64,000 nucleotides of DNA, taken from positions 62,001-126,000 of the forward strand of contig PNOM01000001.1 in assembly GCA_013824835.1 (NCBI GenBank). The letters run 5' to 3'. Positions within the stretch are counted from its first letter, which is position 1, and each line of letters begins with the position of its first letter. The position numbers were made by a program, and so were the translations under genes. This document shows positions 1-64,000 of this stretch, piece by piece. The DNA comes from Syntrophus sp. (in: bacteria). Its GTDB lineage: Bacteria > Desulfobacterota > Syntrophorhabdia > Syntrophorhabdales > Syntrophorhabdaceae. The notes beneath the pieces were generated by a model. That model was not told the origin of the DNA, did not search any database, and worked only from the letters and a program-made list of their open reading frames with translations.

Positions 1-891
1 GATGAGGCTGGTTTCAGAGATGTACCCATTTATGCGCCTAATCAGGACGAAAGGTTTTACCAGGAGCTGAATATAATGGGCGGGAAATTTTCGCGATTAG
101 GCTGGCGTGCAGTCGTTGCAATTGATCTTATTACAAAGATGCTCCTTGAGACAAGGCCTTTTGAAATGAAACAGGGTGAAACGGACAGGGTATATGGAGA
201 GGCCCTGGCCCTTATCTCCGGGGAGGTCGAAAGGGGGGGCGATAAGATAATGAAAACCCTTGAAAACACAGCGCATATGTTTGAATCTATCAGAAAAAGT
301 TTGGTAAAAAAACCCATAGTCGGTATCGTAGGCGAAATATATATCAGGTCCAACAGATTCAGCAACAATTATCTGATTAAAAAGGTTGAAGAGTTTGGTG
401 GACAGGTATGGCTTGCGCCTATTGCGGAGTGGATCGCATATGTGAACTATACGTCGCGAAGAAGAAGTATGAAACGTGCTGGTCTATCCAATATGTTCAA
501 CCTTGTCCTTACAGATTATATTCAGAAAAAGGATGAGCATAGAATGGAAAAGATATTCAAAAAGATGCTAAGATATGGTCCTGAGCCAAGGGTGGATTCA
601 ATTATCAGAAAAGCAAGACCTTATGTGGATGTAAGTTTTGAAGGAGAGGCCATATTGAGCGTAGGTAAAACGATTGATTTTATAGATAAGGGAGTCTCGG
701 GAATTGTTAATGCAATGCCCTTTACCTGTATGCCTGGTACTATTTCGAGCGCAGTTATGAAGCTTATTCACAACAAATATGATGTTCCGACTATTAATGT
801 AGCCTATGACGGCCAGGGGGGTACAAACATTGCCACCCGCCTCGAAGCATTCATGTACCAGGTAAAGGAGCAGTTTCAGGACAATGGGTAA
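1..891 (+). CDS. Acyl-CoA dehydratase activase-related protein, C-terminal part
   Basis: The reading frame is open from base 1, so the gene starts before the window and only its last 296 codons are here. Family knowledge: these proteins resemble the activase and B-subunit of 2-hydroxyacyl-CoA dehydratases and benzoyl-CoA reductases, Fe-S enzymes of anaerobic acyl-CoA metabolism. Visible hallmarks are GIVGEIYIRSN in the middle, the motif NAMPFTCMPGTISSA with its conserved cysteine, and a C-terminal YDGQGGTN followed by TRLEAFMYQ. The stop overlaps the start of the next gene by eight bases, suggesting translational coupling. The actual substrate cannot be told from this fragment. Confidence 0.8.
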   Translation, partial: DEAGFRDVPIYAPNQDERFYQELNIMGGKFSRLGWRAVVAIDLITKMLLETRPFEMKQGETDRVYGEALALISGEVERGGDKIMKTLENTAHMFESIRKSLVKKPIVGIVGEIYIRSNRFSNNYLIKKVEEFGGQVWLAPIAEWIAYVNYTSRRRSMKRAGLSNMFNLVLTDYIQKKDEHRMEKIFKKMLRYGPEPRVDSIIRKARPYVDVSFEGEAILSVGKTIDFIDKGVSGIVNAMPFTCMPGTISSAVMKLIHNKYDVPTINVAYDGQGGTNIATRLEAFMYQVKEQFQDNG

Positions 892-2182
892 TCCTTCTTT
901 TGAAATAATAGCAATAGTCATCCTTGTTCTTTTGAACGGTATCTTCTCTGCCGGTGAAATAGCCATCATATCATCGAGAAAAAGCAAGATAAAAGAGATG
1001 ATACGGGATAAAAAGGAACATGCGGAGACGCTCCTTTCCATGAAGGAGAATCCGGAGAGATTTCTCTCGGTAGTGCAGGTAGGAATCGCTCTCTTTGGCA
1101 CTCTCGCATCGGCGATCGGCGGCATTATCTCGATAAAATATCTGACCCCTATACTGGACAGGATTTTCACGAAAGAGATTAGTGAGGCCCTTGCCCTTGT
1201 CATTGTGGTTGCTGTCTTAACCTATCTTTTCCTCGTTATAGGAGAGCTGGTGCCGAAATACATCGGGATGAACTACAAGGAAGGAGTTGCTTTAAAGATT
1301 ACCCCTATATTTGAACTCACTTCAAAATTACTTTTTTTTGCGGTAAATTTTCTGACCATTTCTACCATGTTTATTGTAAAGGGTATGAAACTCAAAAAAG
1401 GGGAAGAACATGTCGGGGAAAGCGAGATAAAGATTCTCCTTGAAGAAGGGAGGCAAAAAGGGGTTTTTGACCGGACAGAAGAGGAGCTGATTCACGGTGT
1501 TTTCAAATTTGCAGACAGGCTCGTCAAAGAGATCATGGTTCCCAGGCCCAATATCTATTGTATTGACATAGAGGGGGGTAAAGATGAAATCCTTAAGTAT
1601 ATTATCGAAAATGAATACTCCCGATACCCTGTATACAAATATCATCCCGATAATATTATAGGGATTGTGTATCATAAGGATATTACCAGACATATATGGC
1701 AGAAGGAGCTTTTTGATCTGGAGAAACTCCTGAAAAAACCGTTTTTTGTACCTGATACTATGGAAATAAGCATCCTTCTCAAGGAGATGCAAAAAAGGCG
1801 TGTCCACATGGCCATTGTTATTGATGAGTATGGGACCACTACCGGCATAGTGACCCTTGAAGATATCATGGAAGAGATATTCGGGGAAATCATGGATGAG
1901 ACTGATGTAGACGACAGGATGGAACGGTTAAAGGATGGATCCATCATTATAGACGGCGCATATTCTATCAGAGATTTGAACAGTAAAATGAATTTTGATC
2001 TTGCAGAATCTCCTGATTACGAGACCCTGGGCGGTTTTATACTGAATCAGCTCCAGGGGGTAGCAAAAGGAGGGGAGATGATTTATGTAGGCCAATACAA
2101 GTTTACCGTGGTTGACATAGAGGGGCGGAGAATAAAAAAGATCAAGCTGGAACGGACACGGCACGGAGCAAAGAAGGTTTAG
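884..2182 (+). CDS. CNNM/HlyC-CorC family membrane protein with CBS pair
   Basis: This 432-residue protein has the order typical of the hemolysin-C/CNNM family: an N-terminal DUF21 membrane region with about four hydrophobic segments (roughly residues 1-165), two CBS domains (about 200-330, starting near [10 protein letters not shown] and ending near [16 protein letters not shown]), and a C-terminal transporter-associated CorC_HlyC domain. Family members are linked to magnesium or other divalent cation efflux, and the hemolysin name is historical. The ATG lies inside the end of the upstream gene (overlap ATGGGTAA). It converges on accA with nine bases between the stops. The function is inferred from family only. 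Confidence 0.9.
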
Positions 2183-2191
2183 CAGTTACCT

Positions 2192-3151
2192 TTATCTTTT
2201 CTCCTCAAAAACTCCCATATTTCTAAATTTGTTATATCTCTTCTCTTTCAGTTCTTCTGCGGGAACCTTCATTAACTTTTCAAGATATGCTGCCAGTACA
2301 TTTTGTGTATTGAGGAAGGTTTCTTCCCAATTTCTGTGTGCCCCTCCGAAGGGTTCCTTAATGATTTCTTCTATCACGTGAAGCTTAAGGAGGTCATGGG
2401 ATGTTGGTTTCAGCGCATCAGCAGCGAGGGGGCCCTTTGAACCGTCCCTCCAGAGTATTGCCGCACACCCTTCAGGCGAAATGACAGCATAAGTGGCATT
2501 TTCCAGCATTATTATTCTGTCGCCTACACTGATCCCGAGGGCGCCTCCGCTGCCTCCCTCTCCAATAACGATTGTTATGATGGGAACATTGAGGGAAAAC
2601 ATAAAAAAGATACTTGAGGCGATCGCCTCTGCCTGGCCCCTCTCCTCAGCTTCGATTCCAGGAAAGGCGCCTGGTGTATCGATAAAGGTTATGATAGGTT
2701 TTCCCCATCGGTTTGCCATATCCATGATTCTCATTGCCTTTCTGTATCCATCAGGGTGGGCCATACCAAAATTCCTGTAAGCCATTTCCCGGATATCTTT
2801 TCCCTTCTGGTGGCCGATAACTGCTACGGAGATACCTTCAAATTCTGCAAAGCCGGCCACAATTGCAGGGTCATCCCGGTATCTCCTGTCCCCCTTAAGT
2901 TCTACAAAGTTGGAAAACAGTCTTGCAATATAATCAAGGGTGTGGGGCCTGTTTAAGTGTCTTGAAACCTGAGAGCGCTGCCAGTTTGTTAAATCACCAT
3001 AAATCTCTTTTTCAAGCTTTGAAACCTTTTTTGAGAGGGCGCTTAGTTCCTTTGAATATTGAGGAACATTTATGTCATGGAACCTTTTTATTTCATCTAT
3101 TCTACGCTCTAATGGTTCAAGTCTTTTTTCAAAATCAAGATAATATCTCAT
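2192..3151 (-). CDS. accA: Acetyl-CoA carboxylase carboxyltransferase subunit alpha
   Basis: AccA, with AccD, transfers the carboxyl group from carboxybiotin to acetyl-CoA to make malonyl-CoA, the first committed step of fatty acid synthesis in the cytoplasm. The 319-residue length is normal for the family. The N-terminal helix begins YYLDFEKRLEPLERRI; the core carries GHQKGKD, AHPDGYRKA, FIDTPGAFPG and GEGGSGGALGI, which form the crotonase-like fold and acyl-CoA site. It is the last gene of a minus-strand run and its start overlaps the end of dnaE by 17 bases. That dnaE-accA order is common in proteobacteria. Confidence 0.97.
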   Translation of the reverse strand: MRYYLDFEKRLEPLERRIDEIKRFHDINVPQYSKELSALSKKVSKLEKEIYGDLTNWQRSQVSRHLNRPHTLDYIARLFSNFVELKGDRRYRDDPAIVAGFAEFEGISVAVIGHQKGKDIREMAYRNFGMAHPDGYRKAMRIMDMANRWGKPIITFIDTPGAFPGIEAEERGQAEAIASSIFFMFSLNVPIITIVIGEGGSGGALGISVGDRIIMLENATYAVISPEGCAAILWRDGSKGPLAADALKPTSHDLLKLHVIEEIIKEPFGGAHRNWEETFLNTQNVLAAYLEKLMKVPAEELKEKRYNKFRNMGVFEEKR

Positions 3152-6100
3152 TCGACACCTCTATAAAAATACCTTCTGAAAAGTTATTCAATAGTACATC
3201 CGTCTTCGCAGGGTCTATCCTCAAGTCCTTGATATGGAGAGACCTGCTGTCCCCATTAAGGAAAAATTCGAGTGATATATTTGCATTGCCCTTAATACTG
3301 AAGAGTATATCTTTCAGCTTGCGGAGGTCTTCTTTTTTGAAAACATCGCAATTAATCCGAACTTTTACCCTGTTTTTCATCTCCCGGACGATATCTTCCA
3401 GCAAGGTGATATTCTTTCCCTTTATCCTCGCGCCGCTTTCGTCAACCTTCTCGATTGACCCTGTTACGATTAAAGGTTTTTCGCTTTTGATGTTGAGGAG
3501 ATTTTTCGCATAAAGCTCTGGAAAAACGATCACTTCCACAATCCCCTTTGTGTCTTCGAGGGTGATATAGGCCATTTTATCACCCCTTTTTGTTGTTACT
3601 TCCCTGCAATTATTAACCATGCCCACAATATTTATATCTTCGGAGGTCTCTGCTTCTTTAAGCCGCTGACTATCGAAGGGGGTGATCTCTCTTATCAGTT
3701 CTTCATAGGATGCGAGAGGATGCTTGCTGAAATAGAAGCCAAGGGCCTCTTTTTCTCCGAGGAGAATCTCATCCTTGGGAAGTTCCTCTATATCGGGTAT
3801 TTCAATAACCTCGTTGGCGCTGTATTCGGTTCCGAATATGTCCATCTGGTATCCGATTGTAGGGTCCTTTTTCTGAGGTTTATCCGATTTGGTCTGCATG
3901 ATGTGGAGTATTTGGGACCTCTTCAGACCCATATTGTCAAAACAGCCTGCCTTGGCAAGGCTCTCCATCACCTTCTTGTTTACTTTCCGCGAATCGATTG
4001 CATTGAGGAATTGAGTAAAGGAGGTGAATTCCCCAAGCTCTGCCCTCACTGCAAGGATGCTCTCAAGGGCCGCATCGCCAACATTTTTTATCCCTGACAG
4101 ACCGAACCTTATCTTGCCCCCAACGACTGTAAAGGATTTGTCGCTTTTGTTTATATCAGGAGGAAGAATCTCTATACCGTCCTCACGGCACTCGGTGACA
4201 TATTTTACCATCTTATCGGTATCGTTCACCTCGCTTGTGAGAATAGCGGCAAAGTAGGTCACATAATAATGGGCTTTAAGATAGGCGGTTTGATATGAAA
4301 TGAGCCCATATGCGGTACTGTGGGATTTATTGAAGCCGTACTCACCGAACTGGAGGATGACATCATAAATCTTTTGGGCAGCAGTGGGGGCAACCCCATT
4401 GGCGGTAGCGCCGGTCATGAATTGTTCTCTGTATGCCTCGATCTGCTCAGGAACTTTCTTGCTCATTGCTTTTCGCAGAGAATCTGCATCTTTTATCGAA
4501 AAATGAGCAAGAACAGTAGCGATCTTCATTATCTGCTCCTGATAGATAATGACACCGTATGTATCTTTCAGGACCCCCTCAAGAAGGGGTGTCTCATATT
4601 TCACGAGGGACGGGTTATTTTTTCTTTTGATAAATTCATCGACCATACCGCTTTTTAGAGGGCCAGGCCGATAAAGGGCGATGAGGGGCATTATATCCTC
4701 GAATTTAGAGGGCTTGAGTTTGGTGAGAAGGTCTTTCATCCCCCTGCTTTCAAGCTGGAATACCCCGGATGTGTTACCTGCTGCAAGAAGCTCATAGGTC
4801 TTCCTGTCGTCAAGGGGGATATTGGTAATATCGATTTCTATGCCCTGGGCCTTCAAAAGCTTTCTTGCCTCATCGATAATGGTGAGGGTCTCAAGGCCAA
4901 GAAAATCGATCTTTATAAGTCCGATCTTCTCTATGATCTTCATGGCGTACTGGGTAATTATTTCATCCCTTGAGCCTTTATAAAGAGGGAGATACTCGGA
5001 AAGATGTTTGTTTGCGATCACAATGCCGGCCGCGTGGGTCGATGCGTGGCGGGCAAGGCCCTCAAGGACTATTGCATTATCGAGGAGTTCCTTTATCTTG
5101 CCGTCAGTCCGGTAAAGCTCGGCCAACTGAGGCTCATCTTTCATTGATTTCTCAATGCCGTTATCTGCTGAGGTGACCATTTTTGCAATCTTGTCGACCT
5201 CAGCATAAGGGATGCCCAGGGCGCGCCCTACATCCCTGACTGCTGCTTTTGACTGCATGGTTCCAAAGGTGATGATCTGGGCGACATTATCCTTGCCGTA
5301 TTTCTCTGTTACGTACCTGATGACTTCATCTCGTCTTTTCTTGCAGAAATCAACATCAATATCAGGCATACTGACCCGTTCGGGGTTTAAAAATCTCTCG
5401 AAAATCAGATCATATTTGATTGGATCAATATCAGTTATGGCGAGGCAGTAAGCGACAAGGCTCCCTGCTGCGGAGCCCCTGCCAGGACCGACGGGAATAC
5501 CTTCACCCTTTGCGTATTGTATGAAATCGGCGACAATGAGGAAGTAACTTGCAAAGCCTATCCGTTTGATTACTTCAATCTCATACAAGAGCCGTTCTCT
5601 GTATGTCCTTTTCGTTTCCTCTGTAAAAATGTCATAGGAAAGACCGATATGTTCAAGTCTTGATTGAAAACCCTTTTCGCAGAGTTTTTCAAAATATTCA
5701 TCAATCCCGAGACCTTCAGGGGGCTTGAATTCAGGGAAATGATAGGTCTTTGAATCTATCTCCACGTTACACATATCAGCGATTTTTACCGTATTTGACA
5801 ATGCCTCAGGATATTGGGCAAAGGCAGACTCCATCACCTCTTTTGATTTAAAATAAAACTCCTCGGTCTGAAAGGAGAGCCTGTCCTTGTCGTTCATAGT
5901 CTTGCCGGTCTGTATGCAGAGGAGAAGTTCGTGGGCCTTTGCGTCCTCTTTTCTCAGGTAGTGACAGTCGTTGGTAGCCACAAGGGGGATGCCGTATTCT
6001 TTCGAAAGACGGGCAAGACCTTCATTGATCTTTGTCTGCTCAGGAATGCCATTGTCCTGGAGCTCAAAATAAAGCCTCTCTCCAAAGATGGAATGGTATT

Positions 6101-6584
6101 CTTCCACCCTGTCCCTGATGTTCCTTTCGTCATCACGCAAAATCATGCTGGGGATTTCACCCTTGATACAGGCTGTGAGACATATGAGGCCTTCATGATA
6201 TTTTCTGAGGAGCTCTTTGTCTATCCTTGGCACATAATAGAAACCTTCAAGGTGGGCAAAACTGACGAGCTTGAGGAGGTTCTGGTACCCCTGATTGTTC
6301 ATTGCAAGAAGCACTATGTGAAATGCATTGTCTTCACCCCGAACCTTCTTCTGGTCAAACCTTGATTTCGGCGCAATATATGTTTCACAGCCTATAATAG
6401 GTTTTATGCCGAACTGTTTTGCGGTAAAATAGAAATCAACGGCGCCGAACATATTGCCGTGGTCCGTGATGCTGCACGCACCCATCCCGTATTCCTTGGC
6501 AAGTCTGAAGAGACGGTCAAATCGTATTGCGCCATCCAGCAGACTGAACTGGGTGTGCATGTGAAGATGAACGAAATCTGCCAT
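3135..6584 (-). CDS. dnaE: DNA polymerase III subunit alpha
   Basis: This is the replicative polymerase subunit, 1149 residues, close to the usual 1160. Domains in order are an N-terminal PHP domain (HLHMHTQFSLLDGA), the polymerase palm and thumb with catalytic aspartates in PDIDVDF (near residue 400) and in KIDFLGLETLT (near 555), a helix-hairpin-helix region, and an OB-fold near the C-terminus (VTTKRGDKMAYITLED). The PHP histidines and the active-site carboxylates look intact. It lies five bases downstream of guaA and overlaps accA, so it is probably co-transcribed with the purine genes. Confidence 0.98.
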   Translation of the reverse strand: MADFVHLHMHTQFSLLDGAIRFDRLFRLAKEYGMGACSITDHGNMFGAVDFYFTAKQFGIKPIIGCETYIAPKSRFDQKKVRGEDNAFHIVLLAMNNQGYQNLLKLVSFAHLEGFYYVPRIDKELLRKYHEGLICLTACIKGEIPSMILRDDERNIRDRVEEYHSIFGERLYFELQDNGIPEQTKINEGLARLSKEYGIPLVATNDCHYLRKEDAKAHELLLCIQTGKTMNDKDRLSFQTEEFYFKSKEVMESAFAQYPEALSNTVKIADMCNVEIDSKTYHFPEFKPPEGLGIDEYFEKLCEKGFQSRLEHIGLSYDIFTEETKRTYRERLLYEIEVIKRIGFASYFLIVADFIQYAKGEGIPVGPGRGSAAGSLVAYCLAITDIDPIKYDLIFERFLNPERVSMPDIDVDFCKKRRDEVIRYVTEKYGKDNVAQIITFGTMQSKAAVRDVGRALGIPYAEVDKIAKMVTSADNGIEKSMKDEPQLAELYRTDGKIKELLDNAIVLEGLARHASTHAAGIVIANKHLSEYLPLYKGSRDEIITQYAMKIIEKIGLIKIDFLGLETLTIIDEARKLLKAQGIEIDITNIPLDDRKTYELLAAGNTSGVFQLESRGMKDLLTKLKPSKFEDIMPLIALYRPGPLKSGMVDEFIKRKNNPSLVKYETPLLEGVLKDTYGVIIYQEQIMKIATVLAHFSIKDADSLRKAMSKKVPEQIEAYREQFMTGATANGVAPTAAQKIYDVILQFGEYGFNKSHSTAYGLISYQTAYLKAHYYVTYFAAILTSEVNDTDKMVKYVTECREDGIEILPPDINKSDKSFTVVGGKIRFGLSGIKNVGDAALESILAVRAELGEFTSFTQFLNAIDSRKVNKKVMESLAKAGCFDNMGLKRSQILHIMQTKSDKPQKKDPTIGYQMDIFGTEYSANEVIEIPDIEELPKDEILLGEKEALGFYFSKHPLASYEELIREITPFDSQRLKEAETSEDINIVGMVNNCREVTTKRGDKMAYITLEDTKGIVEVIVFPELYAKNLLNIKSEKPLIVTGSIEKVDESGARIKGKNITLLEDIVREMKNRVKVRINCDVFKKEDLRKLKDILFSIKGNANISLEFFLNGDSRSLHIKDLRIDPAKTDVLLNNFSEGIFIEVSNEILS

Positions 6585-6589
6585 CTATA

Positions 6590-8134
6590 CTATTCCCACT
6601 CGATAGTGCTCGGGGGTTTTGAAGAGATATCGTAGACCACCCTGTTGACGCCGGGAACCTCATTTATGATTCTCCGTGCCATAATATCGAGGACTTCGTA
6701 GGGGACCCTCGACCAGTCAGCAGTCATGGCGTCCTCACTCTCAACAATCCTGAGGGCGATTACATTCGCGTAGGTTCTCTCATCACCCATAACGCCTACG
6801 GTTTTTACCGGTATGAGAATCGCAAAAGACTGCCAGATATGCGAGAATGCGCTGTTTCGTTCAACCTCGTCCCTGACGATACTGTCTGCTTCCTTCAGTA
6901 TCTTCAGCCGTTCCCTGCTTACATCCCCGATAATTCTTATGGCAAGGCCGGGGCCGGGGAAGGGTTGTCTCTGGACTATGTAATCAGGGAGTCCGAGTTC
7001 TTTTCCTACGATCCTCACCTCATCCTTGAAAAGTTCTTTCAGGGGTTCCAGGAGTTTCAGTTTCATCCTCTTTGGCAAGCCGCCCACGTTGTGATGGCTC
7101 TTTATAGTGGCGGAAGGGCCTTTGGAAGAAATACTTTCAATGATATCCGGGTATAGGGTTCCTTGAGCGAGGTATTGCACGTCACCGAGCTTCTTGGCCT
7201 CCTCCTCGAAGATCTTGATAAAAAGCTTCCCGATGATCTTTCTCTTCCGTTCCGGGTCCTTTACGCCTTTCAAGGCAGAGAGGAACAACTCTTCAGCATC
7301 GATATATTTCAGGTTTAAATGAAGCCTGTCTTTAAATATTTCAACGACTTCCCTCTCTTCATCCTTTCTCAATACCCCGTTATTCACAAAAACACAGCGC
7401 AGATTATCGCCAATGGCCTTGTGAATAAGAGTTGCCACAACAGAGGAATCAACGCCTCCGCTTAAGGCGCAGATTACCTTGCCATCGCCAACACTGTTCC
7501 TGATATGATCAGTGGCAAGCATTACAAAAGATTTTGGGGAAAAGAGTCCTTTTACCTTGCATATCTTGTAGAGAAAGTTCTTGAGTATCCGTTTGCCTTT
7601 TGGTGTGTGATGGACTTCCGGGTGAAACTGAACGCCGTATATCTTTGTATCTATAGACCTTATCGCTGCATGGGGAGAATTATCGGAGTGGGCAAGGGTT
7701 TTAAATCCCCTGGGCATGGTGAGCACCTTATCCTGATGGCTCATCCATATGATATCACCGTCTTTTATGCCCTCGAGAAGCATGTCTGAATCATCGAGTA
7801 CAATATGGGCCTTTCCATATTCCCGTTTAGATGATTTGTCGACCTTTCCTTTATAGATCGTGGTAATAAGCTGTAATCCATAGCATATGCCGAGGATGGG
7901 AATATTAAGGGAAAAGATACCTTTATCACATATGGGGGCATCAAGGTCGGTTACGCTTTTTGGGCCACCGGAGAGGATAATGCCTTTGGGGTTCATGGCT
8001 ATTATCTTATCAAAAGTTAAATTGAAGGGATATATCTCACAATATACGCCCAGCTCCCGGACCTTTCTTGCGATCAGCTGGGTATACTGGGAGCCGAAAT
8101 CGAGTATTAAGACTATTTCCTTATGGTAATCCAT
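6590..8134 (-). CDS. guaA: GMP synthase (glutamine-hydrolysing)
   Basis: GuaA converts XMP to GMP with ATP and glutamine. The 514-residue protein has the class I glutamine amidotransferase domain first, with the nucleophile in ILGICYGLQL and the His-Glu pair in VQFHPEVHHTP. The ATP-pyrophosphatase domain follows with the P-loop ALSGGVDSSV (near residue 225). The C-terminal dimerisation domain ends in the family signature SSKPPSTIEWE. It sits six bases after guaB, giving the two consecutive steps from IMP to GMP in one transcript. Confidence 0.98.
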   Translation of the reverse strand: MDYHKEIVLILDFGSQYTQLIARKVRELGVYCEIYPFNLTFDKIIAMNPKGIILSGGPKSVTDLDAPICDKGIFSLNIPILGICYGLQLITTIYKGKVDKSSKREYGKAHIVLDDSDMLLEGIKDGDIIWMSHQDKVLTMPRGFKTLAHSDNSPHAAIRSIDTKIYGVQFHPEVHHTPKGKRILKNFLYKICKVKGLFSPKSFVMLATDHIRNSVGDGKVICALSGGVDSSVVATLIHKAIGDNLRCVFVNNGVLRKDEEREVVEIFKDRLHLNLKYIDAEELFLSALKGVKDPERKRKIIGKLFIKIFEEEAKKLGDVQYLAQGTLYPDIIESISSKGPSATIKSHHNVGGLPKRMKLKLLEPLKELFKDEVRIVGKELGLPDYIVQRQPFPGPGLAIRIIGDVSRERLKILKEADSIVRDEVERNSAFSHIWQSFAILIPVKTVGVMGDERTYANVIALRIVESEDAMTADWSRVPYEVLDIMARRIINEVPGVNRVVYDISSKPPSTIEWE

Positions 8135-8140
8135 GTCGCC

Positions 8141-9650
<1,510 letters not shown>

Positions 9651-9847
9651 ATTAAAGGGTTTATAGCATGTCATGGCGTGTGTTCATTGTCTATCGGTTA
9701 TTGAAGCATGAGTCATCTACTCGTGGCTTGCCCATAGTTGTATTAAAACAGGCTCCATGTTTTCTGGATATTAATAAATTCGTCATAGTTAATAGCTTGT
9801 AAACCGTTAAAGTATAAAAGCAGCTTTCGATTCAACCTACAAAAGAC

Positions 9848-9875
9848 TTGCCATTTTATATGGGATTAGTATAAT
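9848..9875 (+). promoter_or_regulatory. Sigma-70-type promoter for the ABC ATPase genes
   Basis: A TTGCCA -35 hexamer and a perfect TATAAT -10 are separated by 16 bases. The -10 ends 50 bases before the ATG of the first ATPase gene, leaving a short leader. Confidence 0.6.
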
Positions 9876-9925
9876 GCATAAGGTTAAAATAATCAAAAAG
9901 ATTTTGTAAAGGGTGTAAACCATAC

Positions 9926-10903
9926 ATGGGTATGCTGAATAACAGGTTGCTGGAAGTGCATGACCTTACTACTGCTTTTCCTATAGATTCCGATACGGTA
10001 AGGGTTGTTGACGGAGTAAATTTCAGCCTCGATAAGGGTGAAATTCTCGGCCTTGTTGGTGAAAGCGGGTCAGGAAAGACCATGACCTCCCTCTCGATCA
10101 TGGGCCTTGTCCCTCCCCCCGGGAGGATACTGGGGGGGCAGGTGATCTTTGAAGGAAAAAATCTTGTGGGTCTTCCCGATAAAGATATGAATAATATCAG
10201 GGGTGACAGAATAGGTATGGTGTTCCAGGAGCCCATGAGCGCCCTCAACCCGGTTTTCCGGGTAGGTGACCAGATATGTGAAACCATAGAAACCCATAGA
10301 GACTTCACAAAATCAGAGATTAAGGGCCAGGCGATAGAGCTGCTACGAAGTGTAGGGTTTGATGAACCTGAACAGAAATTCATACAATATCCCCATCAAT
10401 TAAGCGGTGGGCAGAGACAAAGGATACTGATTGCCATGGCAGTATCCTGTAATCCATCCCTTGTCATTGCAGACGAACCGACTACAGCCCTTGATGTGGC
10501 AACAGAGTCCCAGATCCTCTGTCTATTGCAGGAGCTGGTTACAGGAAACAGTATGTCCATGATTTTTATCACCCATAACCTGCACATTATCAAGAGCCTG
10601 GGTAACAGGATAGGGATAATGTATGCTGGGAGGCTGCTGGAGCAGAACCGTGTTGATGATTTTTTCAGGGACCCAATGCATCCATACAGCAAGGGGTTGC
10701 TTGATTCTGTAGTCAATCTTAAGAGCGACCAGCAACGCCTCAAGGCGATTCCGGGCACAGTTCCGAAGATGTCTGAACTCCCCACAGGATGTAAATTTCA
10801 TCCCAGATGTCCTTCTGTTATGCCCATGTGCAGGGAAGTAGAACCGCAGATTAAAGAACTGGATAAGGGAAAATGGGTAAGGTGCTATCTGTATCAGAGC
10901 TGA
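9926..10903 (+). CDS. Oligopeptide/dipeptide-type ABC transporter ATPase (OppD/DppD-like)
   Basis: This 325-residue cytoplasmic ATPase powers uptake of peptides or related solutes in this family. Visible motifs are Walker A GESGSGKT (near residue 47), the Q-loop FQEPMSALNP, the signature LSGGQRQR, Walker B LVIADEPTTALD, and the C-terminal oligopeptide-family domain with GCKFHPRCPSVMPMC, whose cysteines bind an Fe-S cluster in some members. It overlaps the next ATPase by 31 bases. No permease or solute-binding gene is adjacent, so the partner subunits must be encoded elsewhere and the substrate is unknown. Confidence 0.93.
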   Translation: MGMLNNRLLEVHDLTTAFPIDSDTVRVVDGVNFSLDKGEILGLVGESGSGKTMTSLSIMGLVPPPGRILGGQVIFEGKNLVGLPDKDMNNIRGDRIGMVFQEPMSALNPVFRVGDQICETIETHRDFTKSEIKGQAIELLRSVGFDEPEQKFIQYPHQLSGGQRQRILIAMAVSCNPSLVIADEPTTALDVATESQILCLLQELVTGNSMSMIFITHNLHIIKSLGNRIGIMYAGRLLEQNRVDDFFRDPMHPYSKGLLDSVVNLKSDQQRLKAIPGTVPKMSELPTGCKFHPRCPSVMPMCREVEPQIKELDKGKWVRCYLYQS

Positions 10904-11814
10904 AAAAGTATTACGAAGTCCGAAAAACAGCATTCTCATATAAAAAGGATATTATCAGGGCAGTCGACGGGGTATCTTTTGACCTTGAGGAAGGGCAGAC
11001 CCTTGGAGTAGTTGGTGAGAGCGGTTCAGGAAAGAGTACCCTGGCCAGGTGCCTGCTCCTTCTTGAGGAACCGGATGAGGGGAAAATCATATTTCTTGGC
11101 CAGGACCTGAGGGAATTGGGAAGAAAGGAACTGAAAACTCTCAGGAAGGATATGCAGATTATCTTTCAGGACCCTTACTCGTCTTTAAATCCGAGGAGAA
11201 AGGTCTGTGATATCATGGCTGAGCCCCTTCTTTTCCATGGGGTTGTGGAAAGAAAGGCGGTAAAAGAAAAGGTCACGGAAATACTGAGTGATGTAGGCCT
11301 TGGCGAGGATTTTCTCAATAAATATCCCCATGAGATGAGCGGTGGCCAAAGACAGCGGGTTGCCATTGGTCGAGCCCTTGCGACCAAGCCGGTACTTATT
11401 GTTGCCGATGAACCGGTCTCATCCCTCGATGTCTCCATCCAGGCGCAGATTGTCAACCTCTTTATTGATATCAGAGAAAAGCTCGGGATTTCCATGGTCT
11501 TTGTTTCCCATGATTTAAATATCGTGAGGTTTATATCTGATACTATTATCGTTATGTATGCCGGCAAGGTCCTCGAAGCAGGTACCAGAGACGAGGTTTT
11601 CTATAAACCAATGCATCCCTATACGCAGATGCTCATACACTCAATAAATGGTGAACGCTTTAAAAGCCCTGATGACGGAGGGTTTATTATGACAGGAGGC
11701 TGTGTCTATTGCCCCAGATGTGACAGGAGAGGGGAGATGTGTGCTCAAAAAAGTCCTTGCCTCCAAGGGGACGAGGGGCACCGGGTAGCGTGCTTTATTG
11801 TAAGTGGCTCATAG
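10873..11814 (+). CDS. Oligopeptide/dipeptide-type ABC transporter ATPase (OppF/DppF-like)
   Basis: This is the second ATPase of the pair, 313 residues. It has Walker A GESGSGKST, Q-loop FQDPYSSLNP, signature MSGGQRQRVAIG and Walker B LIVADEPVSSLD. The C-terminal extension has cysteines in CVYCPRCDRRGEMC, as in OppF/DppF. The ATG lies inside the end of the upstream gene, and the two proteins would form the usual ATPase heterodimer. An inverted repeat begins within its last codons. Confidence 0.93.
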   Translation: MGKVLSVSELKKYYEVRKTAFSYKKDIIRAVDGVSFDLEEGQTLGVVGESGSGKSTLARCLLLLEEPDEGKIIFLGQDLRELGRKELKTLRKDMQIIFQDPYSSLNPRRKVCDIMAEPLLFHGVVERKAVKEKVTEILSDVGLGEDFLNKYPHEMSGGQRQRVAIGRALATKPVLIVADEPVSSLDVSIQAQIVNLFIDIREKLGISMVFVSHDLNIVRFISDTIIVMYAGKVLEAGTRDEVFYKPMHPYTQMLIHSINGERFKSPDDGGFIMTGGCVYCPRCDRRGEMCAQKSPCLQGDEGHRVACFIVSGS

Positions 11815-11882
11815 CTCATAGTGTGGAGCGGGAAATGACGGATACAAAATTCATCTTTACGCATTTCCCATGAGCCATGAGC
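11807..11882. repeat. Imperfect palindrome overlapping the OppF-like stop codon
   Basis: Outer arms GCTCATAGCTCAT and ATGAGCCATGAGC match as inverted repeats with one mismatch. Inside them GGGAAATG and CATTTCCC match exactly. The folded RNA would be a long interrupted hairpin after the ABC genes. It lacks a terminal T run, so it looks more like a dispersed palindromic repeat than a simple terminator. Confidence 0.5.
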
Positions 11883-11904
11883 AAATTATTTGTGACATAA
11901 GTCA

Positions 11905-11933
11905 TTGACTAACTTAAGTAAAGCGGATAGAAT
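11905..11933 (+). promoter_or_regulatory. Sigma-70-type promoter of pilA
   Basis: A TTGACT -35 and a TAGAAT -10 are separated by the ideal 17 bases, about 40 bases upstream of the pilA ATG. Immediately upstream is a small palindrome TGACATAAGTCA (11893-11904), which could be an activator or repressor site. No sigma-54 type GG-N10-GC box was seen. Confidence 0.65.
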
Positions 11934-11974
11934 TACGATATGAACTACATATTATATTCTACCGGAGGTGCTTT

Positions 11975-12391
11975 ATGATTAAGGTCCAAAGAAATAGTAA
12001 GGGTTTTACGTTGATTGAGCTACTCATAGTAATTGCGATTATCGGTATTCTCGCGGCTATCGCAATCCCGGCCTACACGGGGTACACAAAGAAGGCTAAA
12101 GTAGGGGAGATTGTACATGCTATGGGGGCTGTAAAGAACGCCGTCATAGTATATTACTCTGAAGCAGGCTCAACCGCAGACGCGGCAGATGCGGCTACAA
12201 TCAAGACTACATACGGTATAGATGTACCGACCGGCAAGGCAACCTTTGCGTATGTTGCAGCCGCGAGGACTGTCACTGCGACAAGTTCAATCTCCGGCGT
12301 TACAGGCACCATCGTGCTTACAGGGGCTGCAGATTTTAAAACCTGGACATGGAGTGGGACAGTTGATGCTGCCTACATACCAAAGAATTAA
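11975..12391 (+). CDS. pilA: Type IV major pilin
   Basis: The 138-residue prepilin has a short positively charged leader ending in glycine 10, then the class IVa signature [20 protein letters not shown] with glutamate five residues after the cleavage site. PilD would cut after the glycine and N-methylate the phenylalanine. The remainder is a small alanine- and threonine-rich globular domain without cysteines, so there is no D-region disulfide. A strong GGAGGTG ribosome binding site precedes the ATG. Its own promoter and terminator suggest high-level monocistronic expression, as expected for a structural pilin. Confidence 0.95.
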
Positions 12392-12402
12392 TAATAACGG
12401 TT

Positions 12403-12432
12403 AAAAAGAGGGGGCATATGCCCCCTCTTTTT
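12403..12432 (+). terminator. Rho-independent terminator after pilA
   Basis: A perfect 12-base-pair inverted repeat, AAAAAGAGGGGG and CCCCCTCTTTTT, encloses the loop CATATG and ends in a T run. It lies 12 bases after the pilA stop and separates pilA from pilD. Confidence 0.9.
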
Positions 12433-12490
12433 ATTAAAAGGTTTACTGAAAAATTGTGGAATAACATAGTTCATATGGAGTTGCACAGAG

Positions 12491-13267
12491 ATGGAGCGAA
12501 TAGTCGAACTGGCAGTCTTAATATTCGGCAGCATAATAGGGAGCTTTCTTAATGTCTGTATCTACAGAATACCAAAGGGCAAATCAATTATCCGCCCAGG
12601 ATCTTCCTGCCCTGCCTGCAATACGCCGATAAAGTTTTACGACAATATACCCATTATAAGCTATATCCTTCTTAAAGGCAGGTGCAGACGCTGCAATGCC
12701 CCTATCTCCCTTAAGTACCCGGCAGTCGAAGTCATCACCGCTGTTCTCTTTCTCTTTCTTTTTAATAAATTTGGCTTTACCATGGAATTCCCGGTTTATA
12801 TGTTGTTTGTTTCGCTCCTTGTGGTTATCTCTTTTATTGATCTTGAGCTGCAGATTATACCCGATATCCTGAGCCTCGGCGGGCTTGTTGCCGGGTTTCT
12901 ACTTGCCTTTTTCCGGCCATCTTTTACCTGGCTCGATGCAATATATGGCATATTTCTTGGCGGAGGCATCCTTTTTGCCATTGCCATGGGTTATAAGCTT
13001 ATTGCAAAAAGAGAAGGAATGGGGGGCGGAGATATAAAGCTTCTTGGCATGATTGGTGCTTTTTGCGGTATAAAGGGGGTTGTGTTCAGCCTCATGGCAG
13101 GGTCTATCATAGGCACCATAGTGGGCATACCCCTGATGCTGATCAAGAGACAAGGAACAACCTATGCCGTTCCCTTCGGGCCCTTTCTTTCCCTTGGCGC
13201 CTTATTGTATGTATTTGCAGGTGAGATTATCATCTATGGATTCTTTGATTTTCTATCCAGGAGATAG
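12491..13267 (+). CDS. pilD: Prepilin leader peptidase / N-methyltransferase
   Basis: PilD is the inner-membrane aspartyl protease that cleaves and methylates type IV prepilins. The 258-residue sequence carries the N-terminal zinc-type cysteines C40, C43, C65 and C68 in SSCPACNTP and RCRRCNAP. The catalytic aspartates are D117 in SFIDLELQIIPD and D181 in GMGGGDIKLLG, with about seven further hydrophobic segments. It is the natural processing enzyme for PilA and the minor pilins encoded on either side. The next gene starts shortly after its stop. Confidence 0.96.
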   Translation: MERIVELAVLIFGSIIGSFLNVCIYRIPKGKSIIRPGSSCPACNTPIKFYDNIPIISYILLKGRCRRCNAPISLKYPAVEVITAVLFLFLFNKFGFTMEFPVYMLFVSLLVVISFIDLELQIIPDILSLGGLVAGFLLAFFRPSFTWLDAIYGIFLGGGILFAIAMGYKLIAKREGMGGGDIKLLGMIGAFCGIKGVVFSLMAGSIIGTIVGIPLMLIKRQGTTYAVPFGPFLSLGALLYVFAGEIIIYGFFDFLSRR

Positions 13268-13283
13268 AAGGTATGCAGGGAAT

Positions 13284-13757
13284 ATGATGTCGATCAGGGG
13301 TTTTACCATCATTGAAGCGATGATCGTGGTCATTATAATGGGCATAATCGCAGCGATTGCCGTTCCTTCCTACTTACAGATGATGAAGAGTCATAAGCTT
13401 ACGAAATATGGAAACAATATGGAATACCTTGTGAAATATGCCAAGATTATGGCCATGGAAAGGACACGCAACATAGGTGTTTGTGTTGATAGCAGCACTA
13501 CACTGAATATTTACGATATTGGAACAAGCAGGGGGGCAGGTATCTGTACAGGAACGGTAGTTTCAACTATGACTGTGGCGAGCTATGACGCGACGGGATA
13601 CAATATCTCCATAAGTGGCTCCGGCGCATCTTTTGATCCAAGGGGCCTGGCCATATGGACAGGGAACACCTGTGTTTCAAACGGGATCAAATACCACAAG
13701 GTTGTGGTAAACAGAACAGGTATCAGAACGGAGAATGGCACAGGGGCATGTCCATAA
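13284..13757 (+). CDS. GspH/FimT-type minor pseudopilin
   Basis: The prepilin signature GFTIIEAMIVVIIMGIIAAI is preceded by a five-residue leader if translation starts at 13284 (13287 is equally possible). A longer in-frame reading from 13164 would overlap pilD and add an implausible leader. The mature protein of about 150 residues has a C-terminal domain with four cysteines. Pilins of this kind sit in the tip-initiating complex of type IV pili. It is the first of four minor pilin genes in a row. Confidence 0.85.
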   Translation: MMSIRGFTIIEAMIVVIIMGIIAAIAVPSYLQMMKSHKLTKYGNNMEYLVKYAKIMAMERTRNIGVCVDSSTTLNIYDIGTSRGAGICTGTVVSTMTVASYDATGYNISISGSGASFDPRGLAIWTGNTCVSNGIKYHKVVVNRTGIRTENGTGACP

Positions 13758-13758
13758 A

Positions 13759-14106
13759 ATGAAGATGATGATTGACAGAGGGTTTACCCTTATCGAGGCC
13801 ATGGTCGGGTCCTTATTGCTCTCTCTGAGCCTTCTCGGGGTGGTGGGATTAATGGTCTATTTCAGTACCGGGGCCGCTGACAATAAGCTTCGCAACTGTC
13901 TAATGGAAAATGCATTAAACGGTCTGTCGCAGCTTAAGGCAAATGTAACGGTAAACACGACATTTACATGCGGCGCGGCGAGCGGTACCATGAGTTTAAG
14001 CCCCAGCGCATTCCCTGCGGCAAATGCTTGTTCCGATGTGACGGCAACGGCTGTTGGGGGCGGAAGGACCACTCAGATGACGACTCGGATATGCAACTTT
14101 CAATAG
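13759..14106 (+). CDS. pilV: PilV-type minor pilin
   Basis: The chosen ATG gives an eight-residue leader MKMMIDRG and cleavage before FTLIEAMVGSLLLSLSLLG, with the conserved glutamate. An in-frame ATG at 13735 would overlap the previous gene and lengthen the leader. The protein is 115 residues, short for a PilV, and has five cysteines in its globular part. It begins one base after the preceding stop, which indicates co-translation. The PilV name rests on gene order and pilin class. Confidence 0.75.
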   Translation: MKMMIDRGFTLIEAMVGSLLLSLSLLGVVGLMVYFSTGAADNKLRNCLMENALNGLSQLKANVTVNTTFTCGAASGTMSLSPSAFPAANACSDVTATAVGGGRTTQMTTRICNFQ

Positions 14107-14116
14107 GTGTGGCACG

Positions 14117-15013
14117 ATGAAACTTGGTATAAAGGGTTTTTCAATTATTGAGCTTCTCATTGTCGCGGTAATAGGAATCTTTATACTGGAGGCGGCATAT
14201 CTCCTCTATATGGGATCATTCAAACTATTTAAGGATGTAAAAACAACGTCTGACAACATACAGACCAAAGTCCCATCCATGGAACTGATATCGAGGTATT
14301 TTGACCGGTGGGGGGTAGGCGTCTACACAACAGGTACGAATAACTGTGCTACCTATCCTCCTTCAGACGGAAAATGTATTGCCTTAACCATTGGCGACCC
14401 CTGTGATGAGGTTACTTTCTGGGGAGACCTCAATGGAGCGGGTTTTGTTCAGGGCGTGACAAGCGGCACCGCAAGTATTGTGAGCTGCAGATTAAGCAAG
14501 ACTACAGGACAGAACTGTCATTATCTCTGGAGAAATGATGTGCTGCAGAATGACGTTGTTTCAGGGAACATCATTCATCTGCAGCTTAACAGTAATCTTT
14601 CCGTCAATAACGCAGATTGTTCCGCATTGACATCGGGAAGCACGTCGAATGCCACAGTCTCCTCAACCCTTGATCCCTGGAGCGGTTCTGCCACAAAGAC
14701 AATCCAGGCAGGGGATGTGCTGCACAGAGCCCCCCATAAGGTTAGACTCTACTGCGCTCAGAACTCATCTGACAGCAATCAGCTCTGGCTTTATAGCGAT
14801 CTAACTGATGAGGCGAGTAATTGCAACAGCAATGAGCCTTCAGCAGCCATTGCCCCGGTCAACAGCTTCAAGGTTGCCCTCCTCCCGGCCTCCTGTAATG
14901 CCACAACCGGGGGATGCAGGGCAGCAAAAATCAGCGTGACCCTTAGAAGCCAGGAGAAAAACTATCAGAGGACCTATGATACAGAGAGCGTAGAAAGGAC
15001 CTTCGGGAGGTGA
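14117..15013 (+). CDS. pilW: PilW-type minor pilin
   Basis: This 298-residue protein has the prepilin start MKLGIKGFSIIELLIVAVIG, with glycine-phenylalanine cleavage and glutamate +5. The large globular domain is rich in cysteine, serine and asparagine. Its size and place between PilV-like and PilX-like genes match PilW of the minor pilin operon, whose products initiate pilus assembly and form the tip. Its stop lies just before the ribosome binding site and start of the PilX-like gene. Confidence 0.78.
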   Translation: MKLGIKGFSIIELLIVAVIGIFILEAAYLLYMGSFKLFKDVKTTSDNIQTKVPSMELISRYFDRWGVGVYTTGTNNCATYPPSDGKCIALTIGDPCDEVTFWGDLNGAGFVQGVTSGTASIVSCRLSKTTGQNCHYLWRNDVLQNDVVSGNIIHLQLNSNLSVNNADCSALTSGSTSNATVSSTLDPWSGSATKTIQAGDVLHRAPHKVRLYCAQNSSDSNQLWLYSDLTDEASNCNSNEPSAAIAPVNSFKVALLPASCNATTGGCRAAKISVTLRSQEKNYQRTYDTESVERTFGR

Positions 15014-15018
15014 GACCT

Positions 15019-16926
15019 ATGAATAATGACAAAGGGGTTATCCTTGTTGTGGTGCTCGCAGTATCCTTGATGGTCATGATTCTTGCCGCTGCTGCCATAA
15101 AGATGTCTGAACTGGGATATCTTGCCTATGGAAGCGAAAAGCGTTATCAGGTTGCAAGTGCAGCATCTGAGCATGGTATCAACGTGGGGATAAAGGCTGT
15201 TGTCGACGGTGTTGTTGACTCTATTACCAGGTGTCCGGTGGCAGCAGCAGGCACTCTTTCGACAGGTGGTGTGAACGCTGGCTACAGTTATTTTGCTATC
15301 AGCGCAGGGAGCAGATGTTTTATCCATAGCACAGGTACCTTCGGTGATGCGAGGATTGTGAAGAATGTGATTATACCGGCGGCGATCAGTCAGGGCGCCC
15401 AGTATGGGGCTCTCACCATGCGTAATGGGGGGACGGTGGTGTTGGGGGGGAGTGCGGCTATTGTCAGTTGTTCGAGCACATGTGAAGGGCCTGGTATGAT
15501 GTATGGAGGAAGCGTAACCCTCACGGCGAAAGGAGGGCTTATTGATGACCCTGCAACCTGTCCTAACAACCCCAAAGGCATCTACGGTTCTCCCTATGCG
15601 GTGGTTAACAAGGATGGCAACAACTGCAGCGTAAGCAGCGGCGCCATTACATGCCCTGCATCGGACCCTTTGGGCGACCTTGTCCCCACGATATTCAAGT
15701 CCACCGACTGGACTGATCTTGTGAACGATTCCGCAGGGACCTATAATGGACATGCGGTAAATGTGACAAACCTTACGGTTTCAGCCATGCCCGCCTCGCC
15801 CACAGTGCCCAGCCCTACATGTACATGCACTGATTCCAGCCTGACTCTCATTTCAACCACAAATTCATGTACCGGCGTTGCCAGCTTCGCCGCTTGCGGC
15901 GGCCAGATAAAATTTAACGGCACTCTCGCTATTCAGAGCATACCAGCCAGTATTACCTCAATTGTATCAGCGGGCAATGTGACCGCATCCAGTGTGCCAA
16001 GTGGTGATACAAGTTTTCAGAATAAGAGCATCTATGCCACAGGATCGGCAAACATCACCATTAATAATGGGAATGTAAAACTGAATGGATCAACCATCTC
16101 TGCAGGGGGCACCCTCACACTCACAGATATCGGCGACATCATGAATGGCTCTGTTCTGTCGTCAGGAGGAGACCTGGTTATGGCTTCCGTTGCGAAGATC
16201 AATGATCCGGCCCAAACAGGTCTTGCAACGGTTTCAATCATCTCAGGGGGGAACATTACCCTTAAGTCGGCTATGGGCATCGATAAAGCCGATGTGATCG
16301 GCACGGGGACCAATTCCAGCATTACCATTGCAAATTCTGGATCAGACTATATTAGCAATTCGATGCTTGTCACCGCGGGTACAAACGGCGATATTACGAT
16401 GAACGGGGGCACCATGAGTAACAACACCCTTGTAACCAGGGATGTGTTCACCGTGAATACTATGAGCGGTATTGTTGACACAAATGTGTTTTCAAAGACT
16501 ACCGTGCTAACCCAGACTAATTATGATATCGCAGGCGGCCTTCTCTATTCCCAAAATGCCACTTCTTCAACGGGCAGTGGAAACGGCCAGGTGGGAACCT
16601 CCTCTAATCCGACCCTTTTATTGGCAGGAGGAAACCTGACCCTGGGGCACAGTGGGACGACCAATTTTAACGGTCTAATGTTTGCAAACGGACAGATCAA
16701 TTATACAGCGACGGGTAATTTCAACGTGTCCGGGGCCATTATCGGAAACTCAACGTCGAACAACACGATAAATACAACAGGCAATCAATCAATATCCTAT
16801 AATCCCACGATCCTCACCGCCCTTACAAGCAGGCTGAGTGGAATCATGAATGCTTACTCGTGTGGAGGGAGCGCTTCTGTCAACAGGCAGTTCTATATTT
16901 CAACAACAAAGACTACGGTCTATTAG
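15019..16926 (+). CDS. PilX-type minor pilin with large repetitive C-terminal domain
   Basis: The N-terminus, MNNDKGVILVVVLAVSLMVM, matches the PilX N-terminal class: a charged start and a long hydrophobic helix without the GF-E cleavage motif. The ATG at 15019 has a GGGAGG site eight bases upstream; an in-frame GTG at 15010 overlaps the preceding stop and is less likely. At 635 residues it is far longer than a normal PilX (about 200). Residues from about 230 on are Ser/Thr/Asn/Gly-rich, with repeated short strands such as GNVKLNGSTISAGGTLTLTD, suggesting a beta-helix. It is a paralogue of the gene at 43018-44370. Confidence 0.8.
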   Translation: MNNDKGVILVVVLAVSLMVMILAAAAIKMSELGYLAYGSEKRYQVASAASEHGINVGIKAVVDGVVDSITRCPVAAAGTLSTGGVNAGYSYFAISAGSRCFIHSTGTFGDARIVKNVIIPAAISQGAQYGALTMRNGGTVVLGGSAAIVSCSSTCEGPGMMYGGSVTLTAKGGLIDDPATCPNNPKGIYGSPYAVVNKDGNNCSVSSGAITCPASDPLGDLVPTIFKSTDWTDLVNDSAGTYNGHAVNVTNLTVSAMPASPTVPSPTCTCTDSSLTLISTTNSCTGVASFAACGGQIKFNGTLAIQSIPASITSIVSAGNVTASSVPSGDTSFQNKSIYATGSANITINNGNVKLNGSTISAGGTLTLTDIGDIMNGSVLSSGGDLVMASVAKINDPAQTGLATVSIISGGNITLKSAMGIDKADVIGTGTNSSITIANSGSDYISNSMLVTAGTNGDITMNGGTMSNNTLVTRDVFTVNTMSGIVDTNVFSKTTVLTQTNYDIAGGLLYSQNATSSTGSGNGQVGTSSNPTLLLAGGNLTLGHSGTTNFNGLMFANGQINYTATGNFNVSGAIIGNSTSNNTINTTGNQSISYNPTILTALTSRLSGIMNAYSCGGSASVNRQFYISTTKTTVY

Positions 16927-16944
16927 AAGCGGGATGGAAACATA

Positions 16945-19002
16945 TTGACCATCCAATCGGGCATTGCTACGCTCACCTTTTTCCTTATCCCCTTCCTTGG
17001 CGGAAACCACCTTCCCATCCAACTTGTTACCATTGACAGGTTCTGGATTGAAACCACCTTCCTGCTCCTTTTAATAATCTCGGTACTTTTTGCACAGTTG
17101 AAAAGCAATGGGAGTACCCGGGGTTTTCCGGCTTTTATGGTCTTTTTTACCCCCTTATTTATTGTAATGGCAGTGAGTCTCACCTATACCTATAACCTGT
17201 TTGCTACCATGAATGGATTAAACGTGTATCTGTGGGTCCTTGGAAGCGCATACCTCTTCGTCCATTCAGACCGGAAAGAGATGCTTCTCAAGGCCCTTGT
17301 CCTCGGTGCCGCTGCGTCTTCGGTCTTTGCCTTTATTCAGTATACAATGCTTTTCCCGGCCCTTCTGGGCACTTTAAAAGACGGCAGGTATGCCGCCGTT
17401 TTACGGGAACAGTCGGGTATCCCCTTTGCCTCCTATATTTATCACAACATATTCGGCGGCTATCTTGCGGTGATCCTCCCCATATCTCTTTATTTTGCTG
17501 TTTTTGAGAGAAAGATTCTCTACATCATTGCTTCTGCGCTCATTATCGTAGCTACGATACTCTCTTCTACAAGAATCGGAATGGGATTATCCATTATGAC
17601 ACTCCTTATCTTTACGTCTGTGATGATTAAAAAAAGGCAAGTTAAAGATGGGGTTGCCTTTTCGGTGGTCATAGCCCTGGCCTTTCTACTTTCCTTTGTT
17701 TTTCTCCACGGCGGAAAAAAGACAGACAGTGTAAATGTGAGGCATGTTCTCAAGGATAAGGCAAAGACGGTATATACACAGCTCGGTACAATGAATACCC
17801 GTACGGAAATATGGAGGGTCGGCGCGAATGCTTTTGCAGGGCGGCCCGTAAAAGGTTTTGGCGCGGGCACATTTGAATATGCCTTCAGAGAGCACTCGGG
17901 GGGGAGTACATATACGATCGCTGCACACAGTACTCTTATGAAAATTGCTGTTGAGACCGGCATGTTTGGACTTGCAGCATTTTTATTTTACTGTGCAGGC
18001 TGTATCTGGTGGATGAGGATAGCAGCTTGGAATTTAAAGCATCTATGTATTGCCCTCTCTACTTTGTGGGCATTTTTCTTTGGTCTCCTCGATTTTTCTT
18101 TTGATATCCCTGCCCACGTAATTACCTTTTTTGTGCTTTCAGCGTTCTTTTTTAACAGCAATGGGAGAAACTGCCGGGAGACCTCCTCCCCCTTTATACA
18201 AGGAATATCAGATCTATCCGAACGTATGAAGGGAAAAGGGGAAAAGGCCATATTTGCCGTAATCATGATAGCCCTTCTCTTTTCATTTCTATTTACTGCC
18301 AGGGCCGGTCTTTTCAGGGAGTCAATGGCAAGAGGTGTAACATTTGAGGAAAACGGTCTTTTTACAGATGCGTTTTTGCAGTACAGGGAAGGGATTAATG
18401 AAATGCCATTAAGCGATGAAGGGTATATCAGGGCAGTCAATATCCTTATTAAATCATACGGAAATGAGCATGATCCTGCAAAAAAAGAGAACACCAGGTC
18501 GGGCATCATATATTTCATAAAGAAGATGGAACTCAGCAAAAACAGGGATTCGGAATTGTTTTTTGTGATAGGCAGGGGGTACGCAGTCTGCGGTAATACG
18601 GCATTGGCTGAATCATACTATAAAAAGGCTATATTCTGTTACCCCTCGTCGGCATATTACGCATACGAGGTTGCAAATTATTATCTCGAGAACGGGAAGA
18701 CAGACGCTGCCCTGCACTTAATCCGATCAATCAAGCCCTACCTCTTCCAATACAGGAATACAAACAACCCGAATGGTCTGTTTGTACATAAAATCATGGA
18801 TCTCGATTCGGTTGTTCAAGAGCGGCTGGGCAATAAAGAGATTGCCTTAAGGATAGCAAGGGATAATCTGTCTGACGCAGAAAATAATGTCTATGTTATA
18901 ACCACAGTAAAATCACGGGAATTTGTGCCCAGGAACGTGTTTCTTACATATTTGCGGGAAAGGGTGCGACTGCTGGAGAAGGACGTCGCAAAACCACGAT
19001 AA
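16945..19002 (+). CDS. O-antigen ligase-like polytopic membrane protein with TPR-like C-terminus
   Basis: This 685-residue protein starts at TTG shortly after the PilX-like stop. About twelve hydrophobic segments fill residues 1-460. A periplasmic loop carries the Wzy_C-type pattern GFGAGTFEY followed by AAHSTLMKIAVETG, the conserved region of O-antigen ligases and polymerases. The last 220 residues are soluble and TPR-like (FFVIGRGYAVCGNTALAESY). Family members are WaaL ligases, Wzy polymerases and PglL/TfpO pilin oligosaccharyltransferases. Location at the end of the minor pilin operon and beside a polysaccharide cluster fits pilin glycosylation, but polysaccharide polymerisation is equally possible. 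Confidence 0.75.
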   Translation: MTIQSGIATLTFFLIPFLGGNHLPIQLVTIDRFWIETTFLLLLIISVLFAQLKSNGSTRGFPAFMVFFTPLFIVMAVSLTYTYNLFATMNGLNVYLWVLGSAYLFVHSDRKEMLLKALVLGAAASSVFAFIQYTMLFPALLGTLKDGRYAAVLREQSGIPFASYIYHNIFGGYLAVILPISLYFAVFERKILYIIASALIIVATILSSTRIGMGLSIMTLLIFTSVMIKKRQVKDGVAFSVVIALAFLLSFVFLHGGKKTDSVNVRHVLKDKAKTVYTQLGTMNTRTEIWRVGANAFAGRPVKGFGAGTFEYAFREHSGGSTYTIAAHSTLMKIAVETGMFGLAAFLFYCAGCIWWMRIAAWNLKHLCIALSTLWAFFFGLLDFSFDIPAHVITFFVLSAFFFNSNGRNCRETSSPFIQGISDLSERMKGKGEKAIFAVIMIALLFSFLFTARAGLFRESMARGVTFEENGLFTDAFLQYREGINEMPLSDEGYIRAVNILIKSYGNEHDPAKKENTRSGIIYFIKKMELSKNRDSELFFVIGRGYAVCGNTALAESYYKKAIFCYPSSAYYAYEVANYYLENGKTDAALHLIRSIKPYLFQYRNTNNPNGLFVHKIMDLDSVVQERLGNKEIALRIARDNLSDAENNVYVITTVKSREFVPRNVFLTYLRERVRLLEKDVAKPR

Positions 19003-19042
19003 GTTATGACTGTCATCAGTTGCTTTTAAATTTTTGTTGAGA

Positions 19043-20419
19043 TCATGAAGTTTGGTTCAGATATTCCGATTCAATCTCTTCAACATAATCCCTGGTGGTT
19101 CTTTTCAGGCCTTTCATGTTCTGTCGCATACGCGCTATGAGTCCGGGGTTGTCAAGGGCGGTGGATATAGTTCTATCAAGCATCTTTCCATTACCGGCAG
19201 CAAAGGAAAATCCGTAATTTCCCCCGTTAATCATCTCGGTCAGACCGCCCAAGTCGCTTACGATAAGTGGTGTATGAGCATTCAGTGCGGAGGTCAGAAC
19301 GAGGGGAGAGCTTTCATGCCAGATAGAAGGTATTATAAGGATATGAATCCCCCTTAAGATTTCGCCTATCTTTTCGTGGGGGAAGATGCCTGCAAAACGG
19401 ATGGCAGCGTCGCATGATTCTGCCTTTGTTTTAAGCATGTTACAATACGGGTCATTCTCCTCCATTTTCCCGTAGATTAGCAATTCGATATTTCTTCGAT
19501 GAAAAGCCTCTCTCGTCCTGCTTTCGTTAGGAGAGGGCAGGGTGCGTGTAAGGGCATCTAAAATTACGTGAACCCCCTTTTTTTCTGACAGAGTGCCTAT
19601 AAAACCAAGCCGGAGGGGGCTATTTTCGCTGAATCTCTCCGGTATGGGCAGGGGTTCGGGCAAATCCCCAATGTCTACGCCATAGTTAACGACTCTCATC
19701 AGCTTTTCGTTTATCCCTCCTTTTATCAATGTATTGGCCAGAAACCTGGTTGAGACGAAAACTGCATCCGCTGAATTTATATAATTTGTCATTGCCTGAG
19801 GGCGATTGCCCAGGGTGTTTATGGCCAGGCTCTTAATATGCAGCCTGTGCAATGGTGTTTTGCTAATAATCATAGCCATTTTTGCTAGTTGTCCCGATAC
19901 CGGCATAAGGCATTGAAGACAATCGACAGGATTTGCCGGCGGTTCGCACACCTTTTTTTCAAATCTTTTGTAAAGCGTATACGCTGGGCACACTGCCCAG
20001 AAATCGGTTGCGGAAAATACGGTAGGGATGCCCATTTTTTTTATCTCAGGGATAATCCCTCCCGTGAGGCCTACTATATGATTGAAGTGGACAATATCAG
20101 GGTTGATAGTTGATATAAGATCTTTAATGAGGGCGATCCTGTCAGGGTTCGATAATTCGAGGAAGACGATTTTGTTCCAGTTACTGACCCCGAAGTGCAA
20201 TCTGTGAACGGAGAAACCGTCGTATTTATCATGGGTTAGCCACGGCTTCGCCGTATACGCAATTTTATGTTCCATAACACACGTAATGATATGGACTGTG
20301 TGGTTACGGTCTCGCAGGCCACGGGCAAGTTCCAGCGTCAACACCTCGGTTCCCGTCCTGTGTTCGGGGAAGAACTGGTGGGTGCCGAGTAGAATACGGA
20401 GACCTATGGTTTTACTCAT
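19043..20419 (-). CDS. Glycosyltransferase family 4 (GT-B)
   Basis: This 458-residue GT-B enzyme would transfer a sugar from a nucleotide sugar to a growing glycan at the cytoplasmic membrane face. The N-terminal acceptor domain starts LRILLGTHQFFPEHRTGTE. The C-terminal donor domain has LGFIGTLSEKKGVHVILDAL, the HESSPLVLTSALNA stretch with the conserved glutamate-type motif, and IVSDLGGLTEMI. Its start overlaps the upstream glycosyltransferase stop as ATGA. It is the last gene of a long minus-strand polysaccharide run. Substrates are unknown. Confidence 0.88.
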   Translation of the reverse strand: MSKTIGLRILLGTHQFFPEHRTGTEVLTLELARGLRDRNHTVHIITCVMEHKIAYTAKPWLTHDKYDGFSVHRLHFGVSNWNKIVFLELSNPDRIALIKDLISTINPDIVHFNHIVGLTGGIIPEIKKMGIPTVFSATDFWAVCPAYTLYKRFEKKVCEPPANPVDCLQCLMPVSGQLAKMAMIISKTPLHRLHIKSLAINTLGNRPQAMTNYINSADAVFVSTRFLANTLIKGGINEKLMRVVNYGVDIGDLPEPLPIPERFSENSPLRLGFIGTLSEKKGVHVILDALTRTLPSPNESRTREAFHRRNIELLIYGKMEENDPYCNMLKTKAESCDAAIRFAGIFPHEKIGEILRGIHILIIPSIWHESSPLVLTSALNAHTPLIVSDLGGLTEMINGGNYGFSFAAGNGKMLDRTISTALDNPGLIARMRQNMKGLKRTTRDYVEEIESEYLNQTS

Positions 20420-21408
20420 TTGCCAATAATCCGCTTTAATATATTGAACTTAGCGAAAATATTTCTCCACAAAAGACGTCTTATCCGATAATAAATGCCC
20501 AATCGTGAATATGCTAAAATCTTTTCTACGTAATTCTGTGCGTATGTTCCGGCTTCATGCCAGTGTTTTGCTATCATAAGTTCAACATAAATATTTTTGT
20601 GCGCCCGGGACATTCTTGATTCAATTTGTGATGAATATTTACGATAAAAATCAGGATATGCTTCCAATGTCTTCTGATTGGCACACAAAATTGCTTTGCA
20701 AATTGCAATTTTGTTTCTTGATTTAGAACCGGTATGGTCCATTACCCAACAACCTGGTTCGTGACTGTATTTACCTTTATGTTCAATGGCGACACGTTGG
20801 AGGAACTCTGAATCTTCATTATGCAACAGCGTTTCGTCGAAGCGTTTGTTTTTAAGTATCTTTGCCCTGTATAGGATTGCCCCCGATTTTGCATCATTTG
20901 TTAAAAAAAGTTCTATAGCAAACGCCTCAGGGTGTTCTGCTGCTGCAACATGATGAAGCTGTGTCTTCTTTAATTCTTCTATATAAAGAATGGCATTTGC
21001 ATAACAGTAATCAGCTTCCTGATGTTTTTCCAGTAGACCGGTTTCTATTTTTAATTTGTCAGGCAAATAACAGTCATCCGAATCAAGAAAACATATATAT
21101 TGAGTGGCATTATCTGTTTTGTTCAAACCGTAATTTCTGGCACTGGCGCATCCGCCGTTAGTTTTGTGATAATAAATGATTTTTTCAGGATGTGTGCTTA
21201 CATAGGTCTCGCATATTTCTCGTGTATTATCCGATGAACCATCGTCAACAATAATAATGACAAGGTTCCCGTATGATTGGTTTAACACACTATCAATAGC
21301 CCTGCCGATCAGCTTTGCTCTATTGTAGGTCGGTATAATAACTGACACTAACGGTTCGGTCAAGATTTCTCCTCTTGAGTGCTCCTCTTGAGGTTTGTTG
21401 GCTAGCAC
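20416..21408 (-). CDS. Glycosyltransferase family 2 (GT-A)
   Basis: The N-terminal GT-A domain shows PLVSVIIPTYNRAKLIGRAI, the nucleotide-binding VDDGSSDNT and the metal-binding CFLDSDD. The GTG at 21408 overlaps the stop of a truncated methyltransferase. A TTG at 21363 preceded by an AGAGGAG site six bases away would start right before the conserved domain (TEPLVSV) and may be the true start. The region between the two contains an 11-base direct repeat, so the extra 15 residues may be deletion scar. Donor and acceptor sugars cannot be predicted. Confidence 0.88.
   Translation of the reverse strand: MLANKPQEEHSRGEILTEPLVSVIIPTYNRAKLIGRAIDSVLNQSYGNLVIIIVDDGSSDNTREICETYVSTHPEKIIYYHKTNGGCASARNYGLNKTDNATQYICFLDSDDCYLPDKLKIETGLLEKHQEADYCYANAILYIEELKKTQLHHVAAAEHPEAFAIELFLTNDAKSGAILYRAKILKNKRFDETLLHNEDSEFLQRVAIEHKGKYSHEPGCWVMDHTGSKSRNKIAICKAILCANQKTLEAYPDFYRKYSSQIESRMSRAHKNIYVELMIAKHWHEAGTYAQNYVEKILAYSRLGIYYRIRRLLWRNIFAKFNILKRIIGK
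21364..21391. repeat. Short direct repeat at the truncated methyltransferase junction
   Basis: The 11-base unit CTCCTCTTGAG occurs twice, two bases apart, immediately downstream of the truncated methyltransferase. On the minus strand it supplies tandem AGAGGAG ribosome-binding-like sequences. Short direct repeats at such a boundary are typical of deletion or slippage. Confidence 0.45.
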
Positions 21409-21647
21409 TAGAATATCTCCGCAATATCTTTACCGATTATACTCAAATGAGGATATTGCAATGCCATATTTACCGCATATGCTCCATTACCGCATCCTGT
21501 GTCCAAGACGGTTTTGAAATTATCCATGGGAAGTATCTTTGTGTACTGACAAAAATACAGGCTTCGTATATAATCCCCTATATGAACAGGCCGAAAAGGT
21601 GTTCTTTTTATTATTTTTTTGGCAATTCGGATTATGTTGTGCAACAA
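21408..21647 (-). pseudogene. Truncated class I SAM-dependent methyltransferase
   Basis: The 79-residue frame starts at TTG, overlapping the upstream methyltransferase by 16 bases. It has a plausible N-terminal region and then motif I, VLDTGCGNGAYAV, followed by the motif II region ending GKDIAEIF and a stop. Complete enzymes need at least 100 further residues for substrate binding and the rest of the Rossmann fold. Those are absent and no continuation is seen in other frames before the glycosyltransferase. It is therefore read as a remnant left by a 3-prime deletion, although a short expressed protein cannot be excluded. Confidence 0.65.
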
Positions 21648-22423
21648 TTGGGCTTCCTAATAATCACTAAAAAATGAGTCCTGAACCATGGTATAAGGGA
21701 CATAAAGGACGCAGCAAGAAAAGATTTTTTAGCAATTTGTGCAAGATTAAGTTCAAGGGAAGTTGATTTATAATAGATTTCTCCTTCAGGGAAGAGAATT
21801 CTGATTTCACGAAGAGAAAGCGGTCTCGTCGGGGTAACATCTTTTGGACGAACATGCACGGATTTTCCGATCCACTTTCGGGGGATTAAGGATTTAAAGA
21901 GCTTGAAACACGACAGCAATATAAGTGAAGGAGGACGCATATCATAAGAAAGAAGTGTGCCATCCGGTTCCAAAACCCTCCACATCTCCTCTGCAATGCT
22001 GTTCCTCATGGATTGATCGAGCACAGAACTTAAACACATGAACTGCATGACGAGACTGAAAGAATTGTCAGAATAGGGGAGTTGAGATGCATTCCCTTGA
22101 ACAAAAGATATATTTGGATAATGTTTTTTTCCGTCTTGTATCCGATGTTCCATTAAATCTATACCGAATGTTTTTCCCGCACCGAATTCCAGGAACCTTT
22201 GGAGTATATGTCCTGTTCCACACCCGACTTCCAATACCTTTAAATTTGCAATAACAATACCTGCCTTGTTTATCATTCTGAGGATTGTATGTTCCCGCTC
22301 CTGCATGTGGTAAAGAAACACCGGGTTTTCATATGTGTATATTTTATTGGTTTCAGATATATCTCTTCGCAAATATTCTTTTCTTATACGCGATGTTTCA
22401 AGAGATGAAGAATTGTCTATCAT
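21632..22423 (-). CDS. Class I SAM-dependent methyltransferase
   Basis: This 263-residue methyltransferase has motif I VLEVGCGTGHILQRFLEFG, the acidic motif II GIDLMEHRI, and the motif III/IV region NASQLPYSDNSFSLVMQ typical of Methyltransf_11. The N-terminal helix contains a YLRRDISETNKIYTYENP segment. Its place among glycosyltransferases suggests O-methylation of a sugar in the surface polysaccharide, which is inference. A 100-base gap separates it from the upstream GT4 gene. Confidence 0.85.
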   Translation of the reverse strand: MIDNSSSLETSRIRKEYLRRDISETNKIYTYENPVFLYHMQEREHTILRMINKAGIVIANLKVLEVGCGTGHILQRFLEFGAGKTFGIDLMEHRIQDGKKHYPNISFVQGNASQLPYSDNSFSLVMQFMCLSSVLDQSMRNSIAEEMWRVLEPDGTLLSYDMRPPSLILLSCFKLFKSLIPRKWIGKSVHVRPKDVTPTRPLSLREIRILFPEGEIYYKSTSLELNLAQIAKKSFLAASFMSLIPWFRTHFLVIIRKPNCCTT

Positions 22424-22530
22424 CCTAACCTTCCCGTTTAACGTTGAGACATCTGTTGCGTTTTTTTAAAATGGCTCCAGTCTGTGTGGTGTTAGTTTTC
22501 AATGTTTCAATTGCCCACATAACAAGTATT

Positions 22531-23706
22531 TTATAGGGTTCTGTCATCTGTTGCTACAGAATATTGACATAGCCTAAGGTACTTGTTTTCCAGTGCCATG
22601 ACTTCTGTTTTTAAATTGTGATACAGTTCAACATGTTCTCTTCCAGTTTTTCCCATTTGCTCCCACATTTCCCGATGATTAAGAAGGAAGGCGATATTTT
22701 CCGCCAACCCATCATGATCTCCTTCATTAGAGAGAAGGGCGCTCTTTCCCGGCACGACTACGTTTGGAATATCTCCATGAACAGTAGATACAACGGGCAT
22801 ACCCATTGCTTGCGCCTCAAGAATGACTGTCGGCGCGCCGCCCTCTGATTCCCCGTCTGAAGCAGTGATGCTTGGATGAATGAATATGTCACCCTTTTGC
22901 ATCTCTTCGATATATTTTGTATAAGGCATAAAACCTGTCATTCTGACATATCCCCTCATGTCGTTTGTATCTATAAAATTTTCGATCTCTGACTTCAACG
23001 GTCCGTCTCCTATGATGGTAAATTCAAAATTGTTATATGTTTTATTTAATATTTTCAGGGCATTTAAGGCGTGTGTGATCCCTTTTTTTTCGACGAACCT
23101 GCCGCAGAAAACAAACATTATCTTCTCGTCTGTGCGCTTTGGCCTGCGTGGAATGAACCTGATATTATCGACAGGGATGGCAATCCTCTGTATCTCGATT
23201 TTTTCTTCTTTGCAGCCCAGATTTATAAGAACGGATTTCATATGAGGACCTTCAACAAGAAAGAGGTCGCCTTCTTCAAAAAGAGATGCATAACCTCTTC
23301 GCCATTGTTTGATAATGGATGATTTTGACAGGTCGTATCCATAAAAACTCGTAATTACCGGTATGCCCAGCTTTTTCTTTATCTGAAGTGCGTAGACGCC
23401 ATGTGGGCCGAAATGGGCATGTATTATCTTTGCATTGCGCAATTCGACGATATTCTTCAAATAATAATCAATCCCGCAGATTCTTTTATGGATATTGTTG
23501 AACAACCACTCCGGGGAGTAACGTCTCCGGGTGAGGGAATGCATATCGTCTTCAGGAAAAGGAAAAACATCTATATTCTCCTGTATCCATGAAAGGCAAA
23601 TTGGGTGAAAGGTACGCAGGCTGGAGATAAAATTGTATATGAACGTCTCGGAGGTGGCAAACCAGGTATGATTGATGTGGGCAACGATATGTTTGTCATC
23701 ATTCAT
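22531..23706 (-). CDS. Glycosyltransferase family 4 (GT-B), WcaL/colanic-acid type
   Basis: The 391-residue protein begins with HIVAHINHTWFATSETFIYN and continues with IIHAHFGPHGVYALQ, a pattern common in colanic-acid-type GT4 enzymes. The donor domain has MFVFCGRFVEKKGITHALNAL, and SEGGAPTVILEAQAMGMPVV supplies the EX7E-like motif. It would add a sugar at the inner membrane. It lies seven bases downstream of a radical SAM gene, within the minus-strand polysaccharide transcript. Confidence 0.9.
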   Translation of the reverse strand: MNDDKHIVAHINHTWFATSETFIYNFISSLRTFHPICLSWIQENIDVFPFPEDDMHSLTRRRYSPEWLFNNIHKRICGIDYYLKNIVELRNAKIIHAHFGPHGVYALQIKKKLGIPVITSFYGYDLSKSSIIKQWRRGYASLFEEGDLFLVEGPHMKSVLINLGCKEEKIEIQRIAIPVDNIRFIPRRPKRTDEKIMFVFCGRFVEKKGITHALNALKILNKTYNNFEFTIIGDGPLKSEIENFIDTNDMRGYVRMTGFMPYTKYIEEMQKGDIFIHPSITASDGESEGGAPTVILEAQAMGMPVVSTVHGDIPNVVVPGKSALLSNEGDHDGLAENIAFLLNHREMWEQMGKTGREHVELYHNLKTEVMALENKYLRLCQYSVATDDRTL

Positions 23707-23713
23707 TGTGCTT

Positions 23714-25207
23714 TCAATCCCCGGTTTTAGTTTTATTATATGTGCCTTTGAGTGCGGAACTACAGCGTTTCAAAAGCTGGCTTTTATTGTAAAGGGTATA
23801 CAGAAATTTATTTAACAATAGTGTTCTCATAAAAAGAAAAAGAATCGCCTTTATATACCCGGAATTTTTTATGTCACGCTTAAAATATTTTTTCAATGAG
23901 TGTTTCCTCAAATTTATGTTGTAGATTTTTTCCAATCTGTTTCTAACCTTTTCGGTCATTTCGAGGGCTGCCATCTTTTCCTCAATTGTCATGCCGGGCC
24001 CGTCAAAATAAGGTATTCGTTCAAATTCAGCGAATTCGTTGAGGTAGTAATCAGGCTCCATTAGAAGAGTGCCATTTTCCTGAACCCATTCCATTAATCC
24101 CGTATCGGGCAGGGGCATGAGACTCCCAAAATTACAGCCCCCTGTCGAATACTTTTCTGCAAATTCGATGGATTTCTTAACGTCCTCAAACGTTTCGTAG
24201 GGACTACCCACGACAAAATACAATCGGACAAAAAACCCCAATCTATTTGCCAATTCAACGCTTTGTTCGATGGTGCCGATCGTCTCTTTTTTGTTGAGTG
24301 CTTTTAAGACGTTATCAGACGCTGATTCAACGCCAAAACATAGGTGGGTAAAACCTGATTCTTTCATCTCTTTCAGCAGGTCTTCACTAATCTGGTCGGC
24401 CCTTACGCCGGATGCGGATAAATCCAAATCCATCATATTGCTCTGTTTTATAAGGTTACAAAGGGTGTACACCCTCTTTCTGTCCATTGTGAAATTGTCA
24501 TCAACAAAGTTAAAATCCCTGTAACCATTGTTGTACCAGAATATTATTTCATCGAATATATTTTGCGCGCTTCTGACCCTGTATTTTTTCCCCAACATAC
24601 TCTTTGACTGGCAGAATGCACAGTTGTACGGGCACCCTCTTGATGAGCATATGTACCTTACATCCTGGTAACGTGATAAATCTATGTTCTGATATTTTGG
24701 AAAGGGCAGGGTATCAAGCTCTTTGATGAGTATTCTTGCCCCATTAGAGATAATAACCCCATTTTCTCTATATATAAGTCCTTTTATTTTTTCCAGATAT
24801 TCCCCCTGGCAAAGTTCGAGCATTGTATATTCGCCCTCAAGGAAAATACCGAAATCTATATTTTTACATTGTTCCAGCGCTTTTGCTCTTAAAGCGGTAA
24901 CATGGGGGCCGCCAACAACGATTGGAACATCTATCTGTGATTTTATATCTTTCAGTAAGGCATAGTGGTGTTTGTAGCGAAATGTCATTAATGAGATTGC
25001 GACAAGATCAGGCTTGAATTCTTCAATCCTTTCCTGCAGGTGTTTGGAGGGTAGTTGTAATCCCATATCGACGAGCGTGGTTTCGATATTGTTCTTTTTT
25101 AGCAGTTCCGCAATATAACCGATTCCAATGGGAGGATGGGGATTTTTTCCTCCATAATGGTTATTCGGATAGTCGGGATATATGAATAAAATTCTTTTAA
25201 ATCTCAT
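23714..25207 (-). CDS. B12-binding-domain radical SAM protein
   Basis: This 497-residue protein has an N-terminal cobalamin-binding-like domain (PPIGIGYIAELLKKNNI, then LVAISLMTFR and VVGGPHVTAL). The radical SAM core has the cluster motif CSSRGCPYNCAFC near residue 180-192, and the C-terminal helical part is basic. Family members methylate unactivated carbons or rearrange substrates using cobalamin and SAM. In this cluster a sugar or lipid-linked glycan is the likely substrate, which is inference. It overlaps the upstream capsule-like gene by 11 bases. Two further B12-type radical SAM genes lie within 6 kb. Confidence 0.88.
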   Translation of the reverse strand: MRFKRILFIYPDYPNNHYGGKNPHPPIGIGYIAELLKKNNIETTLVDMGLQLPSKHLQERIEEFKPDLVAISLMTFRYKHHYALLKDIKSQIDVPIVVGGPHVTALRAKALEQCKNIDFGIFLEGEYTMLELCQGEYLEKIKGLIYRENGVIISNGARILIKELDTLPFPKYQNIDLSRYQDVRYICSSRGCPYNCAFCQSKSMLGKKYRVRSAQNIFDEIIFWYNNGYRDFNFVDDNFTMDRKRVYTLCNLIKQSNMMDLDLSASGVRADQISEDLLKEMKESGFTHLCFGVESASDNVLKALNKKETIGTIEQSVELANRLGFFVRLYFVVGSPYETFEDVKKSIEFAEKYSTGGCNFGSLMPLPDTGLMEWVQENGTLLMEPDYYLNEFAEFERIPYFDGPGMTIEEKMAALEMTEKVRNRLEKIYNINLRKHSLKKYFKRDIKNSGYIKAILFLFMRTLLLNKFLYTLYNKSQLLKRCSSALKGTYNKTKTGD

Positions 25208-26504
25208 GAGCTAACGTATCTTTGATTCTTCTGATGGCAGGTTTTATATTTTTTTCGTCGGGATTGTTCAGATTCCCATCAACCTGATAGTTGAATTTGA
25301 GGTGATAGAGGAAATTGTCTATCAGTTTCCTGTTAGTGAGAGTGTTAATTGCATTATTTATGACATGACCCAGTTTTGTTGTATCTTCGCAATGGTTGAC
25401 AATGCCGTCTATATTGAAGAATGCCTGACCAAGCGTAATAACAGGTTTGTAATACAGCAAGCCTTCTATCCCGATTGTTGAGTTGATAGTTATGATAGCT
25501 GTGCATTTCTCTATGAGCTTTCTTGTATTTGCCTTTGTAATATAATAATTTTTTACATTTTTATGCCTTTTTCTCGCCTGCCATAAAATATCCATATGGG
25601 GGTCTTTGGGGTGTTCCTTTATGACGACAAAAAAGTTTTTATTGAATTGCTTGTTGTATTTTTCAATAGAGGAGAGGCATATATTAATAAAATCTTCCAT
25701 GTTTTTTATCGATGAATGACAAACTATCTGGCTGTCGGAACGTACCTGTAGGGGTAGGAGGATGAAATCATTTTTTACAGCAAGGAAGGCTATCAAGTCT
25801 AGGGAAAGAGGAAATATCCTCAGTATCTTCCTCGGATGCTTAATAAAATTAAATAATTTACCAATGATATTCGATAATCTTATTCCTGAAAATAGGTTCA
25901 CCAGATATCCTGAACCCTTGGATATCTCCCTCTGAATAAATTTGTCATACTTTTCTCTATTGATGGAAATATTTTCATAAAAGCTCTTTTCTCTGTGGCA
26001 GGAGTTGTTTTTGTTTACCCCTTTCTCGTCAATAACAATGGTATCGGGTCTAAAAAAACCATCCTCGAAAATAAGGGTTTTTATATTTTTCTTTCTTCCA
26101 ACTGCAAGAGGGATTGAGGCATAGCCCCAAGAGTCATTCTGCACAATAATAAGGTCAATTTTATGTTCATTTGTAATATTTGCAACATTATTAGCATAGA
26201 CACGGCCTTTTATTAATATTAAATCCTCATGATTACCATTATTATACTTTTTGTCATATTCAAGATCGCAGGAGAGCGCTTTTTTTATCTCTTCATCATT
26301 CAGGATTTCATCGGTTGTTGTGGAAATAAGACCCTGAAGTAATTGTTCACGGGATATATATGGCTTACCTTTTTTAAGTAGAATGATTTCGTCTTCTTTC
26401 CATACGGCAATATAATAGACACGAAAATCTTTTTCCAACTGACTGCCCAAAAAAGAAAAGTAATTTGACCTGTCGGTAACAATTAAAATGCCTTTGTGTT
26501 TCAT
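25197..26504 (-). CDS. Capsular polysaccharide synthesis-like protein (KpsS/KpsC-type fold)
   Basis: The 435-residue protein has no transmembrane segment. The C-terminal half shows VVIKEHPKDPHMD, then ITINSTIGIEGLLYYKPVITLGQAFFN, the arrangement found in Capsule_synth proteins such as KpsS and KpsC, which build Kdo-type linkers or transfer glycans. The N-terminal half is family-poor. It overlaps genes on both sides and so is translationally coupled in the operon. The call is moderately firm for fold and weak for exact reaction. Confidence 0.7.
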   Translation of the reverse strand: MKHKGILIVTDRSNYFSFLGSQLEKDFRVYYIAVWKEDEIILLKKGKPYISREQLLQGLISTTTDEILNDEEIKKALSCDLEYDKKYNNGNHEDLILIKGRVYANNVANITNEHKIDLIIVQNDSWGYASIPLAVGRKKNIKTLIFEDGFFRPDTIVIDEKGVNKNNSCHREKSFYENISINREKYDKFIQREISKGSGYLVNLFSGIRLSNIIGKLFNFIKHPRKILRIFPLSLDLIAFLAVKNDFILLPLQVRSDSQIVCHSSIKNMEDFINICLSSIEKYNKQFNKNFFVVIKEHPKDPHMDILWQARKRHKNVKNYYITKANTRKLIEKCTAIITINSTIGIEGLLYYKPVITLGQAFFNIDGIVNHCEDTTKLGHVINNAINTLTNRKLIDNFLYHLKFNYQVDGNLNNPDEKNIKPAIRRIKDTLAHEI

Positions 26505-29125
26505 TACACCTTCTTTGCCACAGCAATATTGAACAGGCTATTCCAGCCTGTTGAAACATTTTCTTTTTCCCTGTCATGCTGGGTGTATTTGCCAATAACT
26601 TCAAAGCCTGTTGATGATAGCAAAGTGCCGAATTCCGCAGGTGTATAATGCCTTAGATGGGTGGGGAATTCCTTTTCGTTGTATGGTTGTATATCCTGAT
26701 TTGGGGTGGAGACAACCAAAATACCTCCTGTTTTCAGTTTTGTGTGGAATAGCCTTAAAAGCCTTGCGCCATCCACATGTTCAATTGTTTCAAAAGATAC
26801 TATTACATCGAAATATTCTGTGGGCAGCTCCCTGGCAAAAATATCCCCTGTGCTGTATTGTATTCTGCTGTCATAATAATGTTTTTCGGCATATTCTATT
26901 GCTTCTTCTGCCCTGTCGATGGCAGTTATGGCAGACGCATTAGTCAGCCGGGAGATCATAAAAGAACCGTATCCTACGCCGCATGCGCAGTCCAGAACTC
27001 TATCATCTTTTTTTATGAAGTGGCAGGCAAATCTGTACCTCCCGGTATGATCTTTTCTTATGCCGTCAGTGTTAGGAGACACCTGTCTGTCGCCCTTGCT
27101 GCTGTAATCTTTCCCAAATGATTTAGACATATTATGAGAAAAATCTATGATGTATCTCAATAAATATGTGATTTTTAGTTTTCGTGATACCTTTTTTAAT
27201 AAACCGCTCCAGTTGTAATATGTCCATGACAATCTCTGCGAATCAGGATCAGGAAAAAGCCCTGGCAGCGTATCCTTTTTTTCTGCAATAATCCTGAGAT
27301 TTAAATATCCGGAGACAGAGTCATCAGCAACTCTCCGTATATTTAAATAGCCTGTCTCTATCAATAATGAAGACAAAGAATCGAATGTGTAGCCCCATTG
27401 ATGAATATCCCTGTCGTTTTGCTGCCAACCGTAAATTCCCGCCATCGCATGATCCCTGTTAGTGACTACGTAATCTATGTACGGGCTGTCTCCATCCATT
27501 TTTAACTGCTCTATATGTTTCTCTATGTCAGGGACATTCACGTCGATGTGACCACCAGCCTTAAGGAGTGATAACCAGTGTCTCAAGGAACGTGATGCAT
27601 CCCGGTAGGTGAGGTGTTCAAGGATATGGCGTGCATAGATTTCATCGATGCTTTCCGAAGAAAAGGGAATCTCCCATGCCTTGCATACGTATTCAACATG
27701 CGGGGCAGAATGTATGTCGCAGTGGATGTATCCCTGTCGGGGTGAACTTCCGGAACCTACCTCGACAAGAGTTTTTTCTCCTCTGTAAATTCCTGTGAGA
27801 CGGCCTGATAGTTCCCGAAGAGATTTGTTTTTTTTAAAAATACCCTCTTTTTTATCGGGCAAGAATTCATTCTTTATACCTTCTACGATTTCTTTAAACC
27901 TTAACAGAGGCAATATTTCAGCGTTTAAATAATTTACATTTTCCCAGGAAAACTCTTTTTTCTGAAAATCAAGTCCCAGTCTTGACCAATCCATGTTTTC
28001 AAAGACGAGGTGTTTCTCATTTGCCCATGACCAAAGTTCTGTTCCAGGGACAGCCTGAAGGAGGTAAAATCCCATTATAGCGGCTTTGGTTTTGTTTTTT
28101 CTAAGAAAATTAATGGTATCATTCAAGTCGTCTTCGGTCTCTCCGGGTGTGCCGAAAGCAAAGGAACATCCAACCGGAAGGCCGTATGTATTACATAAAT
28201 CAATTAAACGTTGGTTTTGTTCAATGGTGACCGATCCCTTTTTCAGGTATTTTAAAAGTTTGCTGGAGCCGGTTTCGGCGCCAAACCTTATGGAATTGAA
28301 ATTCATCTTTTTAAGGACTTTTATTATCTCTTCATCTACAAGATTTGCCCTGACAAACCCATGAAACGAAACGCGTTTATTCAACCCTTCGTTGAGCACG
28401 CCTTCAGCAATAGAAAAAAACCTTTCCCTGTGCGCAATAAAAACATCATCCAGGATATTTATTGATCGGACTTTATGCCGGTTGACAAGCTGCCTGATTT
28501 CATCCAGCACATAATCTGCCGAATGATAACGAATATTTCCCCAGAACCGACAGCTTGCACAAAAAGTACATTTGTAAAGACACCCCCTGGATGTAAAAAG
28601 ATATGCATCTTCCACAAAATTGCCTGACCGGAGAGGGTGGGGAAGCGTATCTATGTCTTCTATTAAAGGTCGTGGAAGGTTACAAAGAACAGAGCCATTC
28701 GAATGATAACAGATGCCGTTGATGTTTTTTAAGGCGTTATCGCTATTAAGCTTATTATCTTTTAAGTGGTTTATTAATTCAAGAAGGGTATCTTCTCCTT
28801 CTCCGATGACTCCTACATTAATGGTTTCCGGTAACAAATTGGGCAGTGATGAGATGTGGTAGCCCCCTATAACCGTGAAGCAATTAATAGCCTGTCTGCA
28901 TGCCTTGGCAATCTGCACGGCGTCATTGAATACCTGCGAAACAGAGCTTATTGCCAGTACATCTGGTTTAAACGAGATTATTTCCTCCAGTCTTCTCGCA
29001 AAAAGTATGTTTTCTATGGGTATATTAAGTTGCGAAACTATTGTTGCCGCAAGATATCCTATACCTAAAGGATATTGTTCCATCTCTTCAGATGGATAAT
29101 GGGCAACATAAAAGGCTATTTTCAA
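26504..29125 (-). CDS. B12-type radical SAM protein fused to two methyltransferase domains
   Basis: The 873-residue protein has three parts. Residues 1-440 are a B12-type radical SAM module: KIAFYVAHYP, a VIGGYHISSLPNLLPE stretch, and the cluster motif CLYKCTFC near residue 180. Residues about 445-600 form a Methyltransf_11-like domain with VEVGSGSSPRQGYIHCDI and IYARHILEHLTYRDA. Residues about 690-873 form a second class I methyltransferase with VLDCACGVGYGSFMISRL and FDVIVSFETIEHV. The start is TTG. No stop or frameshift separates the parts. The protein probably modifies a glycan or lipid carrier at several positions. Confidence 0.82.
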   Translation of the reverse strand: MKIAFYVAHYPSEEMEQYPLGIGYLAATIVSQLNIPIENILFARRLEEIISFKPDVLAISSVSQVFNDAVQIAKACRQAINCFTVIGGYHISSLPNLLPETINVGVIGEGEDTLLELINHLKDNKLNSDNALKNINGICYHSNGSVLCNLPRPLIEDIDTLPHPLRSGNFVEDAYLFTSRGCLYKCTFCASCRFWGNIRYHSADYVLDEIRQLVNRHKVRSINILDDVFIAHRERFFSIAEGVLNEGLNKRVSFHGFVRANLVDEEIIKVLKKMNFNSIRFGAETGSSKLLKYLKKGSVTIEQNQRLIDLCNTYGLPVGCSFAFGTPGETEDDLNDTINFLRKNKTKAAIMGFYLLQAVPGTELWSWANEKHLVFENMDWSRLGLDFQKKEFSWENVNYLNAEILPLLRFKEIVEGIKNEFLPDKKEGIFKKNKSLRELSGRLTGIYRGEKTLVEVGSGSSPRQGYIHCDIHSAPHVEYVCKAWEIPFSSESIDEIYARHILEHLTYRDASRSLRHWLSLLKAGGHIDVNVPDIEKHIEQLKMDGDSPYIDYVVTNRDHAMAGIYGWQQNDRDIHQWGYTFDSLSSLLIETGYLNIRRVADDSVSGYLNLRIIAEKKDTLPGLFPDPDSQRLSWTYYNWSGLLKKVSRKLKITYLLRYIIDFSHNMSKSFGKDYSSKGDRQVSPNTDGIRKDHTGRYRFACHFIKKDDRVLDCACGVGYGSFMISRLTNASAITAIDRAEEAIEYAEKHYYDSRIQYSTGDIFARELPTEYFDVIVSFETIEHVDGARLLRLFHTKLKTGGILVVSTPNQDIQPYNEKEFPTHLRHYTPAEFGTLLSSTGFEVIGKYTQHDREKENVSTGWNSLFNIAVAKKV

Positions 29126-29148
29126 GAAAATCTTACCCCCCGTCTATT

Positions 29149-30543
29149 TTATCTTTGTTTCCTACCCTCGATAGACAAAAGTATATCGCGGTAGAACCTT
29201 TTAGCCATACGCTTGAAATAATTGCTATTGTCTCCCTGTTTTTCCTGTATTTCTTTGGAGGGCAATATGAAATTTGTAGCAATCATCTTGTGTTCTTTTA
29301 GAATTGCGATAAATTCTCTACGAGGGATATTTTCTTCGTTACCGTAATACCAGGGAGTGCTGAAAAAACGGCAATCACCGTCTATCCTTAAAGTTGAAAA
29401 GTCCATATCGAAAGAAACATTACCCTTTGATAATTCCTGTTGCCATAGCTGACTTCCGGGCAGGGGCTGACAAACATAACAAACCCAGTGGTGGAAGGCG
29501 GTTGTCATCTCATAGTGTTTTACCCTCGCGATGCTATCAATCATCTCTTCTCTTGTTTCGCCCGGAAAACCATATACCTGCGAACCCCCTATGGGTATAC
29601 CTGCTTTTTGTGCGTACTTTATGGTTTTATCAATATGCTCAGGTTTTACAATCCCGCACTTTATGACCTGCAACATCCTGGGGTTTAAGCTCTCCACGCC
29701 CATGCCCAGTTTTATGGTTCCAATATCCTTAAGCATGGGCATGGTGTGTTCATCTACTAAATTTGTATTTAAAGAAATTGATCGGATTATAAATTTTCCC
29801 AACAGATTTTCTCTTATCATCAGGTCGTGAAGTTCTTCAAGGCGTTTTCTTGGTGCAAGAAACGTATCGTCTTGAAAGAAGAAATGGGGGTTGCCCGTTG
29901 CCCTGAAACGCAATTTCATTATCCAGAGTAATTTTTCGGCGCTCAGATAGGTCATCTTTCCCTGTGTATCATGTTCAACACAGTGGAAACAATGGAATGG
30001 ACATCCTCTTACCGTAGTTAATTGGAAAGGTATGGAGGGGTTTTCATATACATCGACAGGGAGAACGTCCATTTCAAGGGGTGTTCGTTTTCCGGTAAAA
30101 CATATCCGGTTATCCTGGTCTCTGTAGGCTATGCCAGGTATTTCATGGAGGGCTGGTTGTCGTGTAGCTCTATACGACCTTATGAGCTCCAGGAATGTTT
30201 CTTCTCCCTGGCCTATAACCGCGCAGTCTGCTTTTTGAGGCAGAGTTTCTGGTAGCGCTGTAATGTGAGGGCCACCAATTACAATCGGCCCGGAAAATCC
30301 CTCGTCTCTCAACCATGAGATAGTATCTTCGGTCCTGTTCCACATCTCTGTAACACTTGATATGCCTATCAGGTCGGGCTGCATATCGATGATTGCCTGT
30401 GATGTGTAAGCAATCCCGACAAAACAATCCGGTTCGAATTGTTTCACATATGTGATAAGATAACTAAAACCTATGTAATGGGCATTAAAAGCGTCAAACC
30501 GGTATTCCGGTCTTATAAGAGGTTTATAAAGTACGATCTTCAT
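29149..30543 (-). CDS. B12-binding-domain radical SAM protein
   Basis: This 464-residue protein starts at ATG 30543, two bases after the wzt stop; an in-frame TTG at 30549 is the alternative. The N-terminal domain shows QPDLIGISSVTEMW and IVIGGPHITALPE. The radical SAM cluster motif is RGCPFHCFHC near residue 180, followed by a TIM-barrel-like stretch ending near QPLPGSQLW. It is homologous in layout to the radical SAM modules at 23714 and 26504 but not identical to them. Its role in the polysaccharide pathway is inferred from position. Confidence 0.87.
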   Translation of the reverse strand: MKIVLYKPLIRPEYRFDAFNAHYIGFSYLITYVKQFEPDCFVGIAYTSQAIIDMQPDLIGISSVTEMWNRTEDTISWLRDEGFSGPIVIGGPHITALPETLPQKADCAVIGQGEETFLELIRSYRATRQPALHEIPGIAYRDQDNRICFTGKRTPLEMDVLPVDVYENPSIPFQLTTVRGCPFHCFHCVEHDTQGKMTYLSAEKLLWIMKLRFRATGNPHFFFQDDTFLAPRKRLEELHDLMIRENLLGKFIIRSISLNTNLVDEHTMPMLKDIGTIKLGMGVESLNPRMLQVIKCGIVKPEHIDKTIKYAQKAGIPIGGSQVYGFPGETREEMIDSIARVKHYEMTTAFHHWVCYVCQPLPGSQLWQQELSKGNVSFDMDFSTLRIDGDCRFFSTPWYYGNEENIPRREFIAILKEHKMIATNFILPSKEIQEKQGDNSNYFKRMAKRFYRDILLSIEGRKQR

Positions 30544-30545
30544 AC

Positions 30546-31751
30546 TCAATATTCTTCTTGAGGTATGTGATTTACAACCCCATTAATCTGATAAGGCGCA
30601 TTGCCGAAACGTTCACCGTTGACGAACAGGGATAGTAACCGGTCGATGACAAGCAAATGCCCCATCCTATTTTTGGTTGTTATAACAAGGGAAAGGTGAT
30701 AGATACCTGTATTGAGATGTAAAGGTTCAAGTGCGAGATGCAATGTGTGATTGCCCTTCGGTAGTTTTAACTCCTCTTTGTTCAGCCAACTGTTATATTC
30801 TGCGACAAACTCGCCCGATGAATGCACAAAGGCAAGGATCAACGTTATATAGTCGTTGTTGTATTCCGAGAAAAACTTAAGACTTATATTCATCGGGGCG
30901 CCGGATGTTATGGCGAAATGCCCGTTTTCCGTTTTTGCATCGACAGTAAATTCAATTAAAGAAATACCTCCCGGAGACACAACCGTCTTTTCTTTTTGAA
31001 ATATGGATGAATAATGCTGGATTGCAATATCCGGTACACCTGAAAACAGGGCTGTGCCATTGTTCATCACAAGGGTTCTGGAGGAGATCCTTGCCATTGT
31101 TGACATGTCATGGGTAACCATAATTATGGCGCAATTTTTTGCTATCTCTACGATCTTGTTGTAGCATTTTACTCGAAAACCCAGATCGCCGACAGCAAGG
31201 ATCTCATCGATGAGAAGGACATCGGGGTCACAATGGACTGCTATTGCAAATCCTAGCCTTACAAACATGCCGCTCGAATAATGTTTAACCGGGGCATCCA
31301 GAAAATCACCTATATCGGCAAACCCGACGATAGAATCAAATTGTCTGTCCACCTCTTTTTTTGTCATCCCGAGAATGGCCGCATTGATATAAATATTTTC
31401 ACGTCCTGTCAGCAATGGGTGAAAACCTGCGCCGACCTCAATGAGCGCGCCTACCTTTCCTTTTATCGTTATCCGTCCTTTATCAGGCCAGAAAATGCCA
31501 TTGAGCATCTTTAAAAGCGTTGTCTTGCCTGCGCCGTTAGGCCCTATTATTCCTAATGTCTCACCCTTTGCTATCTCGAGTGAAATGTTATTAACCGCCC
31601 AGAATTCACCTTTTCTCAGTCTTTCGGAACGGGAACTCAAACCAAAGGCGTTCATGGCAATGTCTTTCATGCCGTAGAACATGGATTTCTTCAGGGATTT
31701 GCAGTATTTTTTCGACACGTTTTCTATTTTTACGGCTGTGTTATCGTTCAC
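30546..31751 (-). CDS. wzt: Polysaccharide ABC exporter ATPase with C-terminal glycan-binding extension
   Basis: This 401-residue protein starts at GTG 31751, three bases after the permease stop; an in-frame start at 31805 would overlap the permease. The first 230 residues are the Wzt/TagH-type ATPase with Walker A IGPNGAGKTTLL, signature region VKHYSSGMFVRLGFA and Walker B DVLLIDEILAVGD. The last 150 residues form a beta-sandwich-like extension. In E. coli O8/O9a exporters such an extension recognises the modified non-reducing end of the finished chain. The same capping logic may apply here, given the neighbouring methyltransferases. Confidence 0.92.
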   Translation of the reverse strand: MNDNTAVKIENVSKKYCKSLKKSMFYGMKDIAMNAFGLSSRSERLRKGEFWAVNNISLEIAKGETLGIIGPNGAGKTTLLKMLNGIFWPDKGRITIKGKVGALIEVGAGFHPLLTGRENIYINAAILGMTKKEVDRQFDSIVGFADIGDFLDAPVKHYSSGMFVRLGFAIAVHCDPDVLLIDEILAVGDLGFRVKCYNKIVEIAKNCAIIMVTHDMSTMARISSRTLVMNNGTALFSGVPDIAIQHYSSIFQKEKTVVSPGGISLIEFTVDAKTENGHFAITSGAPMNISLKFFSEYNNDYITLILAFVHSSGEFVAEYNSWLNKEELKLPKGNHTLHLALEPLHLNTGIYHLSLVITTKNRMGHLLVIDRLLSLFVNGERFGNAPYQINGVVNHIPQEEY

Positions 31752-31753
31752 AG

Positions 31754-32608
31754 TTAAACACGCTCCGCCACCCTTGTTTCTGTCAAATGGAATACGACAA
31801 TACATATAAAAAAAATAAATACAGAGAATATACAGGAAATAATATATCCGTTTAGTTCAGTTACCTTTCCTGTCAGGAAGAGGTCTCTTGGTATCGAAAT
31901 AAGATAATAGAGTGGGTTATATCGCGAAATACCTGCAAGCAGGCCATGAGCCGGTTTTGCATAGAGGACAGGTGTAAGAAGCATCAAAAAGGTTACAACC
32001 ATGGAGAGCATGTTACCTATATCCCTCATGATGCCGTTTATCAGCGAAAAGATAAAACCGAGACCGATTGTCAGCAATAAAACAGGCAGAAGAAACAACG
32101 GGAGAAACAATATTGTCGATGATGGCGTTATTCCGTAAAACAAAAAAAGAAAAGCGACAATAAGCATTTGTACGGAAAAGGATAAAATAGGTTGCCCGAT
32201 AGATGCTATTACAAGGGATTTTTTTGAGAAATTGATTTTCACTATCATTGAACCCGCATTGACCAGCGAATTTGAACACGCCACAAGGCCGATTGAGAAT
32301 ATCTGCCAGAAGGTCAAACCGATTACAGCATAAAGAGGGTAGGGCACATCGATAATACCCGCGTTGAATATGCCTGAATTGTTTAATGCGACAAACACGC
32401 CTATACTGACTATCGGCAGGAGTAAAGACCAGAAGATTCCAATGAATGTCTGCTTGTATAATGCAAGAAAATCTCTTTTGAATAGTTGGTATATAAGCCA
32501 TCCGTTTTTATTGATTTCGTTGTAAATCTCAATAAAAATAGAGAGATAACCTTGCTTTAAAGAATTATCAGGTTCGTAAACGGTTATTTTTTGTAATGAC
32601 TTATTCAA
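31754..32608 (-). CDS. wzm: Polysaccharide ABC exporter permease
   Basis: This is the ABC-2 type permease partner of Wzt. Six hydrophobic segments are visible, and a cytoplasmic N-terminus contains QLFKRDFLALYKQTFIGIFW, typical of Wzm/TagG/KpsM proteins. A TTG at 32608 with a CAGGAG site upstream was chosen; a TTG at 32653 would add 15 residues without a ribosome binding site. It is the first gene of the minus-strand polysaccharide run, divergent from the glycosyltransferase at 32757. The pair exports a lipid-linked chain across the inner membrane. Confidence 0.9.
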   Translation of the reverse strand: MNKSLQKITVYEPDNSLKQGYLSIFIEIYNEINKNGWLIYQLFKRDFLALYKQTFIGIFWSLLLPIVSIGVFVALNNSGIFNAGIIDVPYPLYAVIGLTFWQIFSIGLVACSNSLVNAGSMIVKINFSKKSLVIASIGQPILSFSVQMLIVAFLFLFYGITPSSTILFLPLFLLPVLLLTIGLGFIFSLINGIMRDIGNMLSMVVTFLMLLTPVLYAKPAHGLLAGISRYNPLYYLISIPRDLFLTGKVTELNGYIISCIFSVFIFFICIVVFHLTETRVAERV

Positions 32609-32756
32609 TGGAAATAAAACTCCTGTATTATGAATGTTGATTGCCCTGCACAATTATAACTGAAACTATTTGATATTTCTATAAACCCCTATTTTTATTT
32701 TTCGGCAAGTTTTTTAATGAATTTTTACCAAAAAACTTCTAAGCTAAGAAAAACAT

Positions 32757-33755
32757 ATGGTTAGCATACTTATTGTAAATTACAACGGGATAGATTTTAT
32801 TGAAGACTGTTTGAATTCCCTTGAAAGACAGACCTTTAAAGACTTTGAAGTAATCATTGTAGATAACGGCTCTGCGGATTGTTCTTTGACACGGTTGAAT
32901 GCATTCCTCGCCGATAACCCCATTTCTTATCCGTTCAGGGTAGTTCCCTTGTCCGAAAACATAGGTTTTTCCGGTGGGAATAAGGCAGCGTTGGGGCACG
33001 CAAATGGTGAGTTCGTGGCGCTTTTAAATAATGACACCGAGCCCGATGAAAAGTGGCTTGAAAAGTTGATGGAAGGGATGGGTAATGACCCGGCAATAGG
33101 GATATGCGCATCCAGACTTATCGTATATCAATCCGATATAGTTGATAGCGCCGGGGACGGATATTCGACAGCGCTCAAGGGATTTAAAAGGGGTGAAGGA
33201 AGAAACGAAAACGCTTATGACAACAATGAATATGTATTCGGTGCGTGCGCAGGTGCTGCCTTGTATCGAAGGCGGATGATAAAAGAAATAGGTTTTCTCG
33301 ACGAAGATTTTTTTCTGATATATGAGGATACTGATTTGAATTTTAGGGCGCAACTCGGGGGCTGGAAAGTTCTGTTTGTTCCGATGGCCGTTGTTTGGCA
33401 TAAAGTCCGTTCATCGATAGGTGTTATGAGTGATTCAGCGGTATACTATTCCCTTAGAAACAGTGAACTGGTAAGGATTAAGGATGTTCCGGCATGTGTT
33501 TTTATAATCTGTATGCCTGAATTCTTGATAAATTTATTTGCAGAATTTGTTTATTTTGTAATCAAGCATAAAAAATTTAGGCTGTATTGTAAGGCAAAGA
33601 GGGATGCGCTGAGGATGTTTCCGAAGATGTATCGAAAAAGAAAGGCGATAATGAAATCCAGGAGAGTGGACAACAGATATATATTGGATATAATGACTCC
33701 TGTATGGCAGAAGGATTTTTTCAAGGCAAAGATAAAGAGGTTTTTGCATGATTAG
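32757..33755 (+). CDS. Glycosyltransferase family 2, rhamnosyltransferase-like
   Basis: The 332-residue GT-A enzyme starts VSILIVNYNGIDFIEDCLNS and has IIVDNGSADCS and LLNNDTEPDEKW, the pattern of the WbbL/rhamnosyltransferase type. FLIYEDTDLNFRAQLGGW provides the ED catalytic-base motif. A hydrophobic stretch near residue 245 could associate with the membrane. It is the first of a plus-strand trio divergent from the exporter genes and overlaps the next gene by eight bases. Confidence 0.92.
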   Translation: MVSILIVNYNGIDFIEDCLNSLERQTFKDFEVIIVDNGSADCSLTRLNAFLADNPISYPFRVVPLSENIGFSGGNKAALGHANGEFVALLNNDTEPDEKWLEKLMEGMGNDPAIGICASRLIVYQSDIVDSAGDGYSTALKGFKRGEGRNENAYDNNEYVFGACAGAALYRRRMIKEIGFLDEDFFLIYEDTDLNFRAQLGGWKVLFVPMAVVWHKVRSSIGVMSDSAVYYSLRNSELVRIKDVPACVFIICMPEFLINLFAEFVYFVIKHKKFRLYCKAKRDALRMFPKMYRKRKAIMKSRRVDNRYILDIMTPVWQKDFFKAKIKRFLHD

Positions 33756-34635
33756 TGTAGTAATACCGACTTTCAATGCAGGCAGATATATCCATGGCCT
33801 CTTGTCTTCGATCAAATCACAGACGGTCTTATGTGAAACCGTCATCATAGATTCATCCTCTACGGATAACACTGTATCAGTTTCAGAATCATTTGGTGCA
33901 AAGGTTGTATCGATAAAAAAAGAGGACTTTAATCACGGAAGGGCAAGGAATTTGGCGGCTTCACATACTCGCGGGGATTTTATTGTTTTCCTTACGCAGG
34001 ATGCATTGCCGTTTGATGTTCATTGCATAGAAAGGCTTGTTGCATCTGTTGAAGGTGATATTGCCGCCTGCTATGGAAGACAAATCCCCATGGATTCGGC
34101 AAAACCCACAGAGAAGTTTACAAGATATTACAACTACCCTGAGACAAAGGCAGTCAGAGGGCTTGGCGACACATCAGTATATGGAATAAGGACGTTTTTT
34201 TTCAGCAACGTATTCTCAGTGGTAAGGAGGTATGAATTTGAGTTGCTGGGTGGATTTCCGGAGGATTTAATCATGTTTGAAGACATGCTTTTTGCGGCAA
34301 AACTGATGATGAAGGGTTGCAGGATTGCCTATTCTCCTGATGCAAAGGTTATCCATTCCCATAATTATTCCTTGCGTCAGCAGTTTATAAGGTATCTCGA
34401 AGCAGGCATATCATTCAGCAATAATCCATGGTTTCTTGAGCAGGCGAAAGCAGACAAAGAGGGAGTTGCCTTTTTGAAGGAGGAGTTTAAATTCTTCGTA
34501 AGGGAACATAAGGCATATTGGATCATATACGGTATCATTGAAGCTTTGTACAAATATACAGGCTATAAGCTTGGGCTGAGTTACTCAAAATTTCCCTCAT
34601 TTCTTTTTAAGGGGGTTATTCGAACCCATGCTTAA
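33748..34635 (+). CDS. Glycosyltransferase family 2
   Basis: The 295-residue protein has MISVVIPTFNAGRYIHGLLS, IDSSSTDNT and FLTQDALPFD in the nucleotide and metal-binding positions, and MFEDMLFAAKLMMKGCRI as acceptor-side ED-like motif. The pattern is common in rhamnosyltransferases of O-antigen clusters. It overlaps both neighbours by eight bases and so forms a coupled unit with the upstream GT2 and the downstream sugar transferase. Sugar specificity is unknown. Confidence 0.9.
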   Translation: MISVVIPTFNAGRYIHGLLSSIKSQTVLCETVIIDSSSTDNTVSVSESFGAKVVSIKKEDFNHGRARNLAASHTRGDFIVFLTQDALPFDVHCIERLVASVEGDIAACYGRQIPMDSAKPTEKFTRYYNYPETKAVRGLGDTSVYGIRTFFFSNVFSVVRRYEFELLGGFPEDLIMFEDMLFAAKLMMKGCRIAYSPDAKVIHSHNYSLRQQFIRYLEAGISFSNNPWFLEQAKADKEGVAFLKEEFKFFVREHKAYWIIYGIIEALYKYTGYKLGLSYSKFPSFLFKGVIRTHA

Positions 34636-35980
34636 GGAAAAGCGTTGGCAGAACCTGATCTTTCTGGCCGGTGATCTTCTGGCTGTAGGTATCTGTCTTG
34701 TTTTTGCTTTCCATGCAAGGGTGTGGCTCGAAGGTTTTCTTAATTTAGTTGAACTGGGTCATGGAATTACTTTCTATATATACAAATGGTGGGTTTTTTT
34801 GGTTGTTATATCGATGATAGGGTATTATGGAGGCTATGGCACCATAATAACAATATGGGATGATTTTGCGGTATTGCTGAGAAGTCTCTTTGCATCATTT
34901 TTAATCATATGGGTAATATTGTCGCTGCAGAAAGAGGCTGAAACAGTATCAAGGATTATAGTAAGCCTGAGTTTTATTTATATGGCAGTTCTGTTGCCCT
35001 TGGTGAGGTTTTTCATAAAGTTCATTCTCTTTAAAACGTGTAATCAGAGGAGACGGGCATATCTGTTTGATCGGAGAAAAGGGGATAGAAGCGATGAGCT
35101 TAAAGAATCCTTAAATAATGAATGGTACCCAGGATATGATATCGTTGATAAGATACATATAGATTCATTGAGCGAAAGAATAGATACATGTTTTGTCCCA
35201 ATCGAGTGTTCCGATGAAGAGACTATAAAGACCCTGAAACAGTGTGTTGAGAATATGATCATCGTATCAAGTTTATCGGGACTGTCATTTATGAATACCA
35301 AGATCAGAACATTCATGACAAAAAATATAGCCCTGATAACTACAAACAACGGCCTTCTTTCGAAACAAAAGCTGATTATAAAGAGATTTCTCGATATTGT
35401 ACTGGCAGGAGCAGGGATGATAGTCTTCATGCCATTTTTATTAATAATCCCTCTTCTCATAAAAATAGATTCGAGGGGTCCGGTTTTTTTCTACCATCGA
35501 AGATGCGGCATGAATCTTGAGAAATTCGATATGATAAAGTATAGAACTATGCACATTGAAAAGGGCGCTGTTATGGATGAATATGTAGATATGAACCCTG
35601 AGGCTCTCACGGAGTTGCAAGAGAGAAATAAGATTAAAGATGACCCAAGGGTGACGAGGGTAGGGAGGATACTACGAAAAACGTCCCTTGATGAACTGCC
35701 TCAATTCCTGAATGTAATAAAAGGTGAAATGTCTCTGGTTGGACCCAGACCTGATACAAAAAAGGCCATCAGCGCCTTTCTGGGATCCTATGGAGCAATC
35801 TATTCCAGGGTCCGGCCGGGCATTACAGGTCTCTGGCAGGTGAGCGGAAGAAGTGACATAAAGTATAACGAGAGGGTAAGGCTTGATTATCTCTATGTGT
35901 TGAACTGGTCTATATGGCTGGACATTATTATTATTCTCAAGACCTTCAGGGCGATATGCGGGGGAAAGGGGGCCTACTAA
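34628..35980 (+). CDS. Undecaprenyl-phosphate sugar-1-phosphate transferase
   Basis: This polyisoprenyl-phosphate hexose-1-phosphate transferase starts glycan assembly by loading the first sugar onto undecaprenyl phosphate. The 450 residues begin with four hydrophobic segments, then a central soluble region. The conserved C-terminal catalytic domain has KRFLDIVLAGAGMIVF, FDMIKYRTMH, TSLDELPQFLNVIKGEMSLV with VGPRPD, and RPGITGLWQVSGRSD. It resembles WbaP/WcaJ rather than the short PglC type. It is the natural first enzyme for the glycosyltransferases around it. Confidence 0.94.
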   Translation: MLKEKRWQNLIFLAGDLLAVGICLVFAFHARVWLEGFLNLVELGHGITFYIYKWWVFLVVISMIGYYGGYGTIITIWDDFAVLLRSLFASFLIIWVILSLQKEAETVSRIIVSLSFIYMAVLLPLVRFFIKFILFKTCNQRRRAYLFDRRKGDRSDELKESLNNEWYPGYDIVDKIHIDSLSERIDTCFVPIECSDEETIKTLKQCVENMIIVSSLSGLSFMNTKIRTFMTKNIALITTNNGLLSKQKLIIKRFLDIVLAGAGMIVFMPFLLIIPLLIKIDSRGPVFFYHRRCGMNLEKFDMIKYRTMHIEKGAVMDEYVDMNPEALTELQERNKIKDDPRVTRVGRILRKTSLDELPQFLNVIKGEMSLVGPRPDTKKAISAFLGSYGAIYSRVRPGITGLWQVSGRSDIKYNERVRLDYLYVLNWSIWLDIIIILKTFRAICGGKGAY

Positions 35981-36041
35981 TTTTTGAGGGCAGTGATATA
36001 TGTCATTGACTTAAGGTATTGTTTTTTGATAGGGTTTGATA

Positions 36042-37079
36042 ATGCTTACCTTTAAAAAGGCAATTCAGAAAGGTATTGTCTATTTAAACCCCTTTACTAA
36101 CTTTTCTCCTCATGAAGGAAAGGTGGAAATCAGATGGGACCCCCTCACTGATTTGACTTCAAGAATCGTTCATTTTCCTGTAAAAAAGATCGGGAAGTTC
36201 AATTTCAATGATACTGTAGAGGGATCACTACATAGCAAATGTCCCTTTTGTCCTGAGAATATCGAGAGGATGACCTCGAGGTTTGACAAGGGTCTATTCG
36301 GCTTTGAAAGACTGGAACGGGATGGCGTCACGGTTATTCCGAATATTTTGTCCTTTGATAAATATTGTCTTGTCGCAATTATCTCCAAAGAACATTTTGT
36401 AGATATGGATACCCTTATTAATGGGAACTATCTGCTGAAAGGCATAAAGGCCCTTATAGAGGCACTCCGCATTATAAACGACTTCGATAAAGAGGCACAA
36501 TTTTATTCAATAAACTGTAATTATATGCCCATGTCCGGGAGCAGCATACTTCATCCTCATATTCAGGCAATTGCCGGTGAATATCCAACGAATTATCATG
36601 GCCTAATCCTTGATAAGAGCAGGATATTCTGCAAAGATAACAAAAGAGTCTTCTGGGATGTACTGATGAATGAGGAGAAGGATCTCTACGATCGCTACAT
36701 CAATGATGATGGCAAGGTCTACTGGTATGCCCCTTTTGCTCCAAAAGGAAATGTTGATCTTGGTTGCATTTTTCAAAAAAACTCCATCTTTGATCTTACT
36801 GACGCGGATATGAACAGTTTTGGTACAGGTCTGCACAAAATATTGACTTATCTAAAGATGGAGAATATATCAGGCTTTAACTTCAGTCTTTTTTCAGGCG
36901 TAAAAGACGAAGAATCTTTCAGGGCAAATATGAGAATTGTTGCCCGTAGATTTCTTCCCCCGGTAAATGCTTCAGATGCAAATTATTTTAACAAAATACA
37001 TATGGAGAGTGCCTGTTTGTTGTTTCCCGAAGATGTAGCAGAAGAGGCGCGGGAAATATGGAGCAAAAAAATAATATAA
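36042..37079 (+). CDS. GalT-like HIT-superfamily protein
   Basis: The protein of 345 residues has zinc-type cysteines in SKCPFCPENIERM near residue 70 and the HIT-like motif SSILHPHIQAIAGE near residue 175. Both correspond to galactose-1-phosphate uridylyltransferases, where a His-Pro-His carries the nucleotidyl intermediate. It could therefore make a nucleotide sugar for the polysaccharide. The usual HPH is followed by GQ, whereas here it is IQ, so substrate and even reaction are uncertain. The ATG at 36042 was preferred to a TTG six bases upstream. It lies between the glycan genes and pilM. Confidence 0.7.
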   Translation: MLTFKKAIQKGIVYLNPFTNFSPHEGKVEIRWDPLTDLTSRIVHFPVKKIGKFNFNDTVEGSLHSKCPFCPENIERMTSRFDKGLFGFERLERDGVTVIPNILSFDKYCLVAIISKEHFVDMDTLINGNYLLKGIKALIEALRIINDFDKEAQFYSINCNYMPMSGSSILHPHIQAIAGEYPTNYHGLILDKSRIFCKDNKRVFWDVLMNEEKDLYDRYINDDGKVYWYAPFAPKGNVDLGCIFQKNSIFDLTDADMNSFGTGLHKILTYLKMENISGFNFSLFSGVKDEESFRANMRIVARRFLPPVNASDANYFNKIHMESACLLFPEDVAEEAREIWSKKII

Positions 37080-37103
37080 CGTGATATACTTATCAGGAGA
37101 GCT

Positions 37104-38162
37104 ATGGTTTCAGGTTTCTTAAATAAACTTGGTTTCAGGAAGTCCAACGAGCTGATAGGCGTTGATATCGGCACGACTTCGATAAAGATCTGCGTAATGA
37201 AATACTTAAAAGATGGTTTCAAGCTCCTTGATGTGGCAATGAGGTCATATGAGGAGAATATACTTAGTGATGGCAACATCATTGACGGCGCTTTTGTTTC
37301 ACGGGAATTGAAAAGCCTGCTTCAGGAAAAGGGCATAAAAGCAAAGGCTACGGCCAGTGCCCTTTCAAGCTATTCCGTCATAGCAAAAAGGGTTTCTGTG
37401 CCTTTTCTTGATGAAGAAGCCCTTGAAAATACAATGAATCTCGAAGTAGAGAGCGTAATCCCCTTTCCCCTCAAGGATATCTATTACAGTTATTATGTGA
37501 TAGGCGCTGACGAGGAGAGGGAGACTATGTTGAATGTTCAGATAGTAGCAGCAAAAAAGGAAATAATAGACGGCTACAGGAAGGCGTTCGATATGGCCGG
37601 CCTGGATCTCCAATTCCTTGATGTGGATATCTTCGGGGTTACGAATCTTATTGAGCAGATATATAATCCAAAGGAAATGTCTGTTGTGGCGGTAGATATA
37701 GGGGCATCTATAACAAATATCGCAATAATGAAAGAGGAGAATATTGAGTTTACCCGTGAAGTATTAATGGGGGGCAGGCATCTCACCAATCAGATTGAAA
37801 AAACGATGAGACTCTCATATAAAGAGGCAGAAGACAAGAAAATTTCCGGCGATGATTCGGTATCATATCTTTTTGAAGATTTTATATTTAATATTTCATC
37901 AGAGATAAACAAAACGGTCAATTTTTATGCATCTACCAAGCCGAAAGAAAGGATCGGCAGGATATACCTGACCGGAGGCTCATCTTTGCTCAGGGGGCTT
38001 AAGGAGGCAATACAAAAAAATATGGGGATTGAGGTAGAATATATCAATCCCTTTCTCTTCATAAATGAAGGGGATAATAAACTTGTTACCTATGATCATT
38101 TCAGAGAATTTATGTCCGTTGCACTATACCTGTCTTCAAGGATAACTGACCTGGAATCATGA
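37104..38162 (+). CDS. pilM: Type IV pilus assembly protein PilM
   Basis: PilM is an actin-like cytoplasmic ATPase that binds the N-terminus of PilN and forms the inner ring of the pilus alignment complex. The 352-residue sequence has the phosphate loops LIGVDIGTTSIKI and VAVDIGASITNIAI and the adenosine motif IYLTGGSSLLRGL. An AGGAG site precedes the ATG. The stop overlaps the pilN start as ATGA, and it heads the pilMNOPQ operon. Confidence 0.96.
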   Translation: MVSGFLNKLGFRKSNELIGVDIGTTSIKICVMKYLKDGFKLLDVAMRSYEENILSDGNIIDGAFVSRELKSLLQEKGIKAKATASALSSYSVIAKRVSVPFLDEEALENTMNLEVESVIPFPLKDIYYSYYVIGADEERETMLNVQIVAAKKEIIDGYRKAFDMAGLDLQFLDVDIFGVTNLIEQIYNPKEMSVVAVDIGASITNIAIMKEENIEFTREVLMGGRHLTNQIEKTMRLSYKEAEDKKISGDDSVSYLFEDFIFNISSEINKTVNFYASTKPKERIGRIYLTGGSSLLRGLKEAIQKNMGIEVEYINPFLFINEGDNKLVTYDHFREFMSVALYLSSRITDLES

Positions 38163-38692
38163 TAAAGATAAATTTACTACCACGGAAGGCTCATAAATCA
38201 TTACATCGTTTCCATATATATGCATTTATACTGGTTTTTATAATTAATCTGTCAATAATTGCAGGCATCTATTTCAGTAACGTAAGGGATATTGCCCAAT
38301 ATAGATCGGCAATTGAAAATGCAAAGAAAGAGATCGCAAGTCTTGATAAGGTTTATAAGGAATACCTACAGATAGAGAAGGAAAAAAAGGAGATTGAGAG
38401 ACGGATAAAGGCTATCGAAGGGTTGAAAGAAGGCAGGGCTCTTGCAGCAAGGACCCTTTACGATATGTCAAACGTCATAAAGGAAAGAATATGGCTGAGG
38501 ACATTCAGGAAAACCGACAATACCTTTGAGATTGAGGGGCGGTCAATGGAAAACGAATCCATATCTGATTTTGTTGAGACCATCTCGACGATACCCTATT
38601 TAAAAAACGTGGAATTGAAAAAGGTTGAAGATATAAACGAAGAAGGTCTTGTAATAAAAAAGTTTTTGGTACAGGGAAATATTGCCTTATGA
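38159..38692 (+). CDS. pilN: Type IV pilus assembly protein PilN
   Basis: The 177-residue protein has the conserved N-terminal MIKINLLPRKA, which docks in PilM, followed by one membrane helix (about residues 22-42), a coiled coil (SLDKVYKEYLQIEKEKKEIE) and a small ferredoxin-like periplasmic domain. It overlaps pilM and pilO by four bases each. PilN and PilO form the periplasmic heterodimer between the inner-membrane platform and PilP/PilQ. Confidence 0.95.
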   Translation: MIKINLLPRKAHKSLHRFHIYAFILVFIINLSIIAGIYFSNVRDIAQYRSAIENAKKEIASLDKVYKEYLQIEKEKKEIERRIKAIEGLKEGRALAARTLYDMSNVIKERIWLRTFRKTDNTFEIEGRSMENESISDFVETISTIPYLKNVELKKVEDINEEGLVIKKFLVQGNIAL

Positions 38693-39324
38693 TGAAAATG
38701 GATTTCAAAACAGCGGGAATAAATAAGGCAATAGACAGGATCGCTACGCCATATAAAATTATCATAATAGCGGCTATTAACATAATAGTATTTGTTGTTC
38801 TGTTTGTCTTAGTGTTTACTCCTCAGTTTGAAGAGAAGAATAAACTGGTGTCAGAATATGGAGTATTAAAAAAGGATATTGACAGGGTGACTCTCATAAA
38901 AAGCAATATGGGAAAGTACCGGAAAGAATATGCCCAGACTCAGGATTTGCTTCAGGGATTATTAAAACAACTGCCGGAGAAGAAGGATATTCCCAATCTA
39001 TTAAGGAGTGTTTCGAATGTTGGGACTGAGACGGGTACAAAAATAAGATACTTTGAACCTAAGGCTTTGACTAATAAGGAATTTTACGGTGAACTTCTTT
39101 TTGAAATCAAATATAGCGGATCTTTCCATAATGTAGGGTATTTTTTTGATGGTGTACGAAGACTGGAGAGGATTATTGATATTTCAAGCTTTTCCCTTGA
39201 GGCCAAAGGCCCTCCAACAAAGAGAATACTGGAAGGTGCTTGCATGGCAAAGACTTATGTATATCTCCGTGAAGCGCCGAAAGAGAAGAAGGATAGTAAA
39301 AGTGTGTCACCTGTTAAAAAATAG
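38689..39324 (+). CDS. pilO: Type IV pilus assembly protein PilO
   Basis: The 211-residue protein has a short cytoplasmic start, a membrane helix around residues 25-45, a coiled coil and a periplasmic domain with LPEKKDIPNLLRSV and FEIKYSGSFHNVGYFFDGV, the typical PilO signature. It overlaps pilN. The C-terminus is lysine-rich. It partners PilN in the alignment subcomplex. Confidence 0.95.
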   Translation: MMKMDFKTAGINKAIDRIATPYKIIIIAAINIIVFVVLFVLVFTPQFEEKNKLVSEYGVLKKDIDRVTLIKSNMGKYRKEYAQTQDLLQGLLKQLPEKKDIPNLLRSVSNVGTETGTKIRYFEPKALTNKEFYGELLFEIKYSGSFHNVGYFFDGVRRLERIIDISSFSLEAKGPPTKRILEGACMAKTYVYLREAPKEKKDSKSVSPVKK

Positions 39325-39325
39325 T

Positions 39326-39817
39326 ATGCGAACCATTTTATGGATCATCATATTGACGCTTAGTCTTTGTGTGGCTGTCATTGTTGAGGCAGCCCCAGCT
39401 ACGCCTTCTTCTGCTACCCCGTCAATTGCAGGAAAGACGGGCAAGGATAATGTGGCGAGCAAGGATAGCGAGACAAAAAAGTTTAATGTTGGAGATTTCT
39501 CCTTCAGTTCAGAAAACCGGAGAGACCCTTTTGAGCCCCTCTATCTCACTAAAATAAAACGAGACAAAGATCATGCGGGCAAGGCCAGGAAAGAAGGCTA
39601 CGAGCTTGAGGAGCTTAAATTTGTAGGCACTATAAAAAAAGATATGAACAGAGTTGCCATGATGGAGGATATGCAGGGGAGGGGTATGCTTTTCAAGAAG
39701 GGAGACCGCCTGAACAGTAATCTTTGGGTGGTGGATGTTGTTGAAGACAGGTTGATTCTTGGTTATAAGCTGAGAAATGAAGTAAAGAAGATAAATATAG
39801 ATATCCCCAAAAAATAG
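39326..39817 (+). CDS. pilP: Type IV pilus assembly protein PilP
   Basis: The start at 39326, two bases after pilO, gives a 163-residue protein with a clean signal peptide (MRTILWIIILTLSLCVAVIV). An upstream in-frame start inside pilO would remove the signal. The motif FSSENRRDPFEPL and the beta domain LEELKFVGTIKKD...VAMMED with KKGDRLN are typical of PilP. No lipobox cysteine is present, so it is likely not a lipoprotein, unlike many PilP. PilP links PilN/PilO to the secretin. Confidence 0.92.
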   Translation: MRTILWIIILTLSLCVAVIVEAAPATPSSATPSIAGKTGKDNVASKDSETKKFNVGDFSFSSENRRDPFEPLYLTKIKRDKDHAGKARKEGYELEELKFVGTIKKDMNRVAMMEDMQGRGMLFKKGDRLNSNLWVVDVVEDRLILGYKLRNEVKKINIDIPKK

Positions 39818-39829
39818 AAGGGGTGAGGT

Positions 39830-41239
39830 ATGGGCAAGAAGATCTTAATATTTTTAATTATAGCACTGACCGCAGTGCCTTTAGTTGTGCTTAGTGAAAC
39901 TGCAAAAAAGCCTCCTTCCAAAGTCTCGTTCGATTTTGTTGATGCGGATGTTCGAAACGTTTTGAAAGGGCTCGCTGATGTCATGGGGAAAAACATCATA
40001 ATAGGAGATGATGTAAAGGATCTGAAAGACAAGACGATCACTATGAGGCTTGATAATGTCTCTATGGAAGAGGCCCTTGATATTATTGTGAAAAGCAAGG
40101 ACCTGTCAAAATATGAAGAGGGAAACATCATCAGGGTAATGACTGCAAAGAAGTTTCTTGATGAAAAGAAACGTGATAGTGATGATATGGCAGCCCTTAA
40201 GAGGGCAGAACTTGACAAGCTGAAACAGGGTGAGAATTTTATTACGAAGACGTTCTTCCTGAATTATGCAAATGCAAAAAAGTTTGTAGCAGTAATAAAA
40301 GGTGATACTACTGCCACGGCAATCCCTGCTGTTACCGGCGCCACCGCTGTTCCCGGTACCCCTGCTGGTTCTGCAACTGCAGCCCTTGCTGTTAAGAAAA
40401 GTCTTTTATCTGAATCCGGTATGGTCACAGAGGTGGAATGGACAAACGCAATAATAGTATATGATACAAAAGAAAAAATTGAAAATATTAAAAAAATTAT
40501 CGAAGAGCATGATTATGCTCCCGCACAGGTACAGATACACGCAAGGATTATTGTAGCAGACACTAATTTTTCAAGAGACCTTGGCATTAAATGGAATCTT
40601 GCCATGCAAGGGTCAAGTAACTTTTTAAACAGGTATATGAAATTAACGCCAAGCGTCACCGCGCTTCCTGCTAATTCATCCGGCGGATTTGCGTTCCTTG
40701 TAGGGGATGCCGCGGCAAGTCTATTCCTTGACGGGGTTATTCAGGCGGGAGAGACGGATGGGCTTGTAAAAACAATAGCCACTCCGAAGGTGGTCACATC
40801 GGACAATCAAAAGGCAAAAATTTCAAAAGGTGATGAAATACCCTATCAGACTATTGCGATGCAGGGCGCAACACCAACCATTGAATACAAGAAGGCAGAG
40901 TTGAGCATAGAGGTGACCCCTCATGTAACAAAAGATGGTAATATAAAAATGATGATAAAGGTAACTCAAAATAAGCCATATAACTGGAATACAACCACTA
41001 TAGCAATGTCAACAAAAGAGGCGAATACTGATGTTATTATCAAAGACGGAGAGACAGTCGTTATAGGCGGGATATATGAAACAGAAAGCGGTGACACTAC
41101 GACCGGTATACCCCTGCTCATGAAGATACCCCTACTTGGTTGGCTCTTTAAGAGCCAGGGCTTAACGGATAAAAAAAGGGAACTTCTTATATTTGTAACG
41201 CCTATAATTCTCAAAAATATTTATAAAGATGAGGGATAA
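39830..41239 (+). CDS. pilQ: Type IV pilus secretin, short PilQ
   Basis: PilQ forms the outer-membrane pore through which the pilus leaves. The 469-residue protein has a signal peptide, an STN/N0-like domain (VSFDFVDADVRNVLKGL), an N1-like domain and the C-terminal secretin domain. That domain carries ARIIVADTNFSRDLGIKWN, KTIATPKVVTSDNQKAKIS and VVIGGIYETESGDTTTGIPLL. It is clearly shorter than the usual 600-750 residues and lacks AMIN peptidoglycan-binding domains. A low-complexity Ala/Thr/Pro linker lies near residue 165-185. The following gene starts at the next base. Confidence 0.94.
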   Translation: MGKKILIFLIIALTAVPLVVLSETAKKPPSKVSFDFVDADVRNVLKGLADVMGKNIIIGDDVKDLKDKTITMRLDNVSMEEALDIIVKSKDLSKYEEGNIIRVMTAKKFLDEKKRDSDDMAALKRAELDKLKQGENFITKTFFLNYANAKKFVAVIKGDTTATAIPAVTGATAVPGTPAGSATAALAVKKSLLSESGMVTEVEWTNAIIVYDTKEKIENIKKIIEEHDYAPAQVQIHARIIVADTNFSRDLGIKWNLAMQGSSNFLNRYMKLTPSVTALPANSSGGFAFLVGDAAASLFLDGVIQAGETDGLVKTIATPKVVTSDNQKAKISKGDEIPYQTIAMQGATPTIEYKKAELSIEVTPHVTKDGNIKMMIKVTQNKPYNWNTTTIAMSTKEANTDVIIKDGETVVIGGIYETESGDTTTGIPLLMKIPLLGWLFKSQGLTDKKRELLIFVTPIILKNIYKDEG

Positions 41240-42565
41240 ATGAAGATTAAAATTATTCACCTGTCTTTAATACTCTTTTGTCTGATCTTTGCCACCGACT
41301 CCTTTAGTCAAGAGATGGTTAAAGGAACTATTATCGCGACACCCCAGAATGTTATCAGTGTAGGGACAGGCGAAAAGGTCATTACAAACCTTGGAAAGAA
41401 AGATGGTGTAATACCGGGCGATATTTTAAAAATTGTTGAAAGTGATGATAATATTTTAATCGGACATATCGGGAAATGTGCGGTAATAAGTGCAGAAGAC
41501 TCAACGAGTGTCTGTAAGGTTATAAAGCTAAGCGCTGAGGCAGGGAAGGGCGACTATGTATTTATAAACAAATTAGAGTATACTGACCCCCGGATGTACC
41601 CTCTGGTTTTCACGCTTTTAAATGAGGTTATTGCACTATATGAACCTCAAAGGGTAATCAGGGTCTATGTTCATAATATTTATGATGAAAAGAACAACAT
41701 TACCAGGTTCTCTGAACGGATAAAAGAAGAGATTGTAACTGTTTTTGAACAAAAACAAAGGATGGCAGTTAATAGAACGGTTTTAAAAGATTATGTAAAT
41801 TACCAGGACCACTATTTCAATTCAGCTACAGGCAAATCTAATAAAAAGGCTATTGATAGATTAAAGAACAGCATGGAGCAGCTTAATATCGACGTGGTAA
41901 TAACAGGTGTATACGCTGTACAAGGCGATAGTATACAATTAAAACTTTATATAGTAGACAGAAGGCGGCAAGATAAAGCAATGAGCTTGATAATGGGCGC
42001 AAAGGATTATTTGAATGCTATAGCGCAAACAGTTATCCCCTATGAACTGTTTAAGGAGAAGGAGTTTGTTAACTACAGCATTATACTTAACATGAAAGAT
42101 TATCTTCCCGATAAAGATGAGCAAAGAGAAATCGTTAAACATGAATCGGAAAAAGAATTAAAATTTAGATATAAATTTGCAGATACTAAGTCGAAATTTA
42201 ACAGGATAAGCCCCGGCGAAGTATATCTTAAAATAAATGAAGAAGAGATAAAGGATATGCCCGGGGGGGTTGTTTACGAGAAAAATTTTGTAAAAGGAAT
42301 GAAAAGAATATCTGTATCCTTTGTTCCTACGTTATGTGATAATGACAATGAAGTCTTTCAACTGAAAAAAGAGATAAAAAAGGAGATTATCCTTGATTTA
42401 AAGGATGAAGATAAAATAAGTATTGAAATCATGCTTGATGCTACATATGAAAAGGAAAAAATAGATATAAAAGTTGTCAGAAAAACAACAAAAGAGCCTA
42501 TTATAATGAAATCGGTTATTTCAAAAGTCGATAAAAAACCAGCTATTGAACTTTACAAAGATTAG
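41240..42565 (+). CDS. Secreted protein of unknown function with FlgT-like beta domain, pilus operon
   Basis: The 441-residue protein has a signal peptide ending near FATDSFSQ. Residues 30-110 contain VITNLGKKDGVIPGDILKIV and IGKCAVISAEDSTSVCKVI, a pattern like the C-terminal domain of the flagellar protein FlgT, a small beta barrel. The middle resembles a CsgG/TolB-like nucleotide-free fold (IDVVITGVYAVQGDSIQLKLYIVDRR). The rest is charged and unassigned. Its start abuts the pilQ stop, so it is part of the pilus operon and may be a periplasmic or outer-membrane accessory of the secretin. The function is unknown. Confidence 0.7.
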   Translation: MKIKIIHLSLILFCLIFATDSFSQEMVKGTIIATPQNVISVGTGEKVITNLGKKDGVIPGDILKIVESDDNILIGHIGKCAVISAEDSTSVCKVIKLSAEAGKGDYVFINKLEYTDPRMYPLVFTLLNEVIALYEPQRVIRVYVHNIYDEKNNITRFSERIKEEIVTVFEQKQRMAVNRTVLKDYVNYQDHYFNSATGKSNKKAIDRLKNSMEQLNIDVVITGVYAVQGDSIQLKLYIVDRRRQDKAMSLIMGAKDYLNAIAQTVIPYELFKEKEFVNYSIILNMKDYLPDKDEQREIVKHESEKELKFRYKFADTKSKFNRISPGEVYLKINEEEIKDMPGGVVYEKNFVKGMKRISVSFVPTLCDNDNEVFQLKKEIKKEIILDLKDEDKISIEIMLDATYEKEKIDIKVVRKTTKEPIIMKSVISKVDKKPAIELYKD

Positions 42566-42577
42566 AGGGGGTGTAAA

Positions 42578-43009
42578 ATGGGTTACCTTGTCTTTATTTT
42601 ACTTTTCTTAATAATCTTTCCGATGAATGGGCTGTGTCAAATAAAAGTAAATATCATCAAACCTCAAGTTGAGCAGGGAGCTTTAAGTGACACTGAGGCA
42701 GATAAATACAGGTCTTTTTTAAGGGAGATGAGAACATCTGACGCGAAAAGGGTATTTGTAGATTATAATGAGGATCGAGACACAAAATACAGAAAACTAA
42801 GGGAAAGTATAGCATTTGAAGAAAGGGAAGGCAGAATTGCAGGTGCACGAGCATGGGAAGGAAGATATAAGGACACCCATGATGCAAGGATGTCATATAT
42901 TGAAAAGGGTTATTCTACGTCAACAAACAGTGAATCAAATAGGGCTTTCAAGGCTGCAAGCCAGTTAAGGCCACCTGCGAGATCAAGAACGGATAGTTAC
43001 AACAGATAA
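42578..43009 (+). CDS. Small secreted protein of unknown function
   Basis: The 143-residue protein has a signal peptide (GYLVFILLFLIIFPMNGLCQ) and a charged mature part rich in Arg, Glu and Asp, with no recognised domain. A GAGGGGGTG ribosome binding site precedes the ATG, twelve bases after the previous gene. It is the last gene of the pilM operon and converges on the second PilX-like gene with eight bases between stops. Confidence 0.7.
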   Translation: MGYLVFILLFLIIFPMNGLCQIKVNIIKPQVEQGALSDTEADKYRSFLREMRTSDAKRVFVDYNEDRDTKYRKLRESIAFEEREGRIAGARAWEGRYKDTHDARMSYIEKGYSTSTNSESNRAFKAASQLRPPARSRTDSYNR

Positions 43010-43017
43010 ACCTTTGT

Positions 43018-44370
43018 TTAATACACAGCTATCTTTGTCTTTGTAATTGAACTCGACGTTGATTGTGAAACACCGCATGTCGGGCTTTTTAAGGCAGTGC
43101 CAATGGTGCCGAGATTCGTTTTCAAAGTTTCTAAAACAGATTTATCAAATTGGATTTCTGCATTTCCACTGAAGGTCATGGTTGCAGTGTTGCTGTCAAT
43201 AAATGACCCCCTGAACTTGATGTTCCCGTTTACATCAATCGAGTTTGAGTTTGTAAAAATTAATCCGTAGATATCAGGGCCGCCATTTGAATCAAATTTA
43301 GTATATCCTTTGGAAATAAATAAAATCGGGTCCGTGCTGCTGCCAAGCTGTTTGTTGGATTTCACGTATACAGAATTTGTTGCCGGAGACGAAGTGGACG
43401 ATGTGGAGTTTGAAAAGAATGTCCCCCCGGAGATATTGGCAGATTGAACATCCAGGTAAATAGTATTGGCAAAGACGTTCGTATTTGTTGTGCCTCCGCT
43501 TACTATTACCTTTGCGCCGGAATAAATTGTTTTGCTGCTCAGGCTCTGATCGATTGTAAGGTTTGCCTGTTGTATGTATACCTTTGGGCATGTTGTCAGA
43601 TTGATGTCCGTTAATCCGCATCGAATGTTCGTAGCCGAGGTGGTGTCGCAGGCAGAGGTGCCCGTGTATTTGCATGAACTTGACAATGCAGCGATTGATG
43701 TAGTATCCACACCGTACTTTGTTCTGAGGTCCGACTCCAGATCTGTAATGTCAGTAGAATCGAAGTAAGTAGAGGTCAGGTCATCAGGCAGCAATGAATT
43801 CTGACTCGTTGCAGGAGAACCAACCGGACCCTTTTCATTATTTGCGCAGGCAGAAGGGAGTTTCGTTGAAGGGGCTGTGCCGGTTATCGTAGTGGCGTCC
43901 TTATATATAATTGCCGGTCCCCCGTTGGAGCAATCTGTATCGCAGTTTATTATGGCGCCGCTGCCGCCAAGGGCAACAGTGCCGGACCTTACTACAAGGG
44001 CACCCCAGTTGCCGGAAGATGCCGCCGGAACAATCGCGGTTTTTACTACTGTTGCATTTCCATAGCTGCCCTTGGCGTGAATAAAGCAACTGCTGCCACC
44101 GGTTATGGAAAAATAGGTGTAACTCGCATTTACCCCGCCTGTGCTCAATGTACTGCTTGTTGAGGCGGGACAGGCACTATTGTCAACCACATACTTTAAT
44201 CCTGCATTTATGCCGGTTTCAGCCGCAGCATTTGCAACCTGATACCTTTTTTCGCTTCCATAAGCGAGGTAGCCAATTTCAGACATCTTTATGGCAGTGG
44301 CACCGAGAATCATGACCATCAATGATACTGCAAGCACTATAACAAGGATGATCCCTTTGTCATTATTCAT
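43018..44370 (-). CDS. PilX-type minor pilin, second copy
   Basis: The 450-residue protein starts MNNDKGIILVIVLAVSLMVM, nearly identical to the copy at 15019. As there, a GAGGGG site lies eight bases before the ATG and a GTG sits nine bases upstream. Similarity continues through GYLAYGSEKRYQVA, LSTGGVNA and the cysteine-containing segment, but the distal part is shorter and diverges into a Ser/Thr/Asn-rich repetitive domain. The pair looks like a duplication. The first 150 coding bases are about 84 percent identical by hand count (24 mismatches). It is monocistronic and opposite to the pilM operon. Confidence 0.8.
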   Translation of the reverse strand: MNNDKGIILVIVLAVSLMVMILGATAIKMSEIGYLAYGSEKRYQVANAAAETGINAGLKYVVDNSACPASTSSTLSTGGVNASYTYFSITGGSSCFIHAKGSYGNATVVKTAIVPAASSGNWGALVVRSGTVALGGSGAIINCDTDCSNGGPAIIYKDATTITGTAPSTKLPSACANNEKGPVGSPATSQNSLLPDDLTSTYFDSTDITDLESDLRTKYGVDTTSIAALSSSCKYTGTSACDTTSATNIRCGLTDINLTTCPKVYIQQANLTIDQSLSSKTIYSGAKVIVSGGTTNTNVFANTIYLDVQSANISGGTFFSNSTSSTSSPATNSVYVKSNKQLGSSTDPILFISKGYTKFDSNGGPDIYGLIFTNSNSIDVNGNIKFRGSFIDSNTATMTFSGNAEIQFDKSVLETLKTNLGTIGTALKSPTCGVSQSTSSSITKTKIAVY

Positions 44371-44466
44371 TGAACTCACCCCTCAAAATATCATGCTTTG
44401 TACCTGTAGAGTATTATTTAAACCTAATCAGGGGTCCTCTCGCCAAGACCTTGATGTCCCTGCCAT

Positions 44467-44495
44467 ATAATATATCGGTCAAAGAACTTTCTCAA
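44467..44495 (-). promoter_or_regulatory. Candidate promoter of the second PilX-like gene
   Basis: On the minus strand TTGAGA and TATTAT are separated by 17 bases. The -10 lies about 97 bases upstream of the ATG at 44370. The rest of the 252-base gap up to the Uma2-family gene holds nothing else recognisable. Confidence 0.45.
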
Positions 44496-44622
44496 CCCCT
44501 TTTTTGTATGGTGTCAAGCAACTACGGCCTGCTTATATGCCTGCTCAAGATTGGCACCCTAAAGCAGATACAAAATCATGAGGCACTTTTCCTTCAAAAC
44601 AATAATCCTATCCAGTATGCAT

Positions 44623-45183
44623 TTATTCGGGTGAAGGGGTCTTGTCAAATATTTCCCAGAGCTTGACTTCCATGTCGAGGCTGAGAAGTTTCAGGGGTTC
44701 GTTCCAATTAAAGATTTCGGGAGCGCCATAGCGATTATTCTCCAGCCAATACCTTTCTAAGTACTCCTGTTCGGGATAGACAAGGAGGTATTCATTTACC
44801 CCGAATTGCTCATAGATACGCTTCTTTTCCCGCTTATCCTTAACCTCCGTGCCCGGGGCAAGGACCTCTATTATGAGATCAGGGGCGCCCTCGATGTTAT
44901 TATCCTTGATTTTATCCCTGTCGCATACTACGAACACGTCAGGCTGGACAATATTGTATTGATCGAGTACCACATCAGTAGGGGCTATGCCGGTATAACA
45001 GCGGTTCTTTTCATCGGTCTTGAGTTTGATATGAAAATTACTTGCAAGGTCCTGGTGTTTCACCTTCGGCGCCGGGGTCATATTATAGGGCTGTCCGTCG
45101 ATAATTTCCCATCGTTCCCCATAATCCCAGGTAAGGTAATCGTTATATGTATACCGTTTTTCCTTTTCAATCGCGAGACTCAT
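44623..45183 (-). CDS. Uma2/DUF820 family putative endonuclease
   Basis: The 186-residue protein has the PD-(D/E)XK-like pattern of the Uma2 family: VQPDVFVV, then PDLIIEVLAPGTEVKDKREK and YEQFGVNEYLLVYP, with conserved Asp, Glu and Lys. Members are often found as scattered single genes, many associated with mobile elements, and their biological role is not settled. It is preceded by an AAGGGGGT site and stands alone on the minus strand. Confidence 0.88.
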   Translation of the reverse strand: MSLAIEKEKRYTYNDYLTWDYGERWEIIDGQPYNMTPAPKVKHQDLASNFHIKLKTDEKNRCYTGIAPTDVVLDQYNIVQPDVFVVCDRDKIKDNNIEGAPDLIIEVLAPGTEVKDKREKKRIYEQFGVNEYLLVYPEQEYLERYWLENNRYGAPEIFNWNEPLKLLSLDMEVKLWEIFDKTPSPE

Positions 45184-45270
45184 GAAGACCCCCTTTCTTG
45201 AGCTGTGAACCGTGAATATATGATAACACAGGAAAACCGGCCATGACTATACAATATTAAGAGATATCTG

Positions 45271-46194
45271 CTATATCTCCGGTCTGGGAAAAAGACCTGC
45301 CGCCTTTACGATCTCAGCAACCTTTTCTTCCCACTCGATGGCCATAATATGAATACCGGCAACGCCTTTAATGTTCTTTACCCGTTCAATGATCTCAAGG
45401 CAGATTGCAATGCCTTCTTCTGCGACCTTTTCTTTAGGCACGCTCCGCAGGCGCTCAATGTGTTCATCGGGCACATCCATGCCGGGTACGGATTTCTTCA
45501 TGTAATTGGCCATGCCGATAGACTTGTAGGGGGTGATGCCTGCGAGGATATACATCTTTTCGTGGACCCCGAGGTCCCGTACCATTTCCATCCATTTCTC
45601 AAACTTATCTACATTGAAGACGCACTGGGTCTGGACAAACTCTGCCCCTGCCGCCGCCTTCTTTGCAAGGCGCATGGCCCTTATCTCAAAGGGATCGCCA
45701 AAGGGATTCTCCGCGCAGCCGATAAAGATGTTCGGCCTACCCTTTACCTCATCTCCGCTAATGAATTTGCCCTCATCCCGCATTCGTTTTACCGTCTGGA
45801 TAAGCTGCATGGAATCTATGTCAAAGACGTTCTTTGCCCCTGGGTGATCGCCGAAAGACTGATGGTCCCCGGAGAGGCAGAGAAGATTATTGACCCCCAA
45901 TGAGGCCGCACCGAGGATATCGCTCTGGATTGCAATCCGGTTTCTGTCCCTGCATACCATCTGCATGACAGGATCAAAGCCCATGTTTTTCAGAATGAGG
46001 GAGCCCGCAAGACTGCTCATCCGGGCAACGCTCGTCTGATTATCCGTCACATTGACGGCGTCTATATACCCTTTCAGGAAAGCGCCTTTCTTCTTTACCA
46101 CCTCAGGATCAGCGCCCCGTGGAGGACCGCACTCTGATGTGACGGCAAAGGCGCCGCTCTTCAGGACCTTCTCTAAATTGCTCCCCGTACTCAT
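45271..46194 (-). CDS. metF: Methylene-tetrahydrofolate reductase catalytic subunit
   Basis: MetF reduces methylene-THF to methyl-THF using flavin. The 307-residue barrel shows TSECGPPRGADPE, VTDNQTSVARMSS, LLCLSGDHQSFGDHPGA with the flavin-binding region, and FVQTQCVFNVDKFEKWM. The ATG at 46194 overlaps the metV stop as ATGA and has a GGAGG site. A start at 46251 would run back into metV. Cluster context with MetV and Hdr proteins matches the Wood-Ljungdahl methyl branch rather than methionine synthesis alone. Confidence 0.93.
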   Translation of the reverse strand: MSTGSNLEKVLKSGAFAVTSECGPPRGADPEVVKKKGAFLKGYIDAVNVTDNQTSVARMSSLAGSLILKNMGFDPVMQMVCRDRNRIAIQSDILGAASLGVNNLLCLSGDHQSFGDHPGAKNVFDIDSMQLIQTVKRMRDEGKFISGDEVKGRPNIFIGCAENPFGDPFEIRAMRLAKKAAAGAEFVQTQCVFNVDKFEKWMEMVRDLGVHEKMYILAGITPYKSIGMANYMKKSVPGMDVPDEHIERLRSVPKEKVAEEGIAICLEIIERVKNIKGVAGIHIMAIEWEEKVAEIVKAAGLFPRPEI

Positions 46195-46859
46195 AGCTTC
46201 AAATCCTCCCTGACCCGTTTTCTCGGTCCCCCATCCCTGCTTGTGGACCAATTTTTCATAGGCTGAATCTCCAGGTATTTCTCCAACATATTCATCTCTT
46301 TATATCGATCCACAATAAGCTGCCAGGCACAGGGTGTTTCTTTGTTTACCTCACACTTGCCTCCCTGTGAACCGCCGCATGGCCCATTGAAAATGCTCTT
46401 CGCGCAGCGGGTAACAGGACATATACCAAGTGTCTTGTCGAGGACGCATGCCCCGCACCCCTGACAACGCTCCGTCCATACGCCTTGTTCCTCTGCAACC
46501 CCGTAGAAGGTGGTGTCAACAGCAGGCAAAACCAGCTTATCCCTGTAATGTTCACCTACAAACTGGATACCGCAGCCGCAGGCCATGGAGATGGCAACCT
46601 CGTAATCGTTGATAGCCGGTTTCAGGGACTCCACGTATTCAGTATCACAGTTTCTCTCCAGAGTCAGTTCCTTTATTTCAACGGGTTGTCCCTCTTTCTG
46701 TCTGAAAAGCCTGATTTCAGAGGCGAGGACTGAGACCTCTTTTGCCCCTCCAGTGGCGCAGACGGTAACGCACTCATTGCACCCGAGAAGGAGTATCTTT
46801 GAATAGGGCTTCAGCATCTCAATAATCTCTTCAAAGGGCTTTCTATTTGCTACTATCAT
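46191..46859 (-). CDS. metV: MetV, zinc/Fe-S subunit of methylene-THF reductase
   Basis: The 222-residue protein carries a C-terminal MTHFR_C-type cysteine cluster: CQGCGACVLDKTLGICPVTRC and then GPCGGSQGGKCEV with PCAWQLI. An N-terminal part has LLGCNECVTVCATGG. In acetogens MetV is the partner of MetF and links it to further electron carriers. It is translationally coupled to metF. An AGGAG site precedes the ATG. The upstream spacer to mvhD contains an inverted repeat. Confidence 0.93.
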   Translation of the reverse strand: MIVANRKPFEEIIEMLKPYSKILLLGCNECVTVCATGGAKEVSVLASEIRLFRQKEGQPVEIKELTLERNCDTEYVESLKPAINDYEVAISMACGCGIQFVGEHYRDKLVLPAVDTTFYGVAEEQGVWTERCQGCGACVLDKTLGICPVTRCAKSIFNGPCGGSQGGKCEVNKETPCAWQLIVDRYKEMNMLEKYLEIQPMKNWSTSRDGGPRKRVREDLKL

Positions 46860-46882
46860 CTATTTCTCCTTCCTCGAAATAG

Positions 46883-46995
46883 GGTTGAGTAGGTTGAGTG
46901 GGGCAAGTAGTTGAGTAAGGAAAATCTCAACCCACTTGTCTACTCATCCACTCGCTCTCCCATTTACTTACTCACCTTACTCAACTTACTCAACC
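46883..46995. repeat. Inverted repeat between metV and mvhD
   Basis: The arms GGTTGAGTAGGTTGAGT (46883-46899) and ACTCAACTTACTCAACC (46979-46995) match with one mismatch of 17. The interior is also rich in TTGAGTA/TACTCA units. Beside it the 13-base unit CTCAACCGGTTTT occurs twice (46990-47002 and 47004-47016), the second copy reaching the mvhD stop. It looks like a small palindromic repeat inserted in the operon. Confidence 0.5.
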
Positions 46996-47004
46996 GGTTT
47001 TTCC

Positions 47005-47421
47005 TCAACCGGTTTTCCGCGCTGGATTCGGCCCTAAGGCCCTTATCTTTTCCGTCATCTCCCGGGCAATCTCTGCGAAGCGCTGTCCCTGGGCTGAAGA
47101 GAGATTATGCATGGCAACACGTTCTTTGCCTATGCCGCTCTCCTCAAGAAGAAGCTTTACATGCTCCACCCGTTTCCTTGCCCTCAGATTTCCCCTGAGA
47201 TAGTGACAATCTCCTTCAAGGCAGCCAACAAGGCAGACCCCGTCCGCCCCGCCCTCAAAGGCCTTGAGTATATGGATGATATCAACCCTGCCCGTACAGG
47301 GGACTTTCACGATCTTTATATTTGTCGGGTATGAGAGTCTCATCGAACCTGCCAGGTCCGCTGCAGTATACCCTCAGAACTCACAACAAAAGGCTATGAT
47401 TTCCGGTTCAAATCTTTCCAC
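47005..47421 (-). CDS. mvhD: MvhD-type hydrogenase/Hdr iron-sulfur subunit, probable selenoprotein
   Basis: Read from a GTG at 47421 with an AAAGGAG site, the frame has one in-frame TGA (47376-47374) and ends at a normal stop at 47005. Translating TGA as selenocysteine (U) gives 138 residues beginning MERFEPEIIAFCCEFU and continuing GYTAADLAGSMRLSYP, then VKVPCTGRVD and CLVGCLEGDCHY. This is the usual MvhD length, and U occupies a position that is cysteine in the [2Fe-2S] region of homologues. A SECIS-like hairpin follows. MvhD passes electrons to HdrA. It lies between hdrA and metV. A nonsense mutation is less likely because both sides are conserved. Confidence 0.88.
47344..47376 (-). promoter_or_regulatory. 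Candidate bacterial SECIS element with its TGA
   Basis: On the coding strand the TGA is followed by 13 bases and then the hairpin CGGACCTGGCAGGTTCG, a seven-base-pair stem with one G-T wobble and the loop GGC. A G at the start of a small apical loop about 20 bases after UGA fits the general bacterial SECIS model. The coding sequence itself forms the structure. Confidence 0.7.
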
Positions 47422-47429
47422 ACATGCTC

Positions 47430-47634
47430 CTTTAATGTTCAATGTTCAATCAATAGATTCCTCGAAGCTCTGCTTCGGGGTAAACATATCCCCCTCGCCC
47501 CTCGTGGGAGAGGGTAGGGTGAGGGGGCGTAATCATGTTCCTCATTCCGCTAATACCTCGCAGCTCTGCTGCGGGGTAGTTGATTGTTCTATGTTCAACG
47601 TTGAAAACCTGGCTTTTAACCTTGAACATTGAAC
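47430..47634. repeat. Palindromic repeat cluster between hdrA and mvhD
   Basis: This 205-base spacer contains several short palindromes: CGAAGCTCTGCTTCGGGG, a long run of CCCTC/GAGGG complements around 47490-47530, and CGCAGCTCTGCTGCGGGG. TTCAATGTTCAA-type units occur at both ends. It has no plausible ORF. The composition is that of dispersed non-coding repeats. It would sit in the hdrA-mvhD transcript and could stabilise or attenuate it. Confidence 0.55.
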
Positions 47635-50600
47635 TTAGAACCTTGAACTGTCTTTCACACATAACGCCTGCTCTTTCTCTATAATCTGCACATCTCTGTA
47701 GTGCATCAGATCTATCGCCTTTGCAGGGCACTCTGCGGCACAGGAACCGCACCCCTTGCACTTTGTAATATCTATCTCTGCCTCTCCTTTTTCGTTGATA
47801 ACAGGCACTGAATAGGGGCATACCCTCACACAGGTGAGGCATGCCGCGCATTTCTCGCCTTCTACATGGGCAACGATGCCGCCTGCGGCTACCTTATCCT
47901 TGGAGAGAATGGTGAGCGCCCGCGCTACTGCCCCCTCGGCCTGGGTAATGCTTTCCTTCATATTTTTCGGCGAATGACAGAGACCGGAGAGATACATGCC
48001 GTCAGAGGCAAAATCAACGGGCCGAAGCTTCATGTGGGCCTCAAGGAAAAAGCCTTCGTTTGTTCTCGGTAACTTGAAGAGGGTCGCGAGGTCATGGTTG
48101 TCCCTCGGGATGATCGCGCTGCTCAACACAAGAAGGTCTGTGGTGAATGAAACCTCTTCCATTACAGCAGGGTCCTGACAGCGCATGACAATGGCGCCGT
48201 CTTTTAACTCCATGACAGGGGGCATTGACTTGTCAAATCGCGTAAACCGTACCCCGAGCCTCCGTGCCTTGAGATAATATTTCTCAAGAAACCCGTAGGT
48301 CATCATATCCCTGAAAAGGACTACTACATCCGTATCAGGTGTGCTCTCTTTTATGGCGATTGCGTTTTTGACCGCGCTTGTACAGCATATGCGGCTGCAG
48401 TAAGGACGCTCTTCATTCCGTGAGCCTACACACTGTATCATGGTGATCCTTCCAGCCCTGGGAAGCTCTTTGCCGACGATCTTCTTCTCAAGTTCCATCT
48501 GAGTGATGATGCGGTCATCTTCACCATAATGGTAGATTCCGAGGGGCTTAAGCTCTTCGCCCCCTGTGGCAAGGATCAGAATGCCATGAAGAATCTTCTG
48601 GTATGTCTTGTCAGGTCCCGTCACAAGGCCTGTTTCGAAATTTCCTTTAAAACCTGCATGATCTGCAATGACCGTCCGGGTCTCAATATGGATCAATGGG
48701 TGGCTTGTCGCCCGCTCAATCGTCTCATTCAAAAATGACTGTACATCGAGGCCGTCAATGGTGTGGAAGAGGTGTCTCAGATTGCCTCCAAGGGTATCTG
48801 TCTTCTCCACGAGAAAGACCTCAAAGTTCTGGTTTGCGAGGTTGAGCGCTGCAGTCATGCCTGCAATGCCGCCTCCCACTACAAGGGCCTTCTTGGTCAC
48901 GTCAAGCATCACGTCTTTTAGGGCCTTAATGTAGTTGGCATTTGTGACCGCCATTCTCACAAGGTCCTTTGCCTTCTCTGTAGCGCCTTTTTTATCATGC
49001 ATATGGACCCAGGAGCATTGATCCCTGATATTTGCCATCTCAAAGAGGTATTTGTTGAGTCCCGCATCCCGTATGGTGGCCCTGAAGAGGGGCTCGTGGG
49101 TTCTTGGTGAGCACGAAGCCACGACAACGCGGTTGATCCTGTATTCGTCGATGTACTTCTTCATCTTGTCCTGGGTATCCTGGGAACAGGTAAAGAGGTT
49201 CTCGTCGGAAAGCACCACATTCGGGAGGGTCTTTGCGTAGGCCTGTACCTCCGGCACATTGACCACGCCGCCTATATTGATCCCGCAGTTGCAGACAAAG
49301 ACGCCGATCCTCGGCTCTTCCCCGTCCACGTCCTTTTCATCGGGCAGTTCCTTGATGATGAGGTCTTTGCCCCGGACCTCGGAGATAATCAATCCAGCCT
49401 CGCATGCGGCCCCGCTTGCCTGAATCACGGTCTCAGGGATGTCTTTCGGTGATTCGCATGCCCCGCTCACGTAGATGCCCGGTTGCGAGGTGATCAATGG
49501 GTTTGTGAGCCCTGTCTTGATAAAGCCGTATTCATTGAGATCAAGATCAAGGGTGGAGGCAAGCTTTGAGAGGTGTTCGGCAGGCCTCATACCTACGGAA
49601 AGGACCACGAGGTCAAACTTTTCTGTAGCGAGGGTACCGGACTCATCAAGATAGACGATCTCCACATCTTTTGTTGCATGGTCTTCAAGGACACGGGAGA
49701 CAAGGGATTTTACGTACCTTACCCCGTGCTCCTCCTTTGCCCTTTCGTAATACTGGTCAAAGCCCTTGCCAAAGGCCCGGACATCCATATAAAAGATGGT
49801 GGGTTCAATATCGTTCTGATGTTCTTTTGCAATAACCGCCTCTTTTGTGGCATACATGCAGCAGACGGATGAACAGTATTCATTCACCTTGTCCCTGCTT
49901 CCCACGCACTGGATAAAAGCGATTTTGAGGGGTATCTTCCCGTCTGATGGCCTCATGATGATACTTGCCGTGGGTCCTGTTGCCGAGAGGATTCTCTCGA
50001 ATTCAACGCTCGTTACCACGTTCTGATAGATGCCGTAACCCAGTTCAGGTTTATTGTGCGCATCATAGGCGTCGAAACCGCTCGACACGATGATGCTTCC
50101 TACCTGGATGGTCTCTTCTGTCGGCCCTTCAAGGTAATTAATTGCCTCAGGCTTGCAGAACTCCTCGCAGATCTTGCAGCCAAGGCATTTCCTGCAATTA
50201 AGACACCGCTCAGCCTCTCCCCGGGCCTCCTCCTCTGTCAAAGGCTGGTATACCTCCTTAAAACCTGACCGTTCGGCAACGGGCACTGACGGGATGGCGA
50301 CCCTGGCCTTTTTCTCAATAAATGGCGGTATATCCTCAACAAGCTTATCCTCTACAGCCCTCCGACCTTCCTTCATATCCCGGCCTTCAAGGAACCGTAT
50401 AATTGATTCTGCTCCCTTCTGCCCCTGGGCAATGGCGTCAATGGCCATTTTCGGGCCTGTGACCGCGTCGCCGCCTGCAAAAAAGCCGTTCACTGTTGTT
50501 TCCAGGCTCACCGGATCGGCTTTGAGCCTTCCGTCTCGTAAGATTTCGAGTCCTTCAAGCTCCTTGAGGAACCCTGTATCCATTGCCTGACCGATTGCAA

Positions 50601-52182
50601 GGATGATTGTATCTGCGTCATAGGAGATGGTTGTCGATTCATCGAAACGGGGCATAAACCTTTTCTGATCATCAAAGACTGCGATGCAGCGCCTGAATTC
50701 AATGCCTTTTACGGCTCCATTGTCTGTCTCGATCCGCTTCGGGCCCCAAGAGGTGTGAATTGTTACCCCTTCCTCCACTGCCTGGTCTATCTCCCATGCG
50801 TGGGCAGGCATTTCTGCCCATTTCTCAAGGCATACCATGTGGACTTCGTGATTGCCGAGCCTCCTCGCCGTAAGGGCCACATCAACGGCTACATTTCCAC
50901 CGCCAATGACAAAAACCCTTTTTCCTAAAAATCCCCCCTGAAGCTCCTGTTGTGCCGGGTTTGCTTTATCTCCACCCTCTCTTGCTAAATCAGGTTCTTT
51001 CCCGACCCCCTTTGACAATGCAGCCTTATTCTCTCCCCCCTTTGTTAAAGGGGGGTTGGGGGGATTTAATTCACCCTTTGCCACGGACCTCAGGAATGCG
51101 ATGCCGCCTATTACGCCCTGGGCATCCTCATTTTCAATGCCGAGGCTCCTCCCGCCATGGGCACCCGGTCCGGCAAAGACTGCATCGAAAGTGCTATAGA
51201 TTTCCTTGAGCGAAATGTCTTTCCCGACCCTCGTATTATATTTCACCTCAATGCCCATCTTTTCTACTATTGCAACTTCCCGGGCAAGCTCATCCTTGGG
51301 GAGTCTGTAGGCAGGTATACCTACATAGAGCATACCGCCCAGCTTATCAAGGGCCTCGAATATGGTGACCCCATAACCGGCCTTGCGGAGTTCCAGGGCG
51401 CATTCAAGCCCTGCAGGTCCCCCGCCGATAACAGCCACCCGCTTTCCTTTGTCAGGACCTGTTTCAGGTACGGGAATATCGCGTTTTCCTGTCTCATAAT
51501 CTGCTACAAAGCGCTTCAAGGCGCATATGGCAATGGGCTGGTCTACCTTTCTTCCACGCAGACATTCCTCTTCACAGGGGTGGGCGCAGATGCGACCGAT
51601 GATGCCGGGGAATGGAAGTCTTTCCCGTATCAGATCAAGGGCTTCGAGGAATCTTCCTTCAGCGATGAGCCCCACATAATCCCTTGCATTGAGGTTTACG
51701 GGGCATCTGTTTACACAGGGCGCAATCTCCCGGTCAATCATATATGTAGACGGGATTGCCTGGGGGAAATTAATGAAGGCAGCGCTCCGTCTCGATAATC
51801 CCACATTGTAATCATTGCTTACGTCAAGGGGACATTGGGGCGCGCAGAGCGAGCAGGAGGTGCACTTTTCAGGTATGACCCGCCTCGGTGTTCTCTTGAG
51901 GGTTACGGTAAAATTACCGGGCTTGCCCTCAAGGGCTATAACCTCGGTATTCATGAGGAGCTCTATGTTTGGATTACGGCCTACCTCCACCAGCTTGGGG
52001 GCCATAATACACATGGAGCAGTCATTGGTAGGGAAGGTTTTGTCGAGCTGAGCCATCTTCCCGCCGATATTCGGTTTCTCATCAACGAGATATACCCCGA
52101 ACCCTGCTTCCACAAGGTCGAGCGATGCCTCCATCCCGCCTATGCCGCCCCCGATAACAAGTACTTTTCCTACCTTATCCAT
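47635..52182 (-). CDS. hdrA: HdrA-type flavin/iron-sulfur electron-transfer protein, multi-module fusion
   Basis: HdrA proteins use FAD and Fe-S clusters and can bifurcate electrons. This one has 1515 residues, about twice the usual size or more. Module order is an HdrA start (VLVIGGGIGGMEA; CTSCSLCAPQC near 110), a GltD/NfnB-like unit (CVNRCPVNLNARD near 153; CAHPCEEECLRG; VAVIGGGPAGLEC; VFVIGGGNVAVDV near 425), cysteines CLNCRKCLGCKICEEFC near 660, HdrA motif CVGSRDKVNEYCSSVCC near 760, then a second HdrA unit (FVCNCGINIGG near 964; ALVVGGGIAGMTA near 1104; CVGSRNEERPYCSRICC near 1255). Two ferredoxin motifs close the protein (about 1445 and 1475). An AGGAG site precedes the ATG. A palindromic repeat is inserted in frame near residue 400. 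Confidence 0.93.
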   Translation of the reverse strand: MDKVGKVLVIGGGIGGMEASLDLVEAGFGVYLVDEKPNIGGKMAQLDKTFPTNDCSMCIMAPKLVEVGRNPNIELLMNTEVIALEGKPGNFTVTLKRTPRRVIPEKCTSCSLCAPQCPLDVSNDYNVGLSRRSAAFINFPQAIPSTYMIDREIAPCVNRCPVNLNARDYVGLIAEGRFLEALDLIRERLPFPGIIGRICAHPCEEECLRGRKVDQPIAICALKRFVADYETGKRDIPVPETGPDKGKRVAVIGGGPAGLECALELRKAGYGVTIFEALDKLGGMLYVGIPAYRLPKDELAREVAIVEKMGIEVKYNTRVGKDISLKEIYSTFDAVFAGPGAHGGRSLGIENEDAQGVIGGIAFLRSVAKGELNPPNPPLTKGGENKAALSKGVGKEPDLAREGGDKANPAQQELQGGFLGKRVFVIGGGNVAVDVALTARRLGNHEVHMVCLEKWAEMPAHAWEIDQAVEEGVTIHTSWGPKRIETDNGAVKGIEFRRCIAVFDDQKRFMPRFDESTTISYDADTIILAIGQAMDTGFLKELEGLEILRDGRLKADPVSLETTVNGFFAGGDAVTGPKMAIDAIAQGQKGAESIIRFLEGRDMKEGRRAVEDKLVEDIPPFIEKKARVAIPSVPVAERSGFKEVYQPLTEEEARGEAERCLNCRKCLGCKICEEFCKPEAINYLEGPTEETIQVGSIIVSSGFDAYDAHNKPELGYGIYQNVVTSVEFERILSATGPTASIIMRPSDGKIPLKIAFIQCVGSRDKVNEYCSSVCCMYATKEAVIAKEHQNDIEPTIFYMDVRAFGKGFDQYYERAKEEHGVRYVKSLVSRVLEDHATKDVEIVYLDESGTLATEKFDLVVLSVGMRPAEHLSKLASTLDLDLNEYGFIKTGLTNPLITSQPGIYVSGACESPKDIPETVIQASGAACEAGLIISEVRGKDLIIKELPDEKDVDGEEPRIGVFVCNCGINIGGVVNVPEVQAYAKTLPNVVLSDENLFTCSQDTQDKMKKYIDEYRINRVVVASCSPRTHEPLFRATIRDAGLNKYLFEMANIRDQCSWVHMHDKKGATEKAKDLVRMAVTNANYIKALKDVMLDVTKKALVVGGGIAGMTAALNLANQNFEVFLVEKTDTLGGNLRHLFHTIDGLDVQSFLNETIERATSHPLIHIETRTVIADHAGFKGNFETGLVTGPDKTYQKILHGILILATGGEELKPLGIYHYGEDDRIITQMELEKKIVGKELPRAGRITMIQCVGSRNEERPYCSRICCTSAVKNAIAIKESTPDTDVVVLFRDMMTYGFLEKYYLKARRLGVRFTRFDKSMPPVMELKDGAIVMRCQDPAVMEEVSFTTDLLVLSSAIIPRDNHDLATLFKLPRTNEGFFLEAHMKLRPVDFASDGMYLSGLCHSPKNMKESITQAEGAVARALTILSKDKVAAGGIVAHVEGEKCAACLTCVRVCPYSVPVINEKGEAEIDITKCKGCGSCAAECPAKAIDLMHYRDVQIIEKEQALCVKDSSRF
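50929..51067. repeat. Palindromic repeat element inserted in frame in hdrA
   Basis: Terminal inverted repeats AAATCCCCCC and GGGGGGATTT flank about 139 bases, each bordered by TA. Inside is the palindrome CCCCCCTTTGTTAAAGGGGG. It encodes about 46-48 residues including NPPNPPLTKGG, placed between FLRSVAKGE and GKRVFVIGGGN, just before an NAD-binding motif. Peptides of the PPNPPLTKGG type are known translations of dispersed palindromic repeats and have no homologue in other HdrA sequences that I recall. Confidence 0.75.
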
Positions 52183-52400
52183 TATCTCCTACCTGAAAAG
52201 CCGTGATGCGTACCTCTCCCCATCCCTCCCCACAGGTGGGGAGGGAGATAAGGGAGGGGCCATAACTGGCGTGAAGCGTGATGGGTTGCAATCAACTGCC
52301 TGAAAACTCTCTTGGCCCGTGCCACGCATACATAATCGGCTCTAATCAACTTTTCTTCTAAAGAGTGCATCTCTTTCTCTATGTCCTGCAATCTCAACAA
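52182..52400 (-). CDS. Doubtful 72-codon frame just upstream of hdrA
   Basis: This frame ends in TAATG, its TAA overlapping the hdrA ATG, which looks like coupling. The N-terminal half (LRLQDIEKEMHSLEEKLIR) overlaps the end of the preceding gene. The C-terminal half is translated from a GGGGAGG-rich palindromic repeat (about 52213-52262). I recognise no family. It may be only the spacer left by repeat insertion. Confidence 0.2.
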   Translation of the reverse strand: MLRLQDIEKEMHSLEEKLIRADYVCVARAKRVFRQLIATHHASRQLWPLPYLPPHLWGGMGRGTHHGFSGRR

Positions 52401-52698
52401 GGTTGCCCTTCATCATGTCCTTCAGGTGTCTGAAAACAACATCTTCCTTGAGACCAAGCCTCTCCGAGAGCCCCCAGATTGTCTCTTCCCAGGAGAGCAG
52501 GGCTTCGAGTATCCGGGCCTTCTCAAAGGACATTCTAAGAAGAGGCTCAAACACAAGTGAGAACTGCCTGTCCGTGAATCGCTCGCCGTACACATTCCCG
52601 GTCTTGAGGGCATCTTTCCTGTCAAGGAGCCGCTTCAGCTTCTCAGCTCCGGCAGGGTCATAATTCCTTATATATTCAAGTTTCTCAGTCGTCTCCAT
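52342..52698 (-). CDS. Small winged-helix-like protein of the hdr operon
   Basis: The ATG at 52698 gives 118 residues; one at 52716 adds six more, and both overlap the hdrB end. The sequence ARILEALLSWEETIWGLSERLGLKEDVVFRHLKDM has the spacing of a winged helix-turn-helix, as in small MarR/ArsR-like proteins, but no metal or ligand site is obvious. It is encoded between hdrB and hdrA. It may be a regulator or a structural partner of the Hdr complex. No function can be assigned. Confidence 0.6.
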   Translation of the reverse strand: METTEKLEYIRNYDPAGAEKLKRLLDRKDALKTGNVYGERFTDRQFSLVFEPLLRMSFEKARILEALLSWEETIWGLSERLGLKEDVVFRHLKDMMKGNLVEIAGHRERDALFRRKVD

Positions 52699-53587
52699 TG
52701 TTTTTCCGCTGCTCATATGTATTTATTGTCTTGACCTTAATCACCTTTTTTATTGCCTCATCTACGGGAATAATGTGCGACCCGGCCCCGGAAAGCTTCC
52801 CGAAAAGGGCAAGCTCAAAGATTTCCGAAAGAAAGAGAACGGGCAGGTTTCGCGCTCCCCTGCCGAGGTAGGGAAGGATATCAAGATTGAGCTGGCATAA
52901 GGGGCAGGGTGTAACGATCGCATCTGCGCCCATGGTGATGGCCATATCCATAATACTGCTTGACAGCCTCAGGGTCGTCTCCTTGTTTGTAAGGGTCTTG
53001 CTTGCCCCGCAGCACTCCATCTTAAAAGGCCACTCCGCCACTTCAGCGCCCGTTGCCCAGAGGAGGGTATCCATACTCGTGGGGTTTTCCTTATCGTCAA
53101 AGGTCTCCATATTCATAATCCTGGTCAGCACACAACCGTAATAGGGCACCACCTTGAGACCGGAGAGATCGTATGCGATCTTCCGGGCAATCCTTTCCAC
53201 TCCTGCATACTCGCTGAGGACCTCGATAATATTCTTCACTTCCAGGGTGCCGAGACATTTTAGAGGCTCATTTGCCCTGTTCACCTCATCTCGCAGCTCT
53301 TTGTCTGCTCTCAGCCGTTCATTGGTGATCTTTGACCTGTTGTAACAGGCAGAACAGGGCGCAAAGAGCGGATAATTTTCCTGCTCTGCGAGGCTCAGGT
53401 TTCTCGCCACCAGAGCATGGGCAATGGTCTCATTGATAGTGTGGGCCGCAGAAGCCCCGCAGCAGGACCAGTCGTCAAGCTCCTTCAATCCTATATCATA
53501 GGCGGAGAAGACCTCTCTGATGGAGGTTTCATAGAATTTGCTTGAAGTCTTGAGAGAGCAACCGGGATAGTATGTAAGGGTCCTCAT
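52685..53587 (-). CDS. hdrB: Heterodisulfide reductase-like subunit B
   Basis: The start at 53587, preceded by CAGGTG, gives 300 residues beginning MRTLTYYPGCSL. Two CCG domains are present: YPGCSLKTSSKFYE with DWSCCGASAAHT, and YYGCVLTRIM with KMECCGASKTL. In true HdrB each coordinates a non-cubane Fe-S cluster that reduces disulfides; in MetFV-linked complexes the substrate is unknown. TPCPLCQLNLD is also present. The start overlaps nothing upstream, but a GTGAGGGA tandem repeat lies just before it. Confidence 0.92.
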   Translation of the reverse strand: MRTLTYYPGCSLKTSSKFYETSIREVFSAYDIGLKELDDWSCCGASAAHTINETIAHALVARNLSLAEQENYPLFAPCSACYNRSKITNERLRADKELRDEVNRANEPLKCLGTLEVKNIIEVLSEYAGVERIARKIAYDLSGLKVVPYYGCVLTRIMNMETFDDKENPTSMDTLLWATGAEVAEWPFKMECCGASKTLTNKETTLRLSSSIMDMAITMGADAIVTPCPLCQLNLDILPYLGRGARNLPVLFLSEIFELALFGKLSGAGSHIIPVDEAIKKVIKVKTINTYEQRKNNGDD

Positions 53588-53603
53588 GAAGCACCTGAGG
53601 AGA

Positions 53604-53631
53604 GTGAGGGAGTGAGGGAGTGAGGGAGTGA
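53604..53631. repeat. Short tandem repeat upstream of hdrB
   Basis: The 8-base unit GTGAGGGA occurs three times in tandem plus a partial copy. It lies 17-44 bases upstream of the hdrB ATG, between hdrC and hdrB. Copy number could vary by slippage, and it may affect spacing in the transcript. Confidence 0.45.
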
Positions 53632-53713
53632 AAAACTGCAAAGACGGAAAGATAGTACCTCAAATCCTGCGCTCATGGAGCCTGATTCCACTATTACGGT
53701 GTTCCTCAACTTC

Positions 53714-54253
53714 TTAACCTCCGATCTTCTTATCTTCCAATCTTTTAAACATCTCTTTCAGGCCCTTTCTATCCTTGATATTATGGGGCAGAATGCCCAT
53801 CCTTCCCTTTATAAACATTCCCATGCCCATTTTTGCGTCCCCGAAAAAATCCTTCTTTTCGATCTTATATCTGAGGACCGTCTCTATTTCATGGAGCCTG
53901 CCGTGCTTCTTTACGCTGTCCATAAAGTATTGGTCAAATTTCCATGTATCCGTCTCTGCCTCTTTCTGTTCCTTAACCGCAATCTTTCTCAAGGCATCAA
54001 AGACATGGGCGATGTCGATATCATTGGGACACCTCACGCTGCATGTGACGCACTGAAGACAGGTCCAGATGGTCTTCGACGTGAGAACCCTTTCTCTCTC
54101 ACCGAGGACAATATACCGGATGACCCTGTGAGGATAAAGGTCCATGTCAGCCACGACGGGGCAGCCGATGGTGCATCGGTAACACTGGTAGCATCCGGAT
54201 ATCTTCTCTCCGGAGGCCTTTTCCATCTCATTCAGAAAAGAAAGGTCGTTCAT
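53714..54253 (-). CDS. hdrC: Heterodisulfide reductase-like subunit C
   Basis: The 179-residue protein carries two [4Fe-4S] motifs, CYQCYRCTIGCPV (near residue 18) and CLQCVTCSVRCPN (near 62), in the arrangement of HdrC. It would transfer electrons between HdrA and HdrB. It is the first gene of the minus-strand operon hdrC-hdrB-small gene-hdrA-mvhD-metV-metF, transcribed away from the gene at 54649. The gap upstream is 395 bases. Confidence 0.92.
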   Translation of the reverse strand: MNDLSFLNEMEKASGEKISGCYQCYRCTIGCPVVADMDLYPHRVIRYIVLGERERVLTSKTIWTCLQCVTCSVRCPNDIDIAHVFDALRKIAVKEQKEAETDTWKFDQYFMDSVKKHGRLHEIETVLRYKIEKKDFFGDAKMGMGMFIKGRMGILPHNIKDRKGLKEMFKRLEDKKIGG

Positions 54254-54648
54254 AGCAGTTCCTTGTTTATGGCTTTCAATACAAGTTTAAAACCTGTCTT
54301 TTTGTTAATTTACCTCCATTAAATATATAGTATGAGGAGTATTTTATCAACCGGCTATGAAGTGATGTGCCAAAAAGGTCCACGGAAAGGCCTTTTGTTG
54401 TCCCTTTTAACCCTGATTGCGAAAACAGTGCTCTCGACATTATTGTCGCTGCAACCGTATTGTTTCGACATTATCGGCGAAAGACTCAGGCTGGAGAGGA
54501 TATTTATGCAATAATATCAGCCGAGTTAAAGTATTTTGCTGTGGCATTTGTTTTGCTTAGTAGAGATTACTGCTAAACAGCATTGACAATACCTGGCAAG
54601 AACAGATGATGAAAAGAGAGGCCAGATGAAAGACAAAAGGGAGATTAT
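54254..54648. other. Divergent intergenic region upstream of hdrC
   Basis: Two plus-strand frames of about 60-69 codons occur here but have no recognisable features. The region must contain the promoter of the hdr operon. A TTGACA hexamer at 54583-54588 has only a poor -10 (ATGATG) at 17 bases. I see nothing else definite. Confidence 0.4.
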
Positions 54649-55776
54649 ATGAAAAGGCTGCCTTTTCGAGAGATTAAAGTTGTAGTAATCGGCCTTTTCC
54701 TCCTTTTAATTCCCCCCTTTGTTCATGGGCAAACACAACAAGGTCAATCGGGTCTGCCGACCATAGCGGCGCCGTTAGTTCGTGAAGGCGACCTTGCCCT
54801 CAAGTTGCTGCCTGCCCTGGGCATGGGATCGACCCCAAATGAGATGCTGGCCGAGCGTAAGCTTGGAGAGGCCGGGATTGCACCAAGAAACGGATGGATT
54901 GCCGATTACCCTGTGACACCGGATATTATCGGTGAGTTACAAAAAGCAGTGAGTGATGCCGGGGATGCAGGAAGATTGACTATGAGTAAAGACGAGGCAA
55001 TAAGGCGGTTGAATGATATTTTTGCCAATATTAATTTATCGGTCACCCCCCATGGCGTTGACATTCCATACGGAGATATGCCAACAGGCACTGACAACTT
55101 TTCTGCCTACCCTGATGCTCAAACATTAAATAACTATTATGTTGCTGAAGGACCGCCAGTGTATACCTACTATGCACCGCCGCCTGAATACAGTAATTTA
55201 TATGTTTTTGTCCCTTACCCGTTCTGGTATTCCGTCAGCTTGTTCCCCGGATTCTACATCTTGAACGACTTCAATAGGACTGTTTTTGTGAATGGCAGAT
55301 CCTTTTATTATTCAAATCATTTCCGTGACTTCAGAAATCACAGATATATCCGGATTGACCCAATGGGAAGATTTCAAGGAAGATCTTTTGCCGGCAGTAG
55401 TCTGCCTTTTGTGAGGGGGGTCAGTAATGCAGTGATTCAAAGGAGAAGCGCCGCAATTCCTGCTATGCCCAATGCACGCCCAGGATCAGGCATAGTGAGC
55501 CCGTCATACAATAGCCGGATGGCCGTGCAGGCATATAAAAATAATAATATGATGAATCCATCCTCCCACAGGGGAATATCAGGACCAACATATCGCAGTG
55601 CGGGGATGACAAGCCCTTCATACCATAGCGGAGGAATGGGGGCATCACATCGAAGCGGAGGAATTGGGGCATCACATCGCAGCAGCGGAAGCTTTTCAGG
55701 AAGAACAGGCGGTTATTCCGGAAGAAGCGGGGGAGGCTCCTCAGGGAGAGGGGGAGGTAGAGGAGGACACAGATAA
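54649..55776 (+). CDS. Secreted protein with Gly/Ser/Arg/His-rich repetitive tail
   Basis: The 375-residue protein has an N-terminal signal (VVVIGLFLLLIPPFVHGQ). The central part is Tyr/Pro-rich (VYTYYAPPPEYSNLYVFVPY). The last 100 residues are low-complexity repeats of the type GGMGASHRSGG and GGGSSGRGGGRGGHR, encoded by near-identical DNA units around 55637-55680. No catalytic domain is recognised. Such tails occur in surface or cell-wall-associated proteins. A GGGAG site precedes the ATG. Confidence 0.65.
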   Translation: MKRLPFREIKVVVIGLFLLLIPPFVHGQTQQGQSGLPTIAAPLVREGDLALKLLPALGMGSTPNEMLAERKLGEAGIAPRNGWIADYPVTPDIIGELQKAVSDAGDAGRLTMSKDEAIRRLNDIFANINLSVTPHGVDIPYGDMPTGTDNFSAYPDAQTLNNYYVAEGPPVYTYYAPPPEYSNLYVFVPYPFWYSVSLFPGFYILNDFNRTVFVNGRSFYYSNHFRDFRNHRYIRIDPMGRFQGRSFAGSSLPFVRGVSNAVIQRRSAAIPAMPNARPGSGIVSPSYNSRMAVQAYKNNNMMNPSSHRGISGPTYRSAGMTSPSYHSGGMGASHRSGGIGASHRSSGSFSGRTGGYSGRSGGGSSGRGGGRGGHR

Positions 55777-55844
55777 CAATTCATTACCTGTCCGTCTTGT
55801 TTATCCTGTATTTATCCGGATAAGCAGGTGAAGTATAAAAGTCC

Positions 55845-56615
55845 TTATTTGCCCTTTTTCGCTATTCTTTCAATGTTTTCGCATGCCTTTGCAATGCCCA
55901 GATTGCAGCCTGTTCGGTAATCTGACCCGGCTTGTTTGGCTTGCCCGAGTAACTCATATGCATATCCCCGATTATTATAGGCAAGTCCATAATCCGGGTT
56001 AATGGCTATTGCCTTGCTGCAGTCTGCTGTAGCCTCTTGCAACATCCCTTTGTTTGCGTAGGCTCCTGCCCTGTTGGTATAGGCAATTTCGCTTTTTGGG
56101 TTCAAAAGCAAGGCCTGTGTAGTCATATCGATCACGTTGTTCCAATCGCCTTTTTGAAAACTAAGGGCGCTCTGGTTAATCAGTGCATCGGCTTTCTGTG
56201 CGGAGTCAGGTGATGTGGATTGTTCGGCGCTCCTGTTGATATTGAGACAGACCGATTCATATAAGGCTTCCATGTTTCTATCGGATGTAACATTCTTCCA
56301 GTTCCCGTCAGAATGATAATAATCTTTAGGTTTATATTGTTTTCCCTGACAGTTTATCTCGACCAAAGAGGTATAGGAATCAGGGATTAAAGATTCTCTT
56401 GAGGGTTTGCCATAAAGCACCATTTTTGTTGAGACCTCAATAGTCCCGCTCCCTGTCTTTATCATAGTTGTCCTATCATAAAAATCATTACGGGACCAGC
56501 CTTCCGTTGCTTTTGTGCTGTTGTAGGGCACCCACTCGGCCCCTTCACTGAAGGTGCAGGTGATGCAACACAACAGACATAGGGTTAAAATAACAGCACA
56601 CAGAATTTTATTCAT
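55845..56615 (-). CDS. Secreted TPR protein with surface-adhesin-like domain
   Basis: The ATG at 56615, with AGGGGG nine bases upstream, gives 256 residues; a start at 56654 would put a non-signal segment before the signal peptide MNKILCAVILTLCLLCC. Residues about 25-125 resemble the surface-adhesin E beta domain (WVPYNSTKATEGWSRNDF, LVEINCQGKQYK). The C-terminal half has about three TPR units, for example EIAYTNRAGAYANKGMLQEA. It is probably periplasmic or outer-membrane-associated; the function is unknown. Confidence 0.75.
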   Translation of the reverse strand: MNKILCAVILTLCLLCCITCTFSEGAEWVPYNSTKATEGWSRNDFYDRTTMIKTGSGTIEVSTKMVLYGKPSRESLIPDSYTSLVEINCQGKQYKPKDYYHSDGNWKNVTSDRNMEALYESVCLNINRSAEQSTSPDSAQKADALINQSALSFQKGDWNNVIDMTTQALLLNPKSEIAYTNRAGAYANKGMLQEATADCSKAIAINPDYGLAYNNRGYAYELLGQAKQAGSDYRTGCNLGIAKACENIERIAKKGK

Positions 56616-56800
56616 AAGCGTGATCCCCCTTTCGTATAAACATGAAATGTTCAATCCTGTTTTTTCGCCTTGTTGGCAGGACCGATAAAGCCCGAATGAT
56701 CCTTATTATATGCTCACAGGGCTGGGATTAATTATAACAGTCAAATAGTAAAATACAAATATATTTTTAACAAGGGGAATTTTGCGTTTTTTATAAATGC

Positions 56801-56829
56801 TTGACTTACTATTTTTGCCTGTGTTAAAT
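56801..56829 (+). promoter_or_regulatory. Sigma-70-type promoter for the flavin oxidoreductase
   Basis: TTGACT and TTAAAT are separated by 17 bases. The -10 ends 45 bases before the ATG at 56874, in an A+T-rich spacer. Confidence 0.55.
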
Positions 56830-56873
56830 CGTCATAGATAGAGAATGAACGAAAATAATTGCAAGGAATGGAC

Positions 56874-58805
56874 ATGGAAAAATATCCCCATATCTTTTCA
56901 CCCGGCCGGATAGGCATTGTTACCGCAAAAAACAGGGTTAAATATGCTGCTACAGAAACGAACTTTCCCTATTGCGACGGTTTTGTGAGCGATAGGGAGG
57001 TGGCCTATATGGAGGCACAGGCGCGGGGTGGGGCAGGTATTATTACGACCCAGGGCGCATATCCTGACCCGGGGGGTGAGGGTAAGGGTTTTATGGGCAT
57101 GATGGCTATATGGGACGACGCCTTTGTTCCGGGTCTGGCGCGGATCGCTGAAGTGATAAAAAGGCATGATGCCCTTTCATGCTTGCAGATACTCCATTGC
57201 GGAAGAGAGGGTGGTGTGGAGCTTGATTATGCCCTTATGGCATCAGCCGTGCCCCAGAAACTCTCTTATTTCAAAAAACCAAGGGAGATCACTGCTCAAG
57301 AGATAAAGGAATCGGTGAGAGATCATATCAAAGCAGCGCGAAGGGCATTGGATGCAGGTTTCGACATGATAGAGATCTCAGGCATCGTCGGGTATCTGAT
57401 TTCCACGTTCATTTCCCGTTACAGCAACAAAAGGCAGGATGAGTACGGTGGAGATATCCGTGCCCGGTGCCGCCTTATGAAAGAGATTCTCCTCGGCATT
57501 AAGGCAGAGGTAGGCCATACATTCCCGGTGGGCATAAGACTCTGCGGCCTTGAACTCCTTGATGATCGGGGCGGGAATGTCTTTGAGGAAAGCGTCGAAA
57601 GTTTCCGGATAGCCGAAGAGTCGGGCGCTGATTACGTGAGTGTCACCATTGGGTGGCATGAATCCTCTCAATCGGTTATTACGAGGGATGTACCTATGGG
57701 CCACTGGCTCTATGTGGCCGAGGCAGTAAAAAAGCAGGTGAATATCCCTGTTATGATGGCCTTTCGTCAATTTACCCCTGATATACCTGAAAAGGCGCTT
57801 TCTCAGGGGATGATCGATTTCTGGGAGGTATGCCGGCCCATGATCGCTGACCCTGAGCTTCCCATAAAGGCGATAGAGGGGAGAGAGACAGAGATTATCC
57901 CCTGTATCGCGTGCAACCTCTGTTTTTCCCGTCTTTACTATCACCAGCCGATCATGTGTTCTGTGAGGCCTACTTTGGGCAGAGAGGCGGATCCTGACTG
58001 GGGTTATTACGGTTTTACTCCTGTTAAGGAGCCGAAGAAGGTTGTTATCGTGGGAGGTGGTCCTGCAGGACTTCAATGCGCTTCAGTAGCAGCAAAGAGA
58101 GGGCACAGGGTAACGCTCCTGGAAAAGGCCGATCGATTAGGGGGAAGCGTGCACATGGCATCAAGGGTTGATGAGGGCGCTCACGAGCTTTTGCGCCCTA
58201 TTGCCATGCTTGAAGGGGAGTGCCGCCGCTATAATGTTGACATCAGGGCAGGGGTTGAAGCTACCCCGGCTATCATAAAAGAAAAGGGGGCTGATGTGGT
58301 GGTGATTGCCATCGGCGCCCGTACAAAGGGCAGAGAGGCCCTGGCAGGAAGGCATCTGCTTACCCCGGAAGAGGTTATGAAGAAAGGTGTTAACCTGTCC
58401 CGACGGATTGTGATTGTTGGAGGGAATGGTGTAGGCCTTGGGGTTGCCGTATATCTGCTCAGGAAAGGGGCATATGATCTCACGATTATTGAAGAGGGGA
58501 ACAGACTTGGACGGGATGTAAATCCTTTCTATCTCTGGCAGTATGTGCGTTTTTTGAAGGAGAGGAAGGTGCGCATCATGGCAGGGTCCCGTATTCTCGG
58601 CATGGAGGGGGACAAACTTCGTGTTTTTAAGGCATCAGGAGAAACGATTATTGAGACTGACGGGATTATCATGGCAGAGCAGGAATCTGCCATAGAATGG
58701 GGCGGTTCCACTGGGCAAGAAATTTACTACATCGGGGATGCGAAAAAACCAAGACGAATAAATAATGCGATCCATGACGGTTATCGCATGGGAATGAGGA
58801 TCTGA
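56874..58805 (+). CDS. FMN/FAD/Fe-S oxidoreductase of the Old Yellow Enzyme (2,4-dienoyl-CoA reductase/BaiH) type
   Basis: The 643-residue protein has an N-terminal TIM-barrel OYE domain (HIFSPGRIGIVTAKNRVKY; LQILHCGREGG; DAGFDMIEISGIVGYL). A [4Fe-4S] cysteine cluster follows in PCIACNLCFSRLYYHQPIMC near residue 345. The C-terminal Rossmann domains have VVIVGGGPAGLQCASVAAKR and RIVIVGGNGVGLGVAVYLL. The family reduces enoates or dienoyl-CoA with NAD(P)H. The AAGGA site fits ATG 56874 better than the in-frame starts at 56859 or 56868. The stop overlaps the next ATG (TGATG). Confidence 0.9.
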   Translation: MEKYPHIFSPGRIGIVTAKNRVKYAATETNFPYCDGFVSDREVAYMEAQARGGAGIITTQGAYPDPGGEGKGFMGMMAIWDDAFVPGLARIAEVIKRHDALSCLQILHCGREGGVELDYALMASAVPQKLSYFKKPREITAQEIKESVRDHIKAARRALDAGFDMIEISGIVGYLISTFISRYSNKRQDEYGGDIRARCRLMKEILLGIKAEVGHTFPVGIRLCGLELLDDRGGNVFEESVESFRIAEESGADYVSVTIGWHESSQSVITRDVPMGHWLYVAEAVKKQVNIPVMMAFRQFTPDIPEKALSQGMIDFWEVCRPMIADPELPIKAIEGRETEIIPCIACNLCFSRLYYHQPIMCSVRPTLGREADPDWGYYGFTPVKEPKKVVIVGGGPAGLQCASVAAKRGHRVTLLEKADRLGGSVHMASRVDEGAHELLRPIAMLEGECRRYNVDIRAGVEATPAIIKEKGADVVVIAIGARTKGREALAGRHLLTPEEVMKKGVNLSRRIVIVGGNGVGLGVAVYLLRKGAYDLTIIEEGNRLGRDVNPFYLWQYVRFLKERKVRIMAGSRILGMEGDKLRVFKASGETIIETDGIIMAEQESAIEWGGSTGQEIYYIGDAKKPRRINNAIHDGYRMGMRI

Positions 58806-58999
58806 TGATACCGGTGATTAACAAGGAAGAATGTACGGGGTGCGGAAATTGCATTGAGGTTTGTCCGCCTCAGGCAATAGTTGTGAAGGAAGAAAAGGCG
58901 TTTATTGAAGAAGACCTTTGCGAAGAATGCGGTTTTTGCGCCGCTGAATGCCCCATAAAAGCAATCGCCATACCTTTTCCACGCTCCACGGGTCTCTGA
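58805..58999 (+). CDS. Small 2[4Fe-4S] ferredoxin
   Basis: The 64-residue protein has two cluster motifs, CTGCGNCIEVCPPQ and CEECGFCAAECPIK, covering almost its whole length. It overlaps the oxidoreductase stop by one base. It is therefore probably the electron partner of that flavoprotein, or a domain that is fused to it in other organisms. Confidence 0.92.
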   Translation: MIPVINKEECTGCGNCIEVCPPQAIVVKEEKAFIEEDLCEECGFCAAECPIKAIAIPFPRSTGL

Positions 59000-59019
59000 A
59001 AAAATCTGGAGGTGATTTT

Positions 59020-59535
59020 ATGAGCAGGGTTATTAAAACAGTTATTTTTGCTATGTGCATTGCCTTTCTGGTAATCGGCTGCGGTATATCCAAAAAAACC
59101 GGAGCCGTGAAGGCTGACGGTGATCCTGTCAAGATTGCCGCCGATGCCGAGGCAAAGAAGAAGGCTGACGGTGGGGCGGAAATGGATTTAAACAAACAGA
59201 TAGCGGACAAAAAATGGGAAGAACATGCCAGGAATAAATTAAACACCATTTTTTATTATGAAAAGGAGACCGTATCCTATCCTTCCCGGGGGTTTATTAG
59301 AGTCTGGCGAAAGAGGGTTCTCCCGTACCGGATGGTGGATAAAGAGATCATTTCCCTTGAAGAAATAGACTGCAAAAGGGATAAACATCGATCCATCTTT
59401 ATACAGGTGGTGCGAAAGGATGATAAGGTCGAAACATTCAAAAAGCCTTCCCCGGACTGGGCGGCTATTTTTCCCGGTTCTCCTGAAGAGTCTTTGATGG
59501 ACAAATATTGTGGAGAAGCTAGTAAGGCCAGGTAG
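59020..59535 (+). CDS. Putative lipoprotein of unknown function
   Basis: The start at 59020 with the site TGGAGGTGA gives 171 residues; a frame start at 58948 would overlap the ferredoxin. The N-terminus MSRVIKTVIFAMCIAFLVIG followed by cysteine is a lipobox. The mature part is lysine-rich, then contains YPSRGFIRVWRKRVLPYRM, a pattern resembling surface-adhesin-E-like domains. It ends one base before the convergent neighbour. Confidence 0.7.
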   Translation: MSRVIKTVIFAMCIAFLVIGCGISKKTGAVKADGDPVKIAADAEAKKKADGGAEMDLNKQIADKKWEEHARNKLNTIFYYEKETVSYPSRGFIRVWRKRVLPYRMVDKEIISLEEIDCKRDKHRSIFIQVVRKDDKVETFKKPSPDWAAIFPGSPEESLMDKYCGEASKAR

Positions 59536-59536
59536 T

Positions 59537-60139
59537 TCATCGACCCGGCTGCATCGTCCTTAGCAATCCATTGGCCTTTTCAGCAATTTCCAGGGCTTCA
59601 GATTTTATTGCCAGCCCGGACCCTGCAACACCGAACTGGAACTGAGAAGTGGTGCGTCCGACAGTAATGAGCCACTCTCTCTTATGCCACAGGAAGGGCA
59701 TTGAAGGGTTCATATACCAGAGATGATTCACCGAAAAACTCCTTTTATCCACAAAGGAAAAGCCCGTGATTTTGTGTGCATCATGTTCAACACCCGTGAT
59801 CCCTTTGCCTTTCCGGTATACCCAGAGCATATCCTTATCCCAATCAAAGCCGAGCCGGTATTCACCTTTGCCGACTATCCTGAGGGGGATATGGGTCGCA
59901 AAGAGGAGAAGGGCAATGAAGAAGAAAAGAGGCGCCATGTGCGCATCCTGCCGGTTACCCAGCACCATGAGGCCGACAAAGAGAAAAAACCCTCCCACTG
60001 CAAAGGGAAATGCATTTGCAAAACCCCTCCAGTCCGGGCTTTTCCATACCCTCGCAGAAATCTGCGGAGAGTTCGGCCCGATATTGATGATGTTATTATT
60101 GCCCCTGCCTTGATGGTGTGATGGACCTTGCCGGTTCAT
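59537..60139 (-). CDS. Membrane protein of unknown function
   Basis: The 200-residue protein has an Asn/Gly/Gln-rich N-terminus, two hydrophobic segments near residues 43-62 and 68-86 (PFAVGGFFLFVGLMVLG; APLFFFIALLLFATHIPL), and a soluble C-terminal half with a PH-like beta appearance (GFDWDKDMLWVYRKGKG). It lies three bases downstream of the coiled-coil gene and is probably co-transcribed with it. No family name can be assigned. Confidence 0.65.
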   Translation of the reverse strand: MNRQGPSHHQGRGNNNIINIGPNSPQISARVWKSPDWRGFANAFPFAVGGFFLFVGLMVLGNRQDAHMAPLFFFIALLLFATHIPLRIVGKGEYRLGFDWDKDMLWVYRKGKGITGVEHDAHKITGFSFVDKRSFSVNHLWYMNPSMPFLWHKREWLITVGRTTSQFQFGVAGSGLAIKSEALEIAEKANGLLRTMQPGR

Positions 60140-60142
60140 TCC

Positions 60143-61156
60143 TCAGCTGTTGTCCTTTGGTCTTTCTGTAAATATCCGCTGCGTTGAGGCGCCTTCAATG
60201 GCTTTCACAGCGATTGTCTGGACTTGCTGTATGGATTCATCGGCTTTCTGGGTCAACTGACGGATGTGTTCGTCCTGCTCTTTTATCTTTCTTTCAAGAT
60301 CATCAATGATCTGTGCGCTCAGTTTTCTCTCCCCTTCAATCTCCTTTGCGGAAAGCTCAGCCTGAAACTTGTATTTGAACTCAAGTCTTTCCGTGACAGA
60401 CTTCTCGGTCTCTTTTAAGACTTTGTCGAGCTCTTTCGGGAATGTGTCGACTCTGGCCCTGAGGTCTTCAAGTTCTTTTTCCCGTGTCGAGAGGATGATT
60501 TCCCGCTCAGCAAGGTCTTTTTCCGCCCGCGCCTTCTTCTCAGCAAGCTCTTTTTCAAGGGCAGCCTTTGCTGCTTCGTATGTGTCCTTCTCCTTCTTTC
60601 TCTGCAACTGAAGGGTGTATGTATATTCTTCTTCCTCCCGCTGTCGTTCTTTCTTCAGTTGGCCATCCCTTTCTTTCTTTGAAAACTCGAAATCCTCCTG
60701 CTCTTTTTTCCATTGCTGTTTTTTCTGGACCATATCAGCATCAAAATCGGCCTTTTTCTCATCCATTTCATCCTCGAAGTCCGCTTTCTTCTCTCTCTGG
60801 GAGAGAATCAGGGCCGTGAGGCTCTCCGCTTCTGCCTGGATACCGTACATGTCTTCCAATTCACTTGACTCTATGGCCACGGCCTGCTGAAGCTCGGTAA
60901 ACTTTTTGTATTCAGCTATTAGCTTTTCCTCAAGGCCATCAATACTCTTCACGATTTCCAGTTTAAGGCCTGCCAGTTTCTTTACAATATCTTCAACGGA
61001 GTTCTGAGCAGCGGACCTTACCGTCTCTTTTTCCTCGGTCTCCTTTTTAACTGCCTTCTGATCTGTTGCCTTTTGTTCCTTGCCTTTTATCAGCAGATCG
61101 TTGTAGGCATCCAATATCTCAGTCTTTGTGCTCTTTTCTGTGATGGTTTTAGTCAT
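60143..61156 (-). CDS. Long coiled-coil protein
   Basis: The 337-residue protein is dominated by charged heptad-like sequence from about residue 45 to 320, for example KKQQWKKEQEDFEFSKKERD and LAEKKARAEKDLAEREII, with no signal peptide. It should form long parallel coiled coils in the cytoplasm. A strong AGGAGGAAA site precedes the ATG. The downstream membrane protein gene is three bases away, so they may interact. The function is unknown. Confidence 0.7.
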   Translation of the reverse strand: MTKTITEKSTKTEILDAYNDLLIKGKEQKATDQKAVKKETEEKETVRSAAQNSVEDIVKKLAGLKLEIVKSIDGLEEKLIAEYKKFTELQQAVAIESSELEDMYGIQAEAESLTALILSQREKKADFEDEMDEKKADFDADMVQKKQQWKKEQEDFEFSKKERDGQLKKERQREEEEYTYTLQLQRKKEKDTYEAAKAALEKELAEKKARAEKDLAEREIILSTREKELEDLRARVDTFPKELDKVLKETEKSVTERLEFKYKFQAELSAKEIEGERKLSAQIIDDLERKIKEQDEHIRQLTQKADESIQQVQTIAVKAIEGASTQRIFTERPKDNS

Positions 61157-61381
61157 AAAATTTTCCTCCTGGGGAATGGCATATTAAATCTTAGTACCAC
61201 AAATGGAGGGGGCTTTTCAATAGAGGAATGTCAAATAAAAGCTTTGCTGTAAGAATACGCGAAGCGTGACAAAAGCCTTGTATCTTTAAGTATGTACCGC
61301 TATAATTAAGTAATGGTTGTTCGTTTTTAGATGTGTTGCCAACAAAGGCATTTGAGTATGATATCAATTGAGTGAGAAGAT

Positions 61382-61624
61382 ATGAAAATTAAGGTATTAC
61401 CTGACAAATGCCCATTATGTAGAGGCAGGAAGAAGGCCGGCAGAACCACATTCACTGTTGATCTTGGTTTCGGTGTAGTAGTTGTAAGAGATGTGCCTGC
61501 AACCGTTTGTTCGCAATGTGGCGCCGATTGGATAGAAGACAGAACAGCGGCGAAGCTCGAAAGAATTGTCAATAATTCCCGCAAAAGGCACAATATGATA
61601 GAAGTTACATCTCTTGCGGTATGA
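61382..61624 (+). CDS. YgiT-type zinc finger protein
   Basis: The 80-residue protein has paired cysteine motifs CPLCRGRKKAGRTTFTVD and PATVCSQCGADWIED, the zinc-finger pattern of MqsA/YgiT-type antitoxin N-termini. Such genes normally follow a DUF4258 or MqsR-like toxin gene. The 225 bases upstream contain no complete toxin frame, so it looks like an orphan. A GAGAAG site lies before the ATG. Confidence 0.85.
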   Translation: MKIKVLPDKCPLCRGRKKAGRTTFTVDLGFGVVVVRDVPATVCSQCGADWIEDRTAAKLERIVNNSRKRHNMIEVTSLAV

Positions 61625-61995
61625 AATAGATATCACAGGGGGATGAACAGTATTTTCAATTCTTCATTCTTCATTCATAATTCTACATTGAATTTGCAGG
61701 GGAGATTCATGGATAGAAAAAGCATAAATATAGCTTGAGTGGTGGTCGCACGCGTAGTTGTTTTGGCTGGAATTGCCTTTGAGGGAAGTTCACTGATTCA
61801 GACCTTCAAAAGCTCTTCGATGAATTGCAGGCAGTCTGTGCTTTCATCACGCAAATGGGGCAAACAAACCCGAAGGAAGCAGCGCCATTATCTGCCAAGC
61901 CAGCTTCAGCCGCACCGGTTGTCACAAGGAGCAGGAAGAAGACTGCTGTGTGAGGAAAGAGGGCTAAAAAGCATGACGAAAAAGGAGAATAGGTT
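61625..61995. other. Gap between YgiT-type gene and the next small gene
   Basis: Apart from the startless frame listed separately (61783-61953) I see no gene. The 86-codon plus frame from 61739 reads mostly Arg/Ser/Gln-rich nonsense, and the minus frame 61806-62240 is antisense to better candidates. Confidence 0.4.
61783..61953 (+). pseudogene. Possible gene remnant without start codon
   Basis: An open stretch between two TGA codons reads KFTDSDLQKLFDELQAV, then AFITQMGQTNPKEAA and ends RSRKKTAV. The amphipathic start and Ala/Pro/Lys-rich tail look like a real small protein. There is no ATG, GTG or TTG ahead of the conserved-looking part; the first is a TTG inside it. It is either a remnant or has a noncanonical start. 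Confidence 0.3.
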
Positions 61996-62220
61996 ATGAG
62001 CAAGTTACGGAAGTTACCTACGTCCCTGAGGGTTCGTCTGGCAAAGATGCGCGATATCCCGGCAATGAAGTGTCCCGCGGTAAGTCGCTGGTTATCAATG
62101 GCAGGACAAGACCATGCAAACTTTATCAGAGAAAACTTCGGGGTATTGAACCGTGGGGCAATACACTTTATTGAAGGTAAGCAAAAGCCTGACGATTGGC
62201 AAAAATATGATAGCAAATAG
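61996..62220 (+). CDS. Small protein of unknown function
   Basis: The 74-residue protein is basic and contains WLSMAGQDHANFIRENFG. An AAGGAG site precedes the ATG. I recognise no family. It precedes the PIN-domain gene by 69 bases in the same frame and could be part of the same accessory patch. Confidence 0.45.
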   Translation: MSKLRKLPTSLRVRLAKMRDIPAMKCPAVSRWLSMAGQDHANFIRENFGVLNRGAIHFIEGKQKPDDWQKYDSK

Positions 62221-62289
62221 GAACGGAAACGAGTTTTCAAGAAGTTTTTCGGTACATGTGATAGAATTATATATCATAGGAGGTGCAAG

Positions 62290-62745
62290 ATCGAGAAGGA
62301 ATCCATATACCTTGATACTTCTATAATCAGTGCATATTATGATAAGCGGTCAAAGGACAGACAAGAAGCAACAATAAATTTCTGGAACGAAATCCTGCCA
62401 AACTACAGAGCATGCATATCTGAAATCACCGTTCAGGAACTTTCAAATACAAAGGATGAGCTTTTAAAAGTCGATCTGCTTGATATGACAAAAGAATTTA
62501 AGGTATTAAAATCAAACAAGAAAATTGAGAATCTTGCAAGATTGTATGTTGAACATGGAATTTTTCCTGAAAAATATTTTGATGATGCTCTCCACGTGGC
62601 AATAGTGTCATATTATAAAGTGCCATATCTCGTATCCTGGAATTTTACACATCTGGTAAAGGTGAAGACAAGAAGAATGGTAAATTCAATAAACACGGTG
62701 GCAGGGTTTGGAGTAATAGAGATTATTTCTCCCCAGGAATTATAA
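62290..62745 (+). CDS. PIN-domain ribonuclease-like toxin, noncanonical ATC start
   Basis: The domain begins IEKESIYLDTSIISAYYDKR, with the first PIN aspartate, and continues ISEITVQELSNTKDE, FDDALHVAIVSYYKVPYLVS with the D-A-x-H region, and WNFTHLVK, matching a 151-residue PIN protein. A perfect AGGAGG (62278-62283) lies six bases before ATC at 62290, where an ATG would be expected. The first in-frame ATG is at 62485, after most of the catalytic half. It is followed nine bases later by a small gene that could encode the antitoxin. An ATC start, a lost start codon or a base error are all possible. Confidence 0.7.
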   Translation: MEKESIYLDTSIISAYYDKRSKDRQEATINFWNEILPNYRACISEITVQELSNTKDELLKVDLLDMTKEFKVLKSNKKIENLARLYVEHGIFPEKYFDDALHVAIVSYYKVPYLVSWNFTHLVKVKTRRMVNSINTVAGFGVIEIISPQEL

Positions 62746-62754
62746 GGAGGGGCA

Positions 62755-62946
62755 ATGGAAACACTAGAATATTTTGATTATCAGAAGGTCGCTGGAGAAA
62801 TGGAAATACCGGACGTTCTTATGAAACAGATAGAAAAAGAGATTAAAAAAGAATTTCCTAATGATAGGATGATGTATGAACTCCATGTACTCCGGGCATT
62901 GAGAAGCAAATACTGGCTAAAAAAACAAATAAATCAAAAAAAATGA
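62755..62946 (+). CDS. Small acidic/basic protein, probable partner of the PIN gene
   Basis: The 63-residue protein begins METLEYFDYQKVAGEMEIPD and ends in a lysine-rich helix. An AAGGAGGGG site precedes the ATG. Small size and position directly after a PIN gene suggest an antitoxin or co-translated partner. No DNA-binding motif is recognised. Confidence 0.6.
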   Translation: METLEYFDYQKVAGEMEIPDVLMKQIEKEIKKEFPNDRMMYELHVLRALRSKYWLKKQINQKK

Positions 62947-63524
62947 AGTGCAAACTTTGCCTGCCCGTGCATTGCACGCAAACCCGGGGACAATAAAAGG
63001 GTAAACCCTTGACGTTTGAATGCTCGCACTTACCGGATAGGTTTTACAGGTTCGTCAGTTGTAGTATATTCCGGCAACCACAGCGTTAAAGATATCTAAT
63101 AATGCCGGATGGAGTGGCCCTTTGCGCTATGGGCGGGATTCGAGCAAACTCCCTTCCCACCTCCTTCAGTTTTCAAAGGATAAAAAACCTGTTGTAGTCT
63201 GGAACAAGACAAATAGGTGCAATTTGGAGAATGGCCCGTATTCGGGAAGATTATTGAGCTTCACGTGGGAACCCCCTCAATTTTGATGGTGGTAAAAACA
63301 GCGACAAGCCTTCAGACCTGCACAGGGAGATTATTCCATTTCTAATTCAGTAGTCTATTTTATGTCAGATGTCATTGCGAGCAAGGCGAAGCAATCTCAA
63401 GGCCTTAGATTGCCACTTCGCTACGCTCCTCGCAATGACTTGAATTAGAAATGGAATTACAGACAGGATTATGGTTGAGGTTGGCGCCTGCTGAATGACC
63501 GTGCATCAAAATATGCCGATTTAG
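62947..63524. other. Accessory intergenic region
   Basis: No credible gene lies in these 578 bases. A perfect 13-base palindrome-like hairpin CGTGCATTGCACG is at 62970-62982. The rest holds the hairpin element at 63333-63457 and otherwise unassigned sequence. Confidence 0.5.
63333..63457. repeat. MITE-like hairpin element with perfect terminal inverted repeats
   Basis: The 17-base ends ATTCCATTTCTAATTCA and TGAATTAGAAATGGAAT are exact inverted repeats. Nested inside are GTCATTGCGAG and CTCGCAATGAC, and further GCGAAGCAATCT and AGATTGCCACTTCGC. The 125-base unit can fold almost end to end. It encodes nothing and resembles dispersed ATTGCGAG-type palindromes common in these genomes. Confidence 0.7.
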
Positions 63525-63715
63525 CTACGGGAGCGGCAACTCCTTGAAAGGGTTAATAATAGCGACACCTTTTATAGTCTGTCCGTCCGAGAGGTCCTCG
63601 GAAAAAAGGGTAGTTACTCCTCCCTCGATGGCAGAGGCGATGATTAAGGAATCCCAAAACGAGTATTTGTGGTCTCTGTAATGTTTGTATCTACAAATAT
63701 CTTAGCGTCTCTCAT
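63525..63715 (-). pseudogene. vapC-type PIN toxin with internal deletion
   Basis: The ATG at 63715 overlaps the antitoxin gene and gives MRDAKIFVDTNI, the N-terminal PIN motif. Translation then shifts out of frame. In another frame the C-terminal part is intact: YRDHKYSFWDSLIIASAIEG and LFSEDLSDGQTIKGVAIINP up to a TAG at 63525. About 80 middle codons are missing, joining the two ends out of frame. Catalytic residues in the middle are lost, so the toxin should be inactive. Confidence 0.8.
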
Positions 63716-63947
63716 AAAGCTCGTCCCTGTCAATACTGGTTTTGCCTTTGGTGCCAAGGTCAAAATCCTTTTCCATACAGGCAATCTGCATCTTCTTTGC
63801 CCTCTGATATCCCGCTCCCTCCTTCACTTTCTCTTCAAGGGTCTCCCGCAGGAGATCACTCAACGATCTATCTTTCATGATTGCGAGGGTTTTCGCCTTC
63901 TTGAGAAGCGCCTTAGGAAGGGATAAGGTTACATTCTGTCTTTCCAT
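63702..63947 (-). CDS. vapB: VapB-type antitoxin (ribbon-helix-helix)
   Basis: The 81-residue protein begins MERQNVTLSLPKALLKKAKT, a ribbon-helix-helix DNA-binding start, and continues SLSDLLRETLEEKVKEG, with a charged C-terminal tail that would bind a PIN toxin. A GAGGAGGA site precedes the ATG. Its end overlaps the start of the broken vapC. The last 53 bases of the window upstream of it hold no gene that can be completed. Confidence 0.82.
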   Translation of the reverse strand: MERQNVTLSLPKALLKKAKTLAIMKDRSLSDLLRETLEEKVKEGAGYQRAKKMQIACMEKDFDLGTKGKTSIDRDELYERR

Positions 63948-64000
63948 GTTTTCCTCCTCTTCATAGACTGCACATATTTACGTGCAAAGTCAATTCCCTG

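Follow-up and report, generated by a model that had tools for sequence, protein, structure and literature searches.

The window analysed here (the whole 64,000-nt stretch of DNA) carries a cluster of genes lying on the minus strand in the order hdrC-hdrB-HTH-hdrA-mvhD-metV-metF (Table 1). The hdrA product consists of two HdrA-like halves and an inserted GltD-like NAD(P)H/FAD domain, and the small HTH-like ORF between hdrB and hdrA recurs at the same location in L054–L058 (40–59% identity). The listed metF ORF may begin ahead of the true start codon. The cluster contains neither a hydrogenase nor a formate dehydrogenase gene and, as judged from its predicted gene content, is of the Moorella-type Hdr-linked methylene-THF reductase type rather than a hydrogenase context. 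A preliminary description of this DNA had assigned the locus to MvhD, and this family assignment stands; the neighbours are hdrCBA-metVF. Intergenic repeats were also observed to either side of mvhD, an inverted ACTCAACC-type repeat ahead of metV (window 46883–46995) and two CAGAGCTNCGAGG units past hdrA (window 47460–47569).

Table 1. Features of the hdrCBA-mvhD-metVF locus, in window coordinates.
Feature	Position	Strand	Basis or remark
hdrC, [4Fe-4S] protein	53714..54253	-	Fer4_17/Fer4_8; CoB_CoM_SS_C below cut-off
hdrB, two CCG domains	52685..53641	-	PF02754; TIGR03288 below cut-off
Small winged-helix-like ORF between hdrB and hdrA	52342..52716	-	Weak HTH_5, below cut-off
hdrA, 1515 aa	47635..52182	-	HdrA2 in several stretches, Fer4_20, Pyr_redox_2
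Ribosome-binding site AAAGGAG	47427..47433	-	Direct read of sequence
mvhD CDS, predicted 138-residue selenoprotein	47005..47421	-	GTG start, TGA stop; PF02662 match
In-frame TGA, predicted Sec16, motif C-C-E-F-U	47374..47376	-	Aligns with conserved CxxC Cys
Bacterial SECIS-type hairpin CGGACCT-GGC-AGGTTCG	47344..47360	-	Zero synonymous variation in core codons of 47 Sec genes
metV, methylene-THF reductase partner	46191..46859	-	PF12225, 6.6e-36
metF, methylene-THF reductase	45271..46251	-	PF02219, 2.8e-37

Read from the GTG at 47421, which follows the AAAGGAG (47433–47427) after a 5-nt gap, mvhD translates as VERFEPEIIAFCCEF-U-GYTAADLAG..., with a single internal TGA and a terminator that is itself TGA (47007–47005); its orthologues begin MERFEPEII.... 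The start codon and ribosome-binding site, the lone in-frame TGA and the length of 138 residues proposed in the preliminary description all held on re-reading. Its expectation that standard gene callers would clip the gene to 112 residues agrees with the mechanical ORF list, in which the sole ORF offered is 112 aa from the ATG at 47343. The read-through product matches PF02662 (FlpD) over residues 8–130 (1.1e-50; 171 bits against a cut-off of 22.3) and covers positions 1–123 of the 123-position profile, so that the MvhD-like sequence noted earlier on both sides of the TGA is borne out by homology. Alignment with Cys-containing relatives, suggested at the same time, places the TGA in the column of the second Cys of a conserved CxxC/CxxU motif (residue 16). 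Among Hdr complexes of known structure, the product also matches MvhD chains such as 5odc_D (1.6e-35) and 7bkb_F, where the motif reads CNWC and the TGA aligns with its second Cys. The NCBIfam exception model for VhuD (NF045873) scored 161 bits, under its curated cut-off of 215, and the product is thus related to VhuD without being classed as VhuD itself. The gene is almost certainly intact, its apparent break being a stop codon that is very probably read as selenocysteine (Sec). The other read-through candidates in the window (34 including mvhD) were set aside because, by eye, they resembled shadow frames or ordinary gene ends (e.g., guaB, 8143).

The hairpin begins 13 nt past the TGA, as had been described, with a 7-bp stem that includes one G-U pair and a GGC loop (47353–47351) located 21–23 nt after the TGA, such that the apical loop opens with G. 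By folding energy alone it is weak and unexceptional (-17.3 kcal/mol for 50 nt, z = -1.86), and an Rfam search of the window returned no match. Its conservation is far beyond chance. In a set of 47 distinct TGA-bearing relatives, gathered by protein similarity alone, the exact 16-nt hairpin core occurred at equal distance from the TGA in 46, compared to 0 of 63 Cys relatives; the lone exception (L028) has an Ala-to-Ser change. Synonymous variation across the 47 genes is zero in the core codons (GCG GAC CTG GCA GGT), 1.0–2.0 bits in the four codons preceding the core and 0.9–1.9 bits in most codons past it, and the 27 nearer Cys relatives display 0.5–1.8 bits at the core codons themselves. The peptide ADLAGS is identical in 11 of the 63 Cys relatives, yet none of these possess the core, indicating that the freeze tracks the TGA and not the peptide. 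Shared descent alone does not account for the freeze, since wobble positions beside the core vary freely. As an invariant hairpin offers no covariation, the case for pairing comes from its invariance and its predicted fold. Across the phylum, the pattern TGA-N13-core (≤2 mismatches) was found in 126 of 395 genomes, compared to ~9 genomes for a reversed control pattern, and most of the matches listed were exact and continued TGA-G[CG]N-TA[TC], corresponding to the [AG]-Y of MvhD. In more distant MvhD homologues from the family of the source genome (L167, L168, L169, L170 and L171), this residue is likewise TGA, but the hairpin downstream of it is another one, CTGGAGTTTCCAG.

The source genome (3.3 Mb, 94% complete, a draft of 235 contigs) encodes selA (581 bits), selB (383 bits), selD (370 bits) and a tRNA-Sec with a TCA (UCA) anticodon (71 bits by covariance model, with ARAGORN in agreement). 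The preliminary description had left selA, selB, selC and selD to be looked for, and all are present; a lack of selB and tRNA-Sec, one of two findings it had named as telling against Sec, did not hold, and the other, a TGC or TGT on resequencing, is answered by the identical TGA in dozens of independent genomes. Among 39 genomes of the family, close orthologues (at least 67% identity) have one TGA each, except for G031, which has Cys. The family is probably Syntrophorhabdaceae, as the named records L057 and L058 share mvhD segments with its genomes. G037 is the only genome among those checked in which selA, selB and tRNA-Sec are all absent; it has no close TGA-bearing mvhD, and its homologue is only 40% identical with no internal stop. 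Three genomes (G001, G023 and G035) had no selA match but do have selB and tRNA-Sec, and selA is probably missing from these assemblies. In G031, selA and selB were detected and tRNA-Sec was not. In its orthologue (L043, G031:C162), TGC replaces the TGA that is kept by the other sampled members of the genus, and an A24C change abolishes one hairpin pair, an apparent recent Sec-to-Cys change. In the selD of the source genome (L022, G000:C70:14233-15147), codon 25 of the frame as listed is an internal TGA (GAGUASK), and SelD is itself probably a selenoprotein. The source genome also contains a second, divergent mvhD-metV pair (L004, 1504–1920, G000:C15), whose degenerate CxxC (FFCQQID) seems to be without Cys or Sec at residue 16; a Sec suspected in this second MvhD was rejected, the TGA being the end of the gene.

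If the TGA were a real stop, translation could re-initiate at the ATG at 47343, with the conserved stretch serving as the ribosome-binding site (GCAGGTTCGATG) of a 112-residue product. An AGG does lie just 5′ of this ATG, which is found in 47 of 47 Sec genes of the set gathered by protein similarity, compared to 12 of 27 nearer Cys genes. However, the residues from TGA to ATG are kept while their codons are free (Tyr in 47/47, with both codons used; Ala in 46/47, with several), and such conserved residues with free synonymous change point to translation through the TGA. Further, the frozen 5′ arm (CGGACC) is not a Shine-Dalgarno, the Sec genes L140 and L163 are without the ATG and the clipped product would be without the motif Cys13, all of which make re-initiation very improbable.

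Decoding of the TGA as another amino acid, either Trp through a code change or Cys through a UCA tRNA, would be in keeping with the Cys that relatives carry at this site. Against such decoding, TGA terminates mvhD itself, the UCA tRNA is the tRNA-Sec identified by both methods, selA, selB and selD are present, and a hairpin frozen only alongside TGA suits SelB-directed decoding, leaving only a slight chance that another amino acid is inserted. Sequencing error or a pseudogene might be suspected in a window drawn from a draft assembly of many contigs, but dozens of genomes of independent origin share this TGA at the same codon, the frame past it is intact and its amino acids are under purifying selection; the comparative data refute this explanation, which is barely credible.

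The comparative evidence that the UGA is decoded as Sec is strong, and from it we infer the insertion of selenium. It is very likely that this MvhD is a selenoprotein produced by hairpin-directed decoding of UGA16, with a likely role in a Moorella-type HdrABC-MvhD-MetVF complex. UGA codon 16 would be decoded by tRNA-Sec and SelB, with SelB directed by the hairpin within the coding region just 3′ of the UGA. As a [2Fe-2S] electron-transfer subunit linking HdrA and partner modules, MvhD would most likely belong to a soluble complex of the Moorella type, a placement based on gene order and on published Moorella and Sporomusa work. In that complex it would relay electrons between MetVF, the methylene-THF reductase, and the flavins of HdrA, whose GltD-like insert would be the entry point for NAD(P)H; the flow could run in either direction within the methyl branch of the Wood-Ljungdahl pathway. 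Sec16, in place of the second CxxC cysteine near the cluster, may adjust or accelerate the transfer of electrons.

Sec in this family is already known. FrhD selenoproteins (PF02662, CxxU) have been documented in Deltaproteobacteria and archaea (PMC1794560), including eight in Syntrophobacter fumaroxidans (PMC1794560, PMC2702500, PMC13188914); four mvhD with Sec are reported from Desulfobacterium autotrophicum (PMC2702500) and one from Desulfococcus multivorans (PMC5109826), and the CxxU family has been catalogued with up to two Sec (PMC13188914). The methanogen VhuD named as precedent in the preliminary description is sound, and the deltaproteobacterial MvhD/FrhD belong with it among the closest precedents. 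The protein described here shares its family, CxxU site and decoding system with the FrhD, MvhD and VhuD selenoproteins, but reports of those stress hydrogenase, HdrA and formate-dehydrogenase operons, whereas this gene lies in an hdrCBA-metVF cluster and its hairpin is distinct, phylum-wide and nearly invariant. No statement of a metV-linked MvhD as a selenoprotein was found in the open-access literature, though this absence is not proven, and some of the catalogued FrhD selenoproteins may be metV-linked MvhD. This mvhD adds a member to a known group along with an informative comparative signal.

The gene set is shared with the Moorella-type Hdr-methylene-THF reductase cluster, and the HdrA has the two HdrA-like halves and GltD insert known from Moorella thermoacetica (PMC9430772). 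Unlike the Cys of a Moorellales MAG homologue (L105), the residue predicted here is Sec16, and there is an extra conserved small HTH-like ORF in the hdrB/hdrA gap. In Sporomusa pulldowns, MvhD contacts HdrA, HdrB and MetF (PMC9430772). In the methanogen Mvh-Hdr, Fdh-Hdr and Elp-Hdr complexes (5ODC, 7BKB), a structural paper describes the MvhD homologue as the [2Fe-2S] link from HdrA to its partners, its cluster lying close to the FAD at which HdrA bifurcates electrons (PMC12350162); a hydrogenase or formate dehydrogenase gene is absent here and the partner is probably MetVF.

Linkage to metV was common among sampled Sec genes, with metV just 3′ of mvhD in 66 of 72, compared to 19 of 64 Cys genes, though the sample was seeded from this mvhD protein and these counts are not frequencies. 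Residue 16 of the metV-linked relatives was TGA (n = 66), Cys (n = 19) or Ser (n = 6). In a tree built from 136 columns, in which many forks are unresolved, a group of 110 rows (99% support) contains metV-linked proteins with Sec, Cys or Ser16, and the whole tree requires at least nine state changes at this residue. The proteins with Ser16 (L109, L115, L119, L128, L130, L132 and L133) are mostly metV-linked, keep the other four conserved cysteines and derive from a Chloroflexota-rich set of taxa (Dehalococcoidia, Poribacteria and others).

The near-invariant cysteines of MvhD (13, 16, 42, 67 and 72) number one beyond what a [2Fe-2S] cluster needs; the ligands of the MvhD cluster are not stated in the open-paper passages found. 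Relatives with a TGA at residue 67 were also observed (L081, 4482–4883; L110, 5106–5501; L106, 6001–6399; L061, 2113–2511; L076, 2175–2564). Two of the five (L081 and L110) are metV-linked. In all five, the hairpin after the TGA is not the one described above but ATTACCT-GGA-AGGTAAT or a close variant, with a similar, CCTGGAAGG-like apex. In the sample, Cys67 was present in 72/72 Sec16 proteins and Cys16 in 5/5 Sec67 proteins, and none of the sampled proteins had Sec at both residues. A speculative and rather unlikely reading is that residues 16 and 67 act as a redox-active pair next to the [2Fe-2S] cluster, in which either residue but never both carries selenium. If true, the pair would offer a chemical step by which electrons pass from MvhD to the flavin of HdrA, a transfer called unknown in the structural paper (PMC12350162).

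Synonymous sites that are frozen stand out sharply from those that vary freely, which makes a clean comparative marker of genuine Sec codons. Gene callers would clip MvhD to 112 residues, with loss of the CxxU, in at least dozens of Desulfobacterota genomes, such that misannotation of the methylene-THF reductase complex is an easy error in these anaerobes. If the proposed decoding and complex are correct, these lineages would have a selenium-dependent, Hdr-linked methylene-THF reductase in their Wood-Ljungdahl pathway.
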